A stretch of 64,000 nucleotides of DNA from Candidatus Acetothermia bacterium. Lineage in GTDB: Bacteria; Bipolaricaulota; Bipolaricaulia; RBG-16-55-9; JANLFV01. This document shows, piece after piece, positions 1 through 64,000 of the stretch. The stretch covers positions 1 through 64,000 of the forward strand of contig JANLFV010000003.1 of NCBI GenBank assembly GCA_024653345.1, given 5' to 3'. Position numbers and translations under genes: made by a program. The notes beneath the pieces were generated by a model. That model saw nothing but the letters and a program-made list of their open reading frames with translations, did no database searches and was not told the DNA's origin. The stretch's first letter is position 1, and the number at the start of each line of letters is the position of its first letter.

Positions 1-1
1 T

Positions 2-403
2 CCTTGGACCTTACCCCTCCCTAACAGAGGTGTCCAATCCGAGGGGTCCACTACAGTCGATACCCCCGAGACGAAGGACCCCCGGAAGGAGGTCGAGTGC
101 TTCGGCCCTCAGGCCTCGCAGTTCACGACCTCCGTCCTCGAAGGGCAGCCGGTCTGGCTGACCTACAAGCCGGATGAGCGGCGCGACAAATACGACCGCT
201 TGCTCGCCTACTTGTGGCTCAACCTGGACGAGGACCCCGAGCCGGAGCTCTTCAACGAGGAACTAGTCAGGAAGGGCTACGCCCGCGTCTACCCGTTCTT
301 CCCGTTCGAGTATCTGGGGAGATTCCGGCTGGCCGAGGGGCAGGCCCGGGCCCGGAAGCTCGGCCTGTGGGGGAAGTGCGACTACGAACCATACTCGCCG
401 TGA
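2..403 (+). CDS. Staphylococcal-nuclease-like (SNase/TNase) domain protein, 5' end missing
   Basis: This is the 3' part of a thermonuclease-fold gene; the reading frame is open from the left edge. Residues read VDTPETKDP, then ECFGPQAS, then RRDKYDRLLAY and finally ARARKLGLWG, which is the usual order of SNase motifs around the Ca2+/active-site region and the C-terminal helix. Such proteins cut DNA or RNA and are usually exported. The acidic residue of DTPE and the Arg of DRLLAY are present. The residues just before DTPE (GSTTV) do not look like the family's usual RLxGI segment, so the Arg expected five residues before the Asp is missing; the upstream stretch may be shifted or mis-joined. The beta-helix gene follows 14 bases after the stop. 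Confidence 0.75.
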   Translation, partial: PWTLPLPNRGVQSEGSTTVDTPETKDPRKEVECFGPQASQFTTSVLEGQPVWLTYKPDERRDKYDRLLAYLWLNLDEDPEPELFNEELVRKGYARVYPFFPFEYLGRFRLAEGQARARKLGLWGKCDYEPYSP

Positions 404-417
404 GGAAAGGAGCCAAG

Positions 418-1866
418 TTGCGAAGCATGCGGATGGCCTGGATCTTGCTTATCTTGTTCTCCCTGCTCGCGGGCCTTTCTCAGGCCGAGCCGGGGCAGCT
501 GCTGATTGTCGATGCGAGCAATTCCCCGAGCGAGGACCTCGACGGGGACGGCCTCTTCAGGACGATTACCGCAGCGGTCCAGGCTGCGAGATCAGGGGAC
601 CTCATCACGGTAGCACCCGGAAGGTATGATGCCTCTCTCGGCGAGAGTTTTCCCATCACCATCGACAAGGACTTGACCATCGAAGCCAGCGGCGGCCCGG
701 CGGAGACGGTGATCGATGCGAGCGGCGCAGCCGGAGCAATTGAGATCCGGCGCGGCTCGGTTGCCTTCCACGGGTTCACCCTTCAGGGAGCCAGCGGGAG
801 CAGGGCGGCAGGGATCGCTGTCATGGGGAGTGTCCGCAGTGTGAAGATCAGCGGCAATGTGGTGCAGGATATCGCTACCGTAGAGGGCTCCTACTCCTTC
901 GGCATTCGCATCTACCAGGTGGAGACGGGCCTGGTGGAGGTGGCCGACAATGTCGTCCAGCGCGTTGCGGGGAACGGGATCTCGGTCGGCCACTCCTCGG
1001 CCGCGGTCGAGGTGCGAGGCAACATCGTCCGCCAGATCACGAGGGCGATGATCGACGATGTAGAATACTCAGTGGGCATCGCGCTCAACGCCTCGACCGG
1101 GGTCACCGTCGAGGGGAACGATGTCTCCCAGGCCGCGCTGGGGATCAGCCTGATGGGCTCGACTGGCTGCCTCGTCCGGCGGAACAGCGTCCACGACAAC
1201 TTCCAGCCCGAGCCGGTCTCGCATGCCCTCCTCACCCTCGCGGGGGTCGAGATCACTACCCCTGGCGAGGAGATCCTCCTGGCCTTCGGCTCCCACGGGA
1301 ATGCGATCCTAGAGAACGAGATCGAGGCCAACGGGACGGGGATCGGTCTCTATCTCGCCGATGGCAACCAGATCGGCGGCAATCTCGTCCGGAATAATCG
1401 GGCGACAACGATCGCCTGGCAGGGGGAGATAGCCCACGGCCTGGGGATCGCCGTGGACTACAGCAATCGCAATCTGATCTTTGACAGCACGATCCAGGGG
1501 AACGGCGACGTGGGGCTGGTCCTGAAGAACGCCGCGCTCAACCTTGTCCAGCGGAACCTGATCGCCGATCACGCGGACTCCGGGATCATCATCGTTGAGG
1601 GCAGCGGAAGAGCTGCCAACGCCATCTCGGGCAATGAGGTCAGCGGAGCCGGGGTGGGGATCAAGGTCAAGAGCGGCTTCAGCGAGATCAACCGGAACGC
1701 GATCACTGCCAACGGCGTGGGGATCGAGCTGATGCAGACCGCTGAGGCTCGCGATCATGCGGTGGAGGAGAACAACATTTTCGGGAATGGCTTTGGGTTC
1801 GTCAATAATGGCCGCGGGCTGGCCCGGGCTGAAGAGAACTGGTGGGGCGACCTGAGCGGGCCATAG
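418..1866 (+). CDS. Secreted right-handed beta-helix (NosD-like) protein, cut short by an in-frame TAG
   Basis: The protein has a signal peptide (hydrophobic stretch LLILFSLLAGLSQA) followed by an opening found in pectate-lyase-like repeats (FRTITAAVQAARSGDLITV) and many short Asn/Gly-rich parallel beta-helix turns such as GNDVSQAALGISL. Such proteins bind or cleave polysaccharides outside the cytoplasm; no active site can be assigned. The TTG at 418 sits 5 bases after GGAG; an ATG at 427 is the alternative. Codon 483 is TAG, in the middle of the typical ending NWWGDLSGP-x-HPRLNP. The same frame continues for 29 sense codons to TAG at 1954-1956 and completes the motif, so a Tyr codon has probably become amber, or the TAG is read through. 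Confidence 0.8.
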   Translation: MRSMRMAWILLILFSLLAGLSQAEPGQLLIVDASNSPSEDLDGDGLFRTITAAVQAARSGDLITVAPGRYDASLGESFPITIDKDLTIEASGGPAETVIDASGAAGAIEIRRGSVAFHGFTLQGASGSRAAGIAVMGSVRSVKISGNVVQDIATVEGSYSFGIRIYQVETGLVEVADNVVQRVAGNGISVGHSSAAVEVRGNIVRQITRAMIDDVEYSVGIALNASTGVTVEGNDVSQAALGISLMGSTGCLVRRNSVHDNFQPEPVSHALLTLAGVEITTPGEEILLAFGSHGNAILENEIEANGTGIGLYLADGNQIGGNLVRNNRATTIAWQGEIAHGLGIAVDYSNRNLIFDSTIQGNGDVGLVLKNAALNLVQRNLIADHADSGIIIVEGSGRAANAISGNEVSGAGVGIKVKSGFSEINRNAITANGVGIELMQTAEARDHAVEENNIFGNGFGFVNNGRGLARAEENWWGDLSGP

Positions 1867-1956
1867 CACCCCCGGCTCAACCCCCTCGGGAAGGGTGATC
1901 AGGTGGGCGGCGAGGTGGACTTCGAGCCCTGGCGGCTCACCGCGGTGGGGAATTAG
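1864..1956 (+). other. In-frame C-terminal continuation of the beta-helix protein beyond the TAG
   Basis: After TAG (1864-1866) the same frame reads HPRLNPLGKGDQV followed by GGEVDFEPWRL and ends at TAG 1954-1956. Beta-helix proteins of this group commonly end with NWWGDxSGPYHPxLNPxGxGDxVxxxVDFxPW, so this stretch is clearly coding in origin and the TAG stands exactly where Tyr is expected. It is either a one-base nonsense mutation, a sequence error or a readthrough site. Confidence 0.75.
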
Positions 1957-1970
1957 GCTGGCTTCCCGGC

Positions 1971-4136
1971 TCAGAGCCCCGGGTCGACATCGATCTTGAC
2001 TCCCTCCCGGCCGAGGGCCTCCAAGCCAGCCCTGACGGCCTGGTGCAAGGCTGCTCGATCCTTCCCCTTCAGCAACAACTGCCATTGGTAGCGACCCCGG
2101 ACGCGCGCCGGTAGGCCCGCGACCGGGCCGAGAACCTCCAGCCCGTCGGCTAAGAGGCCCTTCCATCGCTCGGCCTGCTCCTCTGCTCGCGCCCGATCGG
2201 CCCCCTCGACCGTCAGCTGGATCAGCTCTGTGAACGGCGGGTAGCCCAGCTCCTGGCGGAAGCGGAGCTCCTGATCGTAGAACTTGGCGTAATCCTGCGC
2301 GGCCGCCGCCTGAATTGCGTAGTGCTCCGGATGGTAGGTCTGGATGAGGACCTCCCCGCCCTTCGGTCCCCGCCCGGCCCGGCCCGCGGCCTGGGAGATC
2401 AGTTGGAAGGCCCGCTCGCCCGCGCGGAAGCCCGGCAGGTCCAGCGTTGTGTCCGCGGAGACGATCCCCACCAGGGTCACATTGGGGAAGTCCAGGCCCA
2501 CCCCGATCATCTGGGTCCCGAAGAGGATCGCGATCTTCCCCTGGCGGAAGGCCTCAAGAATCGGGCCGTGCTCACCTCGCCGGACGGCGTCCGAGTCCAT
2601 CCGGCGGACGACTGCCGCGGGAAAGAGCCGCTCGAGCTCGAGCTCGACCTGCTCCGTCCCCAGGCCGAGGAAAAGAAGCTCGCTCGAGCCGCACCGCCGG
2701 CAGCGGGGATGCCTTAGAGTATACCCGCAGTAGTGGCAGAGAAGCTCCTGGGCGCGGAGGTGATAGACCAGCGGGATCTGGCAGCGCGGGCAGCGGATCA
2801 CCGCCCCGCACTTCCGGCAGAGCGCGGTCGAGAAGCCCCGCCGATTGAGAAGGAGGATCATCTGCTCGCCCCGGGCAAGCCGACTCGCGATGGCCTCCCT
2901 CAGCCTCTTGCTCAGGACGGTCGAGGGCCGCTCGCCCCGCATATCGATGATCTCAACCTCCGGCGCCCCCACGCCGACCACCCGCTCCCGCAGCTCGAGG
3001 AGCTCGAACTCCCCCTGCTGCGCGCAATAGTAGCTCTCGAGGGTCGGTGTCGCGGTCCCGAGGATGACCGTGGCTCGGCTCAGCTGTGCGCGCTTCCGGG
3101 CGACTTCGCGGAGATGATAGCGCGGGGCCGGCTCATCTTGCTTGTAGGTCGGCTCATGCTCCTCGTCGACGACGATCAGCCCCAGGTTGCGGAACGGGGC
3201 GAAGATCGCGGCACGGACGCCGATCACCAGCCTCGCCTCTCCCCGGACCATCCTCGCCCACTGCCGGGCAAGCTCCGCGGCAGTCAGTCCTGAATGATAC
3301 ACAGCAATCTGCTCGCCGAAACGGTGCCTGAACCGGGCGACGAGCTGGGGGGTGAGCGAAATCTCGGGCACGACAATGATCGCCTCCCTTCCCAGCGCGA
3401 GGGCCCTTGCCGCGGCCTGCATGTAGATCTCCGTCTTCCCGCTGCCGTTCACCCCGTGAAGGAGGAATGTCTTTGCCGCCGTCGTTTCGAGGGCTCTGAT
3501 CACTCGAGAGAGGGCTGCCTGCTGCTCGCCCATCAGCTCGACCTGGGAAGGCGGCTCATGGAAGTCGCGGGCGGGAGGACCCGAGGCCGGCTCGATCGCC
3601 AGTAGGCCCTTCGTTTCCAGGCTCCTCAAGACGGCCCTCGTGCAGCCGGCCGCTGCGAGAAGCTCCTGCTCGCTCGGGGCCGAGGCCAGGCGGAGGAGGG
3701 TCTGGAGGAGGACCCGTTGCTGGGGCCCTCTCAAGCCTTCGAGCTGGGCGAGGGCCGCTTCCAGGCTCACCCCCAGCTTCACATATCTCGCAGTCCGGCC
3801 AGGCCGGCCCCCAACGCGCACCTGCTTGGGGACGAGCCCCTTGAGGACGATCCCCAGCGGGGTCAGATAATACTCGGAAAGCCAGCGGGCCAGCTCCAGG
3901 CGCTGACCGTCGAGGACCGGCTCAGGGTCGAGGATCTCGAGGAGCGGCTGCAGCTCGCCCTCATATCCGCTCCGCTCCTTAAGGCCGATAAGGAAGCCCT
4001 CGACGGCCTTTCCACGGAAGCTGACGCGCACCCGCTTCCCGACCTCGGCCTCCTTGAGGAAGAGCGGAAGGACTCGGTAATCGAAGGTCCGATCGGCATT
4101 GACCGGGAGGGCCACCTCGGCGACCGCTCGTTCCAT
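1971..4136 (-). CDS. priA: Primosomal protein N', replication-restart helicase PriA
   Basis: PriA reloads the replisome at stalled forks as a 3'-5' superfamily 2 DNA helicase. The 721-residue product is close to the usual length. It has the N-terminal 3'-DNA-binding domain (about residues 1-110), Walker A GVNGSGKT (about 228-235), the DEEH box (about 324-327), the aromatic-rich loop following it (YKQDEPAPRYH), and two Zn-binding clusters of paired Cys (about 440-452 and 467-482, CRKC, CPRC, CHYC, CRRC) inserted in the helicase core. It is transcribed away from the MBL-fold gene behind it, whose stop lies 45 bases upstream, and a TTGGCC-17-TAGATT promoter ends 9 bases before the ATG, so the mRNA is probably leaderless. 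It converges on the beta-helix gene. Confidence 0.97.
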   Translation of the reverse strand: MERAVAEVALPVNADRTFDYRVLPLFLKEAEVGKRVRVSFRGKAVEGFLIGLKERSGYEGELQPLLEILDPEPVLDGQRLELARWLSEYYLTPLGIVLKGLVPKQVRVGGRPGRTARYVKLGVSLEAALAQLEGLRGPQQRVLLQTLLRLASAPSEQELLAAAGCTRAVLRSLETKGLLAIEPASGPPARDFHEPPSQVELMGEQQAALSRVIRALETTAAKTFLLHGVNGSGKTEIYMQAAARALALGREAIIVVPEISLTPQLVARFRHRFGEQIAVYHSGLTAAELARQWARMVRGEARLVIGVRAAIFAPFRNLGLIVVDEEHEPTYKQDEPAPRYHLREVARKRAQLSRATVILGTATPTLESYYCAQQGEFELLELRERVVGVGAPEVEIIDMRGERPSTVLSKRLREAIASRLARGEQMILLLNRRGFSTALCRKCGAVIRCPRCQIPLVYHLRAQELLCHYCGYTLRHPRCRRCGSSELLFLGLGTEQVELELERLFPAAVVRRMDSDAVRRGEHGPILEAFRQGKIAILFGTQMIGVGLDFPNVTLVGIVSADTTLDLPGFRAGERAFQLISQAAGRAGRGPKGGEVLIQTYHPEHYAIQAAAAQDYAKFYDQELRFRQELGYPPFTELIQLTVEGADRARAEEQAERWKGLLADGLEVLGPVAGLPARVRGRYQWQLLLKGKDRAALHQAVRAGLEALGREGVKIDVDPGL

Positions 4137-4145
4137 CCCAATCAG

Positions 4146-4174
4146 AATCTACCCCATCTCGCCCCGGCGGCCAA
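4146..4174 (-). promoter_or_regulatory. Predicted leaderless promoter of priA
   Basis: On the minus strand TTGGCC (4169-4174), a 17-base spacer and TAGATT (4146-4151) lie directly before priA; only 9 bases separate the -10 from the ATG at 4136. A start site at the usual distance from the -10 would fall at or next to the ATG. There is no Shine-Dalgarno site. Confidence 0.55.
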
Positions 4175-4181
4175 GAGGAGC

Positions 4182-5087
4182 CTAACTCCGATCGAGATAC
4201 TGGAGAACCCCCTGAGCATTCATGGTGATCTCGTGCTCGACCATCTGCGGGTCGTAGAGCCCCTCCAGGAACGGGCCATACTCCTCGAGGAGGGCCTGCT
4301 TGACCGCCCCATCGCCCCTGAGCTGCTTCCGGAGGCTGCGGATCTCCTCCACCCAGTCTTGGAGGAGCTTGGCGTATGTCTGGAGCATTGCCGCCGGTCG
4401 ATCATGCTCCCCGAAGTGAGTGTAGAGCAGCCGCTCCGGCTTCAGCGCCCGGAGGAGTTGGACTGACTCCAGGCTCCGCTCGAGATCGAAGGACGGCGGA
4501 GGGGTGGTCGGGAGGAGCCGATCTGCCTCAGGCCAGTAGATCCCGGCGGCATCGCCGGTGAAGAGGCTGCGGGTCTTCTGCTCGAAGAAGCAGAGGTGGT
4601 GGGGCGCGTGGCCGGGGGTGGCGATCGCTCTTATCTGGAAGCCCTCGCCGAGGCTGAAGAGTTCCCCGCCCTCCAGCTCGAGGAGCCGCTCTCGCGGGAT
4701 CGGGGCGGCTTGGCCGTAGTGGCAGAACATCGGGCCGGTGGCGTCGCGGACGCTCTTCACCAGGTAGGCGGGCTTGACCAAGTGCTTCGCGCCGCGCTCG
4801 TGGGCCGCGACGGTCGCGTTCGGACAGGCCTGGGCTAGCGGGCCGGCCCCGCCGGCGTGGTCGAGGTGGACATGGCTCACCAGGATGAAGCCCACTTCAT
4901 CTGGGGAGAGCCCCAGCTCTGCCAGGGCACGCAAGATCCGCGGGGCGGAGTAGGAGAGGCCCGTCTCGACGATCGCCGCGACGGGGGCATCAACGATGTA
5001 GGCCGCCCCGTAGCCTTCCAGGCCGAACTGGTTCGTGTCGACAAGGTAGATTCCGCCAAGACCCTCAAGCTCGCGCGCGTATTCCAT
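4182..5087 (-). CDS. MBL-fold metallo-hydrolase
   Basis: This is a cytoplasmic beta-lactamase-fold hydrolase with the metal signature HVHLDH (about residue 73 onward), a distal TPGHAPHH, the GDA ligand (FTGDAAG) and a late THFGEH. The arrangement resembles the glyoxalase-II/lactonase-like branch, but the substrate cannot be read from the sequence. About 90 C-terminal residues after the last metal ligand are mostly helical (DWVEEIRSLRKQLRG) and may close the active site. The ATG at 5087 is preferred over one seven codons upstream because GGAGG stands 8 bases before it. It lies between nudix-rpoB upstream and priA downstream on the same strand. Confidence 0.85.
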   Translation of the reverse strand: MEYARELEGLGGIYLVDTNQFGLEGYGAAYIVDAPVAAIVETGLSYSAPRILRALAELGLSPDEVGFILVSHVHLDHAGGAGPLAQACPNATVAAHERGAKHLVKPAYLVKSVRDATGPMFCHYGQAAPIPRERLLELEGGELFSLGEGFQIRAIATPGHAPHHLCFFEQKTRSLFTGDAAGIYWPEADRLLPTTPPPSFDLERSLESVQLLRALKPERLLYTHFGEHDRPAAMLQTYAKLLQDWVEEIRSLRKQLRGDGAVKQALLEEYGPFLEGLYDPQMVEHEITMNAQGVLQYLDRS

Positions 5088-5236
5088 CTCTTCCACCTCC
5101 AGGCGCAAGCTCCATGATAGGCCGCGCGGGACGCTGGGGCAAGCTCCTCCGATGGTAGGTGGCGTCGATCAGGCAGGACCTAGCGCGGTCGGCCTCGCCA
5201 GCGCCCTGGCAAGCACGGCATCAGCGAGTGCCCCGC

Positions 5237-5659
5237 TCAGCCGGCCTCGTTCAGGAACTGCTCCGCCTGGCGGAGGAGCCACTTGCTGTTGTCGTAGGTG
5301 AGGCGGGCCAGGGCCTCTTGGTAGCTGAGCCAGGCGAAGCCCGCGTGCTCGGGCGAGAGACGGACATCTTCCTCCTCGGTCTCACCGAGGAAGTAGATGA
5401 CCCTCTTCTGCACGGGCTGGCCTTCCCGGGCCAGGCCGTATTCGATCAGCCCTTGGAACCCTGGAACGAGCCTCGTGGAGCGGATCTGGGTCTCCTCGCG
5501 CAGCTCCCGACAGGCCGCCTCCTTGAGGTCCTCGTCGCGCTCGATCTGCCCCTTGGGGAAGGCCCAGTGGCCTTCGGAGTGCTGGAGGAGAAGATACCTT
5601 CGTCCCTCCGGCGCCCGCCGGAAGAGAATGACCCCTGCAGACCACTCTTCTTGGGCCAT
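5237..5659 (-). CDS. Nudix hydrolase, Ap4A-hydrolase-like
   Basis: The 140-residue protein is a single Nudix domain. The Nudix box is GQIERDEDLKEAACRELREE followed by TQI, so all catalytic glutamates of REXXEE are present while the Gly usually found after EE is Thr-Gln here. The opening SAGVILFRR and the WAFPKGQIE segment resemble bacterial and NUDT2-type diadenosine-tetraphosphate hydrolases, which remove Ap4A and related nucleotides; the exact substrate is inferred. The gene begins 31 bases after the stop of rpoB, in the position where rpoC is normally found, and has no clear ribosome binding site. Confidence 0.88.
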   Translation of the reverse strand: MAQEEWSAGVILFRRAPEGRRYLLLQHSEGHWAFPKGQIERDEDLKEAACRELREETQIRSTRLVPGFQGLIEYGLAREGQPVQKRVIYFLGETEEEDVRLSPEHAGFAWLSYQEALARLTYDNSKWLLRQAEQFLNEAG

Positions 5660-5690
5660 CGGCCGTCAGCTGTCCGCTGTCCGGTGACAG

Positions 5691-9068
<3,378 letters not shown>

Positions 9069-9111
9069 CTTTCACTCCTTAGCTTGGAATAGGGGAGCTG
9101 CTTCTTCCCCT

Positions 9112-9162
9112 TAAATGCTGCATTTAGCATACAAAAGGTAGACAAAGACCCGCCCTCGGCGG
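9112..9162 (-). promoter_or_regulatory. Structured rplL-rpoB spacer: possible attenuator and processing hairpins
   Basis: Read on the minus strand, the 109-base spacer holds CCGCC-GAG-GGCGG followed by GTCTTTGTC (hairpin at 9150-9162), then the perfect 15-base palindrome TAAATGCAGCATTTA (9112-9126), then a GGGGA/TCCCC stem near 9092-9110. E. coli has a partial terminator and an RNase III site between rplL and rpoB; the position is the same here, the function is inferred. Confidence 0.4.
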
Positions 9163-9177
9163 AGCCTGGAGCTCCTA

Positions 9178-9570
9178 TTACTGGAGTTCGATCTCCGCCC
9201 CGACTTCTTCGAGCTTGGCCTTGAGGGAGCGGGCCTCCTCCTCGTTCAACCCCTCCTTCACCACCGCGGGGAGGGTGTCGACGAGCGCCTTGCTCTCCTT
9301 CAACCCCTTGCCGGTGATCTCCTTGATCACCTTGATCAGCTGGACCTTCTGCTGGCCGGCGTTCTTCAGGACGACCTTGAAGGCGGTCTTCTCCTCGGCC
9401 ACGGCTGCTCCTCCAGCGGGAGCCCCACCAGCCGCGGGGGCACCGTGGACCGCGACTGAGGCAACAGCCTGGGCGCTCACCTTGTAGCGCTCCTCGATCG
9501 CCTCCACCAGCTCGGCCAGCTCCTTCACGGTCATCTGGTCGATCGTCGTCAGGATCTCCTCTTTATTCAT
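9178..9570 (-). CDS. rplL: 50S ribosomal protein L7/L12
   Basis: L7/L12 forms the stalk that recruits translational GTPases. The 130-residue protein has the N-terminal dimerisation helices ([20 protein letters not shown]), an Ala/Gly/Pro-rich hinge (about residues 42-58) and the globular C-terminal domain with [26 protein letters not shown] and the ending [13 protein letters not shown]. It starts immediately after the stop of rplJ with no intergenic base, so the two stalk proteins are translated together, as expected for the L10-(L12)n complex. Confidence 0.98.
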
Positions 9571-10200
9571 CTATCCTTCCTCCTTGTTCTCGGCAATCTC
9601 TTGCTGCTCGCTCTCTTCGCTGCTCTCTGCTACCGGCTCGACCGCCTCGGCCTGGGCAGCCGGTGCCGCGGTCGGTTGGGCCTCGCTCTCCTCGCGCTTC
9701 TTCCGGACGGCGTCCAGGGCGATGGCCAAGCGCCGGATGATGGCGCTAAGATCCGTGGCCAGCCTCTGGATCGGGGCCTGGAGCACAAAGGCCAGCCGCG
9801 CCAGGAGCACCTCCCGCGAGGGGAGCGTCGCGATGCGAGCGGCCTCGGCCGCCTCCACCACCTGTCCCTCGAGCAGCCCGCCCTTGATCGCATACTGCTT
9901 GTAGCGGCGCGCCACCTCGGTGGCCAACTTGAAGGGGAGGACCGCATCGCTGAAGCCGAACAGCACTCCCGTCGGCCCGACGAGGAACTGCTCGATCTCC
10001 AGGCCCGTCCGGGCGGCCGCGAGCCGGGCCAGGGTGTTCTTCACCACGCGATACTCCAGATCGCGCTTGCGGAAGAGCCGGCGCAGCTCGACCATCTCCT
10101 GGGCACTCAGCCCGCGGAAGTCAGTGAACACAAGCCCCTTGGACCGCTGGAACTTCTCCTCCAACAGGGCCAGCTCCTGCTCCTTCTTCGGGGTCGGCAT
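9571..10200 (-). CDS. rplJ: 50S ribosomal protein L10
   Basis: L10 anchors the L7/L12 stalk to 23S rRNA. The N-terminal rRNA-binding part shows GLVFTDFRGLSAQEMVELR and RVVKNTLARLA, followed by the alpha helix that carries L12 dimers. At 209 residues it is longer than the usual ~165-175 because of a C-terminal tail (from about residue 172) rich in Glu, Ala, Ser and Gln, of no known function. It lies 11 bases downstream of rplA in the rplKAJL-rpoB block. Confidence 0.97.
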   Translation of the reverse strand: MPTPKKEQELALLEEKFQRSKGLVFTDFRGLSAQEMVELRRLFRKRDLEYRVVKNTLARLAAARTGLEIEQFLVGPTGVLFGFSDAVLPFKLATEVARRYKQYAIKGGLLEGQVVEAAEAARIATLPSREVLLARLAFVLQAPIQRLATDLSAIIRRLAIALDAVRKKREESEAQPTAAPAAQAEAVEPVAESSEESEQQEIAENKEEG

Positions 10201-10211
10201 CCCTCACCTCC

Positions 10212-10931
10212 TCACAACATCCGCGCCGCGACGAGCCTGCTCAGCTCGTCGGGATCGAGCTTGATCCCCGGCCCCATCGTCGAGCTGACCGTGGCCGCGC
10301 GCAGGAATTTCCCCTTCACATCGGCCGGCTTCTCCTCGAAGATCGCCTGGGCCAGGGCCAGGAGGTTCTCACGGAGCTGGTCCGTGGAGAAGGAGCAGCG
10401 GCCGAAGGGCGAATGGATGTTCCCATACTCGTCGAGGCGGAACTCGACCTTCCCCTGCTTCAGCTCCCTCACCGCCTGGCCGATCTCGGCCGTGACCGTC
10501 CCGCTCTTCGGGGAAGGCATCAGCCCCCGCGGGCCGAGGATCTTCCCCAGGCGCCCGACGACCCCCATCATGTCCGGGGTGGCCACGGCCGCGTCGAACT
10601 CCAGCCAGCCCTCCTCGATCCGCTTCGCCAGGTCCTCGCCTCCCACGAGATCGGCCCCGGCCTCCTCCGCCTCCTTGAGCTTCTCGCCCTTGGCGAAGGC
10701 CACCACCCGGATCGCCTTCCCCACGCCGTGGGGGAGGATCACTGTGCCCCGGATCCGGTGCTCATTCTTCTTGGGGTTGACCGCCAGGCGGAAGGCCGCG
10801 TCCGCGGACTCGTTGAACGAGGCGGTGGCCAGCTCCTTCATCATCGCCAGGGCCTCGTCCAGCGGGTAGACCCTGGATCGGTCGACGCGCTCCTTGACCG
10901 TGACATATCTCCTGCTTCTCGCCTGGCTCAT
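10212..10931 (-). CDS. rplA: 50S ribosomal protein L1
   Basis: L1 forms the mobile E-site stalk of the large subunit and often represses its own operon. The 239-residue product has the two-domain L1 fold with [53 protein letters not shown] and PKSGTVT, all standard family blocks. Its ATG overlaps the rplK stop as ATGA, so translation is probably coupled to L11. Confidence 0.98.
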
Positions 10932-11365
10932 GCTTCCACCACCTCGATTCCCATCTGGCGGGCCGTTCCCGCGATCGTCCGCATCGCCGCCTCGAGGTCA
11001 TCGGTGTTGAGGTCGCTCATCTTCAGCTCGGCAATGCGCCGGAGCTGCTCCCTCGTGATCTTCCCCACGAACTTGATGTGGGGCTCGCCCGAGCCGGTGG
11101 CGATGCCCGCGGCCCGCTTGAGCAGGGCTGCTGCCGGCGGCTTCTTCAGGACGAAATCGAAGCTCTTGTCGATGTAGACCGTCAGGACGACGGGGATGAG
11201 CAGCCCCTTCTCCTCGTTCTTCGTGGCCTCGTTGAACTTGTTGCAGAAGTCCATGATGTTCACCTTGGCCTGGCCGAGGATCGGGCCGACGGGGGGAGCC
11301 GGGGTCGCCTGCCCTGCCGGGATCTGCAGCCGAATGACTGTCTCGACCTTCTTCGTCGTGGCCAT
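10928..11365 (-). CDS. rplK: 50S ribosomal protein L11
   Basis: L11 binds the GTPase-associated centre of 23S rRNA. The 145-residue protein has the N-terminal [17 protein letters not shown] block (the thiostrepton-binding region), [12 protein letters not shown], and the C-terminal RNA-binding domain with [16 protein letters not shown]-like VGKITREQL and [15 protein letters not shown]. It is 8 bases after nusG and overlaps rplA by four bases. Confidence 0.98.
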
Positions 11366-11373
11366 CTCTCCTC

Positions 11374-12441
11374 CTAGAGCTTCTCGATCCCCTCGAACCC
11401 GAGCTGGACCGGCGTCTCCCGGCCGAAGATCCGGACCATCACCGTGACCTGCTCGTTCTCCTTGTCGATCTCACGGATCTCGCCGGTGAAGTCCGCGAAC
11501 GGCCCCTCGACGATCTCCACCACCTCACCGACCTCGAAGTCGACCTCGACCCGCGGGCGCTCCTGCTTCGGGATCTCCTCGAGCCCGGCCTTCCGCTTCA
11601 CGACCTTCATCTCCCGCTCGGGGACCGGGAGAGGAGGGGAGCCGACGAACCGGCACTTCAGCCCCGAGACGAGCTTCAGCATCTGCTCGTCCATCTCCAT
11701 CCGGGCGAAGATGTAGCCCGGGAAGAGCCGGCGCTTCTCGATCTTCTGGACCGAGACGACCTGCTTGTCCTTATACTCCTTGACCTTGGCCAGCCCGGAG
11801 GTCCGGCTCACGATCCGGTCCTCCTTCTCCAGCAGGTCGCCCTTCTTCAGGCGCATCCCCTCGTGGAGCCGGACGAGGTAGCGCTCGGGGATGATCTTGG
11901 TCACGATCTCCCCGTCCTCTTTCTCCAGCTCGATCTTCTTCACCCGATCGCGGAGGGCGATCTTCCCCTTCGTCTCGGCGACGAACTCCTTGTCGGCCGT
12001 GAGGGGGATCCCGCTCCGGATCTTCTCCCCCATCCGGATGTCCCGCCGGATGTGCTCGTCCGCGGGGATGAGGTAGACCTCCTCGTTCCGGTTGGTCATC
12101 TCGATGATCACCCGCTGGAGAGGGGTGATGCTCACGACCGTCGCGTCGAACTCCATGTAGTAGGGAGGCTTGTAGGCGATGAGGTCGCCGTTCCTGATCC
12201 GGCGGTTGGACTCGATCGCCAGCTCGTAGTTGTAGGGGACACGATACTCCCCCGAGAGCCCGCGCTGGCTCTTGGAGGTGATCACCTCCTCCACCGGGGC
12301 GAGGAAGTAGGTCTCCTCGTGATCGACCTTGAACCGCTCGAACCGCTCCCCGAGGGCGAGCTCTTCCACCCGCCGCTCGAGCTCCTCCTTCACCTTAAGC
12401 TCGCTCCCCGCGTAGGTCTGAATGATATACCAGTGCTTCAT
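11374..12441 (-). CDS. nusG: Transcription elongation/antitermination factor NusG with a large inserted domain
   Basis: NusG links RNA polymerase to Rho and to the leading ribosome. The NGN domain is split: residues 1-51 ([19 protein letters not shown]) and 231-290 ([15 protein letters not shown]) enclose about 180 extra residues (roughly 52-230) rich in charged beta-strand sequence such as [18 protein letters not shown]. The C-terminal KOW domain is intact ([19 protein letters not shown], about 303-350). Most bacterial NusG proteins are 175-200 residues; Thermotoga NusG, about 353 residues with an insertion at the same place, is the known parallel. The gene lies 6 bases after secE, the usual order. 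Confidence 0.96.
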
Positions 12442-12447
12442 CTCGAC

Positions 12448-12636
12448 CTAACCTCTGATGAAGAACTGCAATAGTCGGGTGAAGAGCGCGTCGAGCGCCC
12501 CGGTGTAGAGGGTGAGGACGATGATCATCACCAACACAAGGATGGTCAGGCTGAAGACCTCGGCCTGAGAGGGCCAGTTGATCTTCCCGAACTCGGCGCG
12601 CACCCCTCTCAAGTATTGCTTAATCCTCGTAATCAT
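12448..12636 (-). CDS. secE: Preprotein translocase subunit SecE
   Basis: SecE is the clamp subunit of the SecYEG channel in the inner membrane. The 62-residue protein is the short, single-span form: an amphipathic N-terminal helix (KQYLRGVRAEFGKINWPSQAE, with the conserved KINWPS core) followed by one membrane helix (FSLTILVLVMIIVLTLYTGA). It lies between tRNA-Trp and nusG, a gene order conserved across bacteria. Confidence 0.97.
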   Translation of the reverse strand: MITRIKQYLRGVRAEFGKINWPSQAEVFSLTILVLVMIIVLTLYTGALDALFTRLLQFFIRG

Positions 12637-12642
12637 CTAAGT

Positions 12643-12718
12643 TGGCAGGCCCGGGAGGATTTGAACCCCCAACCCCCGGATTTGGAGTCCGGTGCTCTTC
12701 CAGTTGAGCTACGGGCCT
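12643..12718 (-). tRNA. tRNA-Trp (anticodon CCA)
   Basis: The minus strand folds as a 76-base cloverleaf. The acceptor stem pairs AGGCCCG with CGGGCCT, the anticodon stem-loop is CCGGA-CTCCAAA-TCCGG, the T loop contains GTTCAAATC and the 3' CCA is encoded. It sits between rpmG and secE. Confidence 0.97.
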
Positions 12719-12722
12719 ACAC

Positions 12723-12869
12723 TCAGGTCTCCTTATGCACGGTGTGCCGCTTGCACCACTGGCAATACTTCTGCAGCTCCAGCTTCCCCCGCATGTTCTT
12801 GGGGTTCTTCGTCGTGTGGTAGTTGCGGTGCCGACACTCGGTGCAGGCCAGGGTCACTTGCTCTTTCAT
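12723..12869 (-). CDS. rpmG: 50S ribosomal protein L33
   Basis: This 48-residue gene encodes a Zn-ribbon L33: CTEC near residues 9-12 and CQWC near 36-39 give four Cys ligands, with the family core [11 protein letters not shown] and [14 protein letters not shown]. Its ATG overlaps the stop of tuf as ATGA (12866-12869), so translation is coupled to EF-Tu. The order tuf, rpmG, tRNA-Trp, secE, nusG is the widespread bacterial arrangement. Confidence 0.96.
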
Positions 12870-14074
12870 TCCAGGATCTTCGTGACGACTCCAGCGCCCA
12901 CGGTCCGGCCGCCCTCGCGGATGGCGAACCTCAGTCCCTCCTCCATCGCGATGTGGTAGAGGAGCTCGCCCTGGATCCGGACATTGTCCCCCGGCATGAC
13001 CATCTCGACGTTGTTCGTCAGGTGGACCGTCCCGGTGACATCGGTCGTCCGGAAGTAGAACTGGGGCTTGTAGCCGTCGAAGAACGGCGTGTGGCGCCCG
13101 CCCTCGTCCTTACTCAGGACATAGATCTCGGCCTCGAACTTCGTGTGCGGGGTGATCGACCCCGGGGCGGCGAGGACCTGTCCGCGCTCGACCTCCTCCT
13201 TCTCCACGCCGCGCAGCAGGACGCCGATGTTGTCCCCGGCGATCGCCTCATCGAGCGTCTTGTTGAACATCTCCAGCGAGGTCGCGACCACCCTGCGGGT
13301 CTCGCTGTGGAGGCCGACGATCTCCACCTCGCTGCTGGGCGTGATCCGCCCGCGGTCGACTCTGCCGGTGACGACCGTCCCGCGCCCCTTGATGGAGAAG
13401 ATATCCTCGATCGGCATGAGGAAGGGCTTGTCGACATCGCGCTGCGGGAGGGGGATGTAGGTGTCGAGCGCCTCGACGAGCTCGATGATCGGCTTCGTGG
13501 CCTCCGGGTCAGTCGGGTTCTGCATCGCCTTGAGCGCGCTCCCGCGGATCACCGGGACCTCGTCCCCGGGGAACTCATACTGGTTGAGGAGCTCGCGGAC
13601 CTCCATCTCCACCAGGTCGAGGAGCTCGGGGTCGTCGACCAGGTCGATCTTGTTGAGGAAGACGATGATGTAGGGCACATTGACCTGGCGGGAGAGGAGG
13701 ACGTGCTCGCGCGTCTGGGGCATCGGCCCGTCCGCGGCGCTCACCACCAGGATCGCCCCGTCCATCTGGGCTGCGCCGGTGATCATGTTCTTCACGTAGT
13801 CCGCATGGCCGGGGCAGTCGATGTGGGCATAGTGGCGATTCGGCGTCTCATACTCGACGTGGGAGATGGCGATGGTGAGGATCTTCGTCTCGTCGCGCCT
13901 CCCCTGAGCGATCGAGGCCTTGGCGACCTCGTCGTAGCTCTTCTCCTTCGCCATCCCCTTCTGCGCCAGGACCTTGGTGATGGCGGAGGTGAGGACCGTC
14001 TTCCCGTGGTCGATATGGCCGATCGTGCCCACATTGACATGCGGTTTCGTCCGTTCGAAATGCGCCTTCGCCAT
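12866..14074 (-). CDS. tuf: Translation elongation factor Tu, variant switch I
   Basis: EF-Tu carries aminoacyl-tRNA to the ribosome. The 402-residue product has G1 GHIDHGKT, G3 DCPGH, G4 NKID and G5 GSAL, and intact domains 2 and 3 ([30 protein letters not shown]). Switch I is unusual: instead of PEEKARGITINTSHVEY it reads [19 protein letters not shown]. It is about five residues longer than the E. coli loop, lacks RGITI, but keeps the Mg2+-binding Thr; the residue after GKT is Val rather than Thr. I recall similar loops in some planctomycete and verrucomicrobial EF-Tu. The ATG at 14074 is chosen because AGGAGG lies 7 bases upstream. Confidence 0.97.
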
Positions 14075-14110
14075 GAACAAACCTCCTTAGAGACTTCACT
14101 TAATTCTACC

Positions 14111-14186
14111 TGGAGCCCGCGGTCGGATTCGAACCGACGACCTTCCCCTTACCAAGGGAACGCTCTGCCTCCTGAGCTACACGGGC
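14111..14186 (-). tRNA. tRNA-Thr (anticodon GGT)
   Basis: A 76-base cloverleaf with acceptor GCCCGTG/CGCGGGC, anticodon arm around CCCTTGGTAAGGG with GGT in the loop, T arm GGTTCGAATCC and encoded CCA. It lies 36 bases before tuf, where E. coli has thrT before tufB. Confidence 0.96.
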
Positions 14187-14271
14187 GGAAGCACATGCAA
14201 ATCGGGAGTCGCAGGCCGGGCTCTTTGCTATTGTAACCGCTCGCGCCAGCCTTGTCAACTCAAACCACGGG

Positions 14272-14354
14272 TGGAGGGGGAGGGATTCGAACCCCCGAAG
14301 GACACTGCCAGCAGATTTACAGTCTGCCGCCTTTGGCCGCTTGGCTACCCCTCC
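14272..14354 (-). tRNA. tRNA-Tyr (anticodon GTA)
   Basis: A class II tRNA: acceptor GGAGGGG/CCCCTCC, anticodon arm GCAGA-CTGTAAA-TCTGC and a long variable arm (GGCAGTGTCCTTC). The bases after the discriminator A are CCC, so the terminal CCA is not fully encoded, unlike its neighbours. Confidence 0.96.
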
Positions 14355-14358
14355 GAGC

Positions 14359-14434
14359 TGGAGCTGGCGGAGGGACTCGAACCCCCGACTTGCTGCTTAC
14401 AAAGCAGCCGCTCTTCCAGCTGAGCTACGCCAGC
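14359..14434 (-). tRNA. tRNA-Thr (anticodon TGT)
   Basis: A 76-base cloverleaf with acceptor GCTGGCG/CGCCAGC, anticodon arm GCTGC-TTTGTAA-GCAGC and encoded CCA. It is the first gene of the tRNA-tuf transcript, 4 bases before tRNA-Tyr. Confidence 0.97.
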
Positions 14435-14451
14435 CTCCCCGGCTGAGCCCC

Positions 14452-14480
14452 ATTCTACCGGAGGCTCCCCAAGCTGTCAA
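14452..14480 (-). promoter_or_regulatory. Predicted main promoter of the tRNA-tuf-rplK-rpoB block
   Basis: TTGACA (14475-14480), a 17-base spacer and TAGAAT (14452-14457) on the minus strand lie 17 bases before tRNA-Thr(TGT). The -35 overlaps the last codons of yjbQ. Confidence 0.75.
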
Positions 14481-14872
14481 GCGGTCAGGACGCTGATCCA
14501 GACCTCCCGGCTCCGCGGGCCATCAAACTCGCAGAAGATGATCCCCTGCCAGGTCCCGAGCTGGAGCTTCCCGCCGGAGACTGGGACCTGGACCGAGCTC
14601 CCCATCAGGCTGGCCTTGATGTGGGCCGGGGAGTTCCCCTCGGCATGGCGATAGTGCAGCCCAGGCGGGATGAGCCGCTCGAGCAGCGCCCCGATGTCCT
14701 CCCTCACCGAGGGGTCGGCGTTCTCGTTGATAGTGATCCCGGCGGTGGTGTGAGGGACGAAGATCGTGCATATTCCCTCCTGAACGCCCGCCTCGCGGAC
14801 CGCGCGCTCCACTTGAGGAGTGATGTCGATCAGCTCCTGCTTAGCTTGGGTCCGGATCGTCGCTCTTTTCAA
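14477..14872 (-). CDS. YjbQ/UPF0047 family protein
   Basis: This 131-residue protein is a complete UPF0047 (YjbQ) domain: TIFVPHTTAGITINENADP, then LHYRHAEGNSPAHIKASLMG, then LGTWQGIIFCEFDGPRSREV. Family members are compact trimers, some reported to have thiamine-phosphate-synthase side activity; the true role is unsettled. The start is TTG, one base after the stop of the EF-G-like gene, so the two are probably one transcript. Its 3' end contains the -35 box of the tRNA-tuf promoter. Confidence 0.93.
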   Translation of the reverse strand: MKRATIRTQAKQELIDITPQVERAVREAGVQEGICTIFVPHTTAGITINENADPSVREDIGALLERLIPPGLHYRHAEGNSPAHIKASLMGSSVQVPVSGGKLQLGTWQGIIFCEFDGPRSREVWISVLTA

Positions 14873-14873
14873 C

Positions 14874-16835
14874 TCAACTCGTGCCCCGCCTCTCTCGCTT
14901 GAGGAGCTCCTCGGCCAGTTTGGCTGAGGTGACCGGCTGGTAACCTTGGAACTCCATCTGGAGCGTGGCTTGTCCCTGGGTGAGGGACTTCAGCTCCAGG
15001 ACATAGCCCTGGACCTCGGCCAGCGGGGCCTCGGCCTCGATCCGATCGCGCCCCCCCTCGGGCTGCATTCCCAGTATCCTCGCGCGCTTCCCGTTCAGGC
15101 TGCTCATGATGTCCCCCGTGAAGTCCGACGGGGTCCAGACGGTCACCCGCATCACCGGCTCGAGCAGCACTGGAGAGGCGTTCTCGGCCGCGATCTGGAA
15201 GGCCTTGGAGGCGGCGAGCTTGAAGGCCAGCTCGGAGGAGTCGACCGGGTGGGCCGAGCCGAAGTAGACCGCCACACGGACATCGGTCACCGGGTAGCCG
15301 AACGCCCCCTTCTCCAGGGCTTCCACGACCCCCTTCTCCACCGCGGGGATGAATTGGTTGGGGATGACCCCTCCCTTGACCTCGTCGACGAACTCGAAGC
15401 CGCTCCCCCGCGGCAGCGGCTCGACGCGGAGATAGACCTCGCCGTATTGGCCTCGGCCGCCGGTCTGCTTCTTGTGCTTGTAATTCCCCTCGGCCACCTT
15501 CTGGACCGTCTCCTTGTAGGGGATCAGCGGCCGCTCCATCTTCAGCGAGACCCCGTAGCGGTTCTTCAGCCGCTCGGCGAAGACGGCCAGATGGGTCTCC
15601 CCCATCCCCCAGATGATCATCTCCTTCGTGACCTCGTCGCGGTAGACATTGAGCGTGGCCTTGGTATCGACCAGCTCCTTCAGCGCAGTGCTCATCTTCT
15701 CCTCATCCGCCTGGGAGGCGGGGAGGAGGGCTCGGGCGAAGACCGGCTTGGGGAAGTCGGCGAGCTTCAGCTTCCCGACCTTGTCGTCCGCAGCCAGGGT
15801 GTCGCCGATCGCCGGCCCGTCGAGCTTGGTGAGGGCCACCAGTTCGCCCGGCTCCGCCTGGCCGATCTTCTCCGTGGCCCCGCCGCGAGCCCTCAGGATG
15901 TCCTTGACCCGGTCCTTCTTCCCTTGCGAGAGATTGGTCAAGGCCAATCCCTCGCTCAACGGGCTGCCGTAGACCTTGGCGAAGGCCAGCCGCCCGAGAT
16001 ATGGGTCGGCCGCGAGGTTGAAGACCAGGGCTGCGGGGCCCGGGACTCCCTCGAAGGAGAACGAGGGGGTGATCGTCATGAGCTGCTGGGCTAGGAGATC
16101 GACGCCCAGCCCGAGCGCCGCTGAGCCGCAGAGGACGGGGAAGAGGAGCCGCCGCCGCACTGCCTCAGTCAGGGCGGCCTGGAGTCGAGCGGGCTCGATC
16201 TCTTGCCCCTCGAGGAACTGCATCATCAGCTCGTCGTCCGCCTCGGCAATCCGCTCGAGGAGCGCCTCGCGCTCTCTCTCGACCTCCGGGCCGAGCGCGG
16301 CGGGGATCTCGCCCTTCCGCTTGTCGAAGTGGATGGCCCTCCTCTCTAAGAGGTCCACGACCCCTACGAGTTTGCCTCCCTCCCGTATCGGGAGCTGGAG
16401 CGGAGCGAAGCGCTCACCGAACTTCGCCCGCAGCTCGGCGAGGGCCTTGGAGAAGTCGGCGTTCTCCAGGTCCATTCGATTGACGAAGCAGAGCGCGGCC
16501 CGGCCGAACTCCTCGATCAGCTCCCAGGCCTTCTCCGTCTGGACCTCAACGCCCTTCTCCGCGTTGATCACCAGCAGAGCCGTCTCCGCGACGCCCAGGC
16601 CCTTGTAGACCTCCTCGATGAACTCGAGGAACCCGGGGGTATCGAGGAGGTTGAGCAGCTTCCCGTTCAGGCTGAGATAGGCCAGGTTCAGGTCGACAGA
16701 GTAGCCGCGGGCCTTGGCCTCCGGGGAGGAGTCCAAGCTGATCTCCGCCCCCCCGAGCTTGAGGAGGCTCTCCGCCAGCCGGGTCTTCCCCGCACCTGAG
16801 TGGCCGACGAGACAGATATTCCTTACTTCCCCCAT
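14874..16835 (-). CDS. EF-G-like translational GTPase (EF-G paralogue)
   Basis: A 653-residue paralogue of EF-G with all five domains. It has G1 GHSGAGKT (11-18), DTPGF (65-69) and NRMD (about 119-122), then the ribosome-facing domains with GGRGQYGEVYLRVEP, GVIPNQFIPAVEKGV and the C-terminal PEGGRDRIEAEAPLAEVQGY. Switch I is KARGYSVDLNLA, without the Thr of the true EF-G RGITI, a feature of the EF-G-like family found beside a normal fusA in many genomes; its job in translation is not settled. The ATG at 16835 has AGAGG 10 bases upstream, behind a TTGCGC-18-TATACT promoter. Confidence 0.92.
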   Translation of the reverse strand: MGEVRNICLVGHSGAGKTRLAESLLKLGGAEISLDSSPEAKARGYSVDLNLAYLSLNGKLLNLLDTPGFLEFIEEVYKGLGVAETALLVINAEKGVEVQTEKAWELIEEFGRAALCFVNRMDLENADFSKALAELRAKFGERFAPLQLPIREGGKLVGVVDLLERRAIHFDKRKGEIPAALGPEVEREREALLERIAEADDELMMQFLEGQEIEPARLQAALTEAVRRRLLFPVLCGSAALGLGVDLLAQQLMTITPSFSFEGVPGPAALVFNLAADPYLGRLAFAKVYGSPLSEGLALTNLSQGKKDRVKDILRARGGATEKIGQAEPGELVALTKLDGPAIGDTLAADDKVGKLKLADFPKPVFARALLPASQADEEKMSTALKELVDTKATLNVYRDEVTKEMIIWGMGETHLAVFAERLKNRYGVSLKMERPLIPYKETVQKVAEGNYKHKKQTGGRGQYGEVYLRVEPLPRGSGFEFVDEVKGGVIPNQFIPAVEKGVVEALEKGAFGYPVTDVRVAVYFGSAHPVDSSELAFKLAASKAFQIAAENASPVLLEPVMRVTVWTPSDFTGDIMSSLNGKRARILGMQPEGGRDRIEAEAPLAEVQGYVLELKSLTQGQATLQMEFQGYQPVTSAKLAEELLKRERRGTS

Positions 16836-16863
16836 CAAACGATCACCTCTGTATTAGATATTG

Positions 16864-16901
16864 AGTATATCACCGACTGCGGGAGCGGCGCAACCGCTCC
16901 C
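16864..16901 (-). promoter_or_regulatory. Promoter of the EF-G-like gene with an inverted repeat around the -35
   Basis: On the minus strand TTGCGC (16888-16893), 18-base spacer and TATACT (16864-16869) precede the gene with a ~28-base leader. An inverted repeat GGGAGCGG/CCGCTCCC (arms 16881-16888 and 16894-16901) encloses the -35; it may be an operator, or the terminator hairpin of the gene that ends at 16914, although no T run follows. Confidence 0.55.
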
Positions 16902-16913
16902 TAGGACTCAGGG

Positions 16914-17246
16914 TCAGGGCGGGCTCCCTGTTGCGGAGACCGTTATCTTCCCCGCGAGCTGCTGAAGGAGCTTCGGCCCGATCCCCTTGACACTTAGCAG
17001 TTCCTCGACCACGCGGAAAGGGCCGTGCGCCTCACGATAAGCGATGATCCGCTCGGCGAGCGTCGGCCCGATCCCCGGGAGCCTGAGAAGCTCCTCGAAG
17101 GAGGCGCGGTTCAGGTCAAGCGCCTCCTCAACTGCCACCTCGAGCTGCTGCGGAACTGGCGTCACGATTCGCGCGATCCCAGCAGCGAGTAGGACTAGGC
17201 CGAGGAGCAGCCCCAGGACCGCTCGATCAGACCGGGACAAGGTCAT
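16914..17246 (-). CDS. ComEA-like helix-hairpin-helix protein, membrane-anchored
   Basis: The 110-residue protein has one N-terminal membrane helix (RAVLGLLLGLVLLAAGIARI) and a C-terminal double helix-hairpin-helix with LNRASFEELLRLPGIGPTLA and VKGIGPKLLQQLAG, the form of ComEA, the DNA receptor for transformation. It faces the periplasm and probably binds double-stranded DNA non-specifically. No other competence gene is in the window. Its ATG lies 20 bases inside the preceding gene, a start chosen because upstream residues are low-quality Arg/Ser-rich sequence. Confidence 0.82.
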   Translation of the reverse strand: MTLSRSDRAVLGLLLGLVLLAAGIARIVTPVPQQLEVAVEEALDLNRASFEELLRLPGIGPTLAERIIAYREAHGPFRVVEELLSVKGIGPKLLQQLAGKITVSATGSPP

Positions 17247-17757
17247 GGAAGAGCTCCTTGATCCTCTGCACCCCGCTGCTCTCGAGGGCCCACCGCATCC
17301 CTTCCGGGAGAGGGGCATACTTCTCGCTCGTGAACTTATTCTGATAGCCGAAGAGGAAGAGGTCCCTCAACTGCTTGGCGACCTCTGGCCGGAGACCGAG
17401 GCCGAGGGGCCCCTGGCAGAGGCTCTCGACCTCCTCGAGGTAGACCTCGATCTCCGCTGCCTGGCGGAAGAGCTCCACTGCCTCGGGCGGCGAAGTCCGC
17501 AGCAGTTCCGCCGCCCGCTGGAAGAGCGCTCGCCGCTGCAACTCCTGCTCCGCTTTGGCCCTCATCCTCTTGGCCTTTGCCCGGTAGTAGTCCTGCTCAT
17601 CGGGGGAGAATTCGAGATAGGAGCAACGGCAGCCCGGATGGAGCGGCGGGGCCAGGGCGAGGTCGTCGAAGATCTCGCCATGGCGGGCGAGGCAGCGCTC
17701 GCAGGTCCGGCAGTGGACCGTGGCATAATACTGGTAAAGATGGCTGGCTCCGGTCAC
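17227..17757 (-). CDS. Unknown protein with a phage-head-like CxxC...HPxCRC motif
   Basis: I do not recognise this 176-residue protein as a whole. Its N-terminus has HCRTCERCLARHGEIF followed by PPLHPGCRC, the Cys/His pattern seen at the C-terminus of SPP1 gp7 / Mu gpF-type minor head proteins, where it probably binds metal. The rest is helical and charged (DYYRAKAKRMRAKAEQEL, VEVYLEEVESLC) with no membrane segment. No other phage gene is nearby, so it may be a domesticated or unrelated Zn-binding protein. Start GTG; a TTGCGC-17-TATAAT promoter ends 8 bases before it, so the message is probably leaderless. It overlaps the ComEA-like gene and probably shares its transcript. Confidence 0.65.
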   Translation of the reverse strand: MTGASHLYQYYATVHCRTCERCLARHGEIFDDLALAPPLHPGCRCSYLEFSPDEQDYYRAKAKRMRAKAEQELQRRALFQRAAELLRTSPPEAVELFRQAAEIEVYLEEVESLCQGPLGLGLRPEVAKQLRDLFLFGYQNKFTSEKYAPLPEGMRWALESSGVQRIKELFHDLVPV

Positions 17758-17765
17758 ATCGCCCG

Positions 17766-17794
17766 ATTATATTCCCCTCCCGCGGGGGGCGCAA
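17766..17794 (-). promoter_or_regulatory. Predicted leaderless promoter
   Basis: TTGCGC (17789-17794), 17-base spacer, TATAAT (17766-17771) on the minus strand; 8 bases separate the -10 from the GTG start at 17757. Confidence 0.6.
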
Positions 17795-17831
17795 CGAGAA
17801 ACCCCTCAACTCCTCAGTTTTTCCACTTCCC

Positions 17832-17860
17832 TTGACTTTAGACCCTCTTTGCCTTATAAT
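17832..17860 (+). promoter_or_regulatory. Sigma-70 promoter of rpoD
   Basis: TTGACT (17832-17837), 17-base spacer and TATAAT (17855-17860), followed by a ~95-base leader before the rpoD start. Confidence 0.75.
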
Positions 17861-17962
17861 ATGCTGACAAGTGCCGGTCTGGTAGAGAGCGATTCAGTCT
17901 GCATCCAGAGGGCTTGCCTGTGAGCAATCATCTCAGCTGATCCCCGCGTGAGGTGGAGGATT

Positions 17963-18892
17963 ATGAAGGCTTATGAAGTGGAGGAGCTAGGGACGCTGGA
18001 GCTTGAGGAACTAGAGGCTGCGGAGGAACCGAAGACCGCGGAAGACCTGGTGAAGACCTACCTCCAGGAGATCGGGAAGGTCCCGCTGCTCACCCGAGAG
18101 GAGGAGGTCGCGCTGGCGAAGAGGATCCAGCGGGGCGATGAGAAGGCCCGGGAGAAGATGGCCTTGGCCAACCTCCGGCTGGTCGTCTCGATCGCTAAGC
18201 GCTATAAGGGACTCGGTCTCCCGCTGCTCGATCTCATCCAAGAGGGGAACATCGGCCTGATGCGGGCGGTCGAGAAGTTCGACTGGACCAAGGGCTACAA
18301 GTTCTCGACCTACGCCACCTGGTGGATCCGGCAGGCGATCTCCCGCGCTCTGGCCGATAAGTCCCGGACGATCCGCATCCCGGCCCACATCATCGAGGCG
18401 ATCCGCAAGCTTTACAAGGCCGAGGAGGAGTATGTCCAGGAGCACGGCGTCCCCCCGAGCCTCGAGGAGCTAGCCGAGCGGCTCGAGCTCCCCAAGGAGG
18501 AGGTCGAGCGGGTGAAGAAGGCCGCGCAATACACCAGCTCGCTCGAGCGGCCGGTCGGTGAGGACGGCGATGCCCTGGAGGACTTCATCGGCAGCGAGGA
18601 GTCCCCTTCCCCGGTGAAGGAGGCCTTCACCGCGCTCCAGAAGGAGGAACTACGCCAGGCCCTCGAGCAACTCGAGTATCGCGAGCGGCGGATCCTGGAG
18701 CTGCGTTACGGTCTCCACGACAACCGGACTCGGACCCTCGAGGATGTGGGGAAGGAGTTCAACATCTCCCGCGAGCGGGTGCGGCAGATCGAGAAGGAGG
18801 CCCTGGAGAAGCTCCGGGCGATGAAGCTCCGCGAGCGGCTGAAGCGCCTGGAGACACTGATCCAGCAGGAGGAGTTCTGCCCCTCGCGCTGA
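17963..18892 (+). CDS. rpoD: Primary RNA polymerase sigma factor (sigma-70)
   Basis: The 309-residue protein directs RNA polymerase to housekeeping promoters. It contains region 1.2 ([18 protein letters not shown]), region 2 ([21 protein letters not shown] and [19 protein letters not shown]), region 3 and region 4 with the HTH ([19 protein letters not shown]). The long acidic region 1.1 of proteobacterial RpoD is absent; only about 30 residues precede region 1.2. The ATG at 17963 is preferred over an in-frame GTG at 17948, with GAGGTGG just upstream. It has its own promoter and a strong terminator. Confidence 0.95.
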
Positions 18893-18927
18893 GGAGGGAG
18901 GAGAAGCGCTCAAGACTCTGAGTGGAA

Positions 18928-18957
18928 GCCGGGGCAGTCGCTGCCCCGGCGATCTTT
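18928..18957 (+). terminator. Rho-independent terminator of rpoD
   Basis: GCCGGGGCAG-TCG-CTGCCCCGGC (10-bp perfect stem, 18928-18950) followed by GATCTTTTC, 35 bases after the rpoD stop. Confidence 0.85.
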
Positions 18958-18979
18958 TCGGCTTTTCCCAGCTGCTCCC

Positions 18980-20593
18980 TCAGCGCCCGAGCAGGATGAT
19001 CGCGACCTGAACCAGACCGATCGCGAACCCCAGCACGGCCCCGAACCAGGTGATCGCCCGGAGCTGCTCGCCCGCCACGCCCACGATCAGGCGCTCCACC
19101 TCGGCGGTGGAGAATTCGGCGACTCGCTCCCTCACTACCGACCGGATGTCTAGCGCGGCGATGATCCGCGGGGCCTCGTCGCGCAAGACCTTCCCCAGTT
19201 GCTCGGTAGTGGCCTGCTCCAGCTTAGCCAAGGCCTCGCGGGGAAGGTAGTCCGCCAGCCTGCCGATCGGCCTCTGAAGCAGGGCAAGCAGCCTATCGTA
19301 GAGGAACTGCGCGAGCGCCTCCTGCGTCGGGCGAGCCCGCAGAAGCTGGAGGACCTGCTCCGTCAAGAGCCGGCCGAGAACCCGGCTGTCCTCGCGATCC
19401 GGGCCGCGGAGAAGCTCTCGGACCGGCCGAGAGCGCAGCTTCGCTAGCCCCATCCTGACCGCCTCGACCAGGCGGCCTTGCAGCTTCGGGCTGCGGACGA
19501 GGCCCACGACTGCCCCCGTCAGGCCGGCCTCGATCTGTCCCAGTATCTCCGGATCAATCCGGAGGTCGGAGAGGCGCCACTCGAGGAGCCCGTCGAGAGA
19601 GGCACGGAGTGACTGGTAGATCCTCCGCTGCACTTGGGGGTTGCGGACCAGTTCCGCGACCCGGGGGGCCAACTCCGCGACCCCTTGGTCGATCCGGCCC
19701 TTCAGGTCCTCAGCGGAGATGACAAAGGTCTCGAACAGGCCGAGCTTCATCTGGTCCCAGAGCGACTCCTCCTGGAACTGCTCGGAGAGCAGCCGATCGA
19801 CCAGCTCGTAGAGCTGGAGCTTAATCCGCTTCTGGACCCGCTCGTCCTCTAAGACCCCGATCAGCCGGTCCAGAACCCCGGGGAGAGACTCCTCCAGCCC
19901 GGCGTAGGCCGCCTGGCGGAGCGGCTCGGGGATGAGGCTCCCCAGGGGCCGCTCCTGCTGGAGGAGCGCTTCGATCTCCTCTCGGAGGAAGTCACGGACC
20001 TGGCGGGCAAAGTCCTCCTCACCGGCCACTTCTGTCAACAGCTCGCCCAGCCTCACAGCCAGGCTATCGAGCAGCTCCTCCGACAAGAACTCCCCCAGCG
20101 GGCGAGCGAGCGCTTCGTCCAGGCTGGCCGCAACCCTCTCCTCGAGAAGTTGGCCCAGCTCGGGCCCTTCCAGGACTGAGGAGAGCCAGCGGTCTAGGCG
20201 CTCCCTCAGGCTCGCGAGGAGATGATCCCACTCCTCCTTGAGCTGGTCCGGGATCAGCGAGGCGAGGCTCCCCAACTGGCGCGCGAGCAGCCTTTGGAAA
20301 TGGTCGTGGACGATCTCGCCCAGCTTGGCCGTCACCTGGCGAGCGGCGAACTGCGCGGCCAGCGCCTCCCCGGTGAGGAGATGCTCGCTCACCGCCAGGC
20401 CGATGCTCTCGGCCAGCGCGGCCCGCTTCCGCGGGATGAGCCCGGGGGTGAAAGGGACCCTGACCCCGAAGAGCCGCTTCTCGCAGTGGGGGCGGAAGAG
20501 CATCCGGATCGCCACCCAGTTCGTCAGGTAGCCGACGAGCGCGCTGGCCAGGGGGATGGAGATCAAGGCGTAGACCGATCTGCCCTCTAGCAT
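18980..20593 (-). CDS. DUF445 family membrane protein
   Basis: The N-terminal membrane segment (ISIPLASALVGYLTNWVAI) runs into the family signature RMLFRP and FTPGLIPRKR, and a second membrane helix closes the protein (AVLGFAIGLVQVAIILL). Between them lie about 450 residues of amphipathic helices of similar length, many with LxxLL(x)ExLxxLL rhythm, as in other DUF445 (YheB/YjiN-like) proteins. The function of the family is not known; a role in envelope lipid or stress biology would be a guess. It diverges from the LptF/G-LptD gene. The start at 20593 (about 537 residues) fits the family; an ATG at 20611 is also possible. Confidence 0.82.
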   Translation of the reverse strand: MLEGRSVYALISIPLASALVGYLTNWVAIRMLFRPHCEKRLFGVRVPFTPGLIPRKRAALAESIGLAVSEHLLTGEALAAQFAARQVTAKLGEIVHDHFQRLLARQLGSLASLIPDQLKEEWDHLLASLRERLDRWLSSVLEGPELGQLLEERVAASLDEALARPLGEFLSEELLDSLAVRLGELLTEVAGEEDFARQVRDFLREEIEALLQQERPLGSLIPEPLRQAAYAGLEESLPGVLDRLIGVLEDERVQKRIKLQLYELVDRLLSEQFQEESLWDQMKLGLFETFVISAEDLKGRIDQGVAELAPRVAELVRNPQVQRRIYQSLRASLDGLLEWRLSDLRIDPEILGQIEAGLTGAVVGLVRSPKLQGRLVEAVRMGLAKLRSRPVRELLRGPDREDSRVLGRLLTEQVLQLLRARPTQEALAQFLYDRLLALLQRPIGRLADYLPREALAKLEQATTEQLGKVLRDEAPRIIAALDIRSVVRERVAEFSTAEVERLIVGVAGEQLRAITWFGAVLGFAIGLVQVAIILLGR

Positions 20594-20760
20594 GTGGGAT
20601 GAGTGTAGCATCTGCGAAATCGGCCCGGCAAGCCCCTGGCTTGCTCTGGGAAGCCCTCTCCCCACACAAGCTCTACCCCGCGTTCCGACCGCGCCACTGG
20701 AATCGGCCCAACTGTCCGCGCCAAGGGATATCCTTCTCCAGGGCAGGTGGGCTGTCGGAC

Positions 20761-20789
20761 TTGAGCTTCCGGGCTCATCCCATTAGACT
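20761..20789 (+). promoter_or_regulatory. Predicted leaderless promoter of the LptF/G-LptD gene
   Basis: TTGAGC (20761-20766), 17-base spacer, TAGACT (20784-20789); 8 bases to the ATG at 20798 and no Shine-Dalgarno site. Confidence 0.5.
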
Positions 20790-20797
20790 CTAAGCTG

Positions 20798-23700
20798 ATG
20801 AAGACCATCGACCGGTATCTTCTGCGCGAGCTGGCCTTCCCCTTCATCATCGCCCTCGTTGGCTTCCTCATCTTCATCCTGCTCAACCTGATCCTCGGGC
20901 TGAGGGACTTCATGCTCGACCGGTCGATCGGCCTCGGGACGATCCTCAGGCTCCTGAGCTATCAGCTCCCCTTCTTCCTCGTCCTCTCGCTTCCCGTGGC
21001 CACGCTCTTCGCCATCTTCCTCGCCTTAGGCAGGCTCGCGCACGATCGCGAGATCATCGCCCTGCAGGCGAGCGGGATCTCCCTGAAGAGGATCGTCCTC
21101 CCCATCCTCATCCTGAGCCTGGTCATCAGCGCCTTCGACCTCTTCCTCAACGACCGAATGGTCCCCTGGGCTAACTACCAATACCAGAGCCTCATCCGCC
21201 AGCTGATCCTCCGCCGGTCCACGCCACAGATCCAGGACAATACCTTCTTCAAGGACTCTTCGGGCCGATTCTTCTATGTCAAGCACTACGACCGCCGAAC
21301 CGGGCAGCTCGAGGGGATCATGGTCTACGACATGGCGGGGGCCGAATACCTCCCCGATCTAGGCGGCCGCTACCCCAATGTGATCGTCGCCGAGCAGGGG
21401 AGCTGGGACGGGGAGGTCTGGCTGCTCCAGGACGGCGTGATCCACAGATACGACGACCGGGGCCATCTGCAGTATGAGATGCGGTTCGCCACGCTCGCGA
21501 TCAACGTCGGCGCGGGCCTGGAGCAGCTCTTCCTCACTCAGCGGACGCCGCAGGAGATGAGCCTCTCCGAGCTGGCCGAGAAGATCCGGGTCCTGAAAGA
21601 GAGCGGCCTCCAGGCCGAGGGGCTGATCGTGGAGTTCCACTCGAAGATCTCCATCCCGCTTGCCGGGTTCATCTTCGCCCTCTTCGGAGCCCCGCTCAGC
21701 CTGATCTTCTCCGCGCGGAGCCGCGCGGCGGGGATCGTGCTCGGGGTCCTCTTCGTCGGCCTCTTCCAGGGGAGCCTCATCTGGAGCGAGACCCTGGGGA
21801 AGCGGGGGATCATCCCCCCGGCCCTCTCCGCCTGGCTCCCGAACCTCATCTTCGGGGGCCTCGGGCTCGCGCTCTTCCTGGTCATGGACCGGGCGAGCCA
21901 GCTCGACCTGCGGGAGCGGCTCCGCCGCGCACTCCGGCTCCACCTCATCCTGGGAGCGATCCTCGCGCTCCTCGGGGGCAGCGGCCTGGCGGCGGAGAGG
22001 CCGAGGCTGGAGCTATCGGCCGATCGGCTCACCATCTCCGAGGACTGGAGCAGGGTGAGCACCACCGGCCAGGTTCTAGCCCAATACGGCGAGGGCTCGA
22101 TCAGGGCCGAATCGCTGGAGCTGGCCCGCGACGGCCGCCAGTGGGAGCTCCGGGCGCGGGGCGGGATCAGGCTCTCCCTCGGCGAGCTGGAGGCCGAGGG
22201 GAGCGAACTCGTTGCAATGCTGGAACAGGACGATGCGGGCGGGCTCAGTCTGCGGGAGGCCGAGTTCTCCGGGCACGGCCCCGACCGTTCCAATGAGGAG
22301 TTGGACCGAGCGGAGGTCGGGAAGGCCCGGATCGCCTACCGAGGCGGGCGGCTCGCGGCGGAAGAGATCAAGCTGACAAGAGCCGCGAGCGAGGAAGAGA
22401 GCTGGCTGGCCGAGGCCCGCGGAGGGGTGGTCCTGGAAGAGGAGCGGCAGAGCACCACCGCGGAGGAGCTCAAGCTCCGGTTCACCTTGAAGGACGAGGC
22501 ATTCCATGCCGAGGTCGCGGAGCTCGAGGCCTTCGCCGGCGAGGGCAGCTTCGTCAACGCTAGAGGAGAGGAGCACCTCCTGCGCTACCAGGGGAGGCGG
22601 GCCACGCTCTCCTTCGACGCCGAGAACGAGATCTCGCTACTGAACATCAGGACCGGCGACTTCACCACTTGCTCCTGCAGCGCCAGCATCGAGAAGGAGA
22701 GCTACTCCATCAGTGCTGACCGGCTTCTGGTCTTCTCCGATGACCTGCTGGTCGCCACGAACATCACGCTCCGGGCCTTTGGGGTCCCGATCTTCTGGGC
22801 CCCGCTCTACCTGGCCCCACTGAAGGAGGAGCAGAAGAGCCCCTTCCTCCCGGAGATCGGGCGAAGCGCCCTCCGCGGCTGGTATGCGAAGTGGCGGCTC
22901 CCGTTCATCTTGAGCGAGAGGACCTACGGCTCCGTGCTGCTCGACTACTTCAACCGCTACCGGCAGTTGGGGAGCGGGCTTGATCTGAACTTCAACATGC
23001 TGGGCCACATCGGCTCGCTCCATCTCTACAAGATCTTCGGCGAGCTGGGGCTGCTCGAGCTCGCCCTCAGCGATCGCGCCGAGCTCCCTCGAGGGGTAAT
23101 GCTCAGCCTTGCGGCCGACTATCGCAGCCAGGTCGAGGCGGAGGCCGAAGGCCAGCACATGGGCTATCAAGCCCAGCTTTCCGGCTCGCGGGCCGACTGG
23201 GGCTGGGCCCTCAACTTCAGCCAGGACCAGTATGTAGGCATCCCGGCGGAGGGCGAAGAGATCAGGTATCGCGCGCTCGTGCGCCTGCCCGAGCTAGCGC
23301 TGAGCCACAGAGTCCAGCGGCTCGGGCCACTCGGCTACTCCCTCAGCTTCCAGTGGGGGCGGTATCAGGAGCGGAAGCTGGATGGCACTCAGCTCGAAGG
23401 GACCCGATTTGCCGGGCTGGTCAGCCTCGGGCTGGAAGGGATCTCCCTCCACGAGGGCAAGCTGAGCCTCCGCCCCTCGGCGAGCTATCAGGTCTCATTC
23501 TACGGCTCGACGCGGATGGAGACGCTCTCGGCCGCGACGAGCCTGAGCCTCCTCCCCCTGGAGAGGCTCTCGGTCTCATTAGCCCATAGCTACCGGCTGG
23601 TGCGCGGCTCGAGCCCCTTCGCCTTCGATACCCAGATGCAGCTGAATCGCCTCGACCTGCGAGGGGCCTGGAGCTCGCAGACCCTCCAGGGGAACCTCGC

Positions 23701-24235
23701 CACCAGCTACGACTTGGAGAAGGCGAGCTTCGACCCGCTCAGCTTGGGCTTGAACTACCGCCTCGGCCTCGGCAGGACGACGATGAGGCTCAGCTATGAT
23801 CTGAACCGGGGCCAGCTCCAGCAAGCCACGATCCAACAGACCCTGGCGCGCGAGGGCTGGTCCTTCTCTGCCGAGACGGGCTACAATTTCGTCAGCAAGC
23901 AGTTCTCGGACTTGATCGCCAAGCTCGCGCTCGAGCGGTTCAAGATCGGCCTCCGCTATGACCTCAATAGTCTCCTCCTCAAGCGGATCAACTCCGAGGT
24001 ATCGCTCGAGCTGGGGGAGGACTGGCGGCTCGCGCTCGCCGGGGAATATGACCTGGGGACGGGGCAGCTCGGCGCGTTCCAGTATGGCGTGGTGCGGAGC
24101 TTCTGCCACAACTGCTGGGAGATCGGGCTCTACGGCGAGCGGGGGCGGGTCTGGCTCCAGGCGAAGATCAATGCCTTCCCGACGGCCACGATCAAGTATT
24201 CCCCGACCGACCAGGAGCTGGCCTTCGGGGAGTAG
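20798..24235 (+). CDS. LptF/LptG permease fused to an LptD-like outer-membrane protein
   Basis: One frame of 1145 residues. Residues 1-365 are a complete YjgP/YjgQ (LptF/G) permease: three membrane helices, a periplasmic domain (about 120-275), three more helices ending GGLGLALFLV. Residues 373-399 (RERLRRALRLHLILGAILAL, then LGGSGLAAE) look like a signal peptide with an AxA-type site. From 400 follows an LptA/OstA-like beta-jellyroll (LELSADRL, VSTTGQVLAQYGEG), then an LptD-type region (DFTTCSCSAS, FGVPIFWAPLYLAP, SPFLPEIGRS, about 620-690) and a barrel with strands of alternating polarity to the C-terminus. Cys625/627 and Cys1103/1106 match the N- and C-terminal cysteines that LptD pairs as disulfides. 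Normally LptF/G and LptD are separate proteins. No LptB or second permease gene is nearby. Confidence 0.88.
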   Translation: MKTIDRYLLRELAFPFIIALVGFLIFILLNLILGLRDFMLDRSIGLGTILRLLSYQLPFFLVLSLPVATLFAIFLALGRLAHDREIIALQASGISLKRIVLPILILSLVISAFDLFLNDRMVPWANYQYQSLIRQLILRRSTPQIQDNTFFKDSSGRFFYVKHYDRRTGQLEGIMVYDMAGAEYLPDLGGRYPNVIVAEQGSWDGEVWLLQDGVIHRYDDRGHLQYEMRFATLAINVGAGLEQLFLTQRTPQEMSLSELAEKIRVLKESGLQAEGLIVEFHSKISIPLAGFIFALFGAPLSLIFSARSRAAGIVLGVLFVGLFQGSLIWSETLGKRGIIPPALSAWLPNLIFGGLGLALFLVMDRASQLDLRERLRRALRLHLILGAILALLGGSGLAAERPRLELSADRLTISEDWSRVSTTGQVLAQYGEGSIRAESLELARDGRQWELRARGGIRLSLGELEAEGSELVAMLEQDDAGGLSLREAEFSGHGPDRSNEELDRAEVGKARIAYRGGRLAAEEIKLTRAASEEESWLAEARGGVVLEEERQSTTAEELKLRFTLKDEAFHAEVAELEAFAGEGSFVNARGEEHLLRYQGRRATLSFDAENEISLLNIRTGDFTTCSCSASIEKESYSISADRLLVFSDDLLVATNITLRAFGVPIFWAPLYLAPLKEEQKSPFLPEIGRSALRGWYAKWRLPFILSERTYGSVLLDYFNRYRQLGSGLDLNFNMLGHIGSLHLYKIFGELGLLELALSDRAELPRGVMLSLAADYRSQVEAEAEGQHMGYQAQLSGSRADWGWALNFSQDQYVGIPAEGEEIRYRALVRLPELALSHRVQRLGPLGYSLSFQWGRYQERKLDGTQLEGTRFAGLVSLGLEGISLHEGKLSLRPSASYQVSFYGSTRMETLSAATSLSLLPLERLSVSLAHSYRLVRGSSPFAFDTQMQLNRLDLRGAWSSQTLQGNLATSYDLEKASFDPLSLGLNYRLGLGRTTMRLSYDLNRGQLQQATIQQTLAREGWSFSAETGYNFVSKQFSDLIAKLALERFKIGLRYDLNSLLLKRINSEVSLELGEDWRLALAGEYDLGTGQLGAFQYGVVRSFCHNCWEIGLYGERGRVWLQAKINAFPTATIKYSPTDQELAFGE

Positions 24236-24346
24236 AGCCGAAACTGGAGCGAGATCAAGCCCCTCCAGCCGACAACGCTCGCGGGATGAGGAAGGAGCGC
24301 ACAGGTTGAAGCTCCATCGGCTGATGGCTGAGCGAGAGCTGGCGGC

Positions 24347-25393
24347 CTAGATCAGGCGGGCGGACTCGGCCTGGGCCTCAAGCAGCCTCCGCGGGACCTT
24401 GTAGCCCAGATGGCGGTAGGCCCGCTCTGTCGCCACCCTCCCCTGCGGAGTCCGCTGGAGAAAGCCCTCCTTAAGAAGGTAGGGCTCATAGACCTCGCTG
24501 AGGGTGTCGCGCTCCTCGCTCAGCGCCGCGGCGAGGGTCTCGAGCCCGACCGGCCCGCCGGCGAACTTCTCGATGATCGTCCGCAGGATCTGCCGGTCCA
24601 GCTCGTCCAGTCCCTCGCGGTCGATCTCCAGCATCTCCAGGGCCTCGCGCGCAATCGGCCCATCGAGCACCGCCGCGCCGCGGACCTGGACGAAGTCCCG
24701 GACCCGCTTGAGCAGGCGGTTCGCCACCCTGGGGGTCCCGCGGGCTCGGCGGGCGATCTCCTCCGCCCCCTCCTCAGTCAGCTTCACCCCCAGGATCCGC
24801 CCGGCCCGGAGGACGACCTCCTTCAGCTCTTCAGGGGAGTAGAAGTCGAAGTGGAAGACCACCTCGAACCGGTCGCGGAGCGGTGAGGTCAAGAGCCCGG
24901 TCCGGGTCGTGGCCCCGATGAGGGTGAACCGCGGGAGGTCGATCCGGATCGACCTGGCGTTCGGCCCCTCCCCGATGATGATATCCAGCTTGAACTCCTC
25001 GAGCGCGGGGTAGAGCAGTTCCTCCACATTCCGCCGGAGCCGGTGGATCTCGTCGATGAACAGGACATCGCCGTCGGAGAGGCCAGTGAGGATCGCGGCG
25101 AGGTCTCCGGGCCGCTCGATCACCGGGCCGGAGCTGACCCTGATCCGCACCCCCATCTCCGCGGCCACGATCATCGCCAGGGTGGTCTTTCCCAGCCCGG
25201 GGGGGCCGTGGAGGAGGATGTGATCCAGGACATCGCCCCGCTCCGCCGCGGCCTTGAGGTATAGGCTAAGCCGGGCCTTGATCTTCTCCTGGCCGATGAA
25301 CTCCGCCAGCCGGCGCGGGCGGAGGGTCCGGAGGAGGTGCTCCTCTTCCCGATCCTCCCGCTCCTCGCTCCGCACGAGCGCCTCGCGTCCCAT
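24347..25393 (-). CDS. ruvB: Holliday junction branch-migration ATPase RuvB
   Basis: RuvB is the hexameric motor of the RuvAB complex. The 348-residue protein has Walker A GPPGLGKT (63-70), Walker B with DEIHR (114-118), the beta-hairpin region [20 protein letters not shown] containing the arginine finger, and the C-terminal winged helix ([33 protein letters not shown]). ruvA and ruvC are not adjacent. A TTGCAA-17-TAGAAT promoter ends 9 bases before the ATG, and its -35 is shared with the divergent nrnA promoter. Confidence 0.98.
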
Positions 25394-25402
25394 CGTCAGA
25401 AG

Positions 25403-25455
25403 ATTCTAGCATTATGGCCGCGAGGTTGCAATCGGGCCGAGGCCGTTGTTAAGAT
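25403..25455. promoter_or_regulatory. Overlapping divergent promoters of ruvB and nrnA sharing one palindromic -35
   Basis: The palindrome TTGCAA (25426-25431) serves both strands. Leftward: 17-base spacer to TAGAAT (25403-25408), 9 bases to the ruvB ATG. Rightward: 18-base spacer to TAAGAT (25450-25455), 10 bases to the nrnA ATG. Only one polymerase could use the shared box at a time. Confidence 0.55.
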
Positions 25456-25465
25456 AAAAAGAGCA

Positions 25466-26485
25466 ATGCGAGGAAAGCGAGCAACCCCAACCCCTCCTGT
25501 CCCGCAGAGGGACGCGGTCTTAGAAGAGATCATTGACCTGATCAAGGAGAACGAGCGATTCGCCCTCACCACCCATCTCAGCCCCGAGGGGGACGCGCTC
25601 GGGAGCGCCCTCGCCCTGAGGCTGATCCTCCGCCGACTGGGGAAGGAGGCGCTCATCCTCCTCCAGGACGCCGTCCCCCAGAACTTGAGGTTCCTGAAGG
25701 GGGCCGAGGGGATCAGGTCCCCGAAGAGCCTCCCGGAGCAGTTCGATCCGGAGGTCTGGTTCGTCCTCGACTGCGCGAACCTCGAGCGGGCGGGGGAGGC
25801 GCTTGCACGGCTCGTCCTGCGGAGCGGCCGGCCGATCGTGAACATCGACCACCACCTCGACAACTCGAACTTCGGCCAGGTCAACTATGTCCGGCAGACC
25901 GCGGCCGCGGCCCAGCTGATCTTCGAGCTGGCCCGGGCGCTCGAGGTCATCGATCCGGAGATCGCCACCTCGATCTACGCCGGGATTGTCGCCGATACTG
26001 ACGCCTTCAGGAATGCCAATACCGATGCCTTGGCCCTGCGCGATGCCGCAGCCCTGATGGAGCACGGCGCGCGGGCGAACGAGGTCATAGTCAATCTTTA
26101 TGAGCGCCGGACGCCGGGCGAGCTCCGGCTGCTCGGCTGGACGCTCCTCCACGCCCAGATTGAGGATTCCCTGGCCTGGGCGGCCCTCTCCCGGCAGACC
26201 TTCGCCGAGCTGGGGGCCTCGCATCAGGATACGGAGCACTTGGTGGACACCTTGCGAACCCTCGACGGCGTGAGGGTCGCTCTCCTCTTCAAGGAGCTGG
26301 ACGGAGGCCGGGTGAAGGTCTCCTTTCGGGCCAAGGGGGGCTTCAAGGTCAATGAGGTGGCGCGCCACTTCGGCGGCGGAGGGCATGAGCAAGCGGCCGG
26401 GTGCGTGATCTCGGGCGAGCTTGCTAGAGTTGAGGGGATGGTCTTGGCGGAGTTGCGCCGGAGGCTCGATGCGAGTCAGCCTTGA
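25466..26485 (+). CDS. nrnA: DHH/DHHA1 phosphoesterase, NrnA-like oligoribonuclease / pAp phosphatase
   Basis: NrnA-type enzymes degrade nano-RNAs and dephosphorylate pAp in the cytoplasm. The 339-residue protein has HLSPEGDALGSALAL, the second metal motif, the DHH motif in VNIDHHLDNSNFG, GIVADTDAFRNAN and the DHHA1 domain ending FGGGGHEQAAGCV. The ATG at 25466 is chosen since upstream in-frame sequence lies in the ruvB promoter; a -10-like TAAGAT ends 10 bases before it. It overlaps ribF by 17 bases. In many bacteria this gene sits beside truB and ribF. Confidence 0.93.
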   Translation: MRGKRATPTPPVPQRDAVLEEIIDLIKENERFALTTHLSPEGDALGSALALRLILRRLGKEALILLQDAVPQNLRFLKGAEGIRSPKSLPEQFDPEVWFVLDCANLERAGEALARLVLRSGRPIVNIDHHLDNSNFGQVNYVRQTAAAAQLIFELARALEVIDPEIATSIYAGIVADTDAFRNANTDALALRDAAALMEHGARANEVIVNLYERRTPGELRLLGWTLLHAQIEDSLAWAALSRQTFAELGASHQDTEHLVDTLRTLDGVRVALLFKELDGGRVKVSFRAKGGFKVNEVARHFGGGGHEQAAGCVISGELARVEGMVLAELRRRLDASQP

Positions 26486-27404
26486 AAAAGTCGCGCCCCC
26501 GCGCGGGACGGTGGTCGCGCTCGGAACATTCGATGGCCTCCATCTCGGCCATCGGATGCTCCTGGGCCGTGCGCGAGCCTTGGCTGGTGAGCTCGGGTTG
26601 ATCAGCGCGGCCCTGACCTTCCCTCGCCCGCCCTCGGTCTACCTCGGGCAGGGGAAGCCTCTGATCCTGCCGCTCGAGCTGAGACTGAGCCTGCTCGAGG
26701 AGGAGGTTGACCTCGTGGTGCTCGCCCATTTTCCGAGGCTTCAGCTCCTCTCCCCGGCGGAGTTCGCCGATCTATTGGCGACGAGGCTGCGGGCCGCAGC
26801 CGTAGTTGTAGGGGAGGACTACCGCTTCGGCCGGGGCCGCGCGGGAGATGTGGTCCTCCTGCGGGAGCTGGGAGCGGCCCATGGCTTCCAGGTCGAGGCC
26901 CTGGCGAGGCTCGCGATCGCCGGCCGGCCGGTCAGCTCGACCGCGGTCCGGGAGGCGATCCAGGCCGGGAAGATCGAGGAGGCCAGGGCCCTCTTAGGCT
27001 ATCCGCCGCTGCTCGTCGGCCCGGTGGTCCGCGGGGAAGGACGGGGCCACAGGCTCGGCTTCCCCACGGCCAACCTGCGGATCTCGGAGGAGCTGGTCAC
27101 CCCTCCGGACGGGGTCTATGCCGTCGAGGCCAGGCTCGCCGCGGGGGGGTTCGAGCGCCTCCCCGGGCTGCTCTACATCGGGAGGAGGCTGACCTTCGAC
27201 GGGAAGGAGCGGTCATATGAGGTCTACCTCCTCGACTTCACCGGGGAGCTCTACGGCCGGGAGTTGCAGCTCTCCTTATTGAAGCGGCTCCGGGGAGACC
27301 TGGAGTTCCCCGACCCTCAGGCCCTCCGGAGGCAGATCGAGCTGGACCTGCGGGAGGCCAGGCAAGTGTTTAGGCCGGGATTTCTGAAGCTCGGTCAGCC
27401 GTAG
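26469..27404 (+). CDS. ribF: Bifunctional riboflavin kinase / FAD synthetase RibF
   Basis: RibF turns riboflavin into FMN and then FAD. The N-terminal adenylyltransferase has GTFDGLHLGHRMLL, VGEDYRFGRGRAGD and SSTAVREAIQAG; the C-terminal flavokinase has GEGRGHRLGFPTANL, PPDGVYAV and ERSYEVYLLDF. Total 311 residues, normal for the family. The ATG at 26469 has GGAGG 4 bases upstream and lies inside the end of nrnA, so the two are co-translated. Confidence 0.97.
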   Translation: MRVSLEKVAPPRGTVVALGTFDGLHLGHRMLLGRARALAGELGLISAALTFPRPPSVYLGQGKPLILPLELRLSLLEEEVDLVVLAHFPRLQLLSPAEFADLLATRLRAAAVVVGEDYRFGRGRAGDVVLLRELGAAHGFQVEALARLAIAGRPVSSTAVREAIQAGKIEEARALLGYPPLLVGPVVRGEGRGHRLGFPTANLRISEELVTPPDGVYAVEARLAAGGFERLPGLLYIGRRLTFDGKERSYEVYLLDFTGELYGRELQLSLLKRLRGDLEFPDPQALRRQIELDLREARQVFRPGFLKLGQP

Positions 27405-27420
27405 TGCCAGAGCCGGTGAG

Positions 27421-27450
27421 TTGCGATCCCGGCCCGCAATTGGCTAGAAT
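27421..27450 (+). promoter_or_regulatory. Predicted leaderless promoter of tsaB
   Basis: TTGCGA (27421-27426), 18-base spacer, TAGAAT (27445-27450); 8 bases to the ATG at 27459. Confidence 0.55.
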
Positions 27451-27458
27451 CGCGGGCG

Positions 27459-28154
27459 ATGTTGACCCTGGGGATCGACACCGCCACGGAGATCGGCTCG
27501 GTCGGGCTCGCTGATGGCCCCGCGGCGATCGGCGAGCTGACCTTCCCCGCGCGGATGGGCCAGGCCGAGCGGCTCCTCCAGGCGGTCGACCGCCTCCTCG
27601 AGCTGAGCCGGCTGCAGGTCGAGGCACTAGAGCTGATCGCAGTCTCCTCCGGGCCGGGGTCGTTCACCGGCCTGCGGATCGGCATCGCCACGGCCAAGGG
27701 GCTGGCCCAGGGGCTCGGGATCCCCTTGGTCGGGGTCCCCACCCCCGAGAGCTATGCAAGGCGGGTCAAGTTCTGCCCCGGGAGGGTCTGCGTGCTCATC
27801 CACGACCGGCGGAACCTGGTCTATGTCGCAGAGTTCGCCCCTGGATCCGTCGGCCAGAGCGCCGCAGAGGAGCGGGTGGAGGAGATCGAGGCGGTCCTGG
27901 CTGAGGCCCTGACCGGCCGGCTCTTCCTGGGGAGCGGGGCCGAGCGCTACCGTGGGGAGCTCGTCGCCCGCGGCGGGACGGTCGCCCCCCAGGCGCTGAA
28001 CCTCCCCTCGGGCCTGGAGGTGGCCTTGCTCGGGGCGGAGAAGTTCGCTAAAGCCAAAAAGGACGAGCTCTTCTCGCTCGAGCCGCGCTACCTCCAGCGG
28101 CCGCTGGCGGAGCTTAGGGTGAAGAGCGAAAGGGAAGGAGTGATTGCAGGGTGA
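27459..28154 (+). CDS. tsaB: tRNA threonylcarbamoyladenosine biosynthesis protein TsaB
   Basis: TsaB partners TsaD and TsaE to make t6A37 in ANN-decoding tRNAs. It is an ASKHA-fold protein without its own catalytic site. The 231-residue product shows LGIDTATEIGSVGLAD, HMxxAERLL-like RMGQAERLLQAVDRLLE, and the hallmark SSGPGSFTGLRIGIATAKGL. TsaD and TsaE are not in the window. The TGA overlaps the GTG of etfB as GTGA, so etfBA probably continue this transcript. Confidence 0.95.
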   Translation: MLTLGIDTATEIGSVGLADGPAAIGELTFPARMGQAERLLQAVDRLLELSRLQVEALELIAVSSGPGSFTGLRIGIATAKGLAQGLGIPLVGVPTPESYARRVKFCPGRVCVLIHDRRNLVYVAEFAPGSVGQSAAEERVEEIEAVLAEALTGRLFLGSGAERYRGELVARGGTVAPQALNLPSGLEVALLGAEKFAKAKKDELFSLEPRYLQRPLAELRVKSEREGVIAG

Positions 28155-28906
28155 AGATCGTGGTCTGCTTGAAGCGGGTCCTGGACACTCAGGAGCGGGT
28201 GGAGATCGCCCCGGACGGGAAGAGGCTGGTCTCCACCGGCCTGGACTATGTGATGAACACCCACGACGAGTGCGCCGTGGAGGAGGCGATCCGGATCAAG
28301 GAGGCCAAGGGCGGCCAGGTGACGGTCCTCTCGCTCGGCCCATCTGGGGCGACGGAGACGATCCGCGAGGCGATCGCGATGGGCGCGGACGAGGGGCTCC
28401 TCCTCGAGGCCGAGGGGGATGAGGAGGCCTGGGGCCCGAAGAGCACGGCCTCGGCCTTGGCCGAGGCCCTCAAGGGGCTAGAGTTCGACCTGGTCTTCTT
28501 CGGGCTGGAGTCCGGGGACGGCTCGCACCACCAGGTCGGGCTGGCGGTGGCCGAGGCCCTCGGCCTCCCCGCGGTCGACGGGGTCAAGAAGATCGACTTC
28601 CAGGACGGGAAGATCGTGGTGAGGCGTGCAGTCGAGCTCGGCGAGGAGGTCTTCGAGCTCGAGCCCCCGGCGGTCCTGACCCTCGTGGACGGGATGAACC
28701 GCCCGCGCCATCCGAGCCTCCGGGGGATCATGCTGGCGAAGCGGAAGGAGATCAAGACGATCAAGGTCGCGCCGCGGGAGGAGCCGCTCCGGCTCATCCA
28801 ACTCCGGAAGCCGCCGGAGCGGGCGGGCGGGGAGATCCTCGGCGAGGGGAAGGGCGCGATCCCCAAGCTCCTGGAGAAGCTCCACGAGGCCGGGCTGGTC
28901 CGGTGA
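28151..28906 (+). CDS. etfB: Electron transfer flavoprotein subunit beta
   Basis: EtfB is the AMP- or second-FAD-binding half of ETF, which takes electrons from acyl-CoA and related dehydrogenases. Standard blocks are KIVVCLKRVLDT, MNTHDECAVEEAIRIKE, VTVLSLGPSGATETIREAIAMG, DLVFFGLESGDGSHHQVG and PRHPSLRGIMLAKRKEI. At 251 residues it is typical. The start is GTG, overlapping tsaB; etfA follows 10 bases later. No dehydrogenase or ETF-quinone oxidoreductase is adjacent, so the electron donor and acceptor cannot be named. Confidence 0.96.
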   Translation: MKIVVCLKRVLDTQERVEIAPDGKRLVSTGLDYVMNTHDECAVEEAIRIKEAKGGQVTVLSLGPSGATETIREAIAMGADEGLLLEAEGDEEAWGPKSTASALAEALKGLEFDLVFFGLESGDGSHHQVGLAVAEALGLPAVDGVKKIDFQDGKIVVRRAVELGEEVFELEPPAVLTLVDGMNRPRHPSLRGIMLAKRKEIKTIKVAPREEPLRLIQLRKPPERAGGEILGEGKGAIPKLLEKLHEAGLVR

Positions 28907-28916
28907 GGTGATTGCG

Positions 28917-29888
28917 ATGATTCTGACATTCATTGAGGAACGGAAGGGCGCGATCGTGGACGCCTCGCTCGAGGCCCTCACCATCGGGCGGCGGCTGGCT
29001 AAGGATTCCGGGCTCCCCCTCGTGGCCCTGCTGATCGGCGCGGAGCTCGAGCGCCACCTTCCGAAGCTGAGGGAGTTCGGGGCCGAGCGGGCGATCCTCG
29101 TCGAGTCGCCTGCGCTCGGAAGCTACAGCCCCCCAGGCTACGCGAAGGCACTGGTGAACACCATCAGGGAGAAAGGGCCGAAGGTCGTCCTGGCCGGCGC
29201 GACGGCGATGGGGAAGGAACTCCTGGGGCGGGCCGCGGCCCGGCTGGAGCGGGGCTTGGCTACTAACTGCACCGAGCTCTCCCTCCGGGACGGGAGCTTG
29301 AGGCTCGTTCGGGCGGTTTGGGGCGGGATAATCTTCGCCGATGTCGAGCTGGCCGGCGAGCCGCAGCTCCTCACCCTCATGCCCCATGCCTTCCCCGCCG
29401 AGCCCGAGCTGAATGATCGCCTCGAGATCGAGCGCCTGGAGGCCCCGCTTGAGGAGGCCGACCTCCGCCTGGTGGTGCGCGAGTTGATCGAGACCGTCCG
29501 CAAGGGCGTGAGCCTCAACGAGGCCGAGGTAGTTGTCGCCGGGGGACGAGGGGTCGGGAGCGAAGAAGGCTTCAAGAAGCTCGAGGAGCTGGCCTCGCTC
29601 TTCGGCGGGGCGGTGGGGGCCACTCGGATCGCGATCAACAACGGCTGGCGCCCGCCGGAGGAGCAGATCGGCCAGACGGGGGTGAGGGTCGCGCCGAAGC
29701 TCTACTTCGCCTGCGGGATCTCCGGGGCGGTCCAGCACATGGTCGGCTGCAAGGACGCCAAGATCATCGTAGCTATCAACAAGGACCCCCAGGCCCCGAT
29801 CTTCGCCCGGGCGGACTACGGGATCGTCGGGGACCTCCATGAGGTCGTCCCGGCGCTGATCGAGGAGCTCAAGAAAGCTAAGGGCTAG
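28917..29888 (+). CDS. etfA: Electron transfer flavoprotein subunit alpha
   Basis: EtfA binds the electron-carrying FAD and pairs with EtfB. The C-terminal FAD domain is complete: VVVAGGRGVGSEEGFKKLEE, GATRIAINNGWRPPEEQIGQ, VAPKLYFACGISGAVQHMVG and AINKDPQAPIFARADYGIVG. The 323-residue length is usual. The ATG at 28917 has GAGG 8 bases upstream and replaces an earlier in-frame GTG. No ferredoxin domain is fused, so there is no direct sign of a bifurcating ETF. Confidence 0.97.
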   Translation: MILTFIEERKGAIVDASLEALTIGRRLAKDSGLPLVALLIGAELERHLPKLREFGAERAILVESPALGSYSPPGYAKALVNTIREKGPKVVLAGATAMGKELLGRAAARLERGLATNCTELSLRDGSLRLVRAVWGGIIFADVELAGEPQLLTLMPHAFPAEPELNDRLEIERLEAPLEEADLRLVVRELIETVRKGVSLNEAEVVVAGGRGVGSEEGFKKLEELASLFGGAVGATRIAINNGWRPPEEQIGQTGVRVAPKLYFACGISGAVQHMVGCKDAKIIVAINKDPQAPIFARADYGIVGDLHEVVPALIEELKKAKG

Positions 29889-29901
29889 ACAGGAGGAAAG
29901 G

Positions 29902-30093
29902 ATGTCGAGAGTCTGTGAAGTCTGCGGGAAGAGGCCCGATATCAGCCGTCAGGTCAGCTATTCCGGGAAGCACAATCCGCGGAAGCGCCTGCCGAACCTG
30001 CAGCGGGTCAGGGCAGTCTATTGCGGCCAGCGGCGGAGGATGCTCGTCTGCACGCGCTGCCTGAAGGCCGGCAAGGTGCAGAAGGCCGCTTGA
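29902..30093 (+). CDS. rpmB: 50S ribosomal protein L28
   Basis: A 63-residue L28 of the Zn-binding kind: CEVCGKRP near the start and CTRC near the end supply four Cys, with QVSYSGKHNPRKRLPNLQ between them. AGGAGG stands 5 bases before the ATG. It is set between etfA and an ABC-importer gene with short gaps (13 and 16 bases), so it may be co-transcribed with both. Confidence 0.95.
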   Translation: MSRVCEVCGKRPDISRQVSYSGKHNPRKRLPNLQRVRAVYCGQRRRMLVCTRCLKAGKVQKAA

Positions 30094-30109
30094 GGGGGAG
30101 GTGGAGAGA

Positions 30110-32731
30110 ATGAAGAGGCTTCTGCTCGTTGGCCTGCTGGTGCTGGTCGCTTCGGCCCTCGCCTCTTGCGGCGGGCCGGGGACAGCGAGCCTCAGCATCA
30201 GCCGGGCCCCGGGGACAATCATCGCGGGCAGCGACTATTGCTTCACCGCGCAGAACAAGCTGGACAGGACTATCAGCACCAATTTGGACCTGAAGGTCGG
30301 TGGCAAGGTCGGGGCCTCCCAGAAGGTCGAGCTCGGCCCGAAGGAGAGCAAGACCCTCTGCTTCAAGGGCCAGTTTGCCCAGACCGGGGAGTATGACGTC
30401 GAGCTGGCGGACCTCAAGCTGAAGGTGAAGGTCCTCGCCTTGGAAGAGGCCGTCCCGGTCGCAATCCTCGAAGTCACCCCGAAGAGCGAGAAGGTCGTGG
30501 CCAGCGGCCTGATCGACTACAGGCTCTCGGTGGAGAACAGGACAGATGTCGAGGCGAACAGGGCGATCGAGCTCCGGCTCGATGGCACGGTGCTCGAGAC
30601 GAAGAGGGTGACCCTCAAGCCCCAGGAGAAGCAGGAGCTGCGGTTTCAGCTCGCCCAGACCGACCGGCCGGGGCGGCATCAGCTCCAGATCGGGAATCAG
30701 AAGAGAGAGATCGAGATCCTCCCCCGCTCGGGCGAGCTGCCCCCCAACCCGAAAGTGATCGGCCCGGAGCAGGGGCTGACCGAGCTGGGCCGGCCGGGAG
30801 GGAAGATCATCATCGGCACGACCGTCGGGCCGAAGACGCTGAACTCCCTCGTCGCCCAGGAGACCTCTTCCACCGCGATCACGGGAATGATGAATGCCGG
30901 GCTGGTCGAGACGAACCCCCTCACCGCCGAGATCGAGCCGGCCCTCGCCGAGAGCTGGGAGATCTCCGAAGACCAGAAGGAGATCATCTTCCACTTGCGG
31001 AAGGGGGTGAAGTTCTCCGACGGGGTCCCGTTCACAGCGGATGATGTCCTTTTCACCTTCAACGACCTCGTCTTCAACCCCGAGGTGAACACCGACTACC
31101 GCGACGTCCTTCTGGTGAAGGGGGAGCCGATCAAGTTCGAGAAGATCGACGACTGGACGGTGAACGTGATCCTCCCCGAGCCGTTCCGCCCGATCTTCCG
31201 GGTGATCGGCGGGGATATCCTCCCCAAGCACAAGCTCGCTCAGTATGTGGCCAAGCTCAACCCCGGCGCGGAGGGCGACCTAAGGGCGGTGACGAGCACA
31301 CTCGAGGAGAATCGCGCGGCGCTCGAGGCCGTGGCCAAAGAGCCGCTTGCCAAGCTCGAGGGCCAGTTGGCTGACCTGGAGAAGGCGATCAACGCCCAGG
31401 ACCTGTCGAAGATCACGGCTCTCGTCCCCCAGGCCGCTGCCTCCTTGGAGAGCCTCAGAGGACTGGTCACCGAGGAAGAGCTTGCGGAGGCGCTGGCGAA
31501 GGCGCTGGAGAACCTTAGCCTGATAGTCGGCCATGCCGCTGAGGGGAAGTTCAAGGGCGTCCCGCCGGGGGCCTTCAACAGTGCCTGGTCGCTCGCGGCC
31601 AAGCCGGAGGAGTTCGCCGGCCTCGGCCCATTCGTCTTCAAGGAGTATGCCGTCGACCAGCAGGTGGTCCTCGAGCGGAATCCCTACTACTGGAAGGTGG
31701 ACCCGAAGGGGGTCCAGCTCCCCTATGTCGATCAGCTCATCTACCTCGTCACGGGGACGCTCGATACGGAGTTCCTCAAGTTCCAGACCGGGGAGCTCGA
31801 CACCTACGGCCCGCGACCGGAGGACTGGCCGATCATCCAGGAGCAGAAGGAGGCCAAGGGCTGGGTCGCGGTCCAGGACGGCCCGACCTTCGGGACGAAC
31901 TTCATCGCCTTCAACCAGGATGTGGAGGACGAGGCCCTCCGGGCGATCTTCCGCGATGTCCGCTTCCGGCGGGCTATGGCCCACGCGGTCGACAAGCAGA
32001 CGATCATCGACAACATCTTCCAGGGCCTGGCGATCCCCCAGTGGAGCCCGGTGAGCATCCCCTCCCCGTTCTACGACCGGGAGGAGACCTTCGCGAAATA
32101 TGAGTTCGACCTGGAGCAGGCCGCCCGACTCCTCGATGAGATAGGCCTGAAGGACACGAACGGGGACGGGGTCCGCGAGTTCCCCGACGGGCGGGAGCTG
32201 ATCTTCAACCTCATCACCAATGTGGACAACAACATCCGCGTCGAGATCGGGAACCTGTTCGTCGACGACCTGAAGTCGATCGGGGTGCGGGTCAACTTCA
32301 AGCCGCTCGACTTCAACGCCCTGGTGACGAACCTCCTCGGGGGGAAATATGAGGCGGTGATCATCGGCTTCACCGGCGGGGTCGAGCCGAACAACGGCGC
32401 GAATGTCTGGCGGAGCGACGGCGGCCTCCACTTCTGGCACTACTCGGCCAGGGAGAACCCCGACCCCTGGGAGAAGCGGGTCGATGAGCTCTTCGACCTG
32501 GCCGCGACGACCTTCGATGAGGCGAAGGCCAAGGAATACTATGTCGAATACCAGCGGCTGGTCGCGGAGCAGCTCCCCGTGATCTATACGGTGAACATGC
32601 AGTTCCTCTACGCCTCGAAGAAGGAGCTCGGGAATAACCAGCACTTCAGCCCCCTGGCGGGGACCCTGGGCTTCGCCGACATCCTCTGGTGGAAGGATGA
32701 GGGCCGCCGGAATGAGACCCTGATGCGCTAG
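30110..32731 (+). CDS. Oligopeptide-type ABC transporter substrate-binding lipoprotein with extra domains
   Basis: The 873-residue product has a lipoprotein signal (LVASALASC, Cys20) and a solute-binding-protein family 5 domain from about residue 230 (GLVETNPLTAEIEPALAESW, VKFSDGVPFTADDVLFTFND, RRAMAHAVDKQTIIDNIFQG). Two features set it apart. Residues ~25-208 form two CARDB/adhesin-like beta domains, each of ~90 residues (for instance VENRTDVEANRAIELRLDG). Residues ~383-483 are an inserted helical stretch (LKxEG-type, e.g. KLEGQLADLEKAINAQDLSK). Family 5 proteins are usually 500-600 residues and bind peptides, sugars or nickel. Two permease genes follow directly. Confidence 0.93.
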   Translation: MKRLLLVGLLVLVASALASCGGPGTASLSISRAPGTIIAGSDYCFTAQNKLDRTISTNLDLKVGGKVGASQKVELGPKESKTLCFKGQFAQTGEYDVELADLKLKVKVLALEEAVPVAILEVTPKSEKVVASGLIDYRLSVENRTDVEANRAIELRLDGTVLETKRVTLKPQEKQELRFQLAQTDRPGRHQLQIGNQKREIEILPRSGELPPNPKVIGPEQGLTELGRPGGKIIIGTTVGPKTLNSLVAQETSSTAITGMMNAGLVETNPLTAEIEPALAESWEISEDQKEIIFHLRKGVKFSDGVPFTADDVLFTFNDLVFNPEVNTDYRDVLLVKGEPIKFEKIDDWTVNVILPEPFRPIFRVIGGDILPKHKLAQYVAKLNPGAEGDLRAVTSTLEENRAALEAVAKEPLAKLEGQLADLEKAINAQDLSKITALVPQAAASLESLRGLVTEEELAEALAKALENLSLIVGHAAEGKFKGVPPGAFNSAWSLAAKPEEFAGLGPFVFKEYAVDQQVVLERNPYYWKVDPKGVQLPYVDQLIYLVTGTLDTEFLKFQTGELDTYGPRPEDWPIIQEQKEAKGWVAVQDGPTFGTNFIAFNQDVEDEALRAIFRDVRFRRAMAHAVDKQTIIDNIFQGLAIPQWSPVSIPSPFYDREETFAKYEFDLEQAARLLDEIGLKDTNGDGVREFPDGRELIFNLITNVDNNIRVEIGNLFVDDLKSIGVRVNFKPLDFNALVTNLLGGKYEAVIIGFTGGVEPNNGANVWRSDGGLHFWHYSARENPDPWEKRVDELFDLAATTFDEAKAKEYYVEYQRLVAEQLPVIYTVNMQFLYASKKELGNNQHFSPLAGTLGFADILWWKDEGRRNETLMR

Positions 32732-32738
32732 GAGGCAG

Positions 32739-33713
32739 ATGCTCAGCTACATCATCCGTCGGACGCTCTACATGCTCCCGACGCTGCTGATCATCTCCTT
32801 TGTCTCCTTCGGGATCATTCAGCTCATCCCCGGCGACTTCCTCAACCAATACCGGATGAACCCGCGGTTCGATCCGGAGACGCTCCAGCAGTTCGCCAAG
32901 AACTTCGGGCTGGATAAGCCCTGGATCGTCCGCTACGGGATCTGGATGAAGAACATCCTCACGCGGGGGGACTTCGGCTACTCCTTCGAGATGCACCAGC
33001 CGGTCACATCCCTCTTCCTCCAGCGGCTCCCGGCAACGGTGCTCATCTCCTTCCCCGTCTTCCTCTTCGTCTGGCTCCTCTCCCTACCCATTGGGATCTA
33101 CTCGGCGACGCACCAATACTCCCTGGGTGACCATGCTTTCACCTTCTTGGGGTTTGTGGGGCTCTCCATCCCGAACTTCTTCTTCGCCCTGGTGCTGATG
33201 TATGTGCTCGTCGTCTACCTCGGGTCGGGCTCGGTCGGCGGGCTCTTCTCCCAGGCCTACATCTCCGCCCCATGGAGCCTGGCGAAGTTCAAGGACTATC
33301 TCTGGCATCTCTGGCCGGTAGTAATCGTGATCGGGACCTCCTCGATGGCCGGGCTGCTCCGCTACATGCGGGGGAACCTCCTGGACATCCTCGGGATGCA
33401 GTATGTGAAGACCGCAAGGGCCAAGGGCCTGGCGGAGCGGATCGTGATCTATAAGCACGCGGTCCGGAACGCCGTCAACCCCTTGATCACCATGTTCGGG
33501 ATGTCCCTCCCCGACCTGATCTCCGGCTCGCTGATCACCGCGATCATCATGGACCTGCCCAATGTGGAGCGGCTCTACTGGGACGCGCTGATGAAGCAGG
33601 ACGAATACGTGGTGATGACGGTGCTGATGTTCTTCTCCGTCGCGCTGCTCATGGGGAACCTCTTGGCGGACATCATGCTCGCCTGGGTCGACCCGAGGAT
33701 CCGCTATGACTAA
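32739..33713 (+). CDS. ABC transporter permease, DppB/OppB type
   Basis: A 324-residue inner-membrane permease with about six membrane helices. The family blocks are LSYIIRRTLYMLPTLLIIS at the N-terminus, QLIPGDF, FGYSFEMHQPV, and the EAA-loop region YVKTARAKGLAERIVIYKHA that docks the ATPase. The C-terminus ends DIMLAWVDPRIRYD, the usual DppB ending. It starts 8 bases after the binding protein and overlaps the next permease by 8 bases. Confidence 0.95.
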   Translation: MLSYIIRRTLYMLPTLLIISFVSFGIIQLIPGDFLNQYRMNPRFDPETLQQFAKNFGLDKPWIVRYGIWMKNILTRGDFGYSFEMHQPVTSLFLQRLPATVLISFPVFLFVWLLSLPIGIYSATHQYSLGDHAFTFLGFVGLSIPNFFFALVLMYVLVVYLGSGSVGGLFSQAYISAPWSLAKFKDYLWHLWPVVIVIGTSSMAGLLRYMRGNLLDILGMQYVKTARAKGLAERIVIYKHAVRNAVNPLITMFGMSLPDLISGSLITAIIMDLPNVERLYWDALMKQDEYVVMTVLMFFSVALLMGNLLADIMLAWVDPRIRYD

Positions 33714-34800
33714 GGAGAGGTCGCTCAGCCAAGGGAAGCTGATCTGGCGCCGGTTCAAGCGCCATCGGATCGGGGCTGTGGGAGGGATCACCGTCCTGAT
33801 CCTCGTCTTCCTGACGGTGTTCTCCGGCTTCCTCGGGCCCTATAGCTATGCCACCTCGTTCAAGCGCTACCCTCTCGCCCCGCCGACGAAGATCCACTTC
33901 TTCGCCGGAGGGTCCCTCAGCTGGCCCTTCGTCTATCCTAGCGAACGCCTCCGGGACCCCGTGACGAACCGCCAGAGGTATGTGGAGAACACCTCGATCA
34001 GGTGCCCGATCCGGCTCTTCGTCCGCGGCGATAGCTACCACTTCTGGGGGCTCTTCCAGACCGATGTCCACCTCTTCGGTGTCGAGGAGCCCTGCAAGAT
34101 CTTCCTCTTCGGTTCAGACAAGGCGGGGAGGGACATCTTCACCCGGACCCTCTTCGGGGGGATCATCGACCTCTCGATCGGCCCGCTCTCCCTCGTGGCA
34201 GGCTTCATCCTGGGGATCCTCATCGGCGGGCTCTCCGGCTACTACGGCGGGAAGATCGACATCCTCATCCAGCGGACGATCGAGGTCTTCCAGTCCTTCC
34301 CCGCGGTCCCGATCTGGCTGGCCCTCGCCTCGGCTCTCCCCAAGCAGTGGTCCTCGACCATGACCTTCTACGGGCTGGTGATGATCTTCTCCCTCCTCGG
34401 CTGGCCGGGGCTGGCCCGCGTGATCCGGGGCCAGTTCTTGGCCCTGAGGGAGATGGAGTTCACGATCGCCGCCAAGGCGAGCGGGGCGAGCGACCTGCGG
34501 ATCATCGTCCGCCACCTCCTCCCCAACATCACGAGCTACCTCATCGTCGGGGCGACCCTCTCCATCCCCGGGGCGATCCTGGGCGAGGCGACGATCTCCT
34601 TCCTCGGGCTGGGGATCAAGGAGCCGATGACCTCTTGGGGGTTGCTCCTCAACCAGGCGAACAGCATCTCCAAGTTCCGCGACACCCCTTGGTTGCTCAT
34701 CCCGGGGCTCTTCATCGTCGTCGCTGTCCTGGCCTTCAACTTCCTCGGCGATGCCCTCCGCGACGCCGTCGACCCCTACTCGGTCAAGGGGATGCACTAG
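33706..34800 (+). CDS. ABC transporter permease, DppC/OppC type, with a large first periplasmic loop
   Basis: The second permease (364 residues) has the N-terminal cytoplasmic segment WRRFKRHRIGAVGGITVLI, the GSDKAGRDIFTRTLFG motif, the EAA loop FTIAAKASGASDLRIIVRHL and the ending GDALRDAVDPYSV. Between the first helix and GSDKAGRD lie about 90 residues (YVENTSIRCPIRLFVRGDSY), longer than the usual DppC loop, a form known in other thermophiles and anaerobes. The two ATPase genes normally next (dppD/dppF) are absent; gyrA follows with its own promoter. Confidence 0.94.
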   Translation: MTKERSLSQGKLIWRRFKRHRIGAVGGITVLILVFLTVFSGFLGPYSYATSFKRYPLAPPTKIHFFAGGSLSWPFVYPSERLRDPVTNRQRYVENTSIRCPIRLFVRGDSYHFWGLFQTDVHLFGVEEPCKIFLFGSDKAGRDIFTRTLFGGIIDLSIGPLSLVAGFILGILIGGLSGYYGGKIDILIQRTIEVFQSFPAVPIWLALASALPKQWSSTMTFYGLVMIFSLLGWPGLARVIRGQFLALREMEFTIAAKASGASDLRIIVRHLLPNITSYLIVGATLSIPGAILGEATISFLGLGIKEPMTSWGLLLNQANSISKFRDTPWLLIPGLFIVVAVLAFNFLGDALRDAVDPYSVKGMH

Positions 34801-34807
34801 GGCGAGA

Positions 34808-34837
34808 TTGCTTTTCCCCGGCGGGATAAGCTATCAT
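34808..34837 (+). promoter_or_regulatory. Predicted promoter of gyrA-tyrS
   Basis: TTGCTT (34808-34813), 18-base spacer, TATCAT (34832-34837); a 30-base leader with AAGGAG precedes the gyrA ATG. Confidence 0.55.
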
Positions 34838-34867
34838 TGAAGGAGCCAAACCTTGAAGGAGTCTAGC

Positions 34868-37279
34868 ATGGAAAGAGTAGAGCTGGCCTATATCGAAGAC
34901 GAGATGCGGGAATCATACATCAACTACGCCATGAGCGTCATCCTCGGCCGGGCGATCCCCGACGTCCGGGACGGGCTCAAGCCGGTCCAGCGCCGGATCC
35001 TTTACGGGATGTATAAGCTGGGGCTCGACTCCAGCAAGCCCCACCGGAAGGCCGCCCGCATCGTGGGGGAGGTGATGGGGAAGTTCCATCCCCACGGCGA
35101 TCAGGCGATCTACGACGCCCTGGTGAACATGGCCCAGCCGTTCGCCTTCCGCTACCCCCTGATCGACGGGCAGGGGAACTTTGGGAGCATCGACGGCGAT
35201 GAGCCGGCAGCGATGCGCTACACTGAAGCCCGCCTCTCCCGGTTGAGCGAGGAGCTGCTGAGCGAGATCGAGGAGGAGACGGTCGACTTCGGCCCGAACT
35301 TCGACGACTCCCTCGAGGAGCCGCTCGTCCTCCCCGCCCGGCTGCCGAACCTGCTGTTGAACGGCTCCTGGGGGATCGCCGTCGGGATGACCACCCAGAT
35401 CCCGCCGCACAACCTGGGGGAGGTGATCGACGCGCTGGTCCATCTCCTGAAGAGCCCCGCCGCCCCGCTCGAGGAGCTGATGCGGTTCATCAAGGGGCCG
35501 GACTTCCCCACGGGCGGGATCATCGTCGGCCGGGAGGAGATTGAGCGGGCCTACCTCACGGGCAGCGGGCAGATCGCGGTCCGGGCTCGGGCCGAGATCG
35601 AGGAGGACCGGATCGTCATCAGCGAGATTCCCTTCCAGGTCCGGAAGTCCACGCTCCTCGAGTCGATCGCCCGGAAGGTCCGGGAGGAGGAGATCACGGA
35701 GATCGCCGACCTGCGGGACGAGTCCGACCGCCGGGGCCTGAGGGTCGTGATCGAGCTGAAGCGGGGCGCCAACCCCAGGGCCGTCCTCAGTAGGCTCTAC
35801 AAGAGCACGCCCCTGGAGTGGACCTTCGGGGCGAACTTCCTCGTGATCGTCTCCGGCCAGCCGCGCCGGCTCTCCCTCAAGGAGACATTGCAGGAGTTCA
35901 TCAACTTCCGGCGGGCCGTCGTCCGCCGCCGGACGGAGCACCGCCTGCGGGAGGCCGAGCGGCGAGCCCACATCCTCGAGGGCTTCCTGAAGGCCCTGGA
36001 GCACCGGGCTGAGGTGGTCGAATGGATCAGCGCCGCCCGAGACGCAGCCGAGGCCCAGGCCCGGCTCCAGGTGGAGCTGGAGCTCTCCGAGCTCCAAGCC
36101 GAGGAGATCCTCAAGATGCGCCTCCGCTCCTTCACCGGGCTGGAGCGGGAGAAGCTGGCCGAGGAGTTCAAGGAGCTGGGCCGCGCGCTCGCGGAATACA
36201 AGAGGATCCTCGCCAGCCCGGCCCGGCTCGACGAGGTGATCGAGACCGAGCTGCTCGAGATCAAGGAGCGCTACAGCGACCCGCGGCGGACCGAGATCTC
36301 GCTCGACGCGGGCGAGCTTGCCGAGACGGACCTGGAAGAGCTGATCCCCGATGAGGACCTCCTCGTGACGATCACGGAGCAGGGCTATGTGAACGCTCCA
36401 AGGGAGGATGTCTATCGGACCCAGAACCGCGGGGGGAAGGGCGTGATCGGGATGCGGCTCCGGGAGGGCGACCGGCTGCGGGGGATCTTCACGGCCAACA
36501 GCCGGGACTGGATCTTGCTCTTCACCGACGCGCACAAGGTCTATAAGCTCCGGGCCTTCCAGCTCCCCTCCCTCCGCCGGGACGCGCGCGGGGAGAACCT
36601 CCGCGGCCTGGCCGAGCTGGGGAACCAGGAGCGGATCGTCTCCCTCCTCCCGCTGAAGGAGCTCGATCCTCAGGACCGCCGCTACTGTCTGCTCGCCACG
36701 GCGCGGGGGATGATCATCTGCAACCCGCTCCGCAACTATCATAACGCCCATACGAAGGGGATCACGGCCCTCAGGGCCCTCCCCGAGGACCAGGTGGTGC
36801 AGGTCGCGATCTCGCCGGGGAAGGGCGAGGTCCTCTTGGGGAGCGAGCGGGGGCGGACGATCCGCTTCGCCGAGAGGAGCGTCCGCCTCTCCGAGCGCCC
36901 CTCACGCGGGGTGATCGGGATGCGGCTCGATCCCGGCGACCGGGTAGTGGGAATGGTCCTCCTCCGCCCGGAGGAGAGGGACGGCTACGCGCTCTTCGTC
37001 ACCGAGCGCGGCTTCGGGAAGCGGACCCCGCTCGGGGAGTTCCAGCCCCAGGGGCGCGGGGGGAAGGGGGTCCTCGGGATCAAGGTGACGAAGAAGACCG
37101 GGAAGGTCGTGGCCCTGGAGCGGGTCGGGGAAGAGGACGAACTGCTCGTGACCACCGAGGCGGGGAAGACGATCCGCATCCCCGCAAGCTCGATTCGGAT
37201 CGTCAGCCGCTACGCTCAAGGGGTGAAGTTGATCGACCTCGAGCCGGGCGATCGGGTCGCCTCGGTGGTCAAGATCTGA
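34868..37279 (+). CDS. gyrA: DNA gyrase subunit A
   Basis: GyrA breaks and rejoins DNA for negative supercoiling. The 803-residue product has the catalytic Tyr118 ([11 protein letters not shown]), the winged-helix QRDR segment [14 protein letters not shown], and a six-blade C-terminal domain starting with the GyrA box QNRGGKG, plus a box-like QGRGGKG near the end. The residue matching E. coli Ser83 is Gln here. The GyrA box and C-terminal pinwheel favour gyrase over ParC; gyrB is not in the window. The ATG at 34868 is chosen for its AAGGAG; a TTG five codons earlier also opens the frame. Confidence 0.95.
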
Positions 37280-37284
37280 TCGCG

Positions 37285-38475
37285 ATGGACGCCCGAACGC
37301 AGCTCGAGCTGCTGAAGCGGGGCGTGGCCGTGCTCCTCCCGGAGGAGGCGCTCTTGCGGAAGCTCGAGCGCTCGCTGGAGCGGGGCGAGCCGCTTCGGGT
37401 CAAGCTGGGGATCGACCCCTCTGCGCCCCAGCTCACCCTCGGCCACGCCGTGGTTCTCAGGAAGCTCCGCCAGTTCCAGCGCCTCGGCCACACCGCCGTC
37501 CTGATCGTCGGGGACTTCACCCGGCTCATCGGTGACCCCTCGGGCCGGACCTCGACCCGCCCGCCGATGTCCAAGGCCGAGATCGAACGGAACATGGCGA
37601 GCTACGCCGAGCAAGCCTACAAGATCCTCGACCCCAAGATGACCGAGATCCACTACAACTCCGAGTGGCTGGGGAAGCTGTCGTTCGAGGACGTGGTCCG
37701 CCTCTCGGCCAGATACACCGTGGCCCGGATGCTGGAGCGGGACGACTTCTCCCTCAGGTTCAAGCGGGGCCTGCCGATCACGATCATGGAGTTCCTCTAC
37801 CCCTTGGCCCAGGCGTATGACTCGGTGGCCGTGGCCGCAGATGTCGAGATCGGTGGGGAGGACCAGCAGTTCAACTTCCTCATCGGGCGGGCGATCCAGG
37901 AGGCGTTCGGCCAGGAGCCTCAGGTGATCCTGACCATGCCCCTGCTCATCGGGACCGACGGGGAGATGGCGATGGGCCAGTCGAAGGGGAATTACATCGG
38001 CGTGGCCGAGCCGCCCCAGGAGATGTTCGGGAAGATCATGGCCCTCCCTGACCACCTCATGCCGCAATACTTCGCGCTGCTCACCGATCTCTCGCAAGAG
38101 GAGCTCGCTAAGCTGGAGGAGGCTCATCCTCGCGACCGGAAGATGCGCCTGGCCCGGGAGATCGTGACCCAGTTCCATTCGCCGGAGGCGGCGGCAGAAG
38201 CGGAGGAGGAGTTCGTCCGGGTCTTCCAACGGCAGGAGTTGCCAAGCAACCTCCCGACCGTCGCGGTCACCGGGGAGCCGATCTCGCCCCTGGATCTGCT
38301 CAGTGCGACCGGGCTGGTGAAGAGCCGGGGCGAGGCCCGCCGGCTGATCGACCAGGGGGGCGTGGAGCTGGACGGCGAGCGGCTCACGGGCCTCGAGCCC
38401 GTGACCGTCCGGGACGGGGCAATCCTCCAGGTGGGGAAGCGGCGGTTCGTCCGGCTGGTCCTCCAGAAGGGCTAG
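37285..38475 (+). CDS. tyrS: Tyrosyl-tRNA synthetase with an altered KMSKS loop
   Basis: TyrRS charges tRNA-Tyr. The 396-residue protein is a class I enzyme of the TyrZ kind: TLGH in place of HIGH (51-54, as in Thermus), the Tyr/ATP pocket blocks GDFTRLIGDPSGR and YPLAQAYDSVAVAADVEIGG, and a C-terminal S4 RNA-binding domain (LVKSRGEARRLIDQGGVELD). The KMSKS signature is AMGQS (230-234, within EMAMGQSKGNYIG), so both catalytic lysines of the motif are changed, although a Lys follows directly. It starts 5 bases after gyrA. Its TAG shares bases with the TAG of the convergent TPR gene. Confidence 0.94.
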   Translation: MDARTQLELLKRGVAVLLPEEALLRKLERSLERGEPLRVKLGIDPSAPQLTLGHAVVLRKLRQFQRLGHTAVLIVGDFTRLIGDPSGRTSTRPPMSKAEIERNMASYAEQAYKILDPKMTEIHYNSEWLGKLSFEDVVRLSARYTVARMLERDDFSLRFKRGLPITIMEFLYPLAQAYDSVAVAADVEIGGEDQQFNFLIGRAIQEAFGQEPQVILTMPLLIGTDGEMAMGQSKGNYIGVAEPPQEMFGKIMALPDHLMPQYFALLTDLSQEELAKLEEAHPRDRKMRLAREIVTQFHSPEAAAEAEEEFVRVFQRQELPSNLPTVAVTGEPISPLDLLSATGLVKSRGEARRLIDQGGVELDGERLTGLEPVTVRDGAILQVGKRRFVRLVLQKG

Positions 38476-38930
38476 CCCCTCCCGAGCAAGTAGCTCAGCA
38501 AGAGAACAGCGACCACCAGGCCGAGGCCGAAGAGGAAGAGCCGGAGCGCCAGCCGCTTGACTCGCCGGGCCTGCTCCTCGGAGAGCTGGACCCGCTCGGG
38601 ATGACGCCCGGCCAGACGGAGGGCCTGCTTCCGCTGCTTGACATACTCGCTGATCCGCCCCTGCTTCCGGTAGACCACCGCGAGATTGTGGTGGGCGCTC
38701 ACATGGGCCGGGTCGTGCTCGATCGCCTTCTTGTAGGCATACTCCGCCCGATCTAGGTCGTGAGAGTCGTAGTAGATATTCCCGAGGCGGAAGTAGATCT
38801 GGGCCGTCTTCTCCCCGAACTGGAGGGCGCTCACAAGCAAGGCGATCCCCTCGCGGTAGTTCCCCGCCTGGCGGAGCCGCTCGGCCTCCTCCAGGGCCGC
38901 CTCAACCTCGGGAAGATGCGCGGAGCTCAT
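38472..38930 (-). CDS. TPR protein with a C-terminal membrane anchor
   Basis: Three tetratricopeptide repeats fill residues ~7-105 (AQIYFRLGNIYYDSHDLDRA, AHVSAHHNLAVVYRKQGRIS), followed by a basic stretch (ARRVKRLALRL) and one C-terminal membrane helix (LFGLGLVVAVLLLSYLLG). This is a tail-anchored protein with the repeats on the cytoplasmic side, likely a scaffold; the partner is unknown. It overlaps the uracil-DNA glycosylase gene upstream by 29 bases and the tyrS stop codon. Confidence 0.8.
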   Translation of the reverse strand: MSSAHLPEVEAALEEAERLRQAGNYREGIALLVSALQFGEKTAQIYFRLGNIYYDSHDLDRAEYAYKKAIEHDPAHVSAHHNLAVVYRKQGRISEYVKQRKQALRLAGRHPERVQLSEEQARRVKRLALRLFLFGLGLVVAVLLLSYLLGRG

Positions 38931-39531
38931 CGAGCCGCCCCTTCAAGGTCTGGATGTCCTGCCAGGTCAGGTATTTCGGGCCGCCCTTCTCCTTAGTGGG
39001 GTTCCGCAACAGGTATGAAGGATGGAACATGGGGAAGAGCTCGACCGTGCCCTCCCACTTGAAGAACTGCCCGCGGATCAAGTTGATCCCCTTGTCCGTC
39101 TTGAGGAAGAACTGGGCCGCGAGATTCCCCAAGGGGACGATGATCTTCGGCCGAAGGAGGCGGAGCTGGGCGTCCAGATACGGCCAGCAGGTCTTGACCT
39201 CCTCCGGCTTAGGGGTCCGATTGAGCGGCGGGCGGCACTTGACCATGTTGGTGATGTAGGCCTCTTCCCGCTTGAGGCCCGCGGATTCCAGTATCTTGTC
39301 CAGGAGCTGACCCGCCGGGCCGACGAACGGCCGCCCGGTCGCATCTTCCACCTCGCCGGGCCCCTCGCCGATGAAGACGAGGTCGGCCGGGACCGGCCCC
39401 TCTCCGGGGACAGCCTGGGTCCGGCCCTCGCTGAGTGGGCAGAGGGTGCAGCTGAGCATCCGCTCGGTCAGCTCGGCGAAGCTCAGCCGCCGCAGGTCGG
39501 GCTGCTCCTCGAAATCGAAGAGCGACTTCAT
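38902..39531 (-). CDS. Type-4 uracil-DNA glycosylase (Fe-S cluster UDG)
   Basis: This enzyme removes uracil from DNA, mainly in thermophiles. The 209-residue protein has the four cluster Cys (CTLC at 28-31, KCRPP near 99, KTCWPY near 115), the active-site loop VFIGEGPGEVEDATGRPFVG and the leucine-loop motif MFHPSYLLRN. All are typical of family 4 UDG. A TAAAAT -10 element ends 8 bases before the ATG, so transcription may be leaderless, or the gene may be read through from tRNA-Gly just upstream. Confidence 0.95.
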   Translation of the reverse strand: MKSLFDFEEQPDLRRLSFAELTERMLSCTLCPLSEGRTQAVPGEGPVPADLVFIGEGPGEVEDATGRPFVGPAGQLLDKILESAGLKREEAYITNMVKCRPPLNRTPKPEEVKTCWPYLDAQLRLLRPKIIVPLGNLAAQFFLKTDKGINLIRGQFFKWEGTVELFPMFHPSYLLRNPTKEKGGPKYLTWQDIQTLKGRLDELRASSRG

Positions 39532-39572
39532 CGCGTGGGATTTTACACCTTAGCCCGGACGAGAGGAAGAGC

Positions 39573-39647
39573 TGGAGCGGGTGACGGGATTCGAACCCGC
39601 GACATCCAGCTTGGGAAGCTGGCGCTCTACCACTGAACTACACCCGC
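39573..39647 (-). tRNA. tRNA-Gly (anticodon CCC)
   Basis: A 75-base cloverleaf with acceptor GCGGGTG/CACCCGC, anticodon arm CCAGC-TTCCCAA-GCTGG, T arm GGGTTCGAATCCC and encoded CCA. It lies between the Asp23 gene and the glycosylase gene. Confidence 0.96.
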
Positions 39648-39692
39648 TCGCGCGATCATTATAGCACATCGCCCGCGAGCAGGCAAGAGGGG

Positions 39693-40094
39693 CTAAGCCT
39701 CAGGCTCGCGCGGGAGCTGGACCTCCTGGATGTAGACATCGACCGCGCTCACCTTGAGGCCGGTCATCTCCTCGACGCGGCGCGTGACCTTCTCCTGAAT
39801 CTGCTGCGCGACCGCGGGGATGGGATGGCCGTAGAGCACCGAGACCCGCAGGTCGAACTTCACCGTGCCGTCCTCGACCTTGGCTTCCACGCCTTTCCCA
39901 CGCCCGCCGAAGATCTGAGCCACTTGCTCGACGAGCGAGCCCTTCGTCTTCCCCAGCCCCTTCACTTCCCCGACTGCCTGCTCGGCGATCGCCACGAAGA
40001 CCTCCTCGGCGATCGTCAGCCTCCCCAGTCCCGGGATCTCCTGGCTCACCCGGCCCTTCTCTCTCCTCCGCTGCTCTTCGCCACGCTTCTCCAT
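39693..40094 (-). CDS. Asp23/Gls24 family envelope stress response protein
   Basis: A 133-residue Asp23 (alkaline shock) domain: EIPGLGRLTIAEEVFVAIAE, VKFDLRVSVLYGHPIPAVAQ and KVTRRVEEMTGLKVSAVDVY are the family's three blocks. Such proteins sit at the inner face of the membrane in Gram-positives and help with envelope stress; the role in this lineage is unknown. The ATG at 40094 is chosen because AGGAGG stands 6 bases before it. No membrane partner gene (AmaP-like) is adjacent. Confidence 0.9.
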   Translation of the reverse strand: MEKRGEEQRRREKGRVSQEIPGLGRLTIAEEVFVAIAEQAVGEVKGLGKTKGSLVEQVAQIFGGRGKGVEAKVEDGTVKFDLRVSVLYGHPIPAVAQQIQEKVTRRVEEMTGLKVSAVDVYIQEVQLPREPEA

Positions 40095-40208
40095 CACTGA
40101 CCTCCTGCGAGTGGTTTGGGGCGGCACCAGTCCCGAAGCTCATTATAGATTCCGGGCCACGGAAGAGCAAATGCGCAAGGGCATCGCTCAGGGCTCGGCC
40201 GAAGAGCC

Positions 40209-42023
40209 CTACGGCAGGGATGTGAGGGGCCAGAGGAGCGGGAGGAGCAGCATCACTAGCCCGAAGAGGATCAGGGTCAGGGGCCAGCCGACCCTGAGGA
40301 AGTCGCGGAAGCTGTAGCCGCCCGCGCTCACAGCCAGCACATTCACCGGGTGGCCGAGGGGGAGGAGGAAGCTCATCGAGGTCGCCAACGCCACGCCCAT
40401 CGCGAGTGCACGGGGATCGAGCCCCAGGGCCTGGCCGACCTGGATGGCGATCGGGGCGACCATCGTTGCGACCGCTGCGGCGTGAATGGCCTGGGCGAGC
40501 AAGGCCGCCAGCGCGACGAGCCCCGCGAGCAGCGCGAGCGGCCCGGCCGGGCCGAGAAGGCCCACCAGGCCGTCGGCTAGGAGGCCGGCCGCCCCGGTCT
40601 TGACGAGAGCGACGCTCGCCGGCAGCATCCCGGCCACGACGAAGATCGCCTTCCAGTCGATCGCCCGATAGGCGTGGTCCATCGTGAGCACGCGCGTGAG
40701 CATCATTCCCAGCGCTCCCCCCAGCAGCACCTCCTCTAGCGGGAGCCCCGCGGCCGCGAGGAGGAGGGTGAGCGCCATGATCGCTGCCGCGAGCCAGCCA
40801 CGGCCCGGAACGGGGACGGCCTCTTCCTCCTCGGCCAGGAGGATGAGGTCCCGCTCCGCGCGCAGGAGGGGCAGCCGCTCCCGCGGCCCCTGGAGAAGGA
40901 GGGCATCGCCGAACTGGAGGGCGAGGTCGCTCAGGCCGGTCCGGATCGGTCGGCCGGCCCGCCAGATCGCTAGGACCGTCAGGCCATACTTCTCCCGGAA
41001 GTGGGCGGCCCGGAGCGTCTGGCCGATCAGCCCCGAGCGCGGAGCGAGCACGCCCTCGACCACCGCGATCGCCGGGGACTCGAGGTCCCGCTCGTGCCAA
41101 TCGCACGGGGGCAGGATCTCCAGATAGGGCTCGACATCCTTCCGGCGGAAGTCCTCGAGCTTCCCCTCGAGCAGGACGATGTCCCCCTGGCGGAAGGTGA
41201 GGGCCGGGGAAGGTGAGAGAAGGAGCTGGCCGTCCCGCTCGATGGCCACCACATTGAGCCCGTAGGCGTCCCGGAAGGTGCTCCTCGAGAGGGGCTTGTC
41301 GATCAGGTAGGAGCCCGCGGGCACCCTTGCGCGGAAGAGCCGCTCGCCCAGGCGATAGATCCCCACCAGGTCCCGCTGCTCCTGAGGCAGAGGCTCAAGC
41401 CGCCCGGCCGGCGGCTGGGCCGGGAGGAGATGGCGACCCCAGAGGGCCATGTAGCCCACCCCCGCCAAGATCAGGGGCAGGCCGAGCGGGGCGAAGTCCA
41501 GGAGCCTGTAGCCCCGTAGCCCCTGGTCCCGGAGGAGGCCGCTGACGATGATGTTGGTCGTGGTGAGGAGGGTCGCCATCCCCCCGAGGAGGGTCCCGAA
41601 GGCCAGCGGGATCATGAGCCGGGAGGGGCTCACCTGCGCTCGCCGCGTGGCCCCCGAGACCGCGGGGAGGAGGATGGAAGCGGCGGCGATGTTGTTCATG
41701 AACAGCGAAAGGGAGGCCCCGGCGAGCATCACGGTCACGACCAGCCGCCGCTCGTCCGTCCCGGCTAGGCGGAGGATCAGCTCCCCCAGCCGGGCGCTCA
41801 CCCCCGTCCGGCGGAGCCCCTCCGCGAGGATGAAGATCGCCAGGATGGTGATGACCGCGGGGTGGCTGAAGCCGGAGAACGCCTCCCCTGGAGTCAGGAC
41901 CCCGGAGAGGGCCAAGATGGCCAGGACGAGGAGGGCGACCAGGTCCGCGCGGAGCCGATCGCTGAGGAAGAGCGCGATCGCCCCAGCAAGAACGGCAAGT
42001 GTGATCACCGCTTCGCTGCTCAT
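40209..42023 (-). CDS. SLC13/CitM-type anion permease with two RCK_C domains
   Basis: A 604-residue inner-membrane transporter. Two bundles of membrane helices (about 1-195 and 420-604) flank two regulator-of-conductance C-terminal (TrkA-C) domains in the centre (SRSTFRDAYGLNVVAIERDG, then FRQGDIVLLEGK; REKYGLTVLAIWRAG, then LQFGDALLLQGP). Substrate-loop motifs are SLFMNNIAAASILLP and SFLLPLGHPVNVLAVSAGGY, the SNT-like and SFxLPxGxPxN signatures of the DASS superfamily. Sulfate, dicarboxylate or another anion may be carried; the sequence does not decide. The RCK domains suggest ligand gating from the cytoplasm. Confidence 0.9.
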   Translation of the reverse strand: MSSEAVITLAVLAGAIALFLSDRLRADLVALLVLAILALSGVLTPGEAFSGFSHPAVITILAIFILAEGLRRTGVSARLGELILRLAGTDERRLVVTVMLAGASLSLFMNNIAAASILLPAVSGATRRAQVSPSRLMIPLAFGTLLGGMATLLTTTNIIVSGLLRDQGLRGYRLLDFAPLGLPLILAGVGYMALWGRHLLPAQPPAGRLEPLPQEQRDLVGIYRLGERLFRARVPAGSYLIDKPLSRSTFRDAYGLNVVAIERDGQLLLSPSPALTFRQGDIVLLEGKLEDFRRKDVEPYLEILPPCDWHERDLESPAIAVVEGVLAPRSGLIGQTLRAAHFREKYGLTVLAIWRAGRPIRTGLSDLALQFGDALLLQGPRERLPLLRAERDLILLAEEEEAVPVPGRGWLAAAIMALTLLLAAAGLPLEEVLLGGALGMMLTRVLTMDHAYRAIDWKAIFVVAGMLPASVALVKTGAAGLLADGLVGLLGPAGPLALLAGLVALAALLAQAIHAAAVATMVAPIAIQVGQALGLDPRALAMGVALATSMSFLLPLGHPVNVLAVSAGGYSFRDFLRVGWPLTLILFGLVMLLLPLLWPLTSLP

Positions 42024-42387
42024 CGCTCGAGCGGGCCCCGATCATCAGCGAGACTCATGCCTCATCGAGCCGCAGTCCAGCCCTCGGTAGCCCCATCGAA
42101 GATACCACGCGAACGCTCAGCTGACAAGACTGCTCTCTCATTGCCGCTGGGGCGGGGCACGCGGCGGACCTTTGGAAGCTCTGGGAAGGGGCCGATTCTC
42201 ACGCTCGCTCCGCCCGCGGAGCGGGCCCTCAGCTCAGTTCCCCCCGGAGCGCTCCGATTCTAGTCCACTATCGGGCGGAGGCCGGGCAAGCCAGGAGGGG
42301 GGAAGGCATGGCCCGAGCGGAGGTCGATGGAGCTAGTGCTCATTGGATGAGGATTATCTTCGCTGGAGGGAAACCCTTGAAGGGGAC
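42024..42387. other. Intergenic region between the SLC13 and HU genes
   Basis: No gene is supported here. The stretch holds one perfect 8-bp hairpin CGCTCCGC-CC-GCGGAGCG (42206-42223) without a T run, and no promoter I can defend for the leftward permease gene. The HU promoter starts at 42388. Confidence 0.6.
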
Positions 42388-42416
42388 TTGCATTTCGCTC
42401 GCGGATGCTGTATAAT
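42388..42416 (+). promoter_or_regulatory. Sigma-70 promoter of the HU gene
   Basis: TTGCAT (42388-42393), 17-base spacer, TATAAT (42411-42416). A ~25-base leader with AAGGAG precedes the ATG. Confidence 0.75.
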
Positions 42417-42448
42417 GCTACCATCTTACGGAAGAAGGAGTGAGGTGG

Positions 42449-42766
42449 ATGAACAAGAAGGAATTGGTCGAGCACCTGGCCAAGCGGACGGGCTTCACCA
42501 AGAAGGACGCGCGGGTGGCGTTGGATTCGCTGGTGGACGTGATCACCAACGCCTTGGCGAAGAACGAGGAGGTGACGATCACGGGATTCGGGAAGTTCGC
42601 CCCGCGGCCGCGCCGCTCCTCCAGGAGGATCAACCCTCAGACCAGGGCGCGGATCACCGTCCCGAGCAAGGTCGTCCCCGGGTTCAAGCCAGGCAAGCAC
42701 CTCCGCGAGAAGGTCATGCGGAATCTGCGGGTCATGGAGGTCGGGGGCAAGCTCCAGATCCGCTGA
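42449..42766 (+). CDS. HU-family DNA-binding protein
   Basis: HU bends and compacts DNA as a dimer. The 105-residue protein has the N-terminal helices (MNKKELVEHLAKRTGFTKKD), the conserved ITGFGKFAPRPR turn and the beta-arm RRINPQTRARITVPSKVVPG ending in the intercalating Pro region. About 14 residues after the usual end (RNLRVMEVGGKLQIR) are extra. The ATG at 42449 replaces an in-frame GTG because GGAG/GAGGTGG lies just before it. A strong hairpin follows. Confidence 0.96.
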   Translation: MNKKELVEHLAKRTGFTKKDARVALDSLVDVITNALAKNEEVTITGFGKFAPRPRRSSRRINPQTRARITVPSKVVPGFKPGKHLREKVMRNLRVMEVGGKLQIR

Positions 42767-42790
42767 GAGTCTCCACCTGGTCGGAAGAAG

Positions 42791-42821
42791 AGATAGGGGG
42801 CGGCTCGACCGCCCCCTATCT
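42791..42821. terminator. Bidirectional hairpin between HU and the RHH gene
   Basis: A perfect 13-bp inverted repeat AGATAGGGGGCGG / CCGCCCCCTATCT with loop CTCGA lies between two convergent genes. No T run follows on either side, so it would act as a Rho-independent terminator only through its stability. Confidence 0.6.
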
Positions 42822-42843
42822 GGCACTAGGGAGTGAGAGGGAG

Positions 42844-43014
42844 TTAGCGGCCCTTATCCTCTCGCTCGAGGAAGTCTAAGATCGCCTTCACCACGAGGTA
42901 GTTCACCGAGCGGTCCTTGTCCTTCGCTAGCTTCATCAGGCGCTCGATCGGCCTCTCCTTCAGCTTCTCCTGTGGGATGTAGATCGAGAGCTTGTCTCTC
43001 CGCATCTCTGCCAT
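42844..43014 (-). CDS. Small ribbon-helix-helix (CopG-like) protein
   Basis: A 56-residue protein with the RHH pattern: strand DKLSIYIPQE, helix ERPIERLMKLAKDKD and helix SVNYLVVKAILDFLERE. RHH dimers bind operators; here there is no toxin partner, so it is either a stand-alone regulator or a small nucleoid protein. The ATG at 43014 has AGGAGG 7 bases upstream, and a TTGACG-17-TATAAT promoter drives it. Confidence 0.8.
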   Translation of the reverse strand: MAEMRRDKLSIYIPQEKLKERPIERLMKLAKDKDRSVNYLVVKAILDFLEREDKGR

Positions 43015-43082
43015 GGGCAGACCTCCTCGTATCAATTGAGTTTAGCTCTTCCCGCTCTCCAGAGCAGGCTAAGCCAGGCACA

Positions 43083-43111
43083 ATTATATCCAATGCCCGC
43101 AATCGCGTCAA
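43083..43111 (-). promoter_or_regulatory. Sigma-70 promoter of the RHH gene
   Basis: TTGACG (43106-43111), 17-base spacer, TATAAT (43083-43088) on the minus strand, with a leader of about 60 bases. Confidence 0.7.
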
Positions 43112-43144
43112 CACCATATCCAAAAGAAGTGATAAGATCGGGGC

Positions 43145-43747
43145 TCAATCTCCGGAGTGCTCTTCTGGACCGAACTGGAAGAGCTGGTGCAGGTCGGTCT
43201 TCAGCGCCTGGGCGAGGCGGTGGAGGTTCCGGAGGGAGACATTCCGCTTCCCCCGCTCGAGGTCGCTGATGTAGCCCTGGTTCAGGCCGGTCTTGCGCGA
43301 GAGGGCCTCCTGGGTGAGCCGCTGCGCCCTGCGGAGCTGGCGGAGCCGCCGGCCGAAGGTCGCGAAGAGCTCGGCCTCGAGCGAGGCCGCGCTCGGGTTG
43401 AGCGCTTTGCTGATGATCCCCAAGGCGAGCTCGACATCGAGCGGCTTCTCCAGCTGGGCCAGGACGCCCTCCCTCTCTGCCGCTTGCCGCCGGCCGTAGG
43501 CGGTGGCGATCAGGACCTTGCTCTTCGGAGCGGCCTCTCGAAGCCTGGGGAGCAGCTCCAGCCCATCCGAGTCGGGGAGCCGCTGGTCGAGGATCACCAG
43601 GTCGGGCGGGCGAGCGGCGGCCCTCGCCAGGCCCTCCTGCCCGCTATAGGCTACCTCTACCGCGTAGCCCTGGTCAGCCAGGATGTCCTGGAGCGTCTTG
43701 CACATCCCGATCTCGTCGTCGATCACCAAGATCCGCGGCCTATCCAT
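43145..43747 (-). CDS. Response regulator with a Cro/CI-type (XRE) HTH output domain
   Basis: The N-terminal receiver domain (1-115) has the acidic pair in VIDDE, the phospho-acceptor in VILDQRLPD (Asp53), the Thr/Ala switch IATAYG and Lys in LEKPLD. After a linker, residues ~128-188 are a lambda-repressor-like HTH (LRQLRRAQRLTQEALSRKTG, then NQGYISDLERGKRNVSLRNL). Receiver plus XRE output is uncommon; most regulators carry OmpR, NarL or Fis domains. It overlaps the histidine kinase gene by 8 bases and is surely its partner. Likely role: phosphorylation-controlled DNA binding; targets unknown. Confidence 0.93.
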   Translation of the reverse strand: MDRPRILVIDDEIGMCKTLQDILADQGYAVEVAYSGQEGLARAAARPPDLVILDQRLPDSDGLELLPRLREAAPKSKVLIATAYGRRQAAEREGVLAQLEKPLDVELALGIISKALNPSAASLEAELFATFGRRLRQLRRAQRLTQEALSRKTGLNQGYISDLERGKRNVSLRNLHRLAQALKTDLHQLFQFGPEEHSGD

Positions 43748-46742
43748 CGCCCTCCTCCTCGCACCGCGGGAGCCAGATCGTGACCCGGCTCCCGCGCCCC
43801 TCCTCGCTCTCGAACCGGATCTTCCCGCCGTGGTCCTCGATGATCTGCTTGCAGATCGTCAGGCCCAGGCCGGCCCCACGGGTCTTGGTGCTGAAGAGCG
43901 GCTCGAAGACCCGCGCGGCCTCCGCCGCGGGCAAGCCCGGGCCCGTATCTTCGAGCTTGACTGCCACCTCCTTCCCTCTGCGCCAAGCCCGGACGAGCAA
44001 CGCCCCTCGCCCGTCCATCGCCTCGACCGCATTGAGGATAATGTTCCGAAAGACCTGCTGGAGCTGGCGAGGGTCGGCCTCGACCCAGATCGGCCGGCTG
44101 GGGAGGGCCCTGGTTAAGCTGACCCCCTCGGGCAGCTCGGCCTCCGCCAGGACCTGGTCTACCAGCTTTTGGAGCGCGAACCTTCGCCGCTCCGGCTGCC
44201 CGCGGAAGGCGAAGCCCAACAAGTCCGCGATCTCCCGCTCGATCAGCTCCAGATGCTCGTGGACCCTCTCGCCCCGGCCCTCGAGCTTGGACTTCAGGTA
44301 GAAGACGGCGTTTCCGACCACCCCCAGGGGATTGCGCAGGCTGTGGGCGATCGCGCCGGCGAGCTGGCCGATCGCCGCCAGCCGCTCTTGCCGGAGGAGC
44401 CCCTCCTGGGCCTCTCGGAGCTCGCGGAAGTGGTGGGCATTCTCCAGGGCCACGGAGAGATGCCGAGCGAAGATCTCCAAGGTCCCTAGCTCTTCCTCGC
44501 CCATCTCTCCTAACCACGCGCTCATGAGCCAGCGCGCTTCACCTCCAACCGGAAGCGGGGCGTAGAGGACGCCGCGGACCTTCTCTTCCATCGTCTCTAC
44601 GATCTCGGGATGGGAGCGATAGAGCCGGGCGAGGAGGAGGCTCCGCTTCAGGTCGCTGCTGGCCAGGAGCGCCCGCTCCTGGAGGGCCTGGGCTACGAGC
44701 GGGCTCTGGGAGATCGGGACCCGGAACCCCTCGGGCTCACTCCCCAGCAGACCATACAGGGTCCTGATCTCCTCGCGGGGGATCGAACTATACCGCCGGA
44801 CGAGGCTCGGGCCCTCCACGGCCCAGAAAGTGAAGCGGAACCCGGCCCGGGAGAGCTCGGCCGCGGCCAGCTTCAGCAGCCCCTCCTCATCGAGGACCCC
44901 CTGGATCTTCAGGGCCACGCGGCTCAAAGCCCGGAGCCGCTCCTGCGAGGTCCGGAGGGCCTCTTCCATCTCCTTCCGCTCGGTGATCGGCATGACGACC
45001 TCCAGCACGGCGGTGACCTTGCCCTCGCCGTCGCGGATCGGGGTGGCGACGATCTTGGACCAGACCAGCTTGCCCTGTCTATCGCTTCCCACGGCTTCCG
45101 CCTCCGCGCGCGCCGCGCCCTCAAAGACCTGCCGGGCGGGGCACCACGGGCAGACGGACGGCTGCTGATTGTAGGTCTCGTAGCATGGCTTCCCCTCGAC
45201 TTCCCCGAACATCTCCTTCAGGAGACCGTTAGCCCAGACGGTCCGATAGTCGCGGGAGATGAGGGCCAGCCCCGCGCCCATCGTCCTTGCCACCAGGCTG
45301 AGCCTGTCCCGCTCGCGCTGGAGCTCCTCCGTCCGCTCGGCCACCCGCCGCTCCAGGTCGCGGTAGAGCTCGGCGTTCGTGATCGAGATCACCAGCTGGT
45401 CCGCCAGGGCCTCGAGAAGGGCCAGATCGGTCTCGTCGAAGGCGTGTGGCCGGACGCTCTCGACATTGATCCCCCCGATCACCTCCCCTCCCCTGATCAA
45501 GGGGACGCACAGCTCGGCCCTCGTCTGGGGGAAGAAGGCCTCATACCGCGGGTCGATGGGGACATCGTTGACCAGCGCCGTCCGGCCGTGGCGGACCACC
45601 CAGCTGAGCAGCCCGTGGTCAGTGATCGGGAGCCGGGCCTCGCGCGGCCCCGGGCGCTCGTAGCTCCCGGCCCAGGCCCGCCGGACCAGCTCGCCCCGCT
45701 CCTTGTCCACGGAGAAGATCAGCACATCGTGGTAATTGAAGGTCCGCTGGATCTCCTGCGCCACCTCGGTGAGGAGCTGCTCCAGGTCCAGGATCGAGGA
45801 GGCCTTCCGCGCGACTCGCTCGACGAGGAGCAATTCGGAGAGGCGCCGCTCCTCGCGGAGAAATGAGCTGAAGCGGGCCACCGCGATCCCGAGGTGGTTC
45901 GCGATCGTCTGGAGGGCCTGGAGCTGATCGTTCGAGACCCTCATCCGGCTCGGTGCGAGGAGGACGAGGAATCCCACGGCCTGATCCTGGGCCAGCAGCG
46001 GGACGACGACCACCGTCCGCAGGCCCGACTCCTTGAGGGCCGCGCGGGTGATCCGCGGCTCGCGCGTGAGGTCCTCCGAGACGAGCGGCCTCTGCAGCCT
46101 CATTGCCAGCCCGGCGAAGCCCTCATCGACCCGCTGAGGCTCTCGCTCTAGGTCCTCCAACAGAGCCGGTGGCATCCCGACATGGACCTGAGGGACGATG
46201 ATCCCGCGCTCCCGATCGACCGAGACGATCCCCCCGACGGGGAAGCCGCTGAACGCGAGGATCCGCCCCAGGGCCTCCCGGAGGCCAGTGGCGAGGTCCG
46301 GAGCGCGATCGAGGCTGAGGACGATCTCATTGAGCAGTGCCATCTCCTGGCCTTCGGACGAGCCTAGCTCGGGGAAGGCCCGATCGGCGAGGGCGATCTC
46401 CAGGCCATCGTCGTGCTCCCGGCCGAGCGCGCTCAGCGCGACCCGCCGAGGCAGCTCCGTGCCGTCACGCTTCAACAGCGGCAGGACGGCCTCCGCCTGG
46501 CCGGTAGCCCTAGCCCGGGCGAGGGCTCTCTGCCAGCGAGCTCTTGCCCCGGAGGGATAGATGGCCGAGAGGCGCTTCCCGAGCAACTCCTCTTTCCGAT
46601 AGCCGAGAAGCCCCTCGCAGGCCGGGCTGGCGAAGGAGATCCGCCCCTTTGGGTCGAGGAGCAGCACCGGCCTGCCCCTCGAGCTAGGGCCTGCACGCAC
46701 GAGCTCTCTCTTCTTGGGGAAGGACTTCCGCTCGGCCACCAT
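43740..46742 (-). CDS. Multi-sensor cytoplasmic histidine kinase (PAS-GAF-GAF-PAS-GAF-HisKA-HATPase)
   Basis: A 1000-residue soluble kinase with no membrane helix. In order: PAS (~25-120), GAF (~135-290), GAF (~305-460), a coiled coil, PAS (~482-590), GAF-like (~605-770), HisKA with phospho-acceptor His800 (GAIAHSLRNPLG) and HATPase (N904 in ILNAVEAMDG, DTGPGLP, TRGAGLGLTICKQI). The second PAS has Cys520, Cys531 and Cys534 (CYETY, VCPWCPAR), which could bind metal, an Fe-S cluster or sense redox. The ATG is only 2 bases after GGAGG, so the GTG one codon later may be used. It overlaps the response regulator. Confidence 0.93.
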   Translation of the reverse strand: MVAERKSFPKKRELVRAGPSSRGRPVLLLDPKGRISFASPACEGLLGYRKEELLGKRLSAIYPSGARARWQRALARARATGQAEAVLPLLKRDGTELPRRVALSALGREHDDGLEIALADRAFPELGSSEGQEMALLNEIVLSLDRAPDLATGLREALGRILAFSGFPVGGIVSVDRERGIIVPQVHVGMPPALLEDLEREPQRVDEGFAGLAMRLQRPLVSEDLTREPRITRAALKESGLRTVVVVPLLAQDQAVGFLVLLAPSRMRVSNDQLQALQTIANHLGIAVARFSSFLREERRLSELLLVERVARKASSILDLEQLLTEVAQEIQRTFNYHDVLIFSVDKERGELVRRAWAGSYERPGPREARLPITDHGLLSWVVRHGRTALVNDVPIDPRYEAFFPQTRAELCVPLIRGGEVIGGINVESVRPHAFDETDLALLEALADQLVISITNAELYRDLERRVAERTEELQRERDRLSLVARTMGAGLALISRDYRTVWANGLLKEMFGEVEGKPCYETYNQQPSVCPWCPARQVFEGAARAEAEAVGSDRQGKLVWSKIVATPIRDGEGKVTAVLEVVMPITERKEMEEALRTSQERLRALSRVALKIQGVLDEEGLLKLAAAELSRAGFRFTFWAVEGPSLVRRYSSIPREEIRTLYGLLGSEPEGFRVPISQSPLVAQALQERALLASSDLKRSLLLARLYRSHPEIVETMEEKVRGVLYAPLPVGGEARWLMSAWLGEMGEEELGTLEIFARHLSVALENAHHFRELREAQEGLLRQERLAAIGQLAGAIAHSLRNPLGVVGNAVFYLKSKLEGRGERVHEHLELIEREIADLLGFAFRGQPERRRFALQKLVDQVLAEAELPEGVSLTRALPSRPIWVEADPRQLQQVFRNIILNAVEAMDGRGALLVRAWRRGKEVAVKLEDTGPGLPAAEAARVFEPLFSTKTRGAGLGLTICKQIIEDHGGKIRFESEEGRGSRVTIWLPRCEEEGDG

Positions 46743-46932
46743 CGCCTCCGGCCATTACACATAGCACGGGCTGGGGGCGAGAATCTAGGGCTCCTTCACA
46801 GTCTCTTCGGCCGGCTGGCCAGCGCGCCCCTTCGCCCTTGAGGAGGGAAGGCCGGGATGAGGGCGCTGCTCACCTCAATCCTCTCCCTTCGGGGGAGGTG
46901 GAGCTCCCTATCAAAGCGTGGCTGATGGCGCG

Positions 46933-47676
46933 CTAGGGCCGGAGGAGCGAGCCGAGCGGCCCCAGGCTATAGATCGCGCCCTCGTCGGAGACCGGGTAGA
47001 CCTGAAAGGCCGCCAGGCGCTCATCGTCGAGCAGGGGCGAGAGGGTCCGCTCGCGCGTCAGGTCCGTCCCGCAGACGAGGAGGTTGAACGAGGGCTGGAC
47101 GAGCAGCCTCCGACCGCGATACTCCCCGAGGAGGAAGGCCTTGTAGGCCTCGACCCGGCCGGCCCTGCTCCGCAGCCCCACGGCCGGATGGTCGTGCCCG
47201 ATGAGGATCGACTCCGCGGCAGCGAGCTCGGCCGGGCTCGGCTCCCGGTCGCCGTGGATGATCACCAGCCCGTCCTCCACAAGCGCCTCCCTGACCTGCA
47301 GTTGCGGGGCGGCCCTCAGGAGGGACTCGACATTCTTGTCGTGGTTTCCTCGGACCAGGATCAGCTCGGCGAACCTCCTCCCGAGGAAGCGAAGGAGGGC
47401 CACGGCCTCCCGCTCCTCGTAGCGCGAGAGGGGGGCGAAGCGGTGCTTCAGGTCGCCGTTGATGATCAGCCGCTCCACCGGCCCTGCGCGGCTCAGGAGC
47501 CTCTCCAGCCGGGCCTCGACCTTCCGTAGATGGCCGGGCGGGAGGGCGACCCCCGCGAGCCGGAGCGCCTCCTCATAGCCGAGATGGAGGTCGGCGATCA
47601 CCAGGGTCTTCCGCTTGGGGAGGTAGACCGCAAGGTCGATGAGCCAGAGGTCCGGAAAGAGCTCAAGCGGCTCCAT
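46933..47676 (-). CDS. Metallophosphoesterase, archaeal-type (PH1616-like)
   Basis: A 247-residue calcineurin-like phosphoesterase. The metal ligands are visible: VIADLHLGYEEAL, INGDLKH, LVRGNHDKN, VIIHGD and LIGHDHPAV. The NHLGYE-like opening and length match the group found in archaea and some bacteria near DNA-repair helicase/ligase genes; no such partner is here. A TGG-extended TATACT element ends 7 bases before the ATG, so the mRNA is probably leaderless. On both sides of the gene, short G/C hairpins starting TCCTCTCCC (near 46873 and 47695) fill the gaps. Confidence 0.85.
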   Translation of the reverse strand: MEPLELFPDLWLIDLAVYLPKRKTLVIADLHLGYEEALRLAGVALPPGHLRKVEARLERLLSRAGPVERLIINGDLKHRFAPLSRYEEREAVALLRFLGRRFAELILVRGNHDKNVESLLRAAPQLQVREALVEDGLVIIHGDREPSPAELAAAESILIGHDHPAVGLRSRAGRVEAYKAFLLGEYRGRRLLVQPSFNLLVCGTDLTRERTLSPLLDDERLAAFQVYPVSDEGAIYSLGPLGSLLRP

Positions 47677-47683
47677 CTCGTGG

Positions 47684-47692
47684 AGTATACCA
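47684..47692 (-). promoter_or_regulatory. Extended -10 element before the metallophosphoesterase gene
   Basis: TGGTATACT on the minus strand, 7 bases from the ATG at 47676. No good -35 is seen, as expected for an extended -10. Confidence 0.4.
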
Positions 47693-47805
47693 TCTATCCT
47701 CTCCCCTCGAGGGGGGAAGGGCCGCTCGGGCCGGCGAGCTGGCGCGCAGGGGCGGACTTGCCCCCGTTGGGGAAAAGCGCTACCCTCGGGCCGAGGTGAT
47801 GGCCC

Positions 47806-49182
47806 TTGGGCGACTGGCTTGAACAGCTAGACTGGCGGGCTTATCGCGAGGAGGCGGTCGAGCTCCTCGCCGAGCTGTTGAGGATCGACACTTCCAACCC
47901 TCCGGGGCGGGAGACCGAGGCCGCGCGTTACCTGGCGAAGGTGTTCAAGAGGGAGGGCCTGAAGGGGGAGCTCCTCGAGGCCGCCCCGGGGCGGGGGAGC
48001 TTCCTCCTCCGGCTGAGCGGGCGGGGGAGCGGCCCGAAGCTGATGCTCCTCTCGCACACCGATGTCGTCCCCGTGGCCGATCCGTCGAGGTGGGACCATC
48101 CGCCCTTCTCCGGGGCCCTGGCGGACGGCTACATCTGGGGCCGCGGGGCCCTGGACATGAAGTGCCAGACGATCACCGAGGCCCTGACGGTCCTGCTCTT
48201 CAAGCGCCTCGGGCTCCAGTTCAGTGGCGAGCTGGTCTACCTCGCCGTGGCCGATGAGGAGCGGGGGGCGAAGTATGGGGCCGCCTGGCTCAAAGAGCAT
48301 CACCCCGAGCGCCTCAAGGTCGACTATGTCCTGAACGAGGGCGGCGGCGAGGCCCTCCAAGTGGGCGGGAAGACCTTCTACTCGATCGAGACGGTGGAGA
48401 AGGGGCTGTTCTGGCTGAAGGTGAAGGTGAAGGGCCGCTCGGGGCATGGCTCGGTCCCGCACGACGAGAACGCCCTGGTGAAGGCCGCCGGGCTGATCGA
48501 CCGCCTGGCCCATCACAAGTTCCCGAAGCGGATCGACGAGACCGTCCAGGAGTTCCTCACCAAGGTCCTCGGGGCCCTAGGGCCGGGAGGGGAGCAGCTC
48601 GGCCGGGCGCTGCTCGACCCGCAGCGAGAGGTGGACCTCGGGCCGTTCCTCGCCGGGACGGAGTTTGCGCTGGAGGCGATCAACGCCTTCATCCGGACGA
48701 CTGTCTCCCCGACGATGATCCAAGCCGGGGTGAAGGAGAATGTGATCCCCGACTCCTGCGAGTTCGTGCTCGACTGCCGGCTCCTCCCCGGCTCGGCGCG
48801 GGAGGAGCTCCTGGAGAAGCTCGCGGAGCTGGGGGCCGAGCTGGGGTTGAAGTTCGAGACGGAGGTCCTCCAATACCATCCCGCCTCGGGCTCGCCGCTC
48901 GGGACCGATCTCTATAGGGCGATCGAGCGGGCGCTCCGGGCCGAACTCCCGGGGACTGAGCCGGTGCCGCTCATCCTCACCGGGGCGACGGACTCCCGCT
49001 TCCTGAGGGAGCTCGGGGCCCTGGCCTACGGCCTCTGCCCGCTCTCGACGAAGATCACGCTCCACAATCGGCTGATGATGGTCCACGGGGACAACGAGCG
49101 GATCGACCCGGAGAGCCTCGAGCTCCAGGTCCGCGTCTTCACCCGGGTCGCGGCCGAGCTCCTCCAGGCCCGGACGAGATGA
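47806..49182 (+). CDS. M20 family metallopeptidase (ArgE/DapE-like)
   Basis: This zinc-dependent exo- or deacylase-type enzyme has LLRIDTSNPPGRET at the N-terminus, metal ligands in LSHTDVVPV and GRGALDMKCQ, the catalytic Glu in ADEERGAKYG, a lid/dimer domain with RSGHGSVPHDENAL, and the last His in MMVHGDNERI. The 458-residue length fits ArgE/DapE/CPG2-like M20 proteins; without an arginine or lysine operon the substrate is open. The start is TTG at 47806: GAGGTG lies 8 bases before it and an in-frame stop lies just upstream. The next gene, a subtilase, begins within its stop codon (ATGA). Confidence 0.93.
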   Translation: MGDWLEQLDWRAYREEAVELLAELLRIDTSNPPGRETEAARYLAKVFKREGLKGELLEAAPGRGSFLLRLSGRGSGPKLMLLSHTDVVPVADPSRWDHPPFSGALADGYIWGRGALDMKCQTITEALTVLLFKRLGLQFSGELVYLAVADEERGAKYGAAWLKEHHPERLKVDYVLNEGGGEALQVGGKTFYSIETVEKGLFWLKVKVKGRSGHGSVPHDENALVKAAGLIDRLAHHKFPKRIDETVQEFLTKVLGALGPGGEQLGRALLDPQREVDLGPFLAGTEFALEAINAFIRTTVSPTMIQAGVKENVIPDSCEFVLDCRLLPGSAREELLEKLAELGAELGLKFETEVLQYHPASGSPLGTDLYRAIERALRAELPGTEPVPLILTGATDSRFLRELGALAYGLCPLSTKITLHNRLMMVHGDNERIDPESLELQVRVFTRVAAELLQARTR

Positions 49183-50546
49183 CGGCTCAGCTCGAGTCGC
49201 CCGAGCGAGGGCCGGCTAATCCCATTCTGACCATGAGATCTCTGTTCGCTTCGCTCCTGTTGCTGCTGGCCTTCGGCCTCACGGGGCAAGGCGCGAGCCG
49301 GGTCCTCATCGGGCTGGAGGGCGAGCCGCTCGCGCCCGAGGCCGCAACAGCGCTGGCGAACGAACTGGCAACTCACGCCGGCCGGGTCATCCACCGCTAT
49401 GCGCTGGTCAATGTCGTCCTCGCCGAGCTGCCGGAGGAGGCGATCGCGGAGCTCGCCGAGAGCCCGGCCGTCCGGTTCATCGAGCGCGACGGCGAGGTGG
49501 CTGCCCCCGAGCCTGCGGGAGCCCAGGAGTTGAAGCTGACTTGGGAGTGGCTCCCCTGGGGAGTGGAGCGGATCGGGGCGGACAAGGTCCATCACCCGCC
49601 CGAGCGGGCAAGCGCCGCGCTCCTCCTCTTCCTGCCGCTGCTCGGCTTCAGCTTGGGGCTTGCTCGGCTCCGCCGGGCGGGGCTGGCCCTCCTCCTCGCG
49701 CTCTCGCTCGCGCTCCTGCTCTTCGGCTGCGAGCCGCCCTACATTCGGATCAGGCCGAACAGCCAGGGCTACGCCGGCGCGGGGGTGAGGGTCGCCCTCC
49801 TCGACAGCGGGATCGACCCCGAGCATCCGGACCTCCGCGGAAGTTACATTGGCGGCTACGACTTCGTGAACGGCGACTCCGAGCCGTGGGACGACAACGG
49901 GCACGGGACGGAGGTGGCGGGGATCTTGGCCGCAAGGGAGAACGGCACCGGCGTGGTGGGCGTGGCCCCGCAGGCTGAGCTGCTCGTGGTCAAGATCCTG
50001 GGGCAGGACGCCCGGGGGGCGATCAGCGATGTGATCCGCGGCCTGGAGTGGGCGGTCCAGCGAGGGGCCGAGGTGGTGAACCTCAGCCTGGGGACGCCCG
50101 AGGACTCGCCCGCGCTCCGCGAGGCGGTCCGGGCCGCTTGGGAAGCAGGGTTGGTCCTCGTCGCCGCGGCAGGGAACGAGTCGGGCAGCGTCCTCTACCC
50201 CGCCGCTTACCCCGAGGTGCTCGCCGTCTCGGGGATCGACCGGAAGGACCGGCTGGTCTGGTCCAGCAACTTCGGGCCGGAGGTCGACCTCGCCGCCCCC
50301 GGAGAAGAGCTGCCCACGAGCTATCCCCGGGGCCGGTATCGGCTGGCGACGGGGACATCCTTCGCCGCGGCCCATGTGACGGGGACGGTCGCGCTCCTCA
50401 TCTCCTCGGGCATTCGGGAGAACCGCGCGATCCGGGCCCGACTCGAGGGGACAGCCGAGGACCTCGGCCTCCCGCGGCAGCAGCAGGGGGCTGGGCTGGT
50501 CGATGCCGCTCGCGCGGTCCTGGGCGAGCCTGCGGAGGCTCGCTAA
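49179..50546 (+). CDS. Subtilisin-family (S8) protease with a membrane hairpin inserted before the catalytic core
   Basis: Residues ~20-40 are a signal peptide, ~41-108 an I9-type propeptide (ALVNVVLAELPEEAIAELAE, FIERDGEV) and ~122-138 the start of a subtilase (WEWLPWGVERIGADKVH). Instead of running directly into the catalytic core, about 58 residues follow (139-196) with two hydrophobic helices (~145-162 and 167-183), a RLRR turn and Cys184 in LLLFGC, a lipobox-like site. The core is complete: Asp209 (LLDSGID), His242 (NGHGTEVAGI), Asn333 (AAGNES) and Ser393 (GTSFAAAHVTG). ATGA coupling to the M20 gene supports the start at 49179; an ATG at 49233 would give a shorter signal peptide. Confidence 0.92.
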   Translation: MTAQLESPERGPANPILTMRSLFASLLLLLAFGLTGQGASRVLIGLEGEPLAPEAATALANELATHAGRVIHRYALVNVVLAELPEEAIAELAESPAVRFIERDGEVAAPEPAGAQELKLTWEWLPWGVERIGADKVHHPPERASAALLLFLPLLGFSLGLARLRRAGLALLLALSLALLLFGCEPPYIRIRPNSQGYAGAGVRVALLDSGIDPEHPDLRGSYIGGYDFVNGDSEPWDDNGHGTEVAGILAARENGTGVVGVAPQAELLVVKILGQDARGAISDVIRGLEWAVQRGAEVVNLSLGTPEDSPALREAVRAAWEAGLVLVAAAGNESGSVLYPAAYPEVLAVSGIDRKDRLVWSSNFGPEVDLAAPGEELPTSYPRGRYRLATGTSFAAAHVTGTVALLISSGIRENRAIRARLEGTAEDLGLPRQQQGAGLVDAARAVLGEPAEAR

Positions 50547-50548
50547 GG

Positions 50549-50577
50549 TTGCGCCTGCAATCGGAGCTAGGTATAAT
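50549..50577 (+). promoter_or_regulatory. Predicted leaderless promoter of tig-clpP
   Basis: TTGCGC (50549-50554), 17-base spacer, TATAAT (50572-50577); 8 bases (CAGCACAG) to the ATG at 50586 and no Shine-Dalgarno site. Confidence 0.65.
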
Positions 50578-50585
50578 CAGCACAG

Positions 50586-51797
50586 ATGAAGACGAAGGTC
50601 GAGGAGAAGGGGCCGACTAAGCGGCTGGTCGAGGTCGAGCTTCCCCCGGAAATCGTGGCTCGGAAGCTCGAAGAGGCCTATCGCCGGGCAGCGCGGGAGG
50701 TGAGTGTCCCCGGCTTCCGGCGCGGCCATGCCCCGCGCGCGCTGCTCGAGGCCCAATTCGGGCGGGACTTCCTCTACGGAGACTCGCAAGAGGAGCTAGT
50801 CCGGGAGTATCTCCCTCAAGCCCTGAAGGAACTCGACCTCCGCCCGGTGGTCGAGCCCCAGGCCAAGGTCCTCCAGTTCGAGGAGGGGAAGCCGCTGATC
50901 TTCCAGGCTGAGGTCGAGGTGCTCCCCGAGGTGGAGGTCGACGACTACTGGGGGATCGAGGTCGAGGAGATCCCCAAGCCGGAGGCTGGGGAGAAGGCGA
51001 TCGCGGCCGAGCTCGACCGCCTCCGGCGCGCGCACGCCACGCTGATCCCTAAGGAGGGCGGCGTGGCCGAGCCGGGGGATGTGGCGATCGTGACCGAGCG
51101 GGTCGTCGACGGGCGGGGCCGGACCCTCCGCGAGAGCCAGGAGGTCGAGTGGGAGGTCGAAGAGAAGGACAAGCTCCTCGGGAGGCGAGTGGGGGAGACG
51201 GTCGAGGTCGCGCTGGGCAAGGGCGAGCGAGGCCTGGTGAAGATCGAGGAGCTGAAGCGGGTCGAGCTCCCGCCGCTCGACGATGCCTTCGCGAAGGAGT
51301 GCGGCTATGCCAGCCTGGAAGAGCTCCGCCGGAAGGTGACCGAGGAGATAAATGCGCGGCTGGAGGAGGAGCATGAGTGCGCGATGAAGCTGTCGGTCCT
51401 GGACGAGCTGATCGACCGGACGGCCCTCACCATCCCCGAGCGGCTGGTCGAGGAGTCGCTCGAGGAGGACCTCAAGCCGCTGCGCGAGGCGGGCCTTCCG
51501 CCCCTGACCGAGGAGGAGTTGGCCGAGGAGCGGCGCCGGCGGGTCCGGGCGATCAAGCGCGAGCTGGTCCTGGCCGCGATCAAGCGCCGCGAGGGCTTGG
51601 AGCTCTCCGACGAGGAGTTCGAGGAGGAGCTAGAGAAGGAGGCGGCCCGGCGCGGAGTGGACCTCCCGAAGCTCAAGGGGCTCCTCGAGCGAGAGGGCGG
51701 GCTGAAGGAGTTCCGCCGGAGCCTCGAGGACCAGCGGGTCCTCGACCTCCTCTACAAGAGGGCTAAGATCGTCAAGAGGGGGAAGAAGCATGACTAG
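50586..51797 (+). CDS. tig: Trigger factor with a reduced PPIase domain
   Basis: Trigger factor is the ribosome-bound chaperone at the exit tunnel. The N-terminal ribosome-binding domain has the signature [16 protein letters not shown] (E. coli GFRxGKxP, His replaces Lys). The C-terminal arm domain is complete ([18 protein letters not shown] to [12 protein letters not shown]). The middle FKBP-type domain is much shorter than usual: [20 protein letters not shown] goes almost directly to [15 protein letters not shown], so the FKBP active-site hairpins are mostly lost and prolyl isomerase activity is doubtful. Length 403 against about 430. It overlaps clpP by 8 bases. Confidence 0.92.
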
Positions 51798-52389
51798 GCT
51801 GCAGATCCCGTTCGTGATCGACCGGACCGGCCAGTTCGAGCGGGCCTACGACATCTACTCCCGCCTCCTGGAGGAGCGGATCATCTTCGTCAAGGATGTG
51901 ATCGACGACTATGTCGCGGACCTGGTGATCGCCCAGATGCTGTTCCTTGACTCCAAGGACTCCGAGCGGGAGATCAACCTCTACATCAACACCCCGGGGG
52001 GGATCGTGACCGCCGGGCTGGCGATCTACGACACGATGCAGTTCGTGAAGAGCCCGGTCAAGACCATCTGCATCGGCCAGGCGGCCTCGATCGGGGCGGT
52101 CCTCCTGGCCGCGGGGACGAAGGGGAAGCGCTTTTCCCTGCCCAACTCGCGCATCCTGATCCATCAGCCGATGGGGGTGGCCCAGGGCCAGGCGGTCGAT
52201 GTGAAGATCCACGCCGAGCACTTGCTCGAGGTCCGGGACCAGATCAACCGGATCCTCGCCCAGCATACGGGCCAGCCGATCGAGCGGATCGAGAAGGACA
52301 CGGACCGCGACTTCTTCATGACCCCGGAGGAGGCCCAAGACTACGGCCTGATCGACGAGATCATCCGCCCGAAGAAGGACACTGAGTGA
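51790..52389 (+). CDS. clpP: ATP-dependent Clp protease proteolytic subunit
   Basis: ClpP forms the 14-mer peptidase chamber. The 199-residue protein has the catalytic Ser100 ([15 protein letters not shown]), His125 ([10 protein letters not shown]) and an Asp near 174 ([12 protein letters not shown]), and the handle helix. There is no long propeptide. In many bacteria clpX follows tig-clpP; here the next gene is convergent, so clpX must be elsewhere. The start lies inside tig. Confidence 0.97.
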
Positions 52390-52543
52390 AGCACCGGGGC
52401 TTTCCAAGAGATCCCGGCCGTTGTCACCTTGCTTGGTGATGCTGCGCCCACGGGAGGCAGACCGGCTCTGGAGCTCGAACCAAGACCGAACTGAGCTGGG
52501 GTCAACGTTGGCCGTTGGCGCTCGCAGGGCCCGACGGCATCAG

Positions 52544-52861
52544 CTAGGCGGCAACTCTCTCAGCTCGAGCCAGCTTCTCCAGATACCACCACCAGTGAGA
52601 GGGCGGGACCTTGGCGCGCCTCCTGGCCTCTAGGGGGCTAGTCACCTGGAGCAGGCTTTCGTAGAACCTCGCGACATTATCGAGGAAGAGAGCGTCAGCT
52701 CGCTCGAGAGCCTCCCTCTCCAGGTCGGTCAAGTCCGGCTCCGATCTTGCGAGCTTGCTCCGCGTATCTAGCAGCTCCAGGACCTCGAACCCACTCACCT
52801 CAGGATGCTGGACACCGATTGTATAGCTCTTCAACAGAGTCTCTCTCTTTACTTCTCCCAT
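52544..52861 (-). CDS. Hypothetical protein, second gene of a two-gene cassette
   Basis: I do not recognise this 105-residue protein. It is charged and mostly helical, with no membrane segment: TLLKSYTIGVQHPEVSGFEV, then EREALERADALFLDNVARFY and an aromatic ending PSHWWWYLEKLARAE. It overlaps the gene upstream by 13 bases, so the two are one unit with coupled translation. Size and order suggest a toxin-antitoxin-like pair, but that is inference only. Confidence 0.6.
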   Translation of the reverse strand: MGEVKRETLLKSYTIGVQHPEVSGFEVLELLDTRSKLARSEPDLTDLEREALERADALFLDNVARFYESLLQVTSPLEARRRAKVPPSHWWWYLEKLARAERVAA

Positions 52862-53241
52862 CCCAATACCTCCCCGATCTTCCCCAAGGAGTGGAAGCCC
52901 CTCCGCTCAAGGTAACCCTCAAGATCCTCGGGCGGAAAGGCCGTCTCCACCACCCCATCTCGGTCGAAGATCACGAGCCACTCAACCCCTTTGAGCCCGC
53001 CTCGCACGGCGTAATACCTTGTCCGGCCGAACTCATACAGATAGACGAGATTCTCCTCCTTCTCGACCAACCGACTGATCAGGGAGTTATAATCCTTCAG
53101 CGAAGAACTCGGGGGGAGATGGCCCATGACCCTCCTCTTCTCCAGATGCCTCACATCCTTGCCGGGCTTCCAGCGAATCTCCTTGCGGACGGATGCCAGC
53201 GCAGTTGCTGCCTCTGCATGATACCGCTCCTGCTTGGGCAT
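52849..53241 (-). CDS. Hypothetical protein, first gene of a two-gene cassette, possibly RelE/BECR-like
   Basis: About 130 residues from the ATG at 53241. Notable parts are RRVMGHLPPSSSLKDYNSLI, NLVYLYEFGRTRYYAVRGGL and WLVIFDRDGVVETAFPPEDL. The alternation of short strands after an N-terminal helix, with a GHLPP segment, resembles small RNase-fold (barnase/RelE-like) toxins as I recall them; I cannot confirm this without a search. A TTGAAA-17-TATAGT promoter lies 34 bases before the start. It overlaps the following gene. Confidence 0.6.
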   Translation of the reverse strand: MPKQERYHAEAATALASVRKEIRWKPGKDVRHLEKRRVMGHLPPSSSLKDYNSLISRLVEKEENLVYLYEFGRTRYYAVRGGLKGVEWLVIFDRDGVVETAFPPEDLEGYLERRGFHSLGKIGEVLGWEK

Positions 53242-53275
53242 ACCAGGCGCCAAAGCCCACCCGGAGTTCGAGTTA

Positions 53276-53304
53276 ACTATACGGCACGCCCTAGCAGGTT
53301 TCAA
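53276..53304 (-). promoter_or_regulatory. Sigma-70 promoter of the two-gene cassette
   Basis: TTGAAA (53299-53304), 17-base spacer, TATAGT (53276-53281) on the minus strand. Confidence 0.65.
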
Positions 53305-53438
53305 TCGGAGCAGGAGACTGGGCAGTCCGCTAAGCAGCAGCGATTAGGGAAAACTAACCAGTGGCAAGCCTCACGGGAAGGACCAGGGCCCGGCTCGTCT
53401 CCGCCCAGCCTGTGGCTCTTCGGGGACATTCTCTCTTC

Positions 53439-54551
53439 CTACTCGGCCCTTCCCGTCCGCTGGGGATCGTGGTGGAATGTCGGCCAGGGCGAGCGGGCTA
53501 GGCCGGTGCTGGAGCAGCTCAGGGCGTAGATCCTCCCGTCCCAAGAGCCGAAGTAGACAATCCCATCTGCCACAAGCGGCGAGGAGATGACCCGATTCCT
53601 CGCGGCGAAATGCCATCTTTCGCTCCCGTCCGGATTGAGCGCGTAGAGCCGCCCATTCCCCGCTCCGACATAGATCACGCCGTCATCGCCGACCGTGGGG
53701 GAGGAGTCGACCGGCGCGCCTGCGGGAAAGCGCCATTTGAGGCTCCCGTCGGGGTTGATCGCGTAGAGTCCGCCGTCGCCCGAGCCGACATAGATCGTGC
53801 CATCCTCGCCGACTGCGGGGGAGGAGTCGAACCACGACCGGGCGGCGAAGCGCCACTTGAGGCTCCCATCGGGGTTGAGAGCGTAGACCTCGCCGTCCCA
53901 GGTCCCGAAATAGATAACGCCCTCGGCGTCGAGCGCCGGCGAGGAGGAGCTATTCGACCCTCCGGGGATGGGGAACTCCCACTTCATCGAGCCGTCGCGG
54001 TTGAAGGCATAGGCCCGCCCGCGCCCGCGGGTGAGGTAGATCGTCCCCTCGGGGGCGATGGCAGGAGCGGTCTTGAGCCAGGCACCGGTGTCGACCGACC
54101 ATCTCACAGCGGCGTGAAGGTCGATGGCTCGCAGCAGCCCGTTCTCCAGCGCTAGGTAGATCCCCTGGTTACCGTCGAGCGCCGGCGCGCCGGTCGGCGC
54201 GCCGGGAGTAGGGGTGCGCCACCTTACCGTCCCGTCGGGGTTAAGGGCAAAGAGGGTGAACGCCCCGCCGATGTAGATCGTCCCGTCCTCGCCGACGGCT
54301 GGGGTGGAGGTGAGCGCCTCCAGTGCCTGGAAGCTCCACTTCTTCGACCCTTCGGGAGAGAAGGCATAGAGCTGCCCGTCCCGCGAGCCGATGTAGACTG
54401 TCCCATCATGGCCTAAGGCCGGGGAGGACCAGATCTCCCCGCCGGTCGGGAAGGACCACAGGAGCACGCCCTCGCCTGGCTCGCCCCCCGCTGAAGCGAG
54501 GGAGAGGGTCAGGAGTGCGACCAATCCCAACACGACCTTCAGCTCTCTCAC
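53439..54551 (-). CDS. Secreted PQQ-like beta-propeller repeat protein
   Basis: A 370-residue exported protein: signal peptide (VVLGLVALLTLSLASAGGE) and then about eight repeats of ~38-40 residues built on SSPAVGEDGTIYVGSGDGGL YAxNPDG-type units, each with YIG/YVG and LYALNPDGSxKWxF. These repeats form a beta-propeller like those of BamB and PQQ enzymes; no enzyme active site is visible, so a binding or scaffold role is likely. The GTG at 54551 is chosen because AAGGAGG lies 7 bases upstream and the signal peptide begins there. It diverges from the O-antigen-ligase-like gene. Confidence 0.88.
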   Translation of the reverse strand: MRELKVVLGLVALLTLSLASAGGEPGEGVLLWSFPTGGEIWSSPALGHDGTVYIGSRDGQLYAFSPEGSKKWSFQALEALTSTPAVGEDGTIYIGGAFTLFALNPDGTVRWRTPTPGAPTGAPALDGNQGIYLALENGLLRAIDLHAAVRWSVDTGAWLKTAPAIAPEGTIYLTRGRGRAYAFNRDGSMKWEFPIPGGSNSSSSPALDAEGVIYFGTWDGEVYALNPDGSLKWRFAARSWFDSSPAVGEDGTIYVGSGDGGLYAINPDGSLKWRFPAGAPVDSSPTVGDDGVIYVGAGNGRLYALNPDGSERWHFAARNRVISSPLVADGIVYFGSWDGRIYALSCSSTGLARSPWPTFHHDPQRTGRAE

Positions 54552-54617
54552 GAGCGGACCTCCTTGCGCGAGATCATACAAGCGACGAGGCCACTGATCC
54601 GCGGGGCCGGGCTTGCT

Positions 54618-54646
54618 TTGGGCCCGCCCCCTGCCGGGAGTATAAT
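54618..54646 (+). promoter_or_regulatory. Predicted leaderless promoter of the O-antigen-ligase-like gene
   Basis: TTGGGC (54618-54623), 17-base spacer, TATAAT (54641-54646); 8 bases (TATCCATC) to the ATG at 54655. Confidence 0.6.
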
Positions 54647-54654
54647 TATCCATC

Positions 54655-56733
54655 ATGACTAGAGCAATGGTCCTAGAACGCCCCCTCCGCTGGATTCTCA
54701 TCGGCTTCTGCTTCGTCCTCCCGCTGATCTTCTCCCCCCTCGGCTATCAATACAGCAGGATCGTCTTCGCCCTCATCGTAATCCCGCTTCTAGTGACGCT
54801 CTACGCCCTCATGCTCCTGTCAGAGCGGGGCGCTGCGGCCCGCCTGGCGCTGCCGTTGCCATTTGTTCTAGGGCTCGGACTCCTTGTGCTCGCGGGGATC
54901 TCGCTGATCAACTCAGCTAATGTCCGAATCGGGCTCGAGAGCCTCGCCCTCCTCCTCTGGGCGCTGCTGTTCTACCTCTTGGTGGCAAACCTCACCACGA
55001 CCGCGCGCCACCTCCGGCAAGTGCTCCTCGCCCTCTTCCTCGCCGGCTCGCTCGCCGCGCTCTACGGCCTCCTCCAGTATTACGGCTACACCCTCTTCCC
55101 CCGCCCGCAGCGGCTCCCCACCCTCGGGCCGGGGAACCTGATCGCGACCATGGGGAATAAGAACTACCTCGCCAGCTACCTCGGCCCGCTCATCCCGATC
55201 GGGCTCTTCCTCCTCCTCGAAGCGGAAAGGCGCTGGGAGCGATGGGCAATCCTGGTCGGCCTAGCCCTGAGCTGGGCCGCTGGGATCGCGGGCGGGACCC
55301 GCTCGGTCTGGCTCGGGCTGGCCCTGGCCGCGGTCTACGGGGCCGTGAGCCTTGGAGTCTCCGGGAAGGCCCGGGCCGTCCTGAAGCGGAGCATCGGGTG
55401 GCTAGCGTCCGTCGGGGCAGTTCTGGTCCTGATCGCCCTCGTCTTCATCCTCCTCAACCCGCTCAACAAGACCGAGGTCGGGAAACGGATCGCCGGCGGC
55501 GTGGAGGCCCTGAGTAACCCTTATGTCCGCTACTACGACTGGTGGATCGGCTGGGAGATGGGGAAGAGCCAGCCGCTCATCGGGAGCGGCCTGGGAGATT
55601 TCAAGATCGACTACTCCGACTACAAGGCCCGGTTCCTCCAGACCGAGCGGGGGCGGCCCTACCGCGCGGCCGCGGTCCCTCGGGCCATGCAAGCCCACAA
55701 CGAATACATCCAGGGCTGGGCCGAACTGGGGGGCTTAGGGATGGCCCTGGCGCTCGCGGCCTTGGGGGCCGTCTTCTACGGCGGCTGGCGGGGCCTGCGC
55801 GCGGCCCGGGAGGAGCGCGGCGGCGAGGGGAAAGTGGCGGCCAGCCTGGCGCTCCAGGCCGGGATCGTCGTCCTGCTGGGCGACGCCTTCTTCAGCTTCC
55901 CCTTGCATCTCCCGGCCTCGGCCTTGGAGTTGGTCCTCTTTGCCGGGCTCCTCGCGTCGGCCTACCTGGCTCCCAGACCGGCCGTCAGGCCCAAGCCCGA
56001 GCTCGGCCGGGCCGCGAGAGCGGCCTTCTGCGGGGCGATGATCCTCTTGGCCGGGGCCACGGTCGCCTTCACCGTCCGCGACCTGGCGGGCGAGGTCCTC
56101 CTCCAGCGAGGGGAGCGGCTCCTCGCGGCCGGCTCGACCGCGGAGGCGACTGCCGCGCTCGAGCGGAGCCTGAAGCTCGATTTCGCCCCGAAGAAGGTCC
56201 TCTTCGACCTCGGCCTGATCTACATGGACTCAGACCTGGCCAAGGCCGAGGCCTTCTTCCTCCGCTCACTGCGCACCTCCGCCGCCGACCCCGCGGCCTA
56301 CCTCAACCTCACGGAGATCGCCCGCGCTCGGGGCGAGTATGAGAAGGCCCTGGACTATGCCCGCCGCGGACGGGAGCTCGAGCCGACCGAGCTGGAGTTC
56401 CTCTACCTCCAGACCTGGCTCACGGCCCAGCTCGGGCGGATCTCCGAGGCCCTCCCGCTCGCCCGCCAGTTGATCGCCAGCAACGACGGCCTCTACCGCG
56501 CCAAGGCCTACGCGCTCGTCGGGGACATCTACTTCCTCGAGGAGCACCGCGAGGAGGCGATCCTGAACTACCAGCTCGCGCTCGCCGAGGTGGCGGACGA
56601 ACTGGGGAGGCTGAAGGGCTGGGAGGGGCGGAGCGTCTCGCCCGAGCAGTATCGCAAGATCATGGACAGATACGAGGAACTGAAAGGGCTGGCGGAGAAG
56701 CTCCAGGAGGCGCTGAAGAAGCTCGAGCTCTAG
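54655..56733 (+). CDS. O-antigen ligase/polymerase-like membrane protein with C-terminal TPR repeats
   Basis: Residues 1-~450 are a multi-pass membrane protein (ten or more helices) of the WaaL/Wzy (Wzy_C) superfamily, with the large periplasmic loop holding GSGLGDFKIDYSDYKARF and AMQAHNEYIQGWAELGGLGM, the NEYLQ-type motif of this family. Residues ~480-690 are four to five TPR units (AYLNLTEIARARGEYEKALD, AIASNDGLYRAKAYALVGDI-like). Such fusions link glycan ligation or polymerisation with protein contacts at the inner membrane. The likely substrate is a lipid-linked glycan, either for LPS or for glycoprotein; no glycosyltransferase gene is adjacent. Confidence 0.88.
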   Translation: MTRAMVLERPLRWILIGFCFVLPLIFSPLGYQYSRIVFALIVIPLLVTLYALMLLSERGAAARLALPLPFVLGLGLLVLAGISLINSANVRIGLESLALLLWALLFYLLVANLTTTARHLRQVLLALFLAGSLAALYGLLQYYGYTLFPRPQRLPTLGPGNLIATMGNKNYLASYLGPLIPIGLFLLLEAERRWERWAILVGLALSWAAGIAGGTRSVWLGLALAAVYGAVSLGVSGKARAVLKRSIGWLASVGAVLVLIALVFILLNPLNKTEVGKRIAGGVEALSNPYVRYYDWWIGWEMGKSQPLIGSGLGDFKIDYSDYKARFLQTERGRPYRAAAVPRAMQAHNEYIQGWAELGGLGMALALAALGAVFYGGWRGLRAAREERGGEGKVAASLALQAGIVVLLGDAFFSFPLHLPASALELVLFAGLLASAYLAPRPAVRPKPELGRAARAAFCGAMILLAGATVAFTVRDLAGEVLLQRGERLLAAGSTAEATAALERSLKLDFAPKKVLFDLGLIYMDSDLAKAEAFFLRSLRTSAADPAAYLNLTEIARARGEYEKALDYARRGRELEPTELEFLYLQTWLTAQLGRISEALPLARQLIASNDGLYRAKAYALVGDIYFLEEHREEAILNYQLALAEVADELGRLKGWEGRSVSPEQYRKIMDRYEELKGLAEKLQEALKKLEL

Positions 56734-56735
56734 GG

Positions 56736-57254
56736 CTAGGGAGTCGCCACGAGCGGCTGCTCGCCCTCGCCCGCCCGGTCGCAGGGGACGAACGGGCTCT
56801 CATGGTAGCCGATCCCGTATTCATACTTGTGGACCAGGTTCACCTGGGCGTCGTAGAGGAGGGCGGTGTCGCCGTTCAGGTCGCACCAGATGTGCTGGGG
56901 CGTCCAGAGGATGTCCCCGTTCGGGGGGCAGAGCTGGGCCTCACCGAGGAAGGGCCTATGGATCGCGGCCAGCGGGCCGGAGTGGATCTTGAGGCTCGCT
57001 CCGGCGGGGAGGGAGCAGCCCTGAGGGAACTCGAAAGTGAACCCCGCTACGGCCACGAGCCGCCAGCCGGAGAGGTCGACCGGCTCCTTCCCCAGGTTCC
57101 TGATGGTCACGACCTCGTCTTGCCCGATCGGCTCGAACTTCACGATCTCCACCCGGTAGGGGAGCTCGACCTTCCCCGGCGCGCCGAGGAGCAGCACCGC
57201 CCCGAGGACCAAGAGGACCCCGACCGCCCAAAAGACCCAGTGCTCCATCGTCAT
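56736..57254 (-). CDS. Membrane-anchored lamin-tail (LTD) domain protein
   Basis: About 172 residues: one N-terminal membrane helix (WVFWAVGVLLVLGAVLLLGA) and then a lamin-tail-like beta-sandwich with EVVTIRNLGKEPVDLSGWRL, FEFPQGCSLPAGASLKIHSG and DLNGDTALLYDAQVNLVHKY, the usual order of that fold. Bacterial LTD proteins sit outside the membrane, often near nucleases or in surface proteins; the function here is unknown. GGAGG precedes two in-frame ATGs (57254 and 57248). It converges on the O-antigen-ligase-like gene with 2 bases between the stops. Confidence 0.8.
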   Translation of the reverse strand: MTMEHWVFWAVGVLLVLGAVLLLGAPGKVELPYRVEIVKFEPIGQDEVVTIRNLGKEPVDLSGWRLVAVAGFTFEFPQGCSLPAGASLKIHSGPLAAIHRPFLGEAQLCPPNGDILWTPQHIWCDLNGDTALLYDAQVNLVHKYEYGIGYHESPFVPCDRAGEGEQPLVATP

Positions 57255-57270
57255 CTCACCTCCCAAGCTA

Positions 57271-57289
57271 ATGGGGTCAGGTCTTGCAA
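57271..57289 (+). repeat. Left inverted repeat of the RAYT element
   Basis: ATGGGGTCAGGTCTTGCAA; identical to the reverse complement of the right repeat. Confidence 0.9.
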
Positions 57290-58116
57290 TCCAACATCTC
57301 CTGCCCCCGCAGCCGCCGACTTACCGTAGCATAGTGGACGCCCAAGTAGTCGGCAATCTCCTTCATGGTATATCCGTGGTCGCGATAGGCCGCGGCGATC
57401 GCCTGGCCCAGGGCTGCCCCGGCAAAGAGCTTCTCCAGTGACGGCCGGACGCCTTGACGCTGGAGGCGGGGAATCTCCCGCACCGCCACGGCGGGCTTCG
57501 GAAGCTGTTCAATGAACGCGTCGCTCCCCAAGTAGATCTGTCCCTTAAGCTCGTGCCATACTGCTACTCCCTTCCCGGCAGCGACGAACCGCCGGTAGCG
57601 CCGCTGCGCCTCCTCACGGTCCTCACTGAACTGCCCCAACACCCAGTCAGTGGTCAGGAACGGCGGCGGTTCCGCCAACCCCGCTGTGGCGCGATAGCTG
57701 CTCCACGGCCAACCGTTGGCCGCTCGCACTAGCTTGGCCCGCACCGGGTTGAGGACGACATAGCGGCAGAGCTCGAGCAGATACGCCTCCTTCTCCACCA
57801 GGATCGCCTTGAACCGCCCCTGGAACAGATGGCCCACCCGCTGGTGACGCCGGTTGAACCATTGAGTATAGACCCCGTTCAAGTGGCGCATCCCGCGGGA
57901 GAGGGTCGGCTGTAGCGTCTCGACCAGGAGGTGGTAGTGGTTCCCCATCAGGCAGTAGGCGTGGCAGAGCCAGTGGAACCGCTCGACGGCCTGGGCCAAC
58001 ACGTCGAGAAAGGCCTCCCGGTCGGCATCATCGCGGTAGATCTCCTCGAGGGCATTCCCCCGGGAGGTGACATGGTAGACCGCCCCTGGGAACTCGATCC
58101 GCAATGGCCTGGCCAT
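57277..58116 (-). CDS. REP-associated tyrosine transposase (RAYT, Y1/IS200-like)
   Basis: A 279-residue single-strand HUH-type transposase. The N-terminus has PLRIEFPGAVYHVTSRGNAL, then the HUH motif in CLMGNHYHLLVET and the catalytic Tyr within HLNGVYTQWFNRRHQRVGHL or the following helix (YLLELCRYVVLNPVRAKLV). The C-terminus carries an HTH (YTMKEIADYLGVHYATVSRR). This layout is typical of RAYTs, which act on flanking REP-like hairpins. The ATG at 58116 is chosen as the family start; TATAAT ends 7 bases before it. Confidence 0.93.
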   Translation of the reverse strand: MARPLRIEFPGAVYHVTSRGNALEEIYRDDADREAFLDVLAQAVERFHWLCHAYCLMGNHYHLLVETLQPTLSRGMRHLNGVYTQWFNRRHQRVGHLFQGRFKAILVEKEAYLLELCRYVVLNPVRAKLVRAANGWPWSSYRATAGLAEPPPFLTTDWVLGQFSEDREEAQRRYRRFVAAGKGVAVWHELKGQIYLGSDAFIEQLPKPAVAVREIPRLQRQGVRPSLEKLFAGAALGQAIAAAYRDHGYTMKEIADYLGVHYATVSRRLRGQEMLDCKT

Positions 58117-58123
58117 CGGGTCA

Positions 58124-58154
58124 ATTATACCCGCGGTGCGATGTATGCTTGCAA
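58124..58154 (-). promoter_or_regulatory. Promoter of the transposase, -35 within the right repeat
   Basis: TTGCAA (58149-58154, part of the right inverted repeat), 19-base spacer, TATAAT (58124-58129), 7 bases to the ATG. Confidence 0.5.
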
Positions 58155-58167
58155 GACCTGACCCCAT
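58149..58167 (-). repeat. Right inverted repeat of the RAYT element
   Basis: TTGCAAGACCTGACCCCAT on the plus strand; perfect inverted copy of 57271-57289. Confidence 0.9.
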
Positions 58168-58177
58168 GCCCCCTGCC

Positions 58178-58393
58178 CTAGCCTCGCTTGATGGTCTGCA
58201 TCCGTGAGTCCTCGAAGCTGATGCTCCCTAGCTCCGCGAGCTTCGAGGCATCGAGGATCTCGATCTCCAGGGGCAGACCTTCCCGGCTCAAATGGAGTAT
58301 CACCCCAGGAGCCAGGTCCACCGAGTCCACGGGCTCGCCTTCCCGGAGATTGATAGTGATAATATCAACATCATCGGAGTATCTGATCCTCAA
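58178..58393 (-). CDS. DUF2283 family protein
   Basis: About 71 residues of a DUF2283 domain: LRIRYSDDVDIITINLREGE, DSVDLAPGVILHLSREGLPL and EIEILDASKL are the family blocks. The family often stands directly after a DUF4258 gene, as here, and the pair has been suspected to be a toxin-antitoxin unit. The TTG at 58393 is preferred since GAGGGGGG lies 8 bases before it; GTG and TTG codons further up are alternatives. It overlaps the DUF4258 gene by 23 bases. Confidence 0.8.
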   Translation of the reverse strand: MRIRYSDDVDIITINLREGEPVDSVDLAPGVILHLSREGLPLEIEILDASKLAELGSISFEDSRMQTIKRG

Positions 58394-58727
58394 GGCGGCC
58401 ACCCCCCTCAAAATACCTCATGGCATAAGGGAAATATACCGTCACAACCTCGGGAATCCGTTCTGCATACTCGTATATGACCCGAATCACATGATCGCCG
58501 ATCACTCGATGAGCAATAAATCTATCGCCATGTCCTTTGAGAACCTCTTCGGGATAGAGCAGCGTCTCTAGAACCCACTGGAGGTCCAGTTTCCATCTCT
58601 TGATCCTGGAGCCTGCATGATTAGTGACCAAGATCTCGATCTCCTTACGATCAGCCCGAATCTTGTAAAGTATTCCCCTAGGAACCCGCTCTTGGCCGAC
58701 GATCCGCCAAATCCTCTCCCTCGTCAA
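58371..58727 (-). CDS. DUF4258-like / small RNase-fold protein
   Basis: A 118-residue protein with KIRADRKEIEILVTNHAGSR in the first half and HRVIGDHVIRVIYEYAERIP followed by VVTVYFPYAMRYFEGG in the second. The late beta-strand ladder resembles DUF4258 and related RelE/BrnT-like toxins. A TTGAGC-17-TATAAT promoter ends 9 bases before the TTG start, so this pair is probably transcribed leaderless even from a TTG codon. It lies next to the RAYT element, in the accessory part of the window. Confidence 0.7.
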   Translation of the reverse strand: MTRERIWRIVGQERVPRGILYKIRADRKEIEILVTNHAGSRIKRWKLDLQWVLETLLYPEEVLKGHGDRFIAHRVIGDHVIRVIYEYAERIPEVVTVYFPYAMRYFEGGGRLEDQILR

Positions 58728-58736
58728 GCAAGTGCG

Positions 58737-58765
58737 ATTATAGCTGATGGAAAACCGGCGCTCAA
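58737..58765 (-). promoter_or_regulatory. Predicted leaderless promoter of the DUF4258/DUF2283 pair
   Basis: TTGAGC (58760-58765), 17-base spacer, TATAAT (58737-58742) on the minus strand; 9 bases to the TTG at 58727. Confidence 0.6.
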
Positions 58766-58774
58766 GGACCGGGG

Positions 58775-58810
58775 AAAAACTAGAGGCCCCGAGCTGGTGC
58801 TCGGGGCCTC
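58775..58810 (-). terminator. Rho-independent terminator of the secreted-paralogue operon
   Basis: On the minus strand GAGGCCCCGAGC-ACCA-GCTCGGGGCCTC (12-bp perfect stem, 58783-58810) followed by TAGTTTTT, 24 bases after the stop at 58835. Confidence 0.92.
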
Positions 58811-58834
58811 GCTGATCGTCCGTGTATCGAGGGC

Positions 58835-60076
58835 CTAGGCGCTGAAGGGGACGGTGACGATCACATGGAAGTTGTCCAAGCCGGCGACACCGAAGCTGGC
58901 GGTCAGCTCCACCCCCAGCCCGGCGACATCGGCGTCGAGCGCGAAGTCAAAGGTGTCCCACTCAAGGCCGGCGCCATGGTCCGCATAGGTGACCGTCCCG
59001 CTGAAGGTCCCGATCGGGATCGGCAGCGTCAGCCCGAAGGAGAAGCCGGCTAACCCACCGCCTGCGGGCACGATCTCGAGCGTCGCGTCCACGGTCGCGG
59101 CCTGGATCGCGATGCCAGCAGCGCTGATCGTGATCAGGTCACCCGAGTCGAGCTGCAGGTTCCCGTTCTGGTCGGCGATCACGATGCTGATGTTGTCGAG
59201 CGCGATGCTCAGGCTGGCGCTCTTGAACGCGAGCGTGAAGATGTCCTCCATGAAGAATGTGCCCTTGATCACCAGCCCGGCCACGCTCCAGCTGAACGAG
59301 AGCGTCTCGTCGATTGCATCAAGCCCTGTGAAGACGGTCGTGCTGGTGAAGAGCAGGTCGCCGATCGGGATGTTGGAGATCTTGATCGTCTCAGCCCAGG
59401 GGTTCCTGAGATCGACCGACCCGGCCTTCGAATACTTCTTCACCGTATTCTTTGCTGCCGGGTTGCAGTAGATCCCCGTGGACGAGGCGATCCCGATCCC
59501 GCTCACCGTGGTCCCGCTGACATTGAGGCAGACACCGAAGTAAAACTCCTCCGGGACCGGTATACCCCCCGTATAGGGGTAGGTGAAGGCCGGGTTCTCG
59601 AAGAGGACGAGCGCCCCCATGGTGATCCCGCCGATCGTCAGGTCGAGCTGGACCCGCTTCTTGACGAAGTAGAGCTTCTCATCAAGCCGCGGATCGCAGG
59701 CGTTCCAGCAGTAGACCACGCTCTGCTGCTCCTGACAGACCTGAGGGCAGTTATTCGGCCCGCCGTAGGGGACGGAGAACCAGAACTCGTCGTTGATCGC
59801 CAGCGGCCCGAGGAGGGTGCTGAACCCGAGGATCATCGTCTCCAAGCCCGCGGCGCCGAAGGCCGTGAAGGTCTTCATCGTCAGGCCGCTCAAGGTTATG
59901 TTGAGGTAGAGCAGCCCTTCGAAGTTCACATCGATTAGGGAGAACTGCGCGGTCGTCGTCTGGGGGGTGACATAGAAGTCGAAGACGAACTTCCCCTCGA
60001 CGCCCGCTTGGGCCACGGTGGAGAAGAGCGCGATCGCAACGATGGCCGCGAGCGCGATTAGCATTCTCCTACGCAT
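58835..60076 (-). CDS. Secreted beta-rich protein, paralogue B of a tandem pair
   Basis: About 413 residues with a signal peptide (LIALAAIVAIALFSTVAQA) and a mature part made almost wholly of alternating beta-strand sequence. It aligns with the next gene over its full length: GVEGKFVFDFYVTPQTTTAQ, the DEFWFSVPYGG block, LYFVKKRVQLDLTIGG, SGTTVSGIGI and the shared ending VPFSA. It has an extra Cys-rich loop (CPQVCQEQQSVVYCWNACDP) that the other copy lacks. I do not recognise the family; strands and the aromatic C-terminus suggest an outer-membrane or surface protein. AAGGAGG stands 5 bases before the ATG. It is the last gene of a two-gene operon ended by a strong terminator. Confidence 0.85.
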   Translation of the reverse strand: MRRRMLIALAAIVAIALFSTVAQAGVEGKFVFDFYVTPQTTTAQFSLIDVNFEGLLYLNITLSGLTMKTFTAFGAAGLETMILGFSTLLGPLAINDEFWFSVPYGGPNNCPQVCQEQQSVVYCWNACDPRLDEKLYFVKKRVQLDLTIGGITMGALVLFENPAFTYPYTGGIPVPEEFYFGVCLNVSGTTVSGIGIASSTGIYCNPAAKNTVKKYSKAGSVDLRNPWAETIKISNIPIGDLLFTSTTVFTGLDAIDETLSFSWSVAGLVIKGTFFMEDIFTLAFKSASLSIALDNISIVIADQNGNLQLDSGDLITISAAGIAIQAATVDATLEIVPAGGGLAGFSFGLTLPIPIGTFSGTVTYADHGAGLEWDTFDFALDADVAGLGVELTASFGVAGLDNFHVIVTVPFSA

Positions 60077-60153
60077 CTGAACCTCCTTCATATTTCATAT
60101 TCCTTTCGAGGGTGGGCGGCCCGAGGGGCCGGCCCTCCCTCAAGACCATCCTC

Positions 60154-61341
60154 TTAGGCGCTGAACGGGACGCAGATCATCACATCCGCATAGTTCAGGC
60201 CATAGAGGCCGAAGGAGGCCGACAGAGTCACATCGAGTCCGCCGACGGTCGAAGCCAAGACGAAGTCGAACTTGTTCCATGTGAGCGGGCTGCCGCCGTA
60301 GGTCAGCGTCCCGGTGAAGGTCCCGACGGGGACGGGGAGCTTGAGCGCGAACTTCGCCGAGGTGATGCCCAAAAGTGGCCTGCTTGTCAATGTCGCGGTC
60401 AGGGTCGCGGTCTGGATCGGGAAGACGGCCTTGACCGTGATCGTGTCATCGTCGTCAAAGGCCAGGGACGCGTTCTTGTCAACCCAGGTCAACGTGATGT
60501 AGTCGCTGAGGGCGGCCGTGAAGGTGATCCCCGCGAGCGTGCCGATGTTGGTGATATCAGTCGTCGCCAGGGCGACGGAGAGGGAGATCCCCATGATGCT
60601 CGTGGCGAAGGTCATCTTGTTGTAGATGGGCTGGTCGGGCCGGAACTCGGTGTAGTTGCTGATCTTGATCCCGGCGATCTCGATCCCGGTGATCCAGATC
60701 TTCTCCACGGTGAACCCGAGCTCGGTCGTCTGGACGGTGCCCATCGCGACATACTTCTTGATCTCGTTCGGGATCTGCGGCTCGCAGTTGATCCCGGCCA
60801 GGGACTTAATGCCGATGCCGCTCACCGTCTGGCCGCTCAGGGTCAGGCACATCCCGAAGGCCCACTCCTGGGTTCCGACCAGTGCGGGGTCCATCGGATA
60901 GGTGAAGTTCAGGTCCTCGAAGATGATCAAGCTGTTCACCGTCAGCCCGCCGAGGGTCGCGGTGAGGCTCACCCGCTTCTTGACGAAGTAGAGCGTGTCG
61001 TCGAGCCGGGTGTCCTTCAAGTCCCCAGCATAGGGCACGGAGAACCAGAACTCATCGTAGATGTCGAGGAAGCCGATCGTGGTCTCCAGGTCGAAGACGG
61101 CCGTCTCGATTCCGGCCATCCCGAAGGCCATGAAGGTGCTGATCGTCAGCCCGCTGATCGTGATGTCGAGGTTGAGCAGGCCCTCAAAGTTCAGGTCGAT
61201 CTTCGTGACCTGGGCGATCTGCGTCTGGGGGATGATATAGAAGTCGAAGCAGAAGTCTCCCTCGACCCCTGCATTGGCCACAGAATAGACGCCGCCGACT
61301 AGTAACGCCGCGATAGCGATCGCGAGAACTCTCTTAGACAT
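60154..61341 (-). CDS. Secreted beta-rich protein, paralogue A of a tandem pair
   Basis: About 395 residues: signal peptide (VLAIAIAALLVGGVYSVANA) and a beta-rich mature part closely matching paralogue B (GVEGDFCFDFYIIPQTQIAQ, DEFWFSVPYAG, LYFVKKRVSLTATLGG, SGQTVSGIGIKS, ending VPFSA). It lacks the Cys-rich loop. A fully consensus TTGACA-17-TATAAT promoter and GGGAGG ribosome site suggest very strong expression, as for a porin or surface-layer protein. Function unknown; the family may be limited to this lineage. Confidence 0.85.
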   Translation of the reverse strand: MSKRVLAIAIAALLVGGVYSVANAGVEGDFCFDFYIIPQTQIAQVTKIDLNFEGLLNLDITISGLTISTFMAFGMAGIETAVFDLETTIGFLDIYDEFWFSVPYAGDLKDTRLDDTLYFVKKRVSLTATLGGLTVNSLIIFEDLNFTYPMDPALVGTQEWAFGMCLTLSGQTVSGIGIKSLAGINCEPQIPNEIKKYVAMGTVQTTELGFTVEKIWITGIEIAGIKISNYTEFRPDQPIYNKMTFATSIMGISLSVALATTDITNIGTLAGITFTAALSDYITLTWVDKNASLAFDDDDTITVKAVFPIQTATLTATLTSRPLLGITSAKFALKLPVPVGTFTGTLTYGGSPLTWNKFDFVLASTVGGLDVTLSASFGLYGLNYADVMICVPFSA

Positions 61342-61435
61342 TCTCTTCAACCTCCCTTGGTTTAGAGATTTTGCAGCCTCCGAAGTGACTCTACTCCTGC
61401 GCTTCTGCGGTCCAACCACCTCCTTTCACGAGCCG

Positions 61436-61476
61436 ATTATACACCATCACCCCCCAGGTGTCAAGAGGGGGTGATG
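61436..61476 (-). promoter_or_regulatory. Consensus promoter of the secreted paralogues with an inverted repeat around the -35
   Basis: TTGACA (61459-61464), 17-base spacer, TATAAT (61436-61441): both hexamers perfect. A 10-bp inverted repeat CATCACCCCC/GGGGGTGATG (61445-61454 and 61467-61476) brackets the -35 and could be an operator or a hairpin for the upstream gene. The leader is about 88 bases. Confidence 0.8.
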
Positions 61477-61480
61477 AGGA

Positions 61481-61882
61481 TCACCTTCGCCGCCCAATTC
61501 CCGAGGGGAATTCAGTAAACTCCCGCCGCCGCAGCCCCTCCAGGTCCAGCGCCCCGGTCCTCGGGTCGAGCTGGATCTCCCACTGCTCCATCGTGCGAGC
61601 GCCGATGAGCGCGTCCAGCTCTTTGCCGTCGGCCGCACCGATCTTCTCCAACGGGACAGCATCAGCCAGGAAGCTCAGCCCCTCGATCCTCCCCTCGATG
61701 AGGCAGATTTCGCGAACCTCGACCTCTCTTCCTCCCAGGCCGACGCGCGCGGGCGGGACCATCGCTCGCCGCGGCGCGCGGCGTGCTAACGAGGAGCGGA
61801 CATAACTGTAGACCGCGCCGGTGTCGAAGAGCGCGACCGCCGGCTCTCCCTCGATCTCGATCGTCTTGATAATCCGGGCCAT
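61481..61882 (-). CDS. Retropepsin-like aspartic protease domain protein
   Basis: A 133-residue single-domain protein of the retroviral-aspartyl-protease fold. The active site is AVALFDTGAVYSYVR, with hydrophobic strands on each side, a flap region and the C-terminal DALIGARTMEQWEIQLDP. As a half-sized pepsin it would act as a dimer. Such small bacterial proteins are common in thermophiles and their substrates are unknown. AGGAGG precedes the ATG at 61882. A 97-base part of its 3' end recurs 1.1 kb away in a broken copy. Confidence 0.85.
   Translation of the reverse strand: MARIIKTIEIEGEPAVALFDTGAVYSYVRSSLARRAPRRAMVPPARVGLGGREVEVREICLIEGRIEGLSFLADAVPLEKIGAADGKELDALIGARTMEQWEIQLDPRTGALDLEGLRRREFTEFPSGIGRRR
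61535..61631 (-). repeat. 97-bp repeat, copy 1 (inside the retropepsin gene)
   Basis: Matches 62686-62782 in the same orientation with about three mismatches by eye. It encodes DGKELDALIGARTMEQWEI and the residues after it. Confidence 0.85.
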
Positions 61883-61978
61883 CTTCCTCCTGCTGTCGGG
61901 CGATCTGGTCGGCAACTCTACCGACCGCTCCGAGCTGACTATAACGCCGGTCTTCCCCGGCCCTCAAGCTGCTCGATC

Positions 61979-62278
61979 CTAGTAGCGCGCAAAGCGCCGG
62001 TAGATCTCATCATCCCCGCGTTTGCCCACCAGGAAGATCGTTATCCTGCGGGCCGCATCATCGACCTCGTAGACTACCCGATACTCTCCGGAGGTGACCC
62101 GATAGATCGAGTGTTCCAGCTTCTTGCTGTCTTGGGGCCGAGGATCGACCGAGAGCGAAAGAATTCTCCGGAGGAGTTGCAGCTGGACCTTGGCGGGATA
62201 ACGCTTCGGGTCGCTCAATTCCTGGATGACCGCAGGGTCGACCACGACGCCGTAACGGCCTCGAGGAGAGATGCCCAC
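61979..62278 (-). CDS. RelE/ParE-type toxin
   Basis: A 99-residue RelE-superfamily protein: KKLEHSIYRVTSGEYRVVYE followed by RITIFLVGKRGDDEIYRRF are the core strands and the C-terminal basic part of the mRNA-cleaving or gyrase-binding toxin fold. The start is GTG. It lies 21 bases after the antitoxin-like gene, the usual antitoxin-first order of relBE/yefM-yoeB systems. Confidence 0.88.
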   Translation of the reverse strand: MGISPRGRYGVVVDPAVIQELSDPKRYPAKVQLQLLRRILSLSVDPRPQDSKKLEHSIYRVTSGEYRVVYEVDDAARRITIFLVGKRGDDEIYRRFARY

Positions 62279-62299
62279 TCGCCCTATCTGCGAGCTCGC

Positions 62300-62587
62300 T
62301 CAGCCGGAGATCGGTTGCTCCAGCTTTGACCCGAAGAGCTGCTCATACTGCTGGAGGAGCTCCTCCGCCGGCAAGGGCTCCTCTCCGCGGGCCTGAAGGA
62401 GGCGGACCGTGGCCAGATCTAACAGGTCTTCTAGCCGCTCCAATCGCTCCAGGTCCTCGACGCGGACCAAGGCCGCTACTTCCTTGCCGTCCCGGGTGAT
62501 AAGAAACCGCTCGCCAGCATAGCGAACCCGAGCTAAGAGCTCGCCCAGGCGGCTACGGACCTCGACTGCCCCCATTCTCTCGATCAT
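62300..62587 (-). CDS. Phd/YefM-type antitoxin
   Basis: About 95 residues. The N-terminal DNA-binding half is typical: MGAVEVRSRLGELLARVRYA and ERFLITRDGKEVAALVRVED; the C-terminal half is acidic and helical and would wrap the toxin. A TTGCCT-18-TATCCT promoter ends 9 bases before the ATG at 62587 (an in-frame ATG at 62575 is possible), so the pair is probably leaderless and self-repressed. Confidence 0.88.
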   Translation of the reverse strand: MIERMGAVEVRSRLGELLARVRYAGERFLITRDGKEVAALVRVEDLERLERLEDLLDLATVRLLQARGEEPLPAEELLQQYEQLFGSKLEQPISG

Positions 62588-62596
62588 AGCAGTCCT

Positions 62597-62626
62597 AGGA
62601 TACCGTGGAGGGATGGCGGAAGGCAA
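62597..62626 (-). promoter_or_regulatory. Predicted leaderless promoter of the Phd/RelE-type pair
   Basis: TTGCCT (62621-62626), 18-base spacer, TATCCT (62597-62602); 9 bases to the ATG at 62587. Confidence 0.45.
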
Positions 62627-62685
62627 CTGCAACGCCGATTCGCTCCAGACCCAGGCAGAAACACGCTGAACTGGGGCCGCCTCAC

Positions 62686-62782
62686 CCCCTCCAGGTCCAG
62701 CGCCCCGGTCCTCGGGTCGAGCCGGATCTCCCACTGCTCCATCGTGCGAGCGCCGATCAGGGCGTCCAGCTCTTTGCCGTCG
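62686..62782 (-). repeat. 97-bp repeat, copy 2 (inside the chimeric remnant)
   Basis: Same orientation as copy 1 at 61535-61631; differences seen are one base in the Gln/Arg codon region and two near the Leu-Ile codons. Confidence 0.85.
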
Positions 62783-62829
62783 ATCCGAACGCAGATTGCG
62801 TAACCGCCAGGCCTCTCTTGCTTCATAGT

Positions 62830-63064
62830 CTATTCCAGGAAGCGCTTGATCTGCAGCTTCTTCCGGCCAACGCCGTGAGCTTCATACCAATATAGCTCCA
62901 CTCGGCCGACAGCTCCGCTGTGCAAGCGAGCTGTTGCCTTGCCTTTCAGCTTCCTCCACCGTCCCCCGACCGAACTACGCTCTTAGCCGTGCTCGCTCTC
63001 GCACCGCTAGACCCTTGGCGATGGTCGCGATTTCCTCGATCTCGCCGATGATCTCGAAATGCAT
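62830..63064 (-). pseudogene. Degraded gene for a small conserved hypothetical protein
   Basis: From ATG 63064 the frame reads MHFEIIGEIEEIATIAKGLA then a TAG (62975-62977) at LRA-x-FGRG; after a frame change near 62965 it continues RWRKLKGKATARLHSG and VELYWYEAHGVGRKKLQIKR to TAG at 62830. I recall intact proteins of this form, MxFEIIGEI...RRYGxGRWRKxKG...WYEAHGIGRxxxKIKRxL, in many bacteria, function unknown. Both a nonsense codon and a frameshift mark it as broken. Confidence 0.55.
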
Positions 63065-63169
63065 CCCCCCAGCCGTTGCTCAATTCCTACCATTCCGGGC
63101 GTGCCAACTGGATGAGGACCATCCGCGCCTGGAGTCAAGACACATCAGGCCAGAGATGTTGGTCTGCTC

Positions 63170-63766
63170 CTACATCACCGCCAGGGCGATCCCGATGATC
63201 CCCACGAACAGCCCCGCCAGGCCGATGATGAAGCTGGCGTTCGCCTGCTCCCGGAGCTTGGTCACATCGGGCGAGGCCGTCTTAGCGGAGCTGAGCTGGG
63301 CCTGGAGGGACTGGATCTGCTGGGCCTGCTGCTGGACCTTCGCCTGGAGGCTGGCCAGCTCCGTGGCGCTCGCGCCGGTCCCGCTCGACTCGAGCTTCTG
63401 GATCCGGTCGTTCACCTTGTAGATCAGCTCCTGCATCACCTTGAGGTCCTCGCTCTTGATCACATCCGGGTTGTTCAGGGCGAACCGCAGTGCCCGGGCG
63501 ACCATCGCCGCGCCGGCATAGCGGGTCATGGCCTGATCGCCCTTGAACTGCCCGCTGGGGAGGCCGGTGATGATCCCCCGCTCGACCAGGAACTGCAGGT
63601 CAGCGATCGCCCAGTGGTCGGCCGGGACATCGCTGAAGAGGCTCCCGGCCCTTGGGGCCACGCTCGTCCCCCCGGAAGTCGAGCCCGAGCCGTCCGAGAG
63701 GACCACACCGCCCAGGCCGAGGACTAAGAGCGCGCCGATCAGCCCGATTAAGGGAACTCTTGCCAT
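63170..63766 (-). CDS. SLH domain / coiled-coil / membrane-anchor protein, Omp-alpha-like
   Basis: A 198-residue exported protein: signal peptide (VPLIGLIGALLVLGLGGVVL), one SLH domain (~42-95, SLFSDVPADHWAIADLQFLV and GIITGLPSGQFKGDQAMTRY), a coiled coil (~102-172, LASLQAKVQQQAQQIQSLQA) and a C-terminal membrane helix (~178-198). The same order is known from Thermotoga Omp-alpha, a spacer whose SLH part holds the cell wall while the C-terminal helix sits in the outer membrane; this one is much shorter. A perfect TTGACA-17-TATAAT promoter indicates heavy expression. It may tether the outer membrane to peptidoglycan. Confidence 0.9.
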   Translation of the reverse strand: MARVPLIGLIGALLVLGLGGVVLSDGSGSTSGGTSVAPRAGSLFSDVPADHWAIADLQFLVERGIITGLPSGQFKGDQAMTRYAGAAMVARALRFALNNPDVIKSEDLKVMQELIYKVNDRIQKLESSGTGASATELASLQAKVQQQAQQIQSLQAQLSSAKTASPDVTKLREQANASFIIGLAGLFVGIIGIALAVM

Positions 63767-63949
63767 CTCGTGTCACCCCCGAGTTTCTGGCGGCCTCTGC
63801 CGCCGAGTTAAGTGGAAGGCCCAGCCTTCCCTGCCACCTCCTCGGGTTCTTCCTTGATGACCGCTCGCCAGACCTAGTCTCTGTCAAAGACCAGTCTCCC
63901 CTGATTTGCAGATGATGGTTGCAGTGTCCTCGATCAAGCCTCGAGGGGG
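63767..63949 (-). other. Long 5' leader of the SLH protein gene
   Basis: About 175 bases of transcribed leader before the ATG at 63766. It contains GGAGGTGGCAGGGAAGG and a GGCGGCAGAGGCCGCC hairpin, no open reading frame I can support, and GGGGGTG just before the start. It may stabilise the message or control its translation. Confidence 0.5.
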
Positions 63950-63981
63950 ATTATAGTCCGAGGGAGAGCCCTTGTCAAGGG
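63950..63981 (-). promoter_or_regulatory. Consensus promoter of the SLH protein gene
   Basis: TTGACA (63973-63978), 17-base spacer, TATAAT (63950-63955), both hexamers perfect. The 13-base palindrome CCCTTGTCAAGGG (63969-63981) covers the -35. Confidence 0.85.
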
Positions 63982-64000
63982 ATCTTCCGGCGGGGAGGCC

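Follow-up and report, generated by a model that had tools for sequence, protein, structure and literature searches.

An LptF-LptD fusion gene across the Bipolaricaulota: one chain for the machines of two membranes, most likely cut in two

In Escherichia coli the Lpt system is made up of LptB2FGC - LptA - LptDE, and to our knowledge all described Lpt systems have separate genes for their inner- and outer-membrane parts. Here we describe a gene of the Bipolaricaulota that joins two of these parts, i.e., an LptF/LptG-type permease and the outer-membrane protein LptD, in one polypeptide, which is most likely processed into two. The Bipolaricaulota resemble E. coli in having an LptF/G-type permease, homologues of LptB, LptC and LptD, beta-taco domains and conserved cysteines in the periplasmic and barrel parts of LptD. 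They differ in that LptF and LptD form one polypeptide with a putative internal signal peptide, in the single LptF/G per genome and in that LptA was not detected and LpxC is absent, presumably with no ordinary lipid A. The Negativicutes and Halanaerobiales also have a single LptF/G homologue, LptB and OstA-domain proteins, but they make LPS and sequence searches revealed no LptD in them (PMC5007114), while in the Bipolaricaulota LptD is joined to LptF. Borrelia burgdorferi likewise keeps Lpt without LPS synthesis, the cargo being debated, although its lptF, lptG and lptD are separate genes and it has a separate LptA (PMC10353723, PMC11784454). We found no description of an LptF-LptD fusion in the open-access literature, which was the part covered. 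A fusion extending over a phylum is strong genetic evidence of partnership between LptF and LptD, here in a lineage in which no LpxC was found.

The fused frame and its two halves

The window analyzed, a stretch of 64,000 nucleotides (JANLFV010000003.1:1-64000), comes from a Candidatus Acetothermia genome (GCA_024653345.1) that belongs to the Bipolaricaulota; its relevant features are listed in Table 1. The original prediction had read here a single frame of 1145 codons with a permease followed by an OstA-like domain and an LptD barrel, and this has been borne out. The frame is open from ATG to TAG, with no stop inside, and gives an uninterrupted protein of 1145 amino acids in which Pfam recognizes the permease and the predicted structure the LptD part. 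The motifs quoted at the time were located at residues 621–625 (DFTTC), 661–674 (FGVPIFWAPLYLAP) and 681–688 (SPFLPEIG). In the AlphaFold model of the full chain (mean pLDDT 86.5) six permease helices extend to residue ~367 and are followed by a helix at 371–391, a beta-taco at ~404–674 and a barrel of ~26 strands.

Table 1. Position of the LptF-LptD gene and of its parts within the window.
Feature	Coordinates	Strand	Details
Promoter-like element	20761..20789	+	TTGAGC 20761-20766, 17-nt spacer, TAGACT 20784-20789, 8 nt before ATG
LptF-LptD gene (putative polyprotein)	20798..24235	+	1145 codons, ATG..TAG; fused in 75/82 phylum genomes with near-complete LptF domain
LptF/LptG-type permease domain, residues 1-365	20798..21892	+	PF03739 E 7.6e-92; structure match Z ~22
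Junction, residues 366-399, putative internal signal peptide / seventh TM helix	21893..21994	+	Junction scans; predicted helix 371-391
LptA/LptD-type beta-taco ("OstA-like") domain, periplasmic, residues 404-674	22007..22819	+	LptD_N matches; predicted fold
TTCSC motif, residues 623-627	22664..22678	+	C625 36/36, C627 34/36
FGVPIFWAPLYLAP...SPFLPEIG, beta-taco-to-barrel transition	22778..22861	+	W667, P669, L675, P685, G688 invariant
LptD beta-barrel, ~26 strands, residues 686-1145	22853..24232	+	AlphaFold/Foldseek/VIA-align
C1103 and C1106 (FCHNC), turn before last strands	24104..24115	+	C1106 36/36

The permease half is matched by the Pfam family LptF_LptG (PF03739) over residues 6–361, scoring 308.5 bits (cut-off 27.9). 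It has six TM helices, TM3 and TM4 being separated by a periplasmic beta domain, and the structures that its model matches are those of LptF (6mjp_F and 8frp_F). Because the scores of both NCBIfam equivalogs, LptF (193.9 bits, 3.1e-57) and LptG (182.9 bits, 6.6e-54), are below their cut-offs (230 and 240, respectively), it can be assigned to neither and is best called LptF/G-like, not clearly LptF nor LptG. PF03739 also finds a match in Thermotoga maritima.

Pfam finds hardly anything in the C-terminal part (LptD_N, E 0.18, in the window protein), and the identity of this part therefore needed other evidence. Modeled alone it reached a pLDDT of 91.4 and a pTM of 0.75, and the first 37 Foldseek matches were all solved LptD chains (E 4e-21 to 1e-7), the first match of another kind being FimD (E 9e-6). 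In VIA-align the LptD rows lead as well (Z 17.8–16; rmsd 8.2 over 556 aligned residues in the top row), with other barrels at 14.3 or less. When a profile made from the alignment of 36 fused relatives (A3) was compared with the PDB sequences, LptF and LptG came first, followed by the LptD chains 8h1r_A (2.6e-4), 4n4r_A (6.9e-4) and 9i9z (2.5e-3); LptA appeared too, weakly, and nothing else up to E 1. With the C-terminal part only, 8h1r was found at 9.3e-4 and 4n4r at 0.66. The NCBIfam LptD models match 8 and 2 of the 36 members (NF003358 in 8, best E 1.5e-5), and Pfam LptD_N matches 13 of 34 relatives. If this part were another large outer-membrane barrel and not LptD, one would understand that the window protein has no Pfam match there at E 0.01 and that the curated LptD barrel profile PF04453 has none in 60 relatives nor in the own genome. 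However, the structural matches are all LptD down to the 37th, with a gap before the next fold, the profile and family matches lead to the same protein, and an unfused homologue has BamA, Skp-like proteins, LptF, LptC and FabZ as neighbors, so that we find another barrel scarcely credible. PF04453, which finds a match in only 2 of 14 control genomes, was dropped as an LptD marker; we read its silence as showing divergence from proteobacterial LptD, not absence of homology. DUF3769, a family of cyanobacterial LptD-like proteins, is weakly matched by two relatives (best E 0.0025). The divergent LptD sequences of the Bipolaricaulota could help in the search for the LptD that has been reported as absent from other diderm Terrabacteria (PMC5007114).

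The whole protein contains exactly four cysteines, C625, C627, C1103 and C1106, all of them within the LptD part, and C625 and C1106 are invariant in the 36 aligned members. The LptD of E. coli has cysteines in the periplasmic domain and in the barrel that are joined by disulfides; by analogy, C1103 and C1106 are candidate disulfide partners of C625 and C627.

Upstream of the gene, 29 of 35 loci have a TANNNT box that precedes the start by 4–9 nt (6% in shuffles), and few Shine-Dalgarno-like matches precede the gene in these loci. With a −10-like box so near the start and so few Shine-Dalgarno matches, the transcript is probably leaderless and monocistronic. Leaderless transcription of the LptF-LptD gene looks common in the phylum.

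Distribution and history of the fusion

A scan of the collection gave 56 loci in named public genomes, and the fused ones were nearly all labeled Bipolaricaulota, Acetothermia or Fraserbacteria. Two with other labels, L118 (Neomarinimicrobiota) and L098 (Atribacteria), are both placed in the Bipolaricaulota by our census. The scan detects only genomes matching two peptide patterns, so fusions with a very different LptF could escape it. In the census of 100 genomes of the phylum, a near-complete LptF domain was found in 82, and in 75 of these it was fused, i.e., LptF lay in a stop-free frame of 950 codons or more. The same fusion with a constant boundary is thus found in relatives, which are far from being all split into two genes with a stop between them: genuinely split genes are limited to two genomes of one family (G032 and G038, family f8). 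The other shorter frames run off the end of a contig (G047, G040, G074 and G027) or, in one case, are broken: the frame of G098 has 504 codons, with no LptD detected in a genome that is 69% complete. At the locus L092 (CP070725.1), in a 69%-complete genome, the LptF frame stops a short way past the junction and downstream of it LptD was not detected; either loss or an assembly error could explain this short frame.

The majority of the genomes are metagenome-assembled, and one could suspect that a stop codon was missed or that the contig is chimeric. However, the boundary is identical in many independent assemblies across several families, with no stop inside, and the fusion is also present in two single-contig genomes (G020 and G022) and in loci from independent projects. 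The census rules out a sequencing error or missed stop as the cause of the fusion, and we give an artefact of any of these kinds a practically negligible probability.

Each genome has one LptF/G; no second full-length copy was found in the census, in which second matches were few and all fragments. Some genomes have no LptF/G at all, namely G019, G021, G055 and G101 (genus g11) and four of family f8. BamA is present in G019, G021, G055 and the f8 genomes of this group, and it is possible that the LptF/G-less genomes lost Lpt and kept the outer membrane.

The closest relatives outside the phylum are MAGs of Bacillota/Limnochordia, a Melainabacteria MAG and an Eremiobacterota MAG. In all of these lptF and lptD are separate; they are adjacent in L106, L110, L111, L115, L112 and L117 and ~3 kb apart in several others. 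The adjacent pairs have halves homologous to those of the fusion and arranged in that order, and their LptD signal peptide stands where the fusion has its junction, but they are two genes with a stop between. LptF stops right after TM6 and LptD starts with a classical signal peptide, the start of lptD lying from −4 to ~+90 nt from the lptF stop; in L112 the two overlap (ATGA). The L106 locus (1768-13896), from a Limnochordia MAG, is an outer-membrane cluster with BamA, Skp-like proteins, LptF, LptD and LptC, then FabZ.

Trees were built separately for the LptF and the LptD domains, and both agree in separating the split pairs from outside (one group, 100/100) from the Bipolaricaulota. The split family f8 falls inside the fused group as sister to f7, with support of 98/96 in the LptD tree and 87/56 in the LptF tree, with long-branch warnings. 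The simplest history would be that the genes fused once, at the base of the phylum, and were split again later in f8; separate fusions are a possible alternative. Family f8 belongs to the same class, and its two split loci lie in an lptC-lptB-lptF-lptD operon. Because its genes are separate and it is nested in the fused tree, f8 indicates that the LptF and LptD halves can work as two chains. A Shine-Dalgarno match is flagged at the f8 lptF start in L054, and is readable further upstream in L055.

The junction and the fate of the chain

In the window, the junction consists of a charged n-region, ASQLDLRERLRRALRL, followed by a hydrophobic core, HLILGAILALLGG, and a signal peptidase I-like site that can be read as GLA|A (cut at 21991/21992) or LAA|E; with the predicted site the segment is QLDLRERLRRALRLHLILGAILALLGGSGLA|AERP. 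AlphaFold gives pLDDT below 50 across residues 380–402. In all 47 fusions examined, TM6 is directly followed by a positively charged segment, a hydrophobic stretch and several small residues in a row. The hydrophobic stretch (15–29 residues) could be resolved from TM6 in 46 of them, all with a net charge of +1 to +5 in a 14-residue segment around the beginning of the core. Scored with a simple in-house scheme, not SignalP, the best cut site has alanine at −1 in 31 fusions, glycine in 14 and serine in 2. By an independent rule, a signal peptidase-like site was detected in 39 of the 46 junction segments and in 154 of 400 TM segments located elsewhere in these proteins (Fisher p 1.8e-9). The junction corresponds to the signal peptide of the separate LptD of unfused relatives.

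Two readings had been offered for the fusion, a trans-envelope single chain and a product that is cut. The signal peptide-like junction, seen in 47 of 47, and its correspondence with the LptD signal peptide both favor the second. We consider it likely that the polyprotein is inserted via Sec and then cut by signal peptidase I into LptF and LptD. Loss of the stop codon between lptF and lptD would have created the polyprotein. The ribosome and Sec would insert the six LptF helices, and the retained LptD signal peptide would act as a seventh segment (N-in/C-out) that carries the LptD part into the periplasm, where signal peptidase I would cut at the small-residue site. The LptF permease would remain in the inner membrane, probably as a homodimer driven by LptB and working with LptC, and LptD would be freed for insertion into the outer membrane by BAM. 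We infer both the cleavage and the homodimer from the genes. The fusion also implies that delivery of an outer-membrane barrel protein takes place at the tail end of an inner-membrane protein with several helices. Genes for signal peptidase I, LptB, LptC and BamA are present, those for signal peptidase I being two in the own genome, one of them just past the end of the window (G000:C25:64232-64783). Weak points are that the −3/−1 residues in the window (G-L-A or L-A-A) are usable, not ideal, that 7 of the 46 junctions miss the strict site rule and that the nesting of f8 is weaker in the LptF tree. Signal peptides located behind a membrane domain are also less usual substrates of signal peptidase. 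The fbcH gene of Bradyrhizobium encodes a cytochrome b/c1 polyprotein that is cut after synthesis, where likewise a polytopic membrane protein comes first, then an internal signal peptide and then the exported partner; the proteins are unrelated to those described here and both products remain in the inner membrane.

If the chain were never cut, the seventh helix would anchor it and LptF-LptD would be one covalent bridge from the inner to the outer membrane, pump and gate in one molecule. An open frame that stays in register is found in 75 genomes, the hydrophobic segment at the junction is of membrane-spanning length in many members and a fused chain would tie the partners together at a set ratio, all of which would suit such a bridge. 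Its reach, however, estimated from ~16 beta-taco strands at 0.48 nm plus a linker of ~12 residues, would be at most ~12 nm, below the usual periplasm, whose width is assumed here. The enrichment of signal peptidase-like sites at the junction and the persistence of both halves as separate genes in f8 also speak against it, and the polar detachment of the outer membrane reported for Bipolaricaulota (PMC10665443) would strain a fixed bridge. We regard an uncut chain as unlikely.

Translation initiated internally near the junction could also give two proteins with no cutting, and in the window codon 363, where TM6 ends, is an in-frame ATG. This ATG is neither conserved nor accompanied by a Shine-Dalgarno match. 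Among the 47 junctions there is no conserved internal start: most have no ATG, four have none of ATG, GTG or TTG, and a start codon together with a Shine-Dalgarno-like match was found in only 4. The full-length product would still be made. Internal initiation was set aside for the absence of a conserved start, and we consider it very unlikely.

Other Lpt components and the cargo

The original prediction had left outside its view whether lptA, lptB, lptC and lptG exist elsewhere in the genome, and had named a separate lptD as well among the genes to look for. LptB and LptC were found, whereas a second LptF/G and a second LptD or LptD-like copy were not found in the own genome and LptA was not detected. 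The lptC and lptB genes adjoin (G000:C11:282014-283269), LptC at G000:C11:282035-282508 (E 4.7e-12) and LptB at G000:C11:282556-283263 (315.8 bits against a cut-off of 240). For a separate LptA, PF03968, a profile that is insensitive here, matches in the own genome only the fusion and a beta-helix-like protein. A weak LptD_N match at G000:C25:88201 was rejected as LptA, since it sits in this repeat protein of 1789 amino acids. The protein, probably a right-handed beta helix, is encoded in L146 at 3347-8716 (G000:C25 ~87.3-92.7 kb). BamA (Omp85) was found in 56 of 60 relatives.

LpxC was found neither in the own genome nor in the 60 relatives searched, though the Lpt machine is kept, and because of this we infer that the cargo cannot be ordinary lipid A. 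Bipolaricaulis Ran1 has been reported to lack LPS genes (PMC6092417), and Lpt without LPS is known in other diderms (PMC11784454, PMC10353723). The fusion thus bears on what Lpt carries when lipid A is absent. As a minor observation, transposase/integrase-like fragments lie next to the lptC-lptB pair in L145 (7191-8452).

Follow-up and report, generated by a model that had tools for sequence, protein, structure and literature searches.

A close counterpart of the locus reported here is the LptB2FGC-A-DE bridge of the E. coli type, with which it shares LptF/G, LptC, LptB and LptD, homologous by sequence or fold. It departs from that bridge in having one LptF/G gene instead of two, in the fusion of LptD behind LptF/G through a putative internal signal peptide, in the lack of a separate LptA as judged by PF03968, and in the lack of LpxC (60 + 103 genomes). 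A polytopic membrane protein joined to an exported protein by an internal signal sequence is also found in FbcH, the cytochrome b/c1 precursor of Bradyrhizobium japonicum, in which signal peptidase presumably cuts this sequence; both products of FbcH belong to the inner membrane, however, whereas the second product here would be an outer-membrane barrel, and the protein families are unrelated. For the elongated MlaD of Veillonella parvula, too, a single gene encodes a TM part for the inner membrane and a beta barrel for the outer one, but its authors propose a single uncut chain with a helical spacer of about 150 residues (PMC10665443), whereas LptF/G-LptD has a cleavage-like site and, in its model, a short linker. 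A single LptF/G homologue is also reported from the Negativicutes and Halanaerobiales, which differ in that the authors found no LptD there and in that LPS genes are present (PMC5007114). The same source counts the Thermotogae with those phyla that have no capacity to encode LPS (PMC5007114), another states that they are without nearly all of the outer-membrane genes it studied, bamA excepted (PMC8871954), and Ca. Bipolaricaulis has been described as having no LPS-associated genes, with the question of mono- versus diderm left undecided (PMC6092417). A search by titles and abstract openings found no published report of an LptF/G-LptD fusion.

The window (the whole stretch of 64,000 nucleotides that was analysed) contains a single stop-free frame at 20798-24235 on the forward strand, on which all parts of this gene given below also lie, and its 1145 aa comprise an LptF/G permease, a hydrophobic segment 7 and LptD (approximately residues 400-1145). 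The permease (20798..21880; residues 1-361) has six TM helices and a periplasmic beta domain at residues 149-236, the fold of the PF03739 family, which it matches over residues 6-361 (Pfam; E 7.6e-92; 308.5 bits against a curated cut-off of 27.9). An AF2 model built from 42 homologues (mean pLDDT 88, pTM 0.60) has helices 3 and 4 flanking this beta domain and a helix seven at residues 371-391, with pLDDT below 50 at the junction (385-400), one of two such stretches. Beyond it come the N-terminal periplasmic beta domain of LptD (21995..22666; residues 400-623), modelled as about 14 strands that begin at residue 404 and end at 623, and then the hinge and a large outer-membrane beta barrel (22667..24232; residues 624-1145) that runs to the C-terminus, the order of parts of the LptD family fold. 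The assignment of the latter rests on Foldseek, VIA-align, profile and cysteine evidence. The top Foldseek match of the protein was LptD (8h1r_A, E 3.4e-24), followed by LptG (6mjp_G, E 2e-14); VIA-align superposed residues 3-362 on LptF (Z 24.7, 242 aligned, rmsd 3.1) and residues 669-1145 on LptD (Z 18.1, 424 aligned, rmsd 3.6); and a profile run against PDB sequences recovered LptF/G (E 1.3e-20) and LptD 8h1r (E 4.6e-4). Disulfides are a hallmark of LptD, and across 42 aligned rows there is no variation at Cys625 or Cys1106 and hardly any at Cys627. The Pfam LptD_N model scored below its cut-off in the window protein (residues 407-455, E 0.18, 12.5 bits against 20.4) and above it in 11 of the 60 relatives.

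The two halves are joined by a segment that resembles a Sec signal peptide, with a basic loop, a short hydrophobic core and small residues at -3/-1. A signal-peptide-like segment had been claimed for this joint by the sequence-only reading, and its parts were all found, with exact coordinates, within one open frame, which confirms that observation. The basic cytoplasmic loop, or n-region (21887..21943; residues 364-382), reads DRASQLDLRERLRRALRLH and carries charges of +6/-3; the hydrophobic core, or h-region, which is also the seventh membrane segment, occupies 21944..21976 (residues 383-393); and the c-region GSGLAA (21977..21994; residues 394-399) contains the predicted signal peptidase I site. 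Two candidate sites are predicted, past Ala398 (GLA-AE) or past Ala399 (LAA-ER), the codon of Glu400 being 21995-21997.

The fusion is nearly universal in the Bipolaricaulota, the window's phylum, and in the Thermotogota, with the order of parts conserved. A search of 100 Bipolaricaulota genomes found LptF/G in 90, of which 78 had it in frames of at least 700 aa (counted by eye), the shorter 12 including two splits and contig ends; PF03739 was matched in 100 of 103 Thermotogota genomes, 91 of them with a best-match frame of at least 700 aa (also by eye), and seven of eight Thermotogota loci were fused. LptF/G is normally single-copy, with one PF03739 gene above cut-off per genome, and the named relatives (23 loci) are distributed over Bipolaricaulota, Fraserbacteria, Acetothermia and Thermotogota. 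The feature was first described in one protein, and its reach is far wider, as it is common to two phyla. An assembly or sequencing artefact might be suspected in a genome that is a 31-contig draft, and has a negligible probability given that 49 of the 60 relatives, drawn from numerous assemblies, carry the same fusion and that long frames prevail in the counts above; an artefact of a single assembly was rejected, the fusion being seen across many assemblies and both phyla. In the tree, the 39 Thermotogota rows group as a single clade next to the window's order. The split family f8 sits on long branches close to an E. coli root. One fusion event with later splits would be our guess, the root of the tree being unsure.

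The junction was compared in 60 relatives, the window's genome included, of which 49 are fused with a readable junction, two are split (L062 and L063) and nine are without a usable LptF/G. The loop ahead of the core carries on average +4.2/-1.6 charges over the 49 homologues. Lack of a predicted cleavage site in homologues had been named beforehand as a result that would refute the proposal; under a strict rule, a simple motif rule ([AGVST]-x-[AG], no Pro at +1, 2-8 residues past the core), such a site is present in 45 of the 49 junctions (shuffled tails: mean 21.4, sd 3.2, none of 1000 reaching 45), and under a loose rule in 48. The features that characterise a Sec signal peptide for signal peptidase I are present: a basic n-region, a hydrophobic core, small residues at positions -3 and -1, and a residue other than Pro at +1. 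AxA alone is found in only 14 of 49 (shuffle mean 5.8), so [AGVST]x[AG] describes the junction better; the -1 residue is Gly or Ser at several sites, and in family f7 a site can be placed with Pro at +2 rather than at +1 (e.g. GAA-GPP and ASA-APP). In the Thermotogota the strict rule finds 18 of 36 junctions, which is chance level (shuffle mean 17.6), and the loose rule all 36 (shuffle mean 28.2, 0/1000 as high). Applied to the other segments, the strict rule is satisfied in TM1 0/48, TM2 18/48, TM3 35/48, TM4 7/49, TM5 19/49 and TM6 2/49, and since TM3, a conserved true TM helix, passes this often, the rule by itself is weak and does not single out segment 7. What sets segment 7 apart is that the pattern is held on a freely varying sequence (mean pairwise identity 25%, versus 41-58% for TM1-6), together with split homologues and the similar signal peptides of BamA.

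LptD is a separate gene at the three split loci that were read. In L062 and L063 it occupies a frame of its own adjoining the permease, with a signal-peptide-like N-terminus, and in L142, from the Thermotogota, the stop of the permease ends at 4116 and the ATG of LptD follows 4 bases on, again opening a signal-peptide-like start. L142 is nested among fused genes, its nearest row in the tree being fused with support 100/100. As the split LptDs at all three loci open with such a segment, segment 7 corresponds to the signal peptide of LptD. For BamA, which was matched in 56 genomes, we took the longest open frame in 20 of these (L183-L202), and all 20 N-termini were counted, L188 and perhaps others possibly being in the wrong frame. 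Ala-Gln stands past the core in 14 of these 20 N-termini from the same phylum (read by eye); the strict rule is satisfied in 14/20 (shuffle mean 9.8, 42/1000 as high), and the loose rule in 15/20, with no excess over chance (238/1000 shuffles as high). In the window's order, Ala-Gln is found in segment 7 of 13 out of 18 proteins (shuffle mean 2.7, maximum 9), in TM4 of seven, in TM5 of four and in none of the remaining TMs. It occurs in just 14 of all 49 junctions and hence is a mark of the window's order. The Gln at +1 of BamA and of the window-order junctions recalls the Q-rule described for Bacteroidetes (PMC5837995).

Sequence and model show an LptF/G permease, a single signal-peptide-like hydrophobic segment and a complete LptD translocon within one open frame. 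Our preferred reading, to which we give a probability of roughly 0.84, is that the protein is a Sec-inserted polyprotein that would be cut by signal peptidase I past Ala398 or Ala399, releasing LptD to the outer membrane. A polyprotein-like precursor with an internal signal peptide had been suggested by the sequence-only reading, and it gains support from the sites in homologues and the N-termini of the split LptDs. The permease would be inserted co-translationally by Sec, leaving the chain in the cytoplasm past TM6, and segment 7 would open a new translocation step that takes the LptD half into the periplasm. After the cut, BAM would assemble LptD (about 746 aa) in the outer membrane, and segment 7 would remain on the permease as a seventh helix unless trimmed. 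We infer further that this seven-helix permease, the product of the sole LptF/G gene, would pair with itself as a homodimer, work with LptB and LptC and supply LptD with a glycolipid that is not classical lipid A, and that the fusion would ensure that the two ends of the bridge, in the inner and the outer membrane, are made in equal amounts.

The main rival holds that the chain stays uncut; segment 7 would then be a genuine TM helix, the seventh, that anchors the chain, and the whole protein would be a covalent bridge from inner to outer membrane. A single chain does hold both membrane ends, the unbroken nonpolar run of segment 7 (median 18) falls inside the range of TM1-6 (14-22), and one-chain bridges have been proposed for MlaD (PMC10665443), the strongest precedent for a chain that stays whole. 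An anchor has no need of the -3/-1 pattern, however, and split genes occur in both phyla. In the model, about 10 residues separate the core from the first strand, about 14 strands precede the barrel, and a long helix such as MlaD has is missing; the reach estimated from strand spacing would fall well short of a usual periplasm. We therefore consider a permanently uncut bridge unlikely. A precursor that works uncut for at least part of its life, with every permease made already joined covalently to an outer-membrane gate of its own, seems scarcely less doubtful; it would provide LPS-less diderms of two phyla with a one-gene conduit for glycolipid from the inner to the outer membrane, and cutting would then be a late assembly step.

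LptD might also, or only, be made from an internal start at the in-frame ATG of Met363 (21884..21886), as the sequence-only reading had offered, in which case its signal peptide would be an ordinary N-terminal one. This ATG is present at residue 363 in the window protein, and some ATG, GTG or TTG lies between position -3 and the core in 31 of the 49 homologues. Codon 363 is nevertheless ATG in only 3/49, the window's included, and any start codon in 13/49; no GGAG, GAGG or AGGA stands shortly upstream of the loop start codons in any of the 49, and 10/49 are without any start codon even across a wider stretch. A stop-free frame kept across two phyla would likewise be unexpected if LptD initiated independently. 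The proposed start is thus unsupported and very improbable, and internal initiation as a general mechanism was rejected for its poor conservation and the absence of a Shine-Dalgarno-like sequence.

The genomes were also searched for other parts of the processing and export pathway. Signal peptidase I (TIGR02227), the enzyme for the putative cut, was found in 51 of 60 genomes and in 46 of the 49 with a fusion (tables matched by eye), those left unmatched (G001, G030 and G053) all being drafts; the window's genome has two matches, one of them on the window's own contig just past its end (G000:C25:64229-64777). BamA-type Omp85 is encoded in 56 of 60 genomes and LptC (PF06835) in 27, including the window's own (C11:282035), where an LptB-like ATPase, named by eye from its sequence, adjoins it. 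Matches to PF03968 (11/60) are confined to the fusion or to split LptD, so that by this model no separate LptA exists. LpxC, which marks the lipid A pathway of classical LPS export, was detected in 0/60 Bipolaricaulota and 0/103 Thermotogota, and in 4 of 14 control genomes (E. coli and three others). Two phyla described as being without LPS genes keep an Lpt-type bridge, its gate hidden behind the permease gene. The presence of this LptD is at odds with one of the published descriptions and speaks for an outer membrane served by an Lpt-type route. It also raises the question of cargo, namely what is carried without lipid A. The protein would be a rare bacterial polyprotein serving two membranes, and it is open to study in culturable Thermotogota; the genera Fervidobacterium and Thermosipho are present among the loci as MAGs (L141 and L144-L146).

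A few loci depart from the common arrangement. The LptF/G-LptD gene is missing from all four genomes of genus g11 (G019, G021, G055 and G088); BamA is kept in the three that were tested, as if the entire bridge had been lost. At L177, in the Thermotogota-grouped genome G111, two unfused LptF/G genes lie in tandem (3910..5094 and 5113..6243), with no LptD adjoining. In eight other Thermotogota loci (L152, L155-L158, L162, L163 and L170) the fused frames reach 1434-1474 aa, their LptD part being about 300 aa longer than elsewhere.

Follow-up and report, generated by a model that had tools for sequence, protein, structure and literature searches.

Secreted subtilisins with an I9-type propeptide, such as subtilisin E, subtilisin BPN' and pro-Tk-subtilisin (MEROPS S8A; PF00082 with PF05922), pass directly from His17 to Ser18 in the mature chain. 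Mycosins, which are also membrane-associated subtilases, are anchored by a C-terminal TM helix. In bacteria, the signals of lipoproteins are assumed to lie at the N terminus, which is the one place where prediction tools search for them and the setting in which LspA action is documented. A type II signal consists of a basic n-region, a hydrophobic h-region and a lipobox, for which the textbook residues at position -2 are A, S, T, V and I (PMC8048626). Here we describe a subtilase encoded in a 64,000-nucleotide stretch of DNA (the window) from Candidatus Acetothermia bacterium, in which 56 residues, with two predicted TM helices and a lipobox, stand between the equivalents of His17 and Ser18. 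From comparison with its relatives, we consider it probable that the precursor of this subtilase has a lipoprotein (type II) signal within its chain.

Results

The gene (49179..50546, + strand) encodes 455 amino acids with a match to PF00082, and both the reading frame and its translation are as an earlier note on this DNA had described them. Its first ATG (49179) shares bases with the stop codon of the upstream M20 peptidase gene, and alignment to the same-genus orthologue points to Met19 (49233) as the likelier start. With initiation at Met19, the protein would begin with an ordinary signal peptide that contains neither a Cys nor a lipobox (residues 19-38; 49233..49292, + strand; hydrophobic segment 16-32). 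Cys184, in the insert, is the sole Cys of the protein.

The protein is an S8 subtilase, and its propeptide is probably of the I9 type. The Pfam Peptidase_S8 profile (PF00082) covers residues 200-438 (E 2e-53; 182.1 bits against a cut-off of 21.8), and the catalytic core spans residues 195-447 (49761..50519, + strand). The catalytic residues Asp209 (49803-49805), His242 (49902-49904) and Ser394 (50358-50360), together with the oxyanion residue Asn333 (50175-50177), all on the + strand, are invariant in both alignments, A1 and A2. The earlier note had named the Asp and the His correctly and placed the serine one residue too early, at 393; it is the last residue of G392-T393-S394. The AF2 model used here, built from 39 sequences, has a mean pLDDT of 84.0 (an input of 5 sequences gave 58.6) and displays an intact subtilisin fold, with pLDDT in the core mostly above 95. 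Over residues 38-448 it matches unprocessed pro-subtilisin E (3whi; Z 51, rmsd 1.6, 344 residues) and pro-Tk-subtilisin (Z 50), and the match to mature subtilisins has a Z of 43.

The propeptide and its linker occupy residues 39-121 (49293..49541, + strand). In the model, residues 39-103 form a strand-helix-strand-strand-helix-strand arrangement, which is the I9 fold. The Inhibitor_I9 profile (PF05922) reaches only 16.1 bits on the window protein, against a cut-off of 21.2, but is recognised in seven of the eight family members (best E 2e-6). The I9 propeptide proposed earlier falls short by profile in the window protein alone and is made likely by the orthologues and the matched prodomain fold. 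The autoprocessing junction is expected near 121/122. Residue 122 corresponds to subtilisin residue 1, and WEWLPWGVERIGADKVH (122-138; 49542..49592, + strand), the opening 17 residues of the mature domain, contains W127, G128, R131, A134 and V137, which are invariant in the orthologue alignment.

Structural comparison pairs W122-H138 with the first 17 residues of subtilisin and S195 with Ser18, and a phmmer alignment to subtilisin BPN' likewise begins at Ser18. The insert therefore comprises residues 139-194 (49593..49760, + strand). The two helices, the RLRR turn and Cys184 that had been noticed previously are all there; the length, given as about 58 residues, is corrected to 56 by alignment to subtilisin. 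On the + strand, the first helix of the insert is TM1, which is predicted from hydropathy and the AF2 model to run from outside to inside (144-159; 49608..49655), followed by the basic turn RLRR (163-166; 49665..49676), predicted to be cytoplasmic from its sequence and its spacing to the Cys. TM2, the putative h-region, is predicted to run back outwards (167-183; 49677..49727) and ends in the lipobox L181-F182-G183-C184 (49719..49730), where conservation in the eight orthologues suggests lipidation and an LspA cut at 183/184. A tether (185-194; 49731..49760) leads to the core. The AF2 helices in the insert cover 144-159 and 162-181, with low confidence for the hairpin (57-71). The basic residues in the inter-helix loop and the Cys at the outer end of TM2 fit the suggestion of the earlier note that propeptide and core lie on the same side of the membrane, joined by a hairpin. 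They fit equally its other suggestion, lipoprotein processing at Cys184, as does L-x-G-C, which alone is invariant in the helical insert. The loop that joins the opening strand to the Asp strand is also the site of short soluble insertions in other phyla, for example WGGAENAVDTDPERPTG, at L096:247-2037 (G353), L082 (G385) and L087 (G352), so this position tolerates insertions.

The earlier note knew of no subtilase with this layout and suggested a search for homologues. Such a search recovered the insert in the same-genus orthologue and in seven other proteins, so that a layout confined to the window genome is rejected and the feature becomes a trait of one clade, with nine proteins from four families of a single order (Acetothermia/Bipolaricaulota-like). 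The same-genus orthologue (relative L004) shares 69% identity and also has the insert, in which LLSGC replaces LLFGC. Six proteins in families f2 and f5 end the hairpin in LPGC, LGGC, LSGC, LSGC, LGGC and LLGC. The ninth member (L095:453-2084, family f3), recognised on reading a split match, has LNSC, is Cys-rich and has a very divergent core; a protein of this type was found in only one of the ten genomes of its family. Family f3 also contains a subtilase split over two overlapping frames (L135:1107-2674; G004:C66), which is either an assembly frameshift or a broken gene.

In trees built from the core only, the eight closest proteins form one clade (SH-aLRT 95), and so do all nine (96/76; 97% of bootstrap trees), the latter grouping being support rather than proof because the L095 branch is long. 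Judging from these trees, the layout arose once. Single-genome observations from metagenome assemblies can contain errors of the kind that would produce such an insert, but here nine independent genomes share it, the frames are intact and the catalytic residues are invariant. Moreover, synonymous changes outpace replacements in the insert of the same-genus pair (dN 0.27, dS 0.64; core dN 0.19, dS 0.63), a comparison that indicates purifying selection on the insert. We therefore regard an assembly artefact, a chance in-frame insertion or a decaying gene as having a negligible probability. The grounds for doubt raised in the earlier note, an assembly insertion or near-identical homologues that lack the insert, were set aside because the insert is common to nine genomes.

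When about 65 S8 ORFs of the order were scanned more fully, no further hairpin subtilase emerged, and no other subtilase read from the phylum had the insert. The best profile matches in 691 genomes from two other phyla start no earlier than model position 194, and the match regions fetched from these phyla have no TM hairpin ahead of the core. The hairpin is found in none of 77 viral-contig subtilases, and none of 1022 plasmid records spans 80% of the query. The threshold in a search of 396 genomes from a third phylum was too strict for the result to be very informative. All searches outside the order are samples, and the layout may be more widely spread.

Conservation within the insert is concentrated at the lipobox. 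Among the eight closest members, none of the 29 ungapped columns up to residue 180 is invariant, and L181, G183 and C184, which are lipobox positions -3, -1 and +1, are invariant in all eight. The chance that three invariant columns placed at random among the 33 would coincide with exactly these three is about 0.0002, a figure that is descriptive only because the columns are not equivalent. In addition, among 35 internal TM-like segments of the longest ORFs of the window, the one in the subtilase insert is alone in ending in a lipobox. The lipobox is thus more than chance, as it is the sole case among these segments and its motif is invariant in a fast-changing insert. In all nine proteins, 16-22 residues separate the last basic residue from the Cys and 19-25 residues separate the Cys from the catalytic Asp, although the interval between the opening strand and the Cys ranges from 47 to 67 residues. 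Free hydrophobic sequence, a fixed length and a fixed cleavage motif make the insert, by its pattern of conservation, signal-peptide-like.

One alternative is that the hairpin is an uncut membrane anchor that holds propeptide and core side by side, with Cys184 perhaps lipidated by Lgt and no cut by LspA. It would account for two well-formed hydrophobic helices and a basic turn, and TM2 alone could hold the core. In a limited literature search, we found nothing relevant on an internal lipobox or an internal lipoprotein signal, and LspA acting on internal segments is undocumented in the literature searched, which also favours an uncut anchor. However, such an anchor has no need of an invariant L-x-G-C in helices that otherwise lack an invariant residue, nor of a basic-to-Cys spacing held at signal-peptide length. 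We consider it a rather unlikely reading, if the most serious competitor to an internal type II signal.

The motif follows the lipobox rule of Leu or Val at -3, Gly, Ala or Ser at -1 and Cys at +1 in eight members (L-x-G-C) and in the ninth (LNSC). Phe182 of the window protein, at -2, lies outside the textbook set, as does the -2 residue in six of the nine members overall; the other members have S, P, G, L or N there. The N-terminal lipoproteins of the order have L at -3 in 11 of 12 cases, G or S at -1, and P, G, L and S among their -2 residues, and N-terminal lipoboxes with Phe at -2 (LFGC and TFGC) occur in the same class. The genome encodes both Lgt (PF01790, 236 bits) and LspA (PF01252, 120 bits), each above its cut-off. 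A single conserved Cys at the membrane border could also serve some other chemistry, such as metal or heme binding, a disulfide with a partner or redox sensing, the lipobox likeness being incidental. This would leave the conservation of Leu at -3 and Gly at -1, a lipobox pattern, unexplained; the insert has no second conserved Cys or His, and the motif recurs in the N-terminal lipoproteins of the order. Six of the eight proteins contain no Cys other than the equivalent of Cys184. We consider such other chemistry quite improbable.

Since propeptide and core flank a membrane hairpin, the helices might instead form a sensor or regulatory domain that couples membrane events to activation, the protease being released in response to a signal and the lipobox cut being one controlled step. 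TM1 and TM2, however, have no conserved polar or signature residues, and the gene neighbours differ among families, with no partner implied. In the family of the window (f1), the subtilase gene lies between an M20 peptidase gene and tig-clpP; in f5 it lies between mutS2 and tatC-efp, and in f2 it adjoins pcm. That the families have no neighbours in common speaks against a dedicated partner close by, and coupling to neighbour genes was rejected. A sensor role is accordingly very improbable, even more so than another use of the Cys.

Several other loci were recorded. Elsewhere in the window, a large sensor histidine kinase with PAS and GAF domains (43740-46742, - strand) adjoins a metallophosphoesterase gene, and an O-antigen ligase (Wzy_C) with a C-terminal TPR part (54655-56733) is divergent from a beta-propeller (PQQ/BamB-like) protein on the opposite strand (53439-54701), their 5' ends overlapping. 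A Chloroflexota ORF (L008:3351-5975) holds a polytopic Rce1/CAAX-type protease (PF02517, 248-339) and a subtilase (PF00082, 554-861) in one frame, and may be an intramembrane protease fused to a subtilase.

Discussion

If the insert is an internal type II signal, as we favour, the N-terminal signal peptide would export the propeptide, and TM1 would then stop export and return the chain to the inner face. The RLRR turn would stay in the cytoplasm as the n-region of the internal signal, and TM2 would cross outwards and end in the lipobox. Lgt would add diacylglycerol to Cys184 and LspA would cut before it, so that the core, from Cys184 to the end, would become a lipid-anchored protease on the outer face, severed from the propeptide. 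TM1 has a place in this scheme because the basic end of a type II signal has to be cytoplasmic and its Cys external, and therefore an already exported chain must cross back. A hairpin would be the simplest way to place a lipobox between two exported domains, and the basic residues of the loop agree with this. The topology, the lipidation, the cleavage and the retention of the core by a lipid anchor are all predictions from these comparisons.

Ordinary subtilisin autoprocessing near 121/122 could occur as well. The LspA cut would leave residues 122-183 in the membrane as a stub on the hairpin, of which the first 17 are part of the subtilisin fold. Cleavage at 183/184 would detach these residues from the core, which could cost stability unless they are still bound; they might indeed remain bound, or be dispensable.

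The nearest relatives without the insert (L037-L039, 43-46% identical) have their lipobox at the N terminus, ahead of the propeptide (LTGC, TFGC and LFGC), as do L040, L043, L046 and L047 of the same class, each with LAGC; the N-terminal signals of the hairpin clade are without a lipobox. An N-terminal lipobox would mean that the lipid is lost with the propeptide on autoprocessing, and an internal one that the catalytic core keeps it, which suggests a functional reason for the relocation. More tentatively, the LspA cut at the internal signal may itself be a step of zymogen maturation, instead of or besides autoproteolysis, in which a peptide anchor is swapped for a lipid, and which arose once when the lipobox moved past the propeptide. 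We offer this as a possibility to which we give well under an even chance. Use of an internal signal would mean that internal helices are open to Lgt and LspA, that a subtilase can be parted from its propeptide in a second way, and that lipidated domains of multi-domain exported proteins are being overlooked.

Among known systems, mycosins give the best NCBIfam match by score (TIGR03921), but the 204.2 bits over the core fall below the cut-off of 278.75. The window protein has no TM-like segment after the core, its chain ending 8 residues past 447, and mycosin membership was therefore rejected. Secreted I9 subtilisins are alike in fold, triad and the region of the pro/mature junction, and a membrane hairpin of this kind is absent from the solved structures matched here. 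Lipoproteins processed by Lgt and LspA share the basic n-region, the hydrophobic h-region and the L-x-G-C motif that precede and include Cys184. Because the lipobox of the window protein is internal, at residue 184 after a separate signal, the propeptide and TM1, and has Phe at -2, the feature would work like a classical bacterial lipoprotein signal but is not one. The subtilases with an N-terminal lipobox have an I9-like propeptide, a catalytic core and a lipobox of the same kind. In these the lipobox precedes the propeptide, whereas in the window protein it precedes the catalytic core, and this arrangement, from its recurrence in the nine proteins compared, is a conserved variant of the subtilase precursor.
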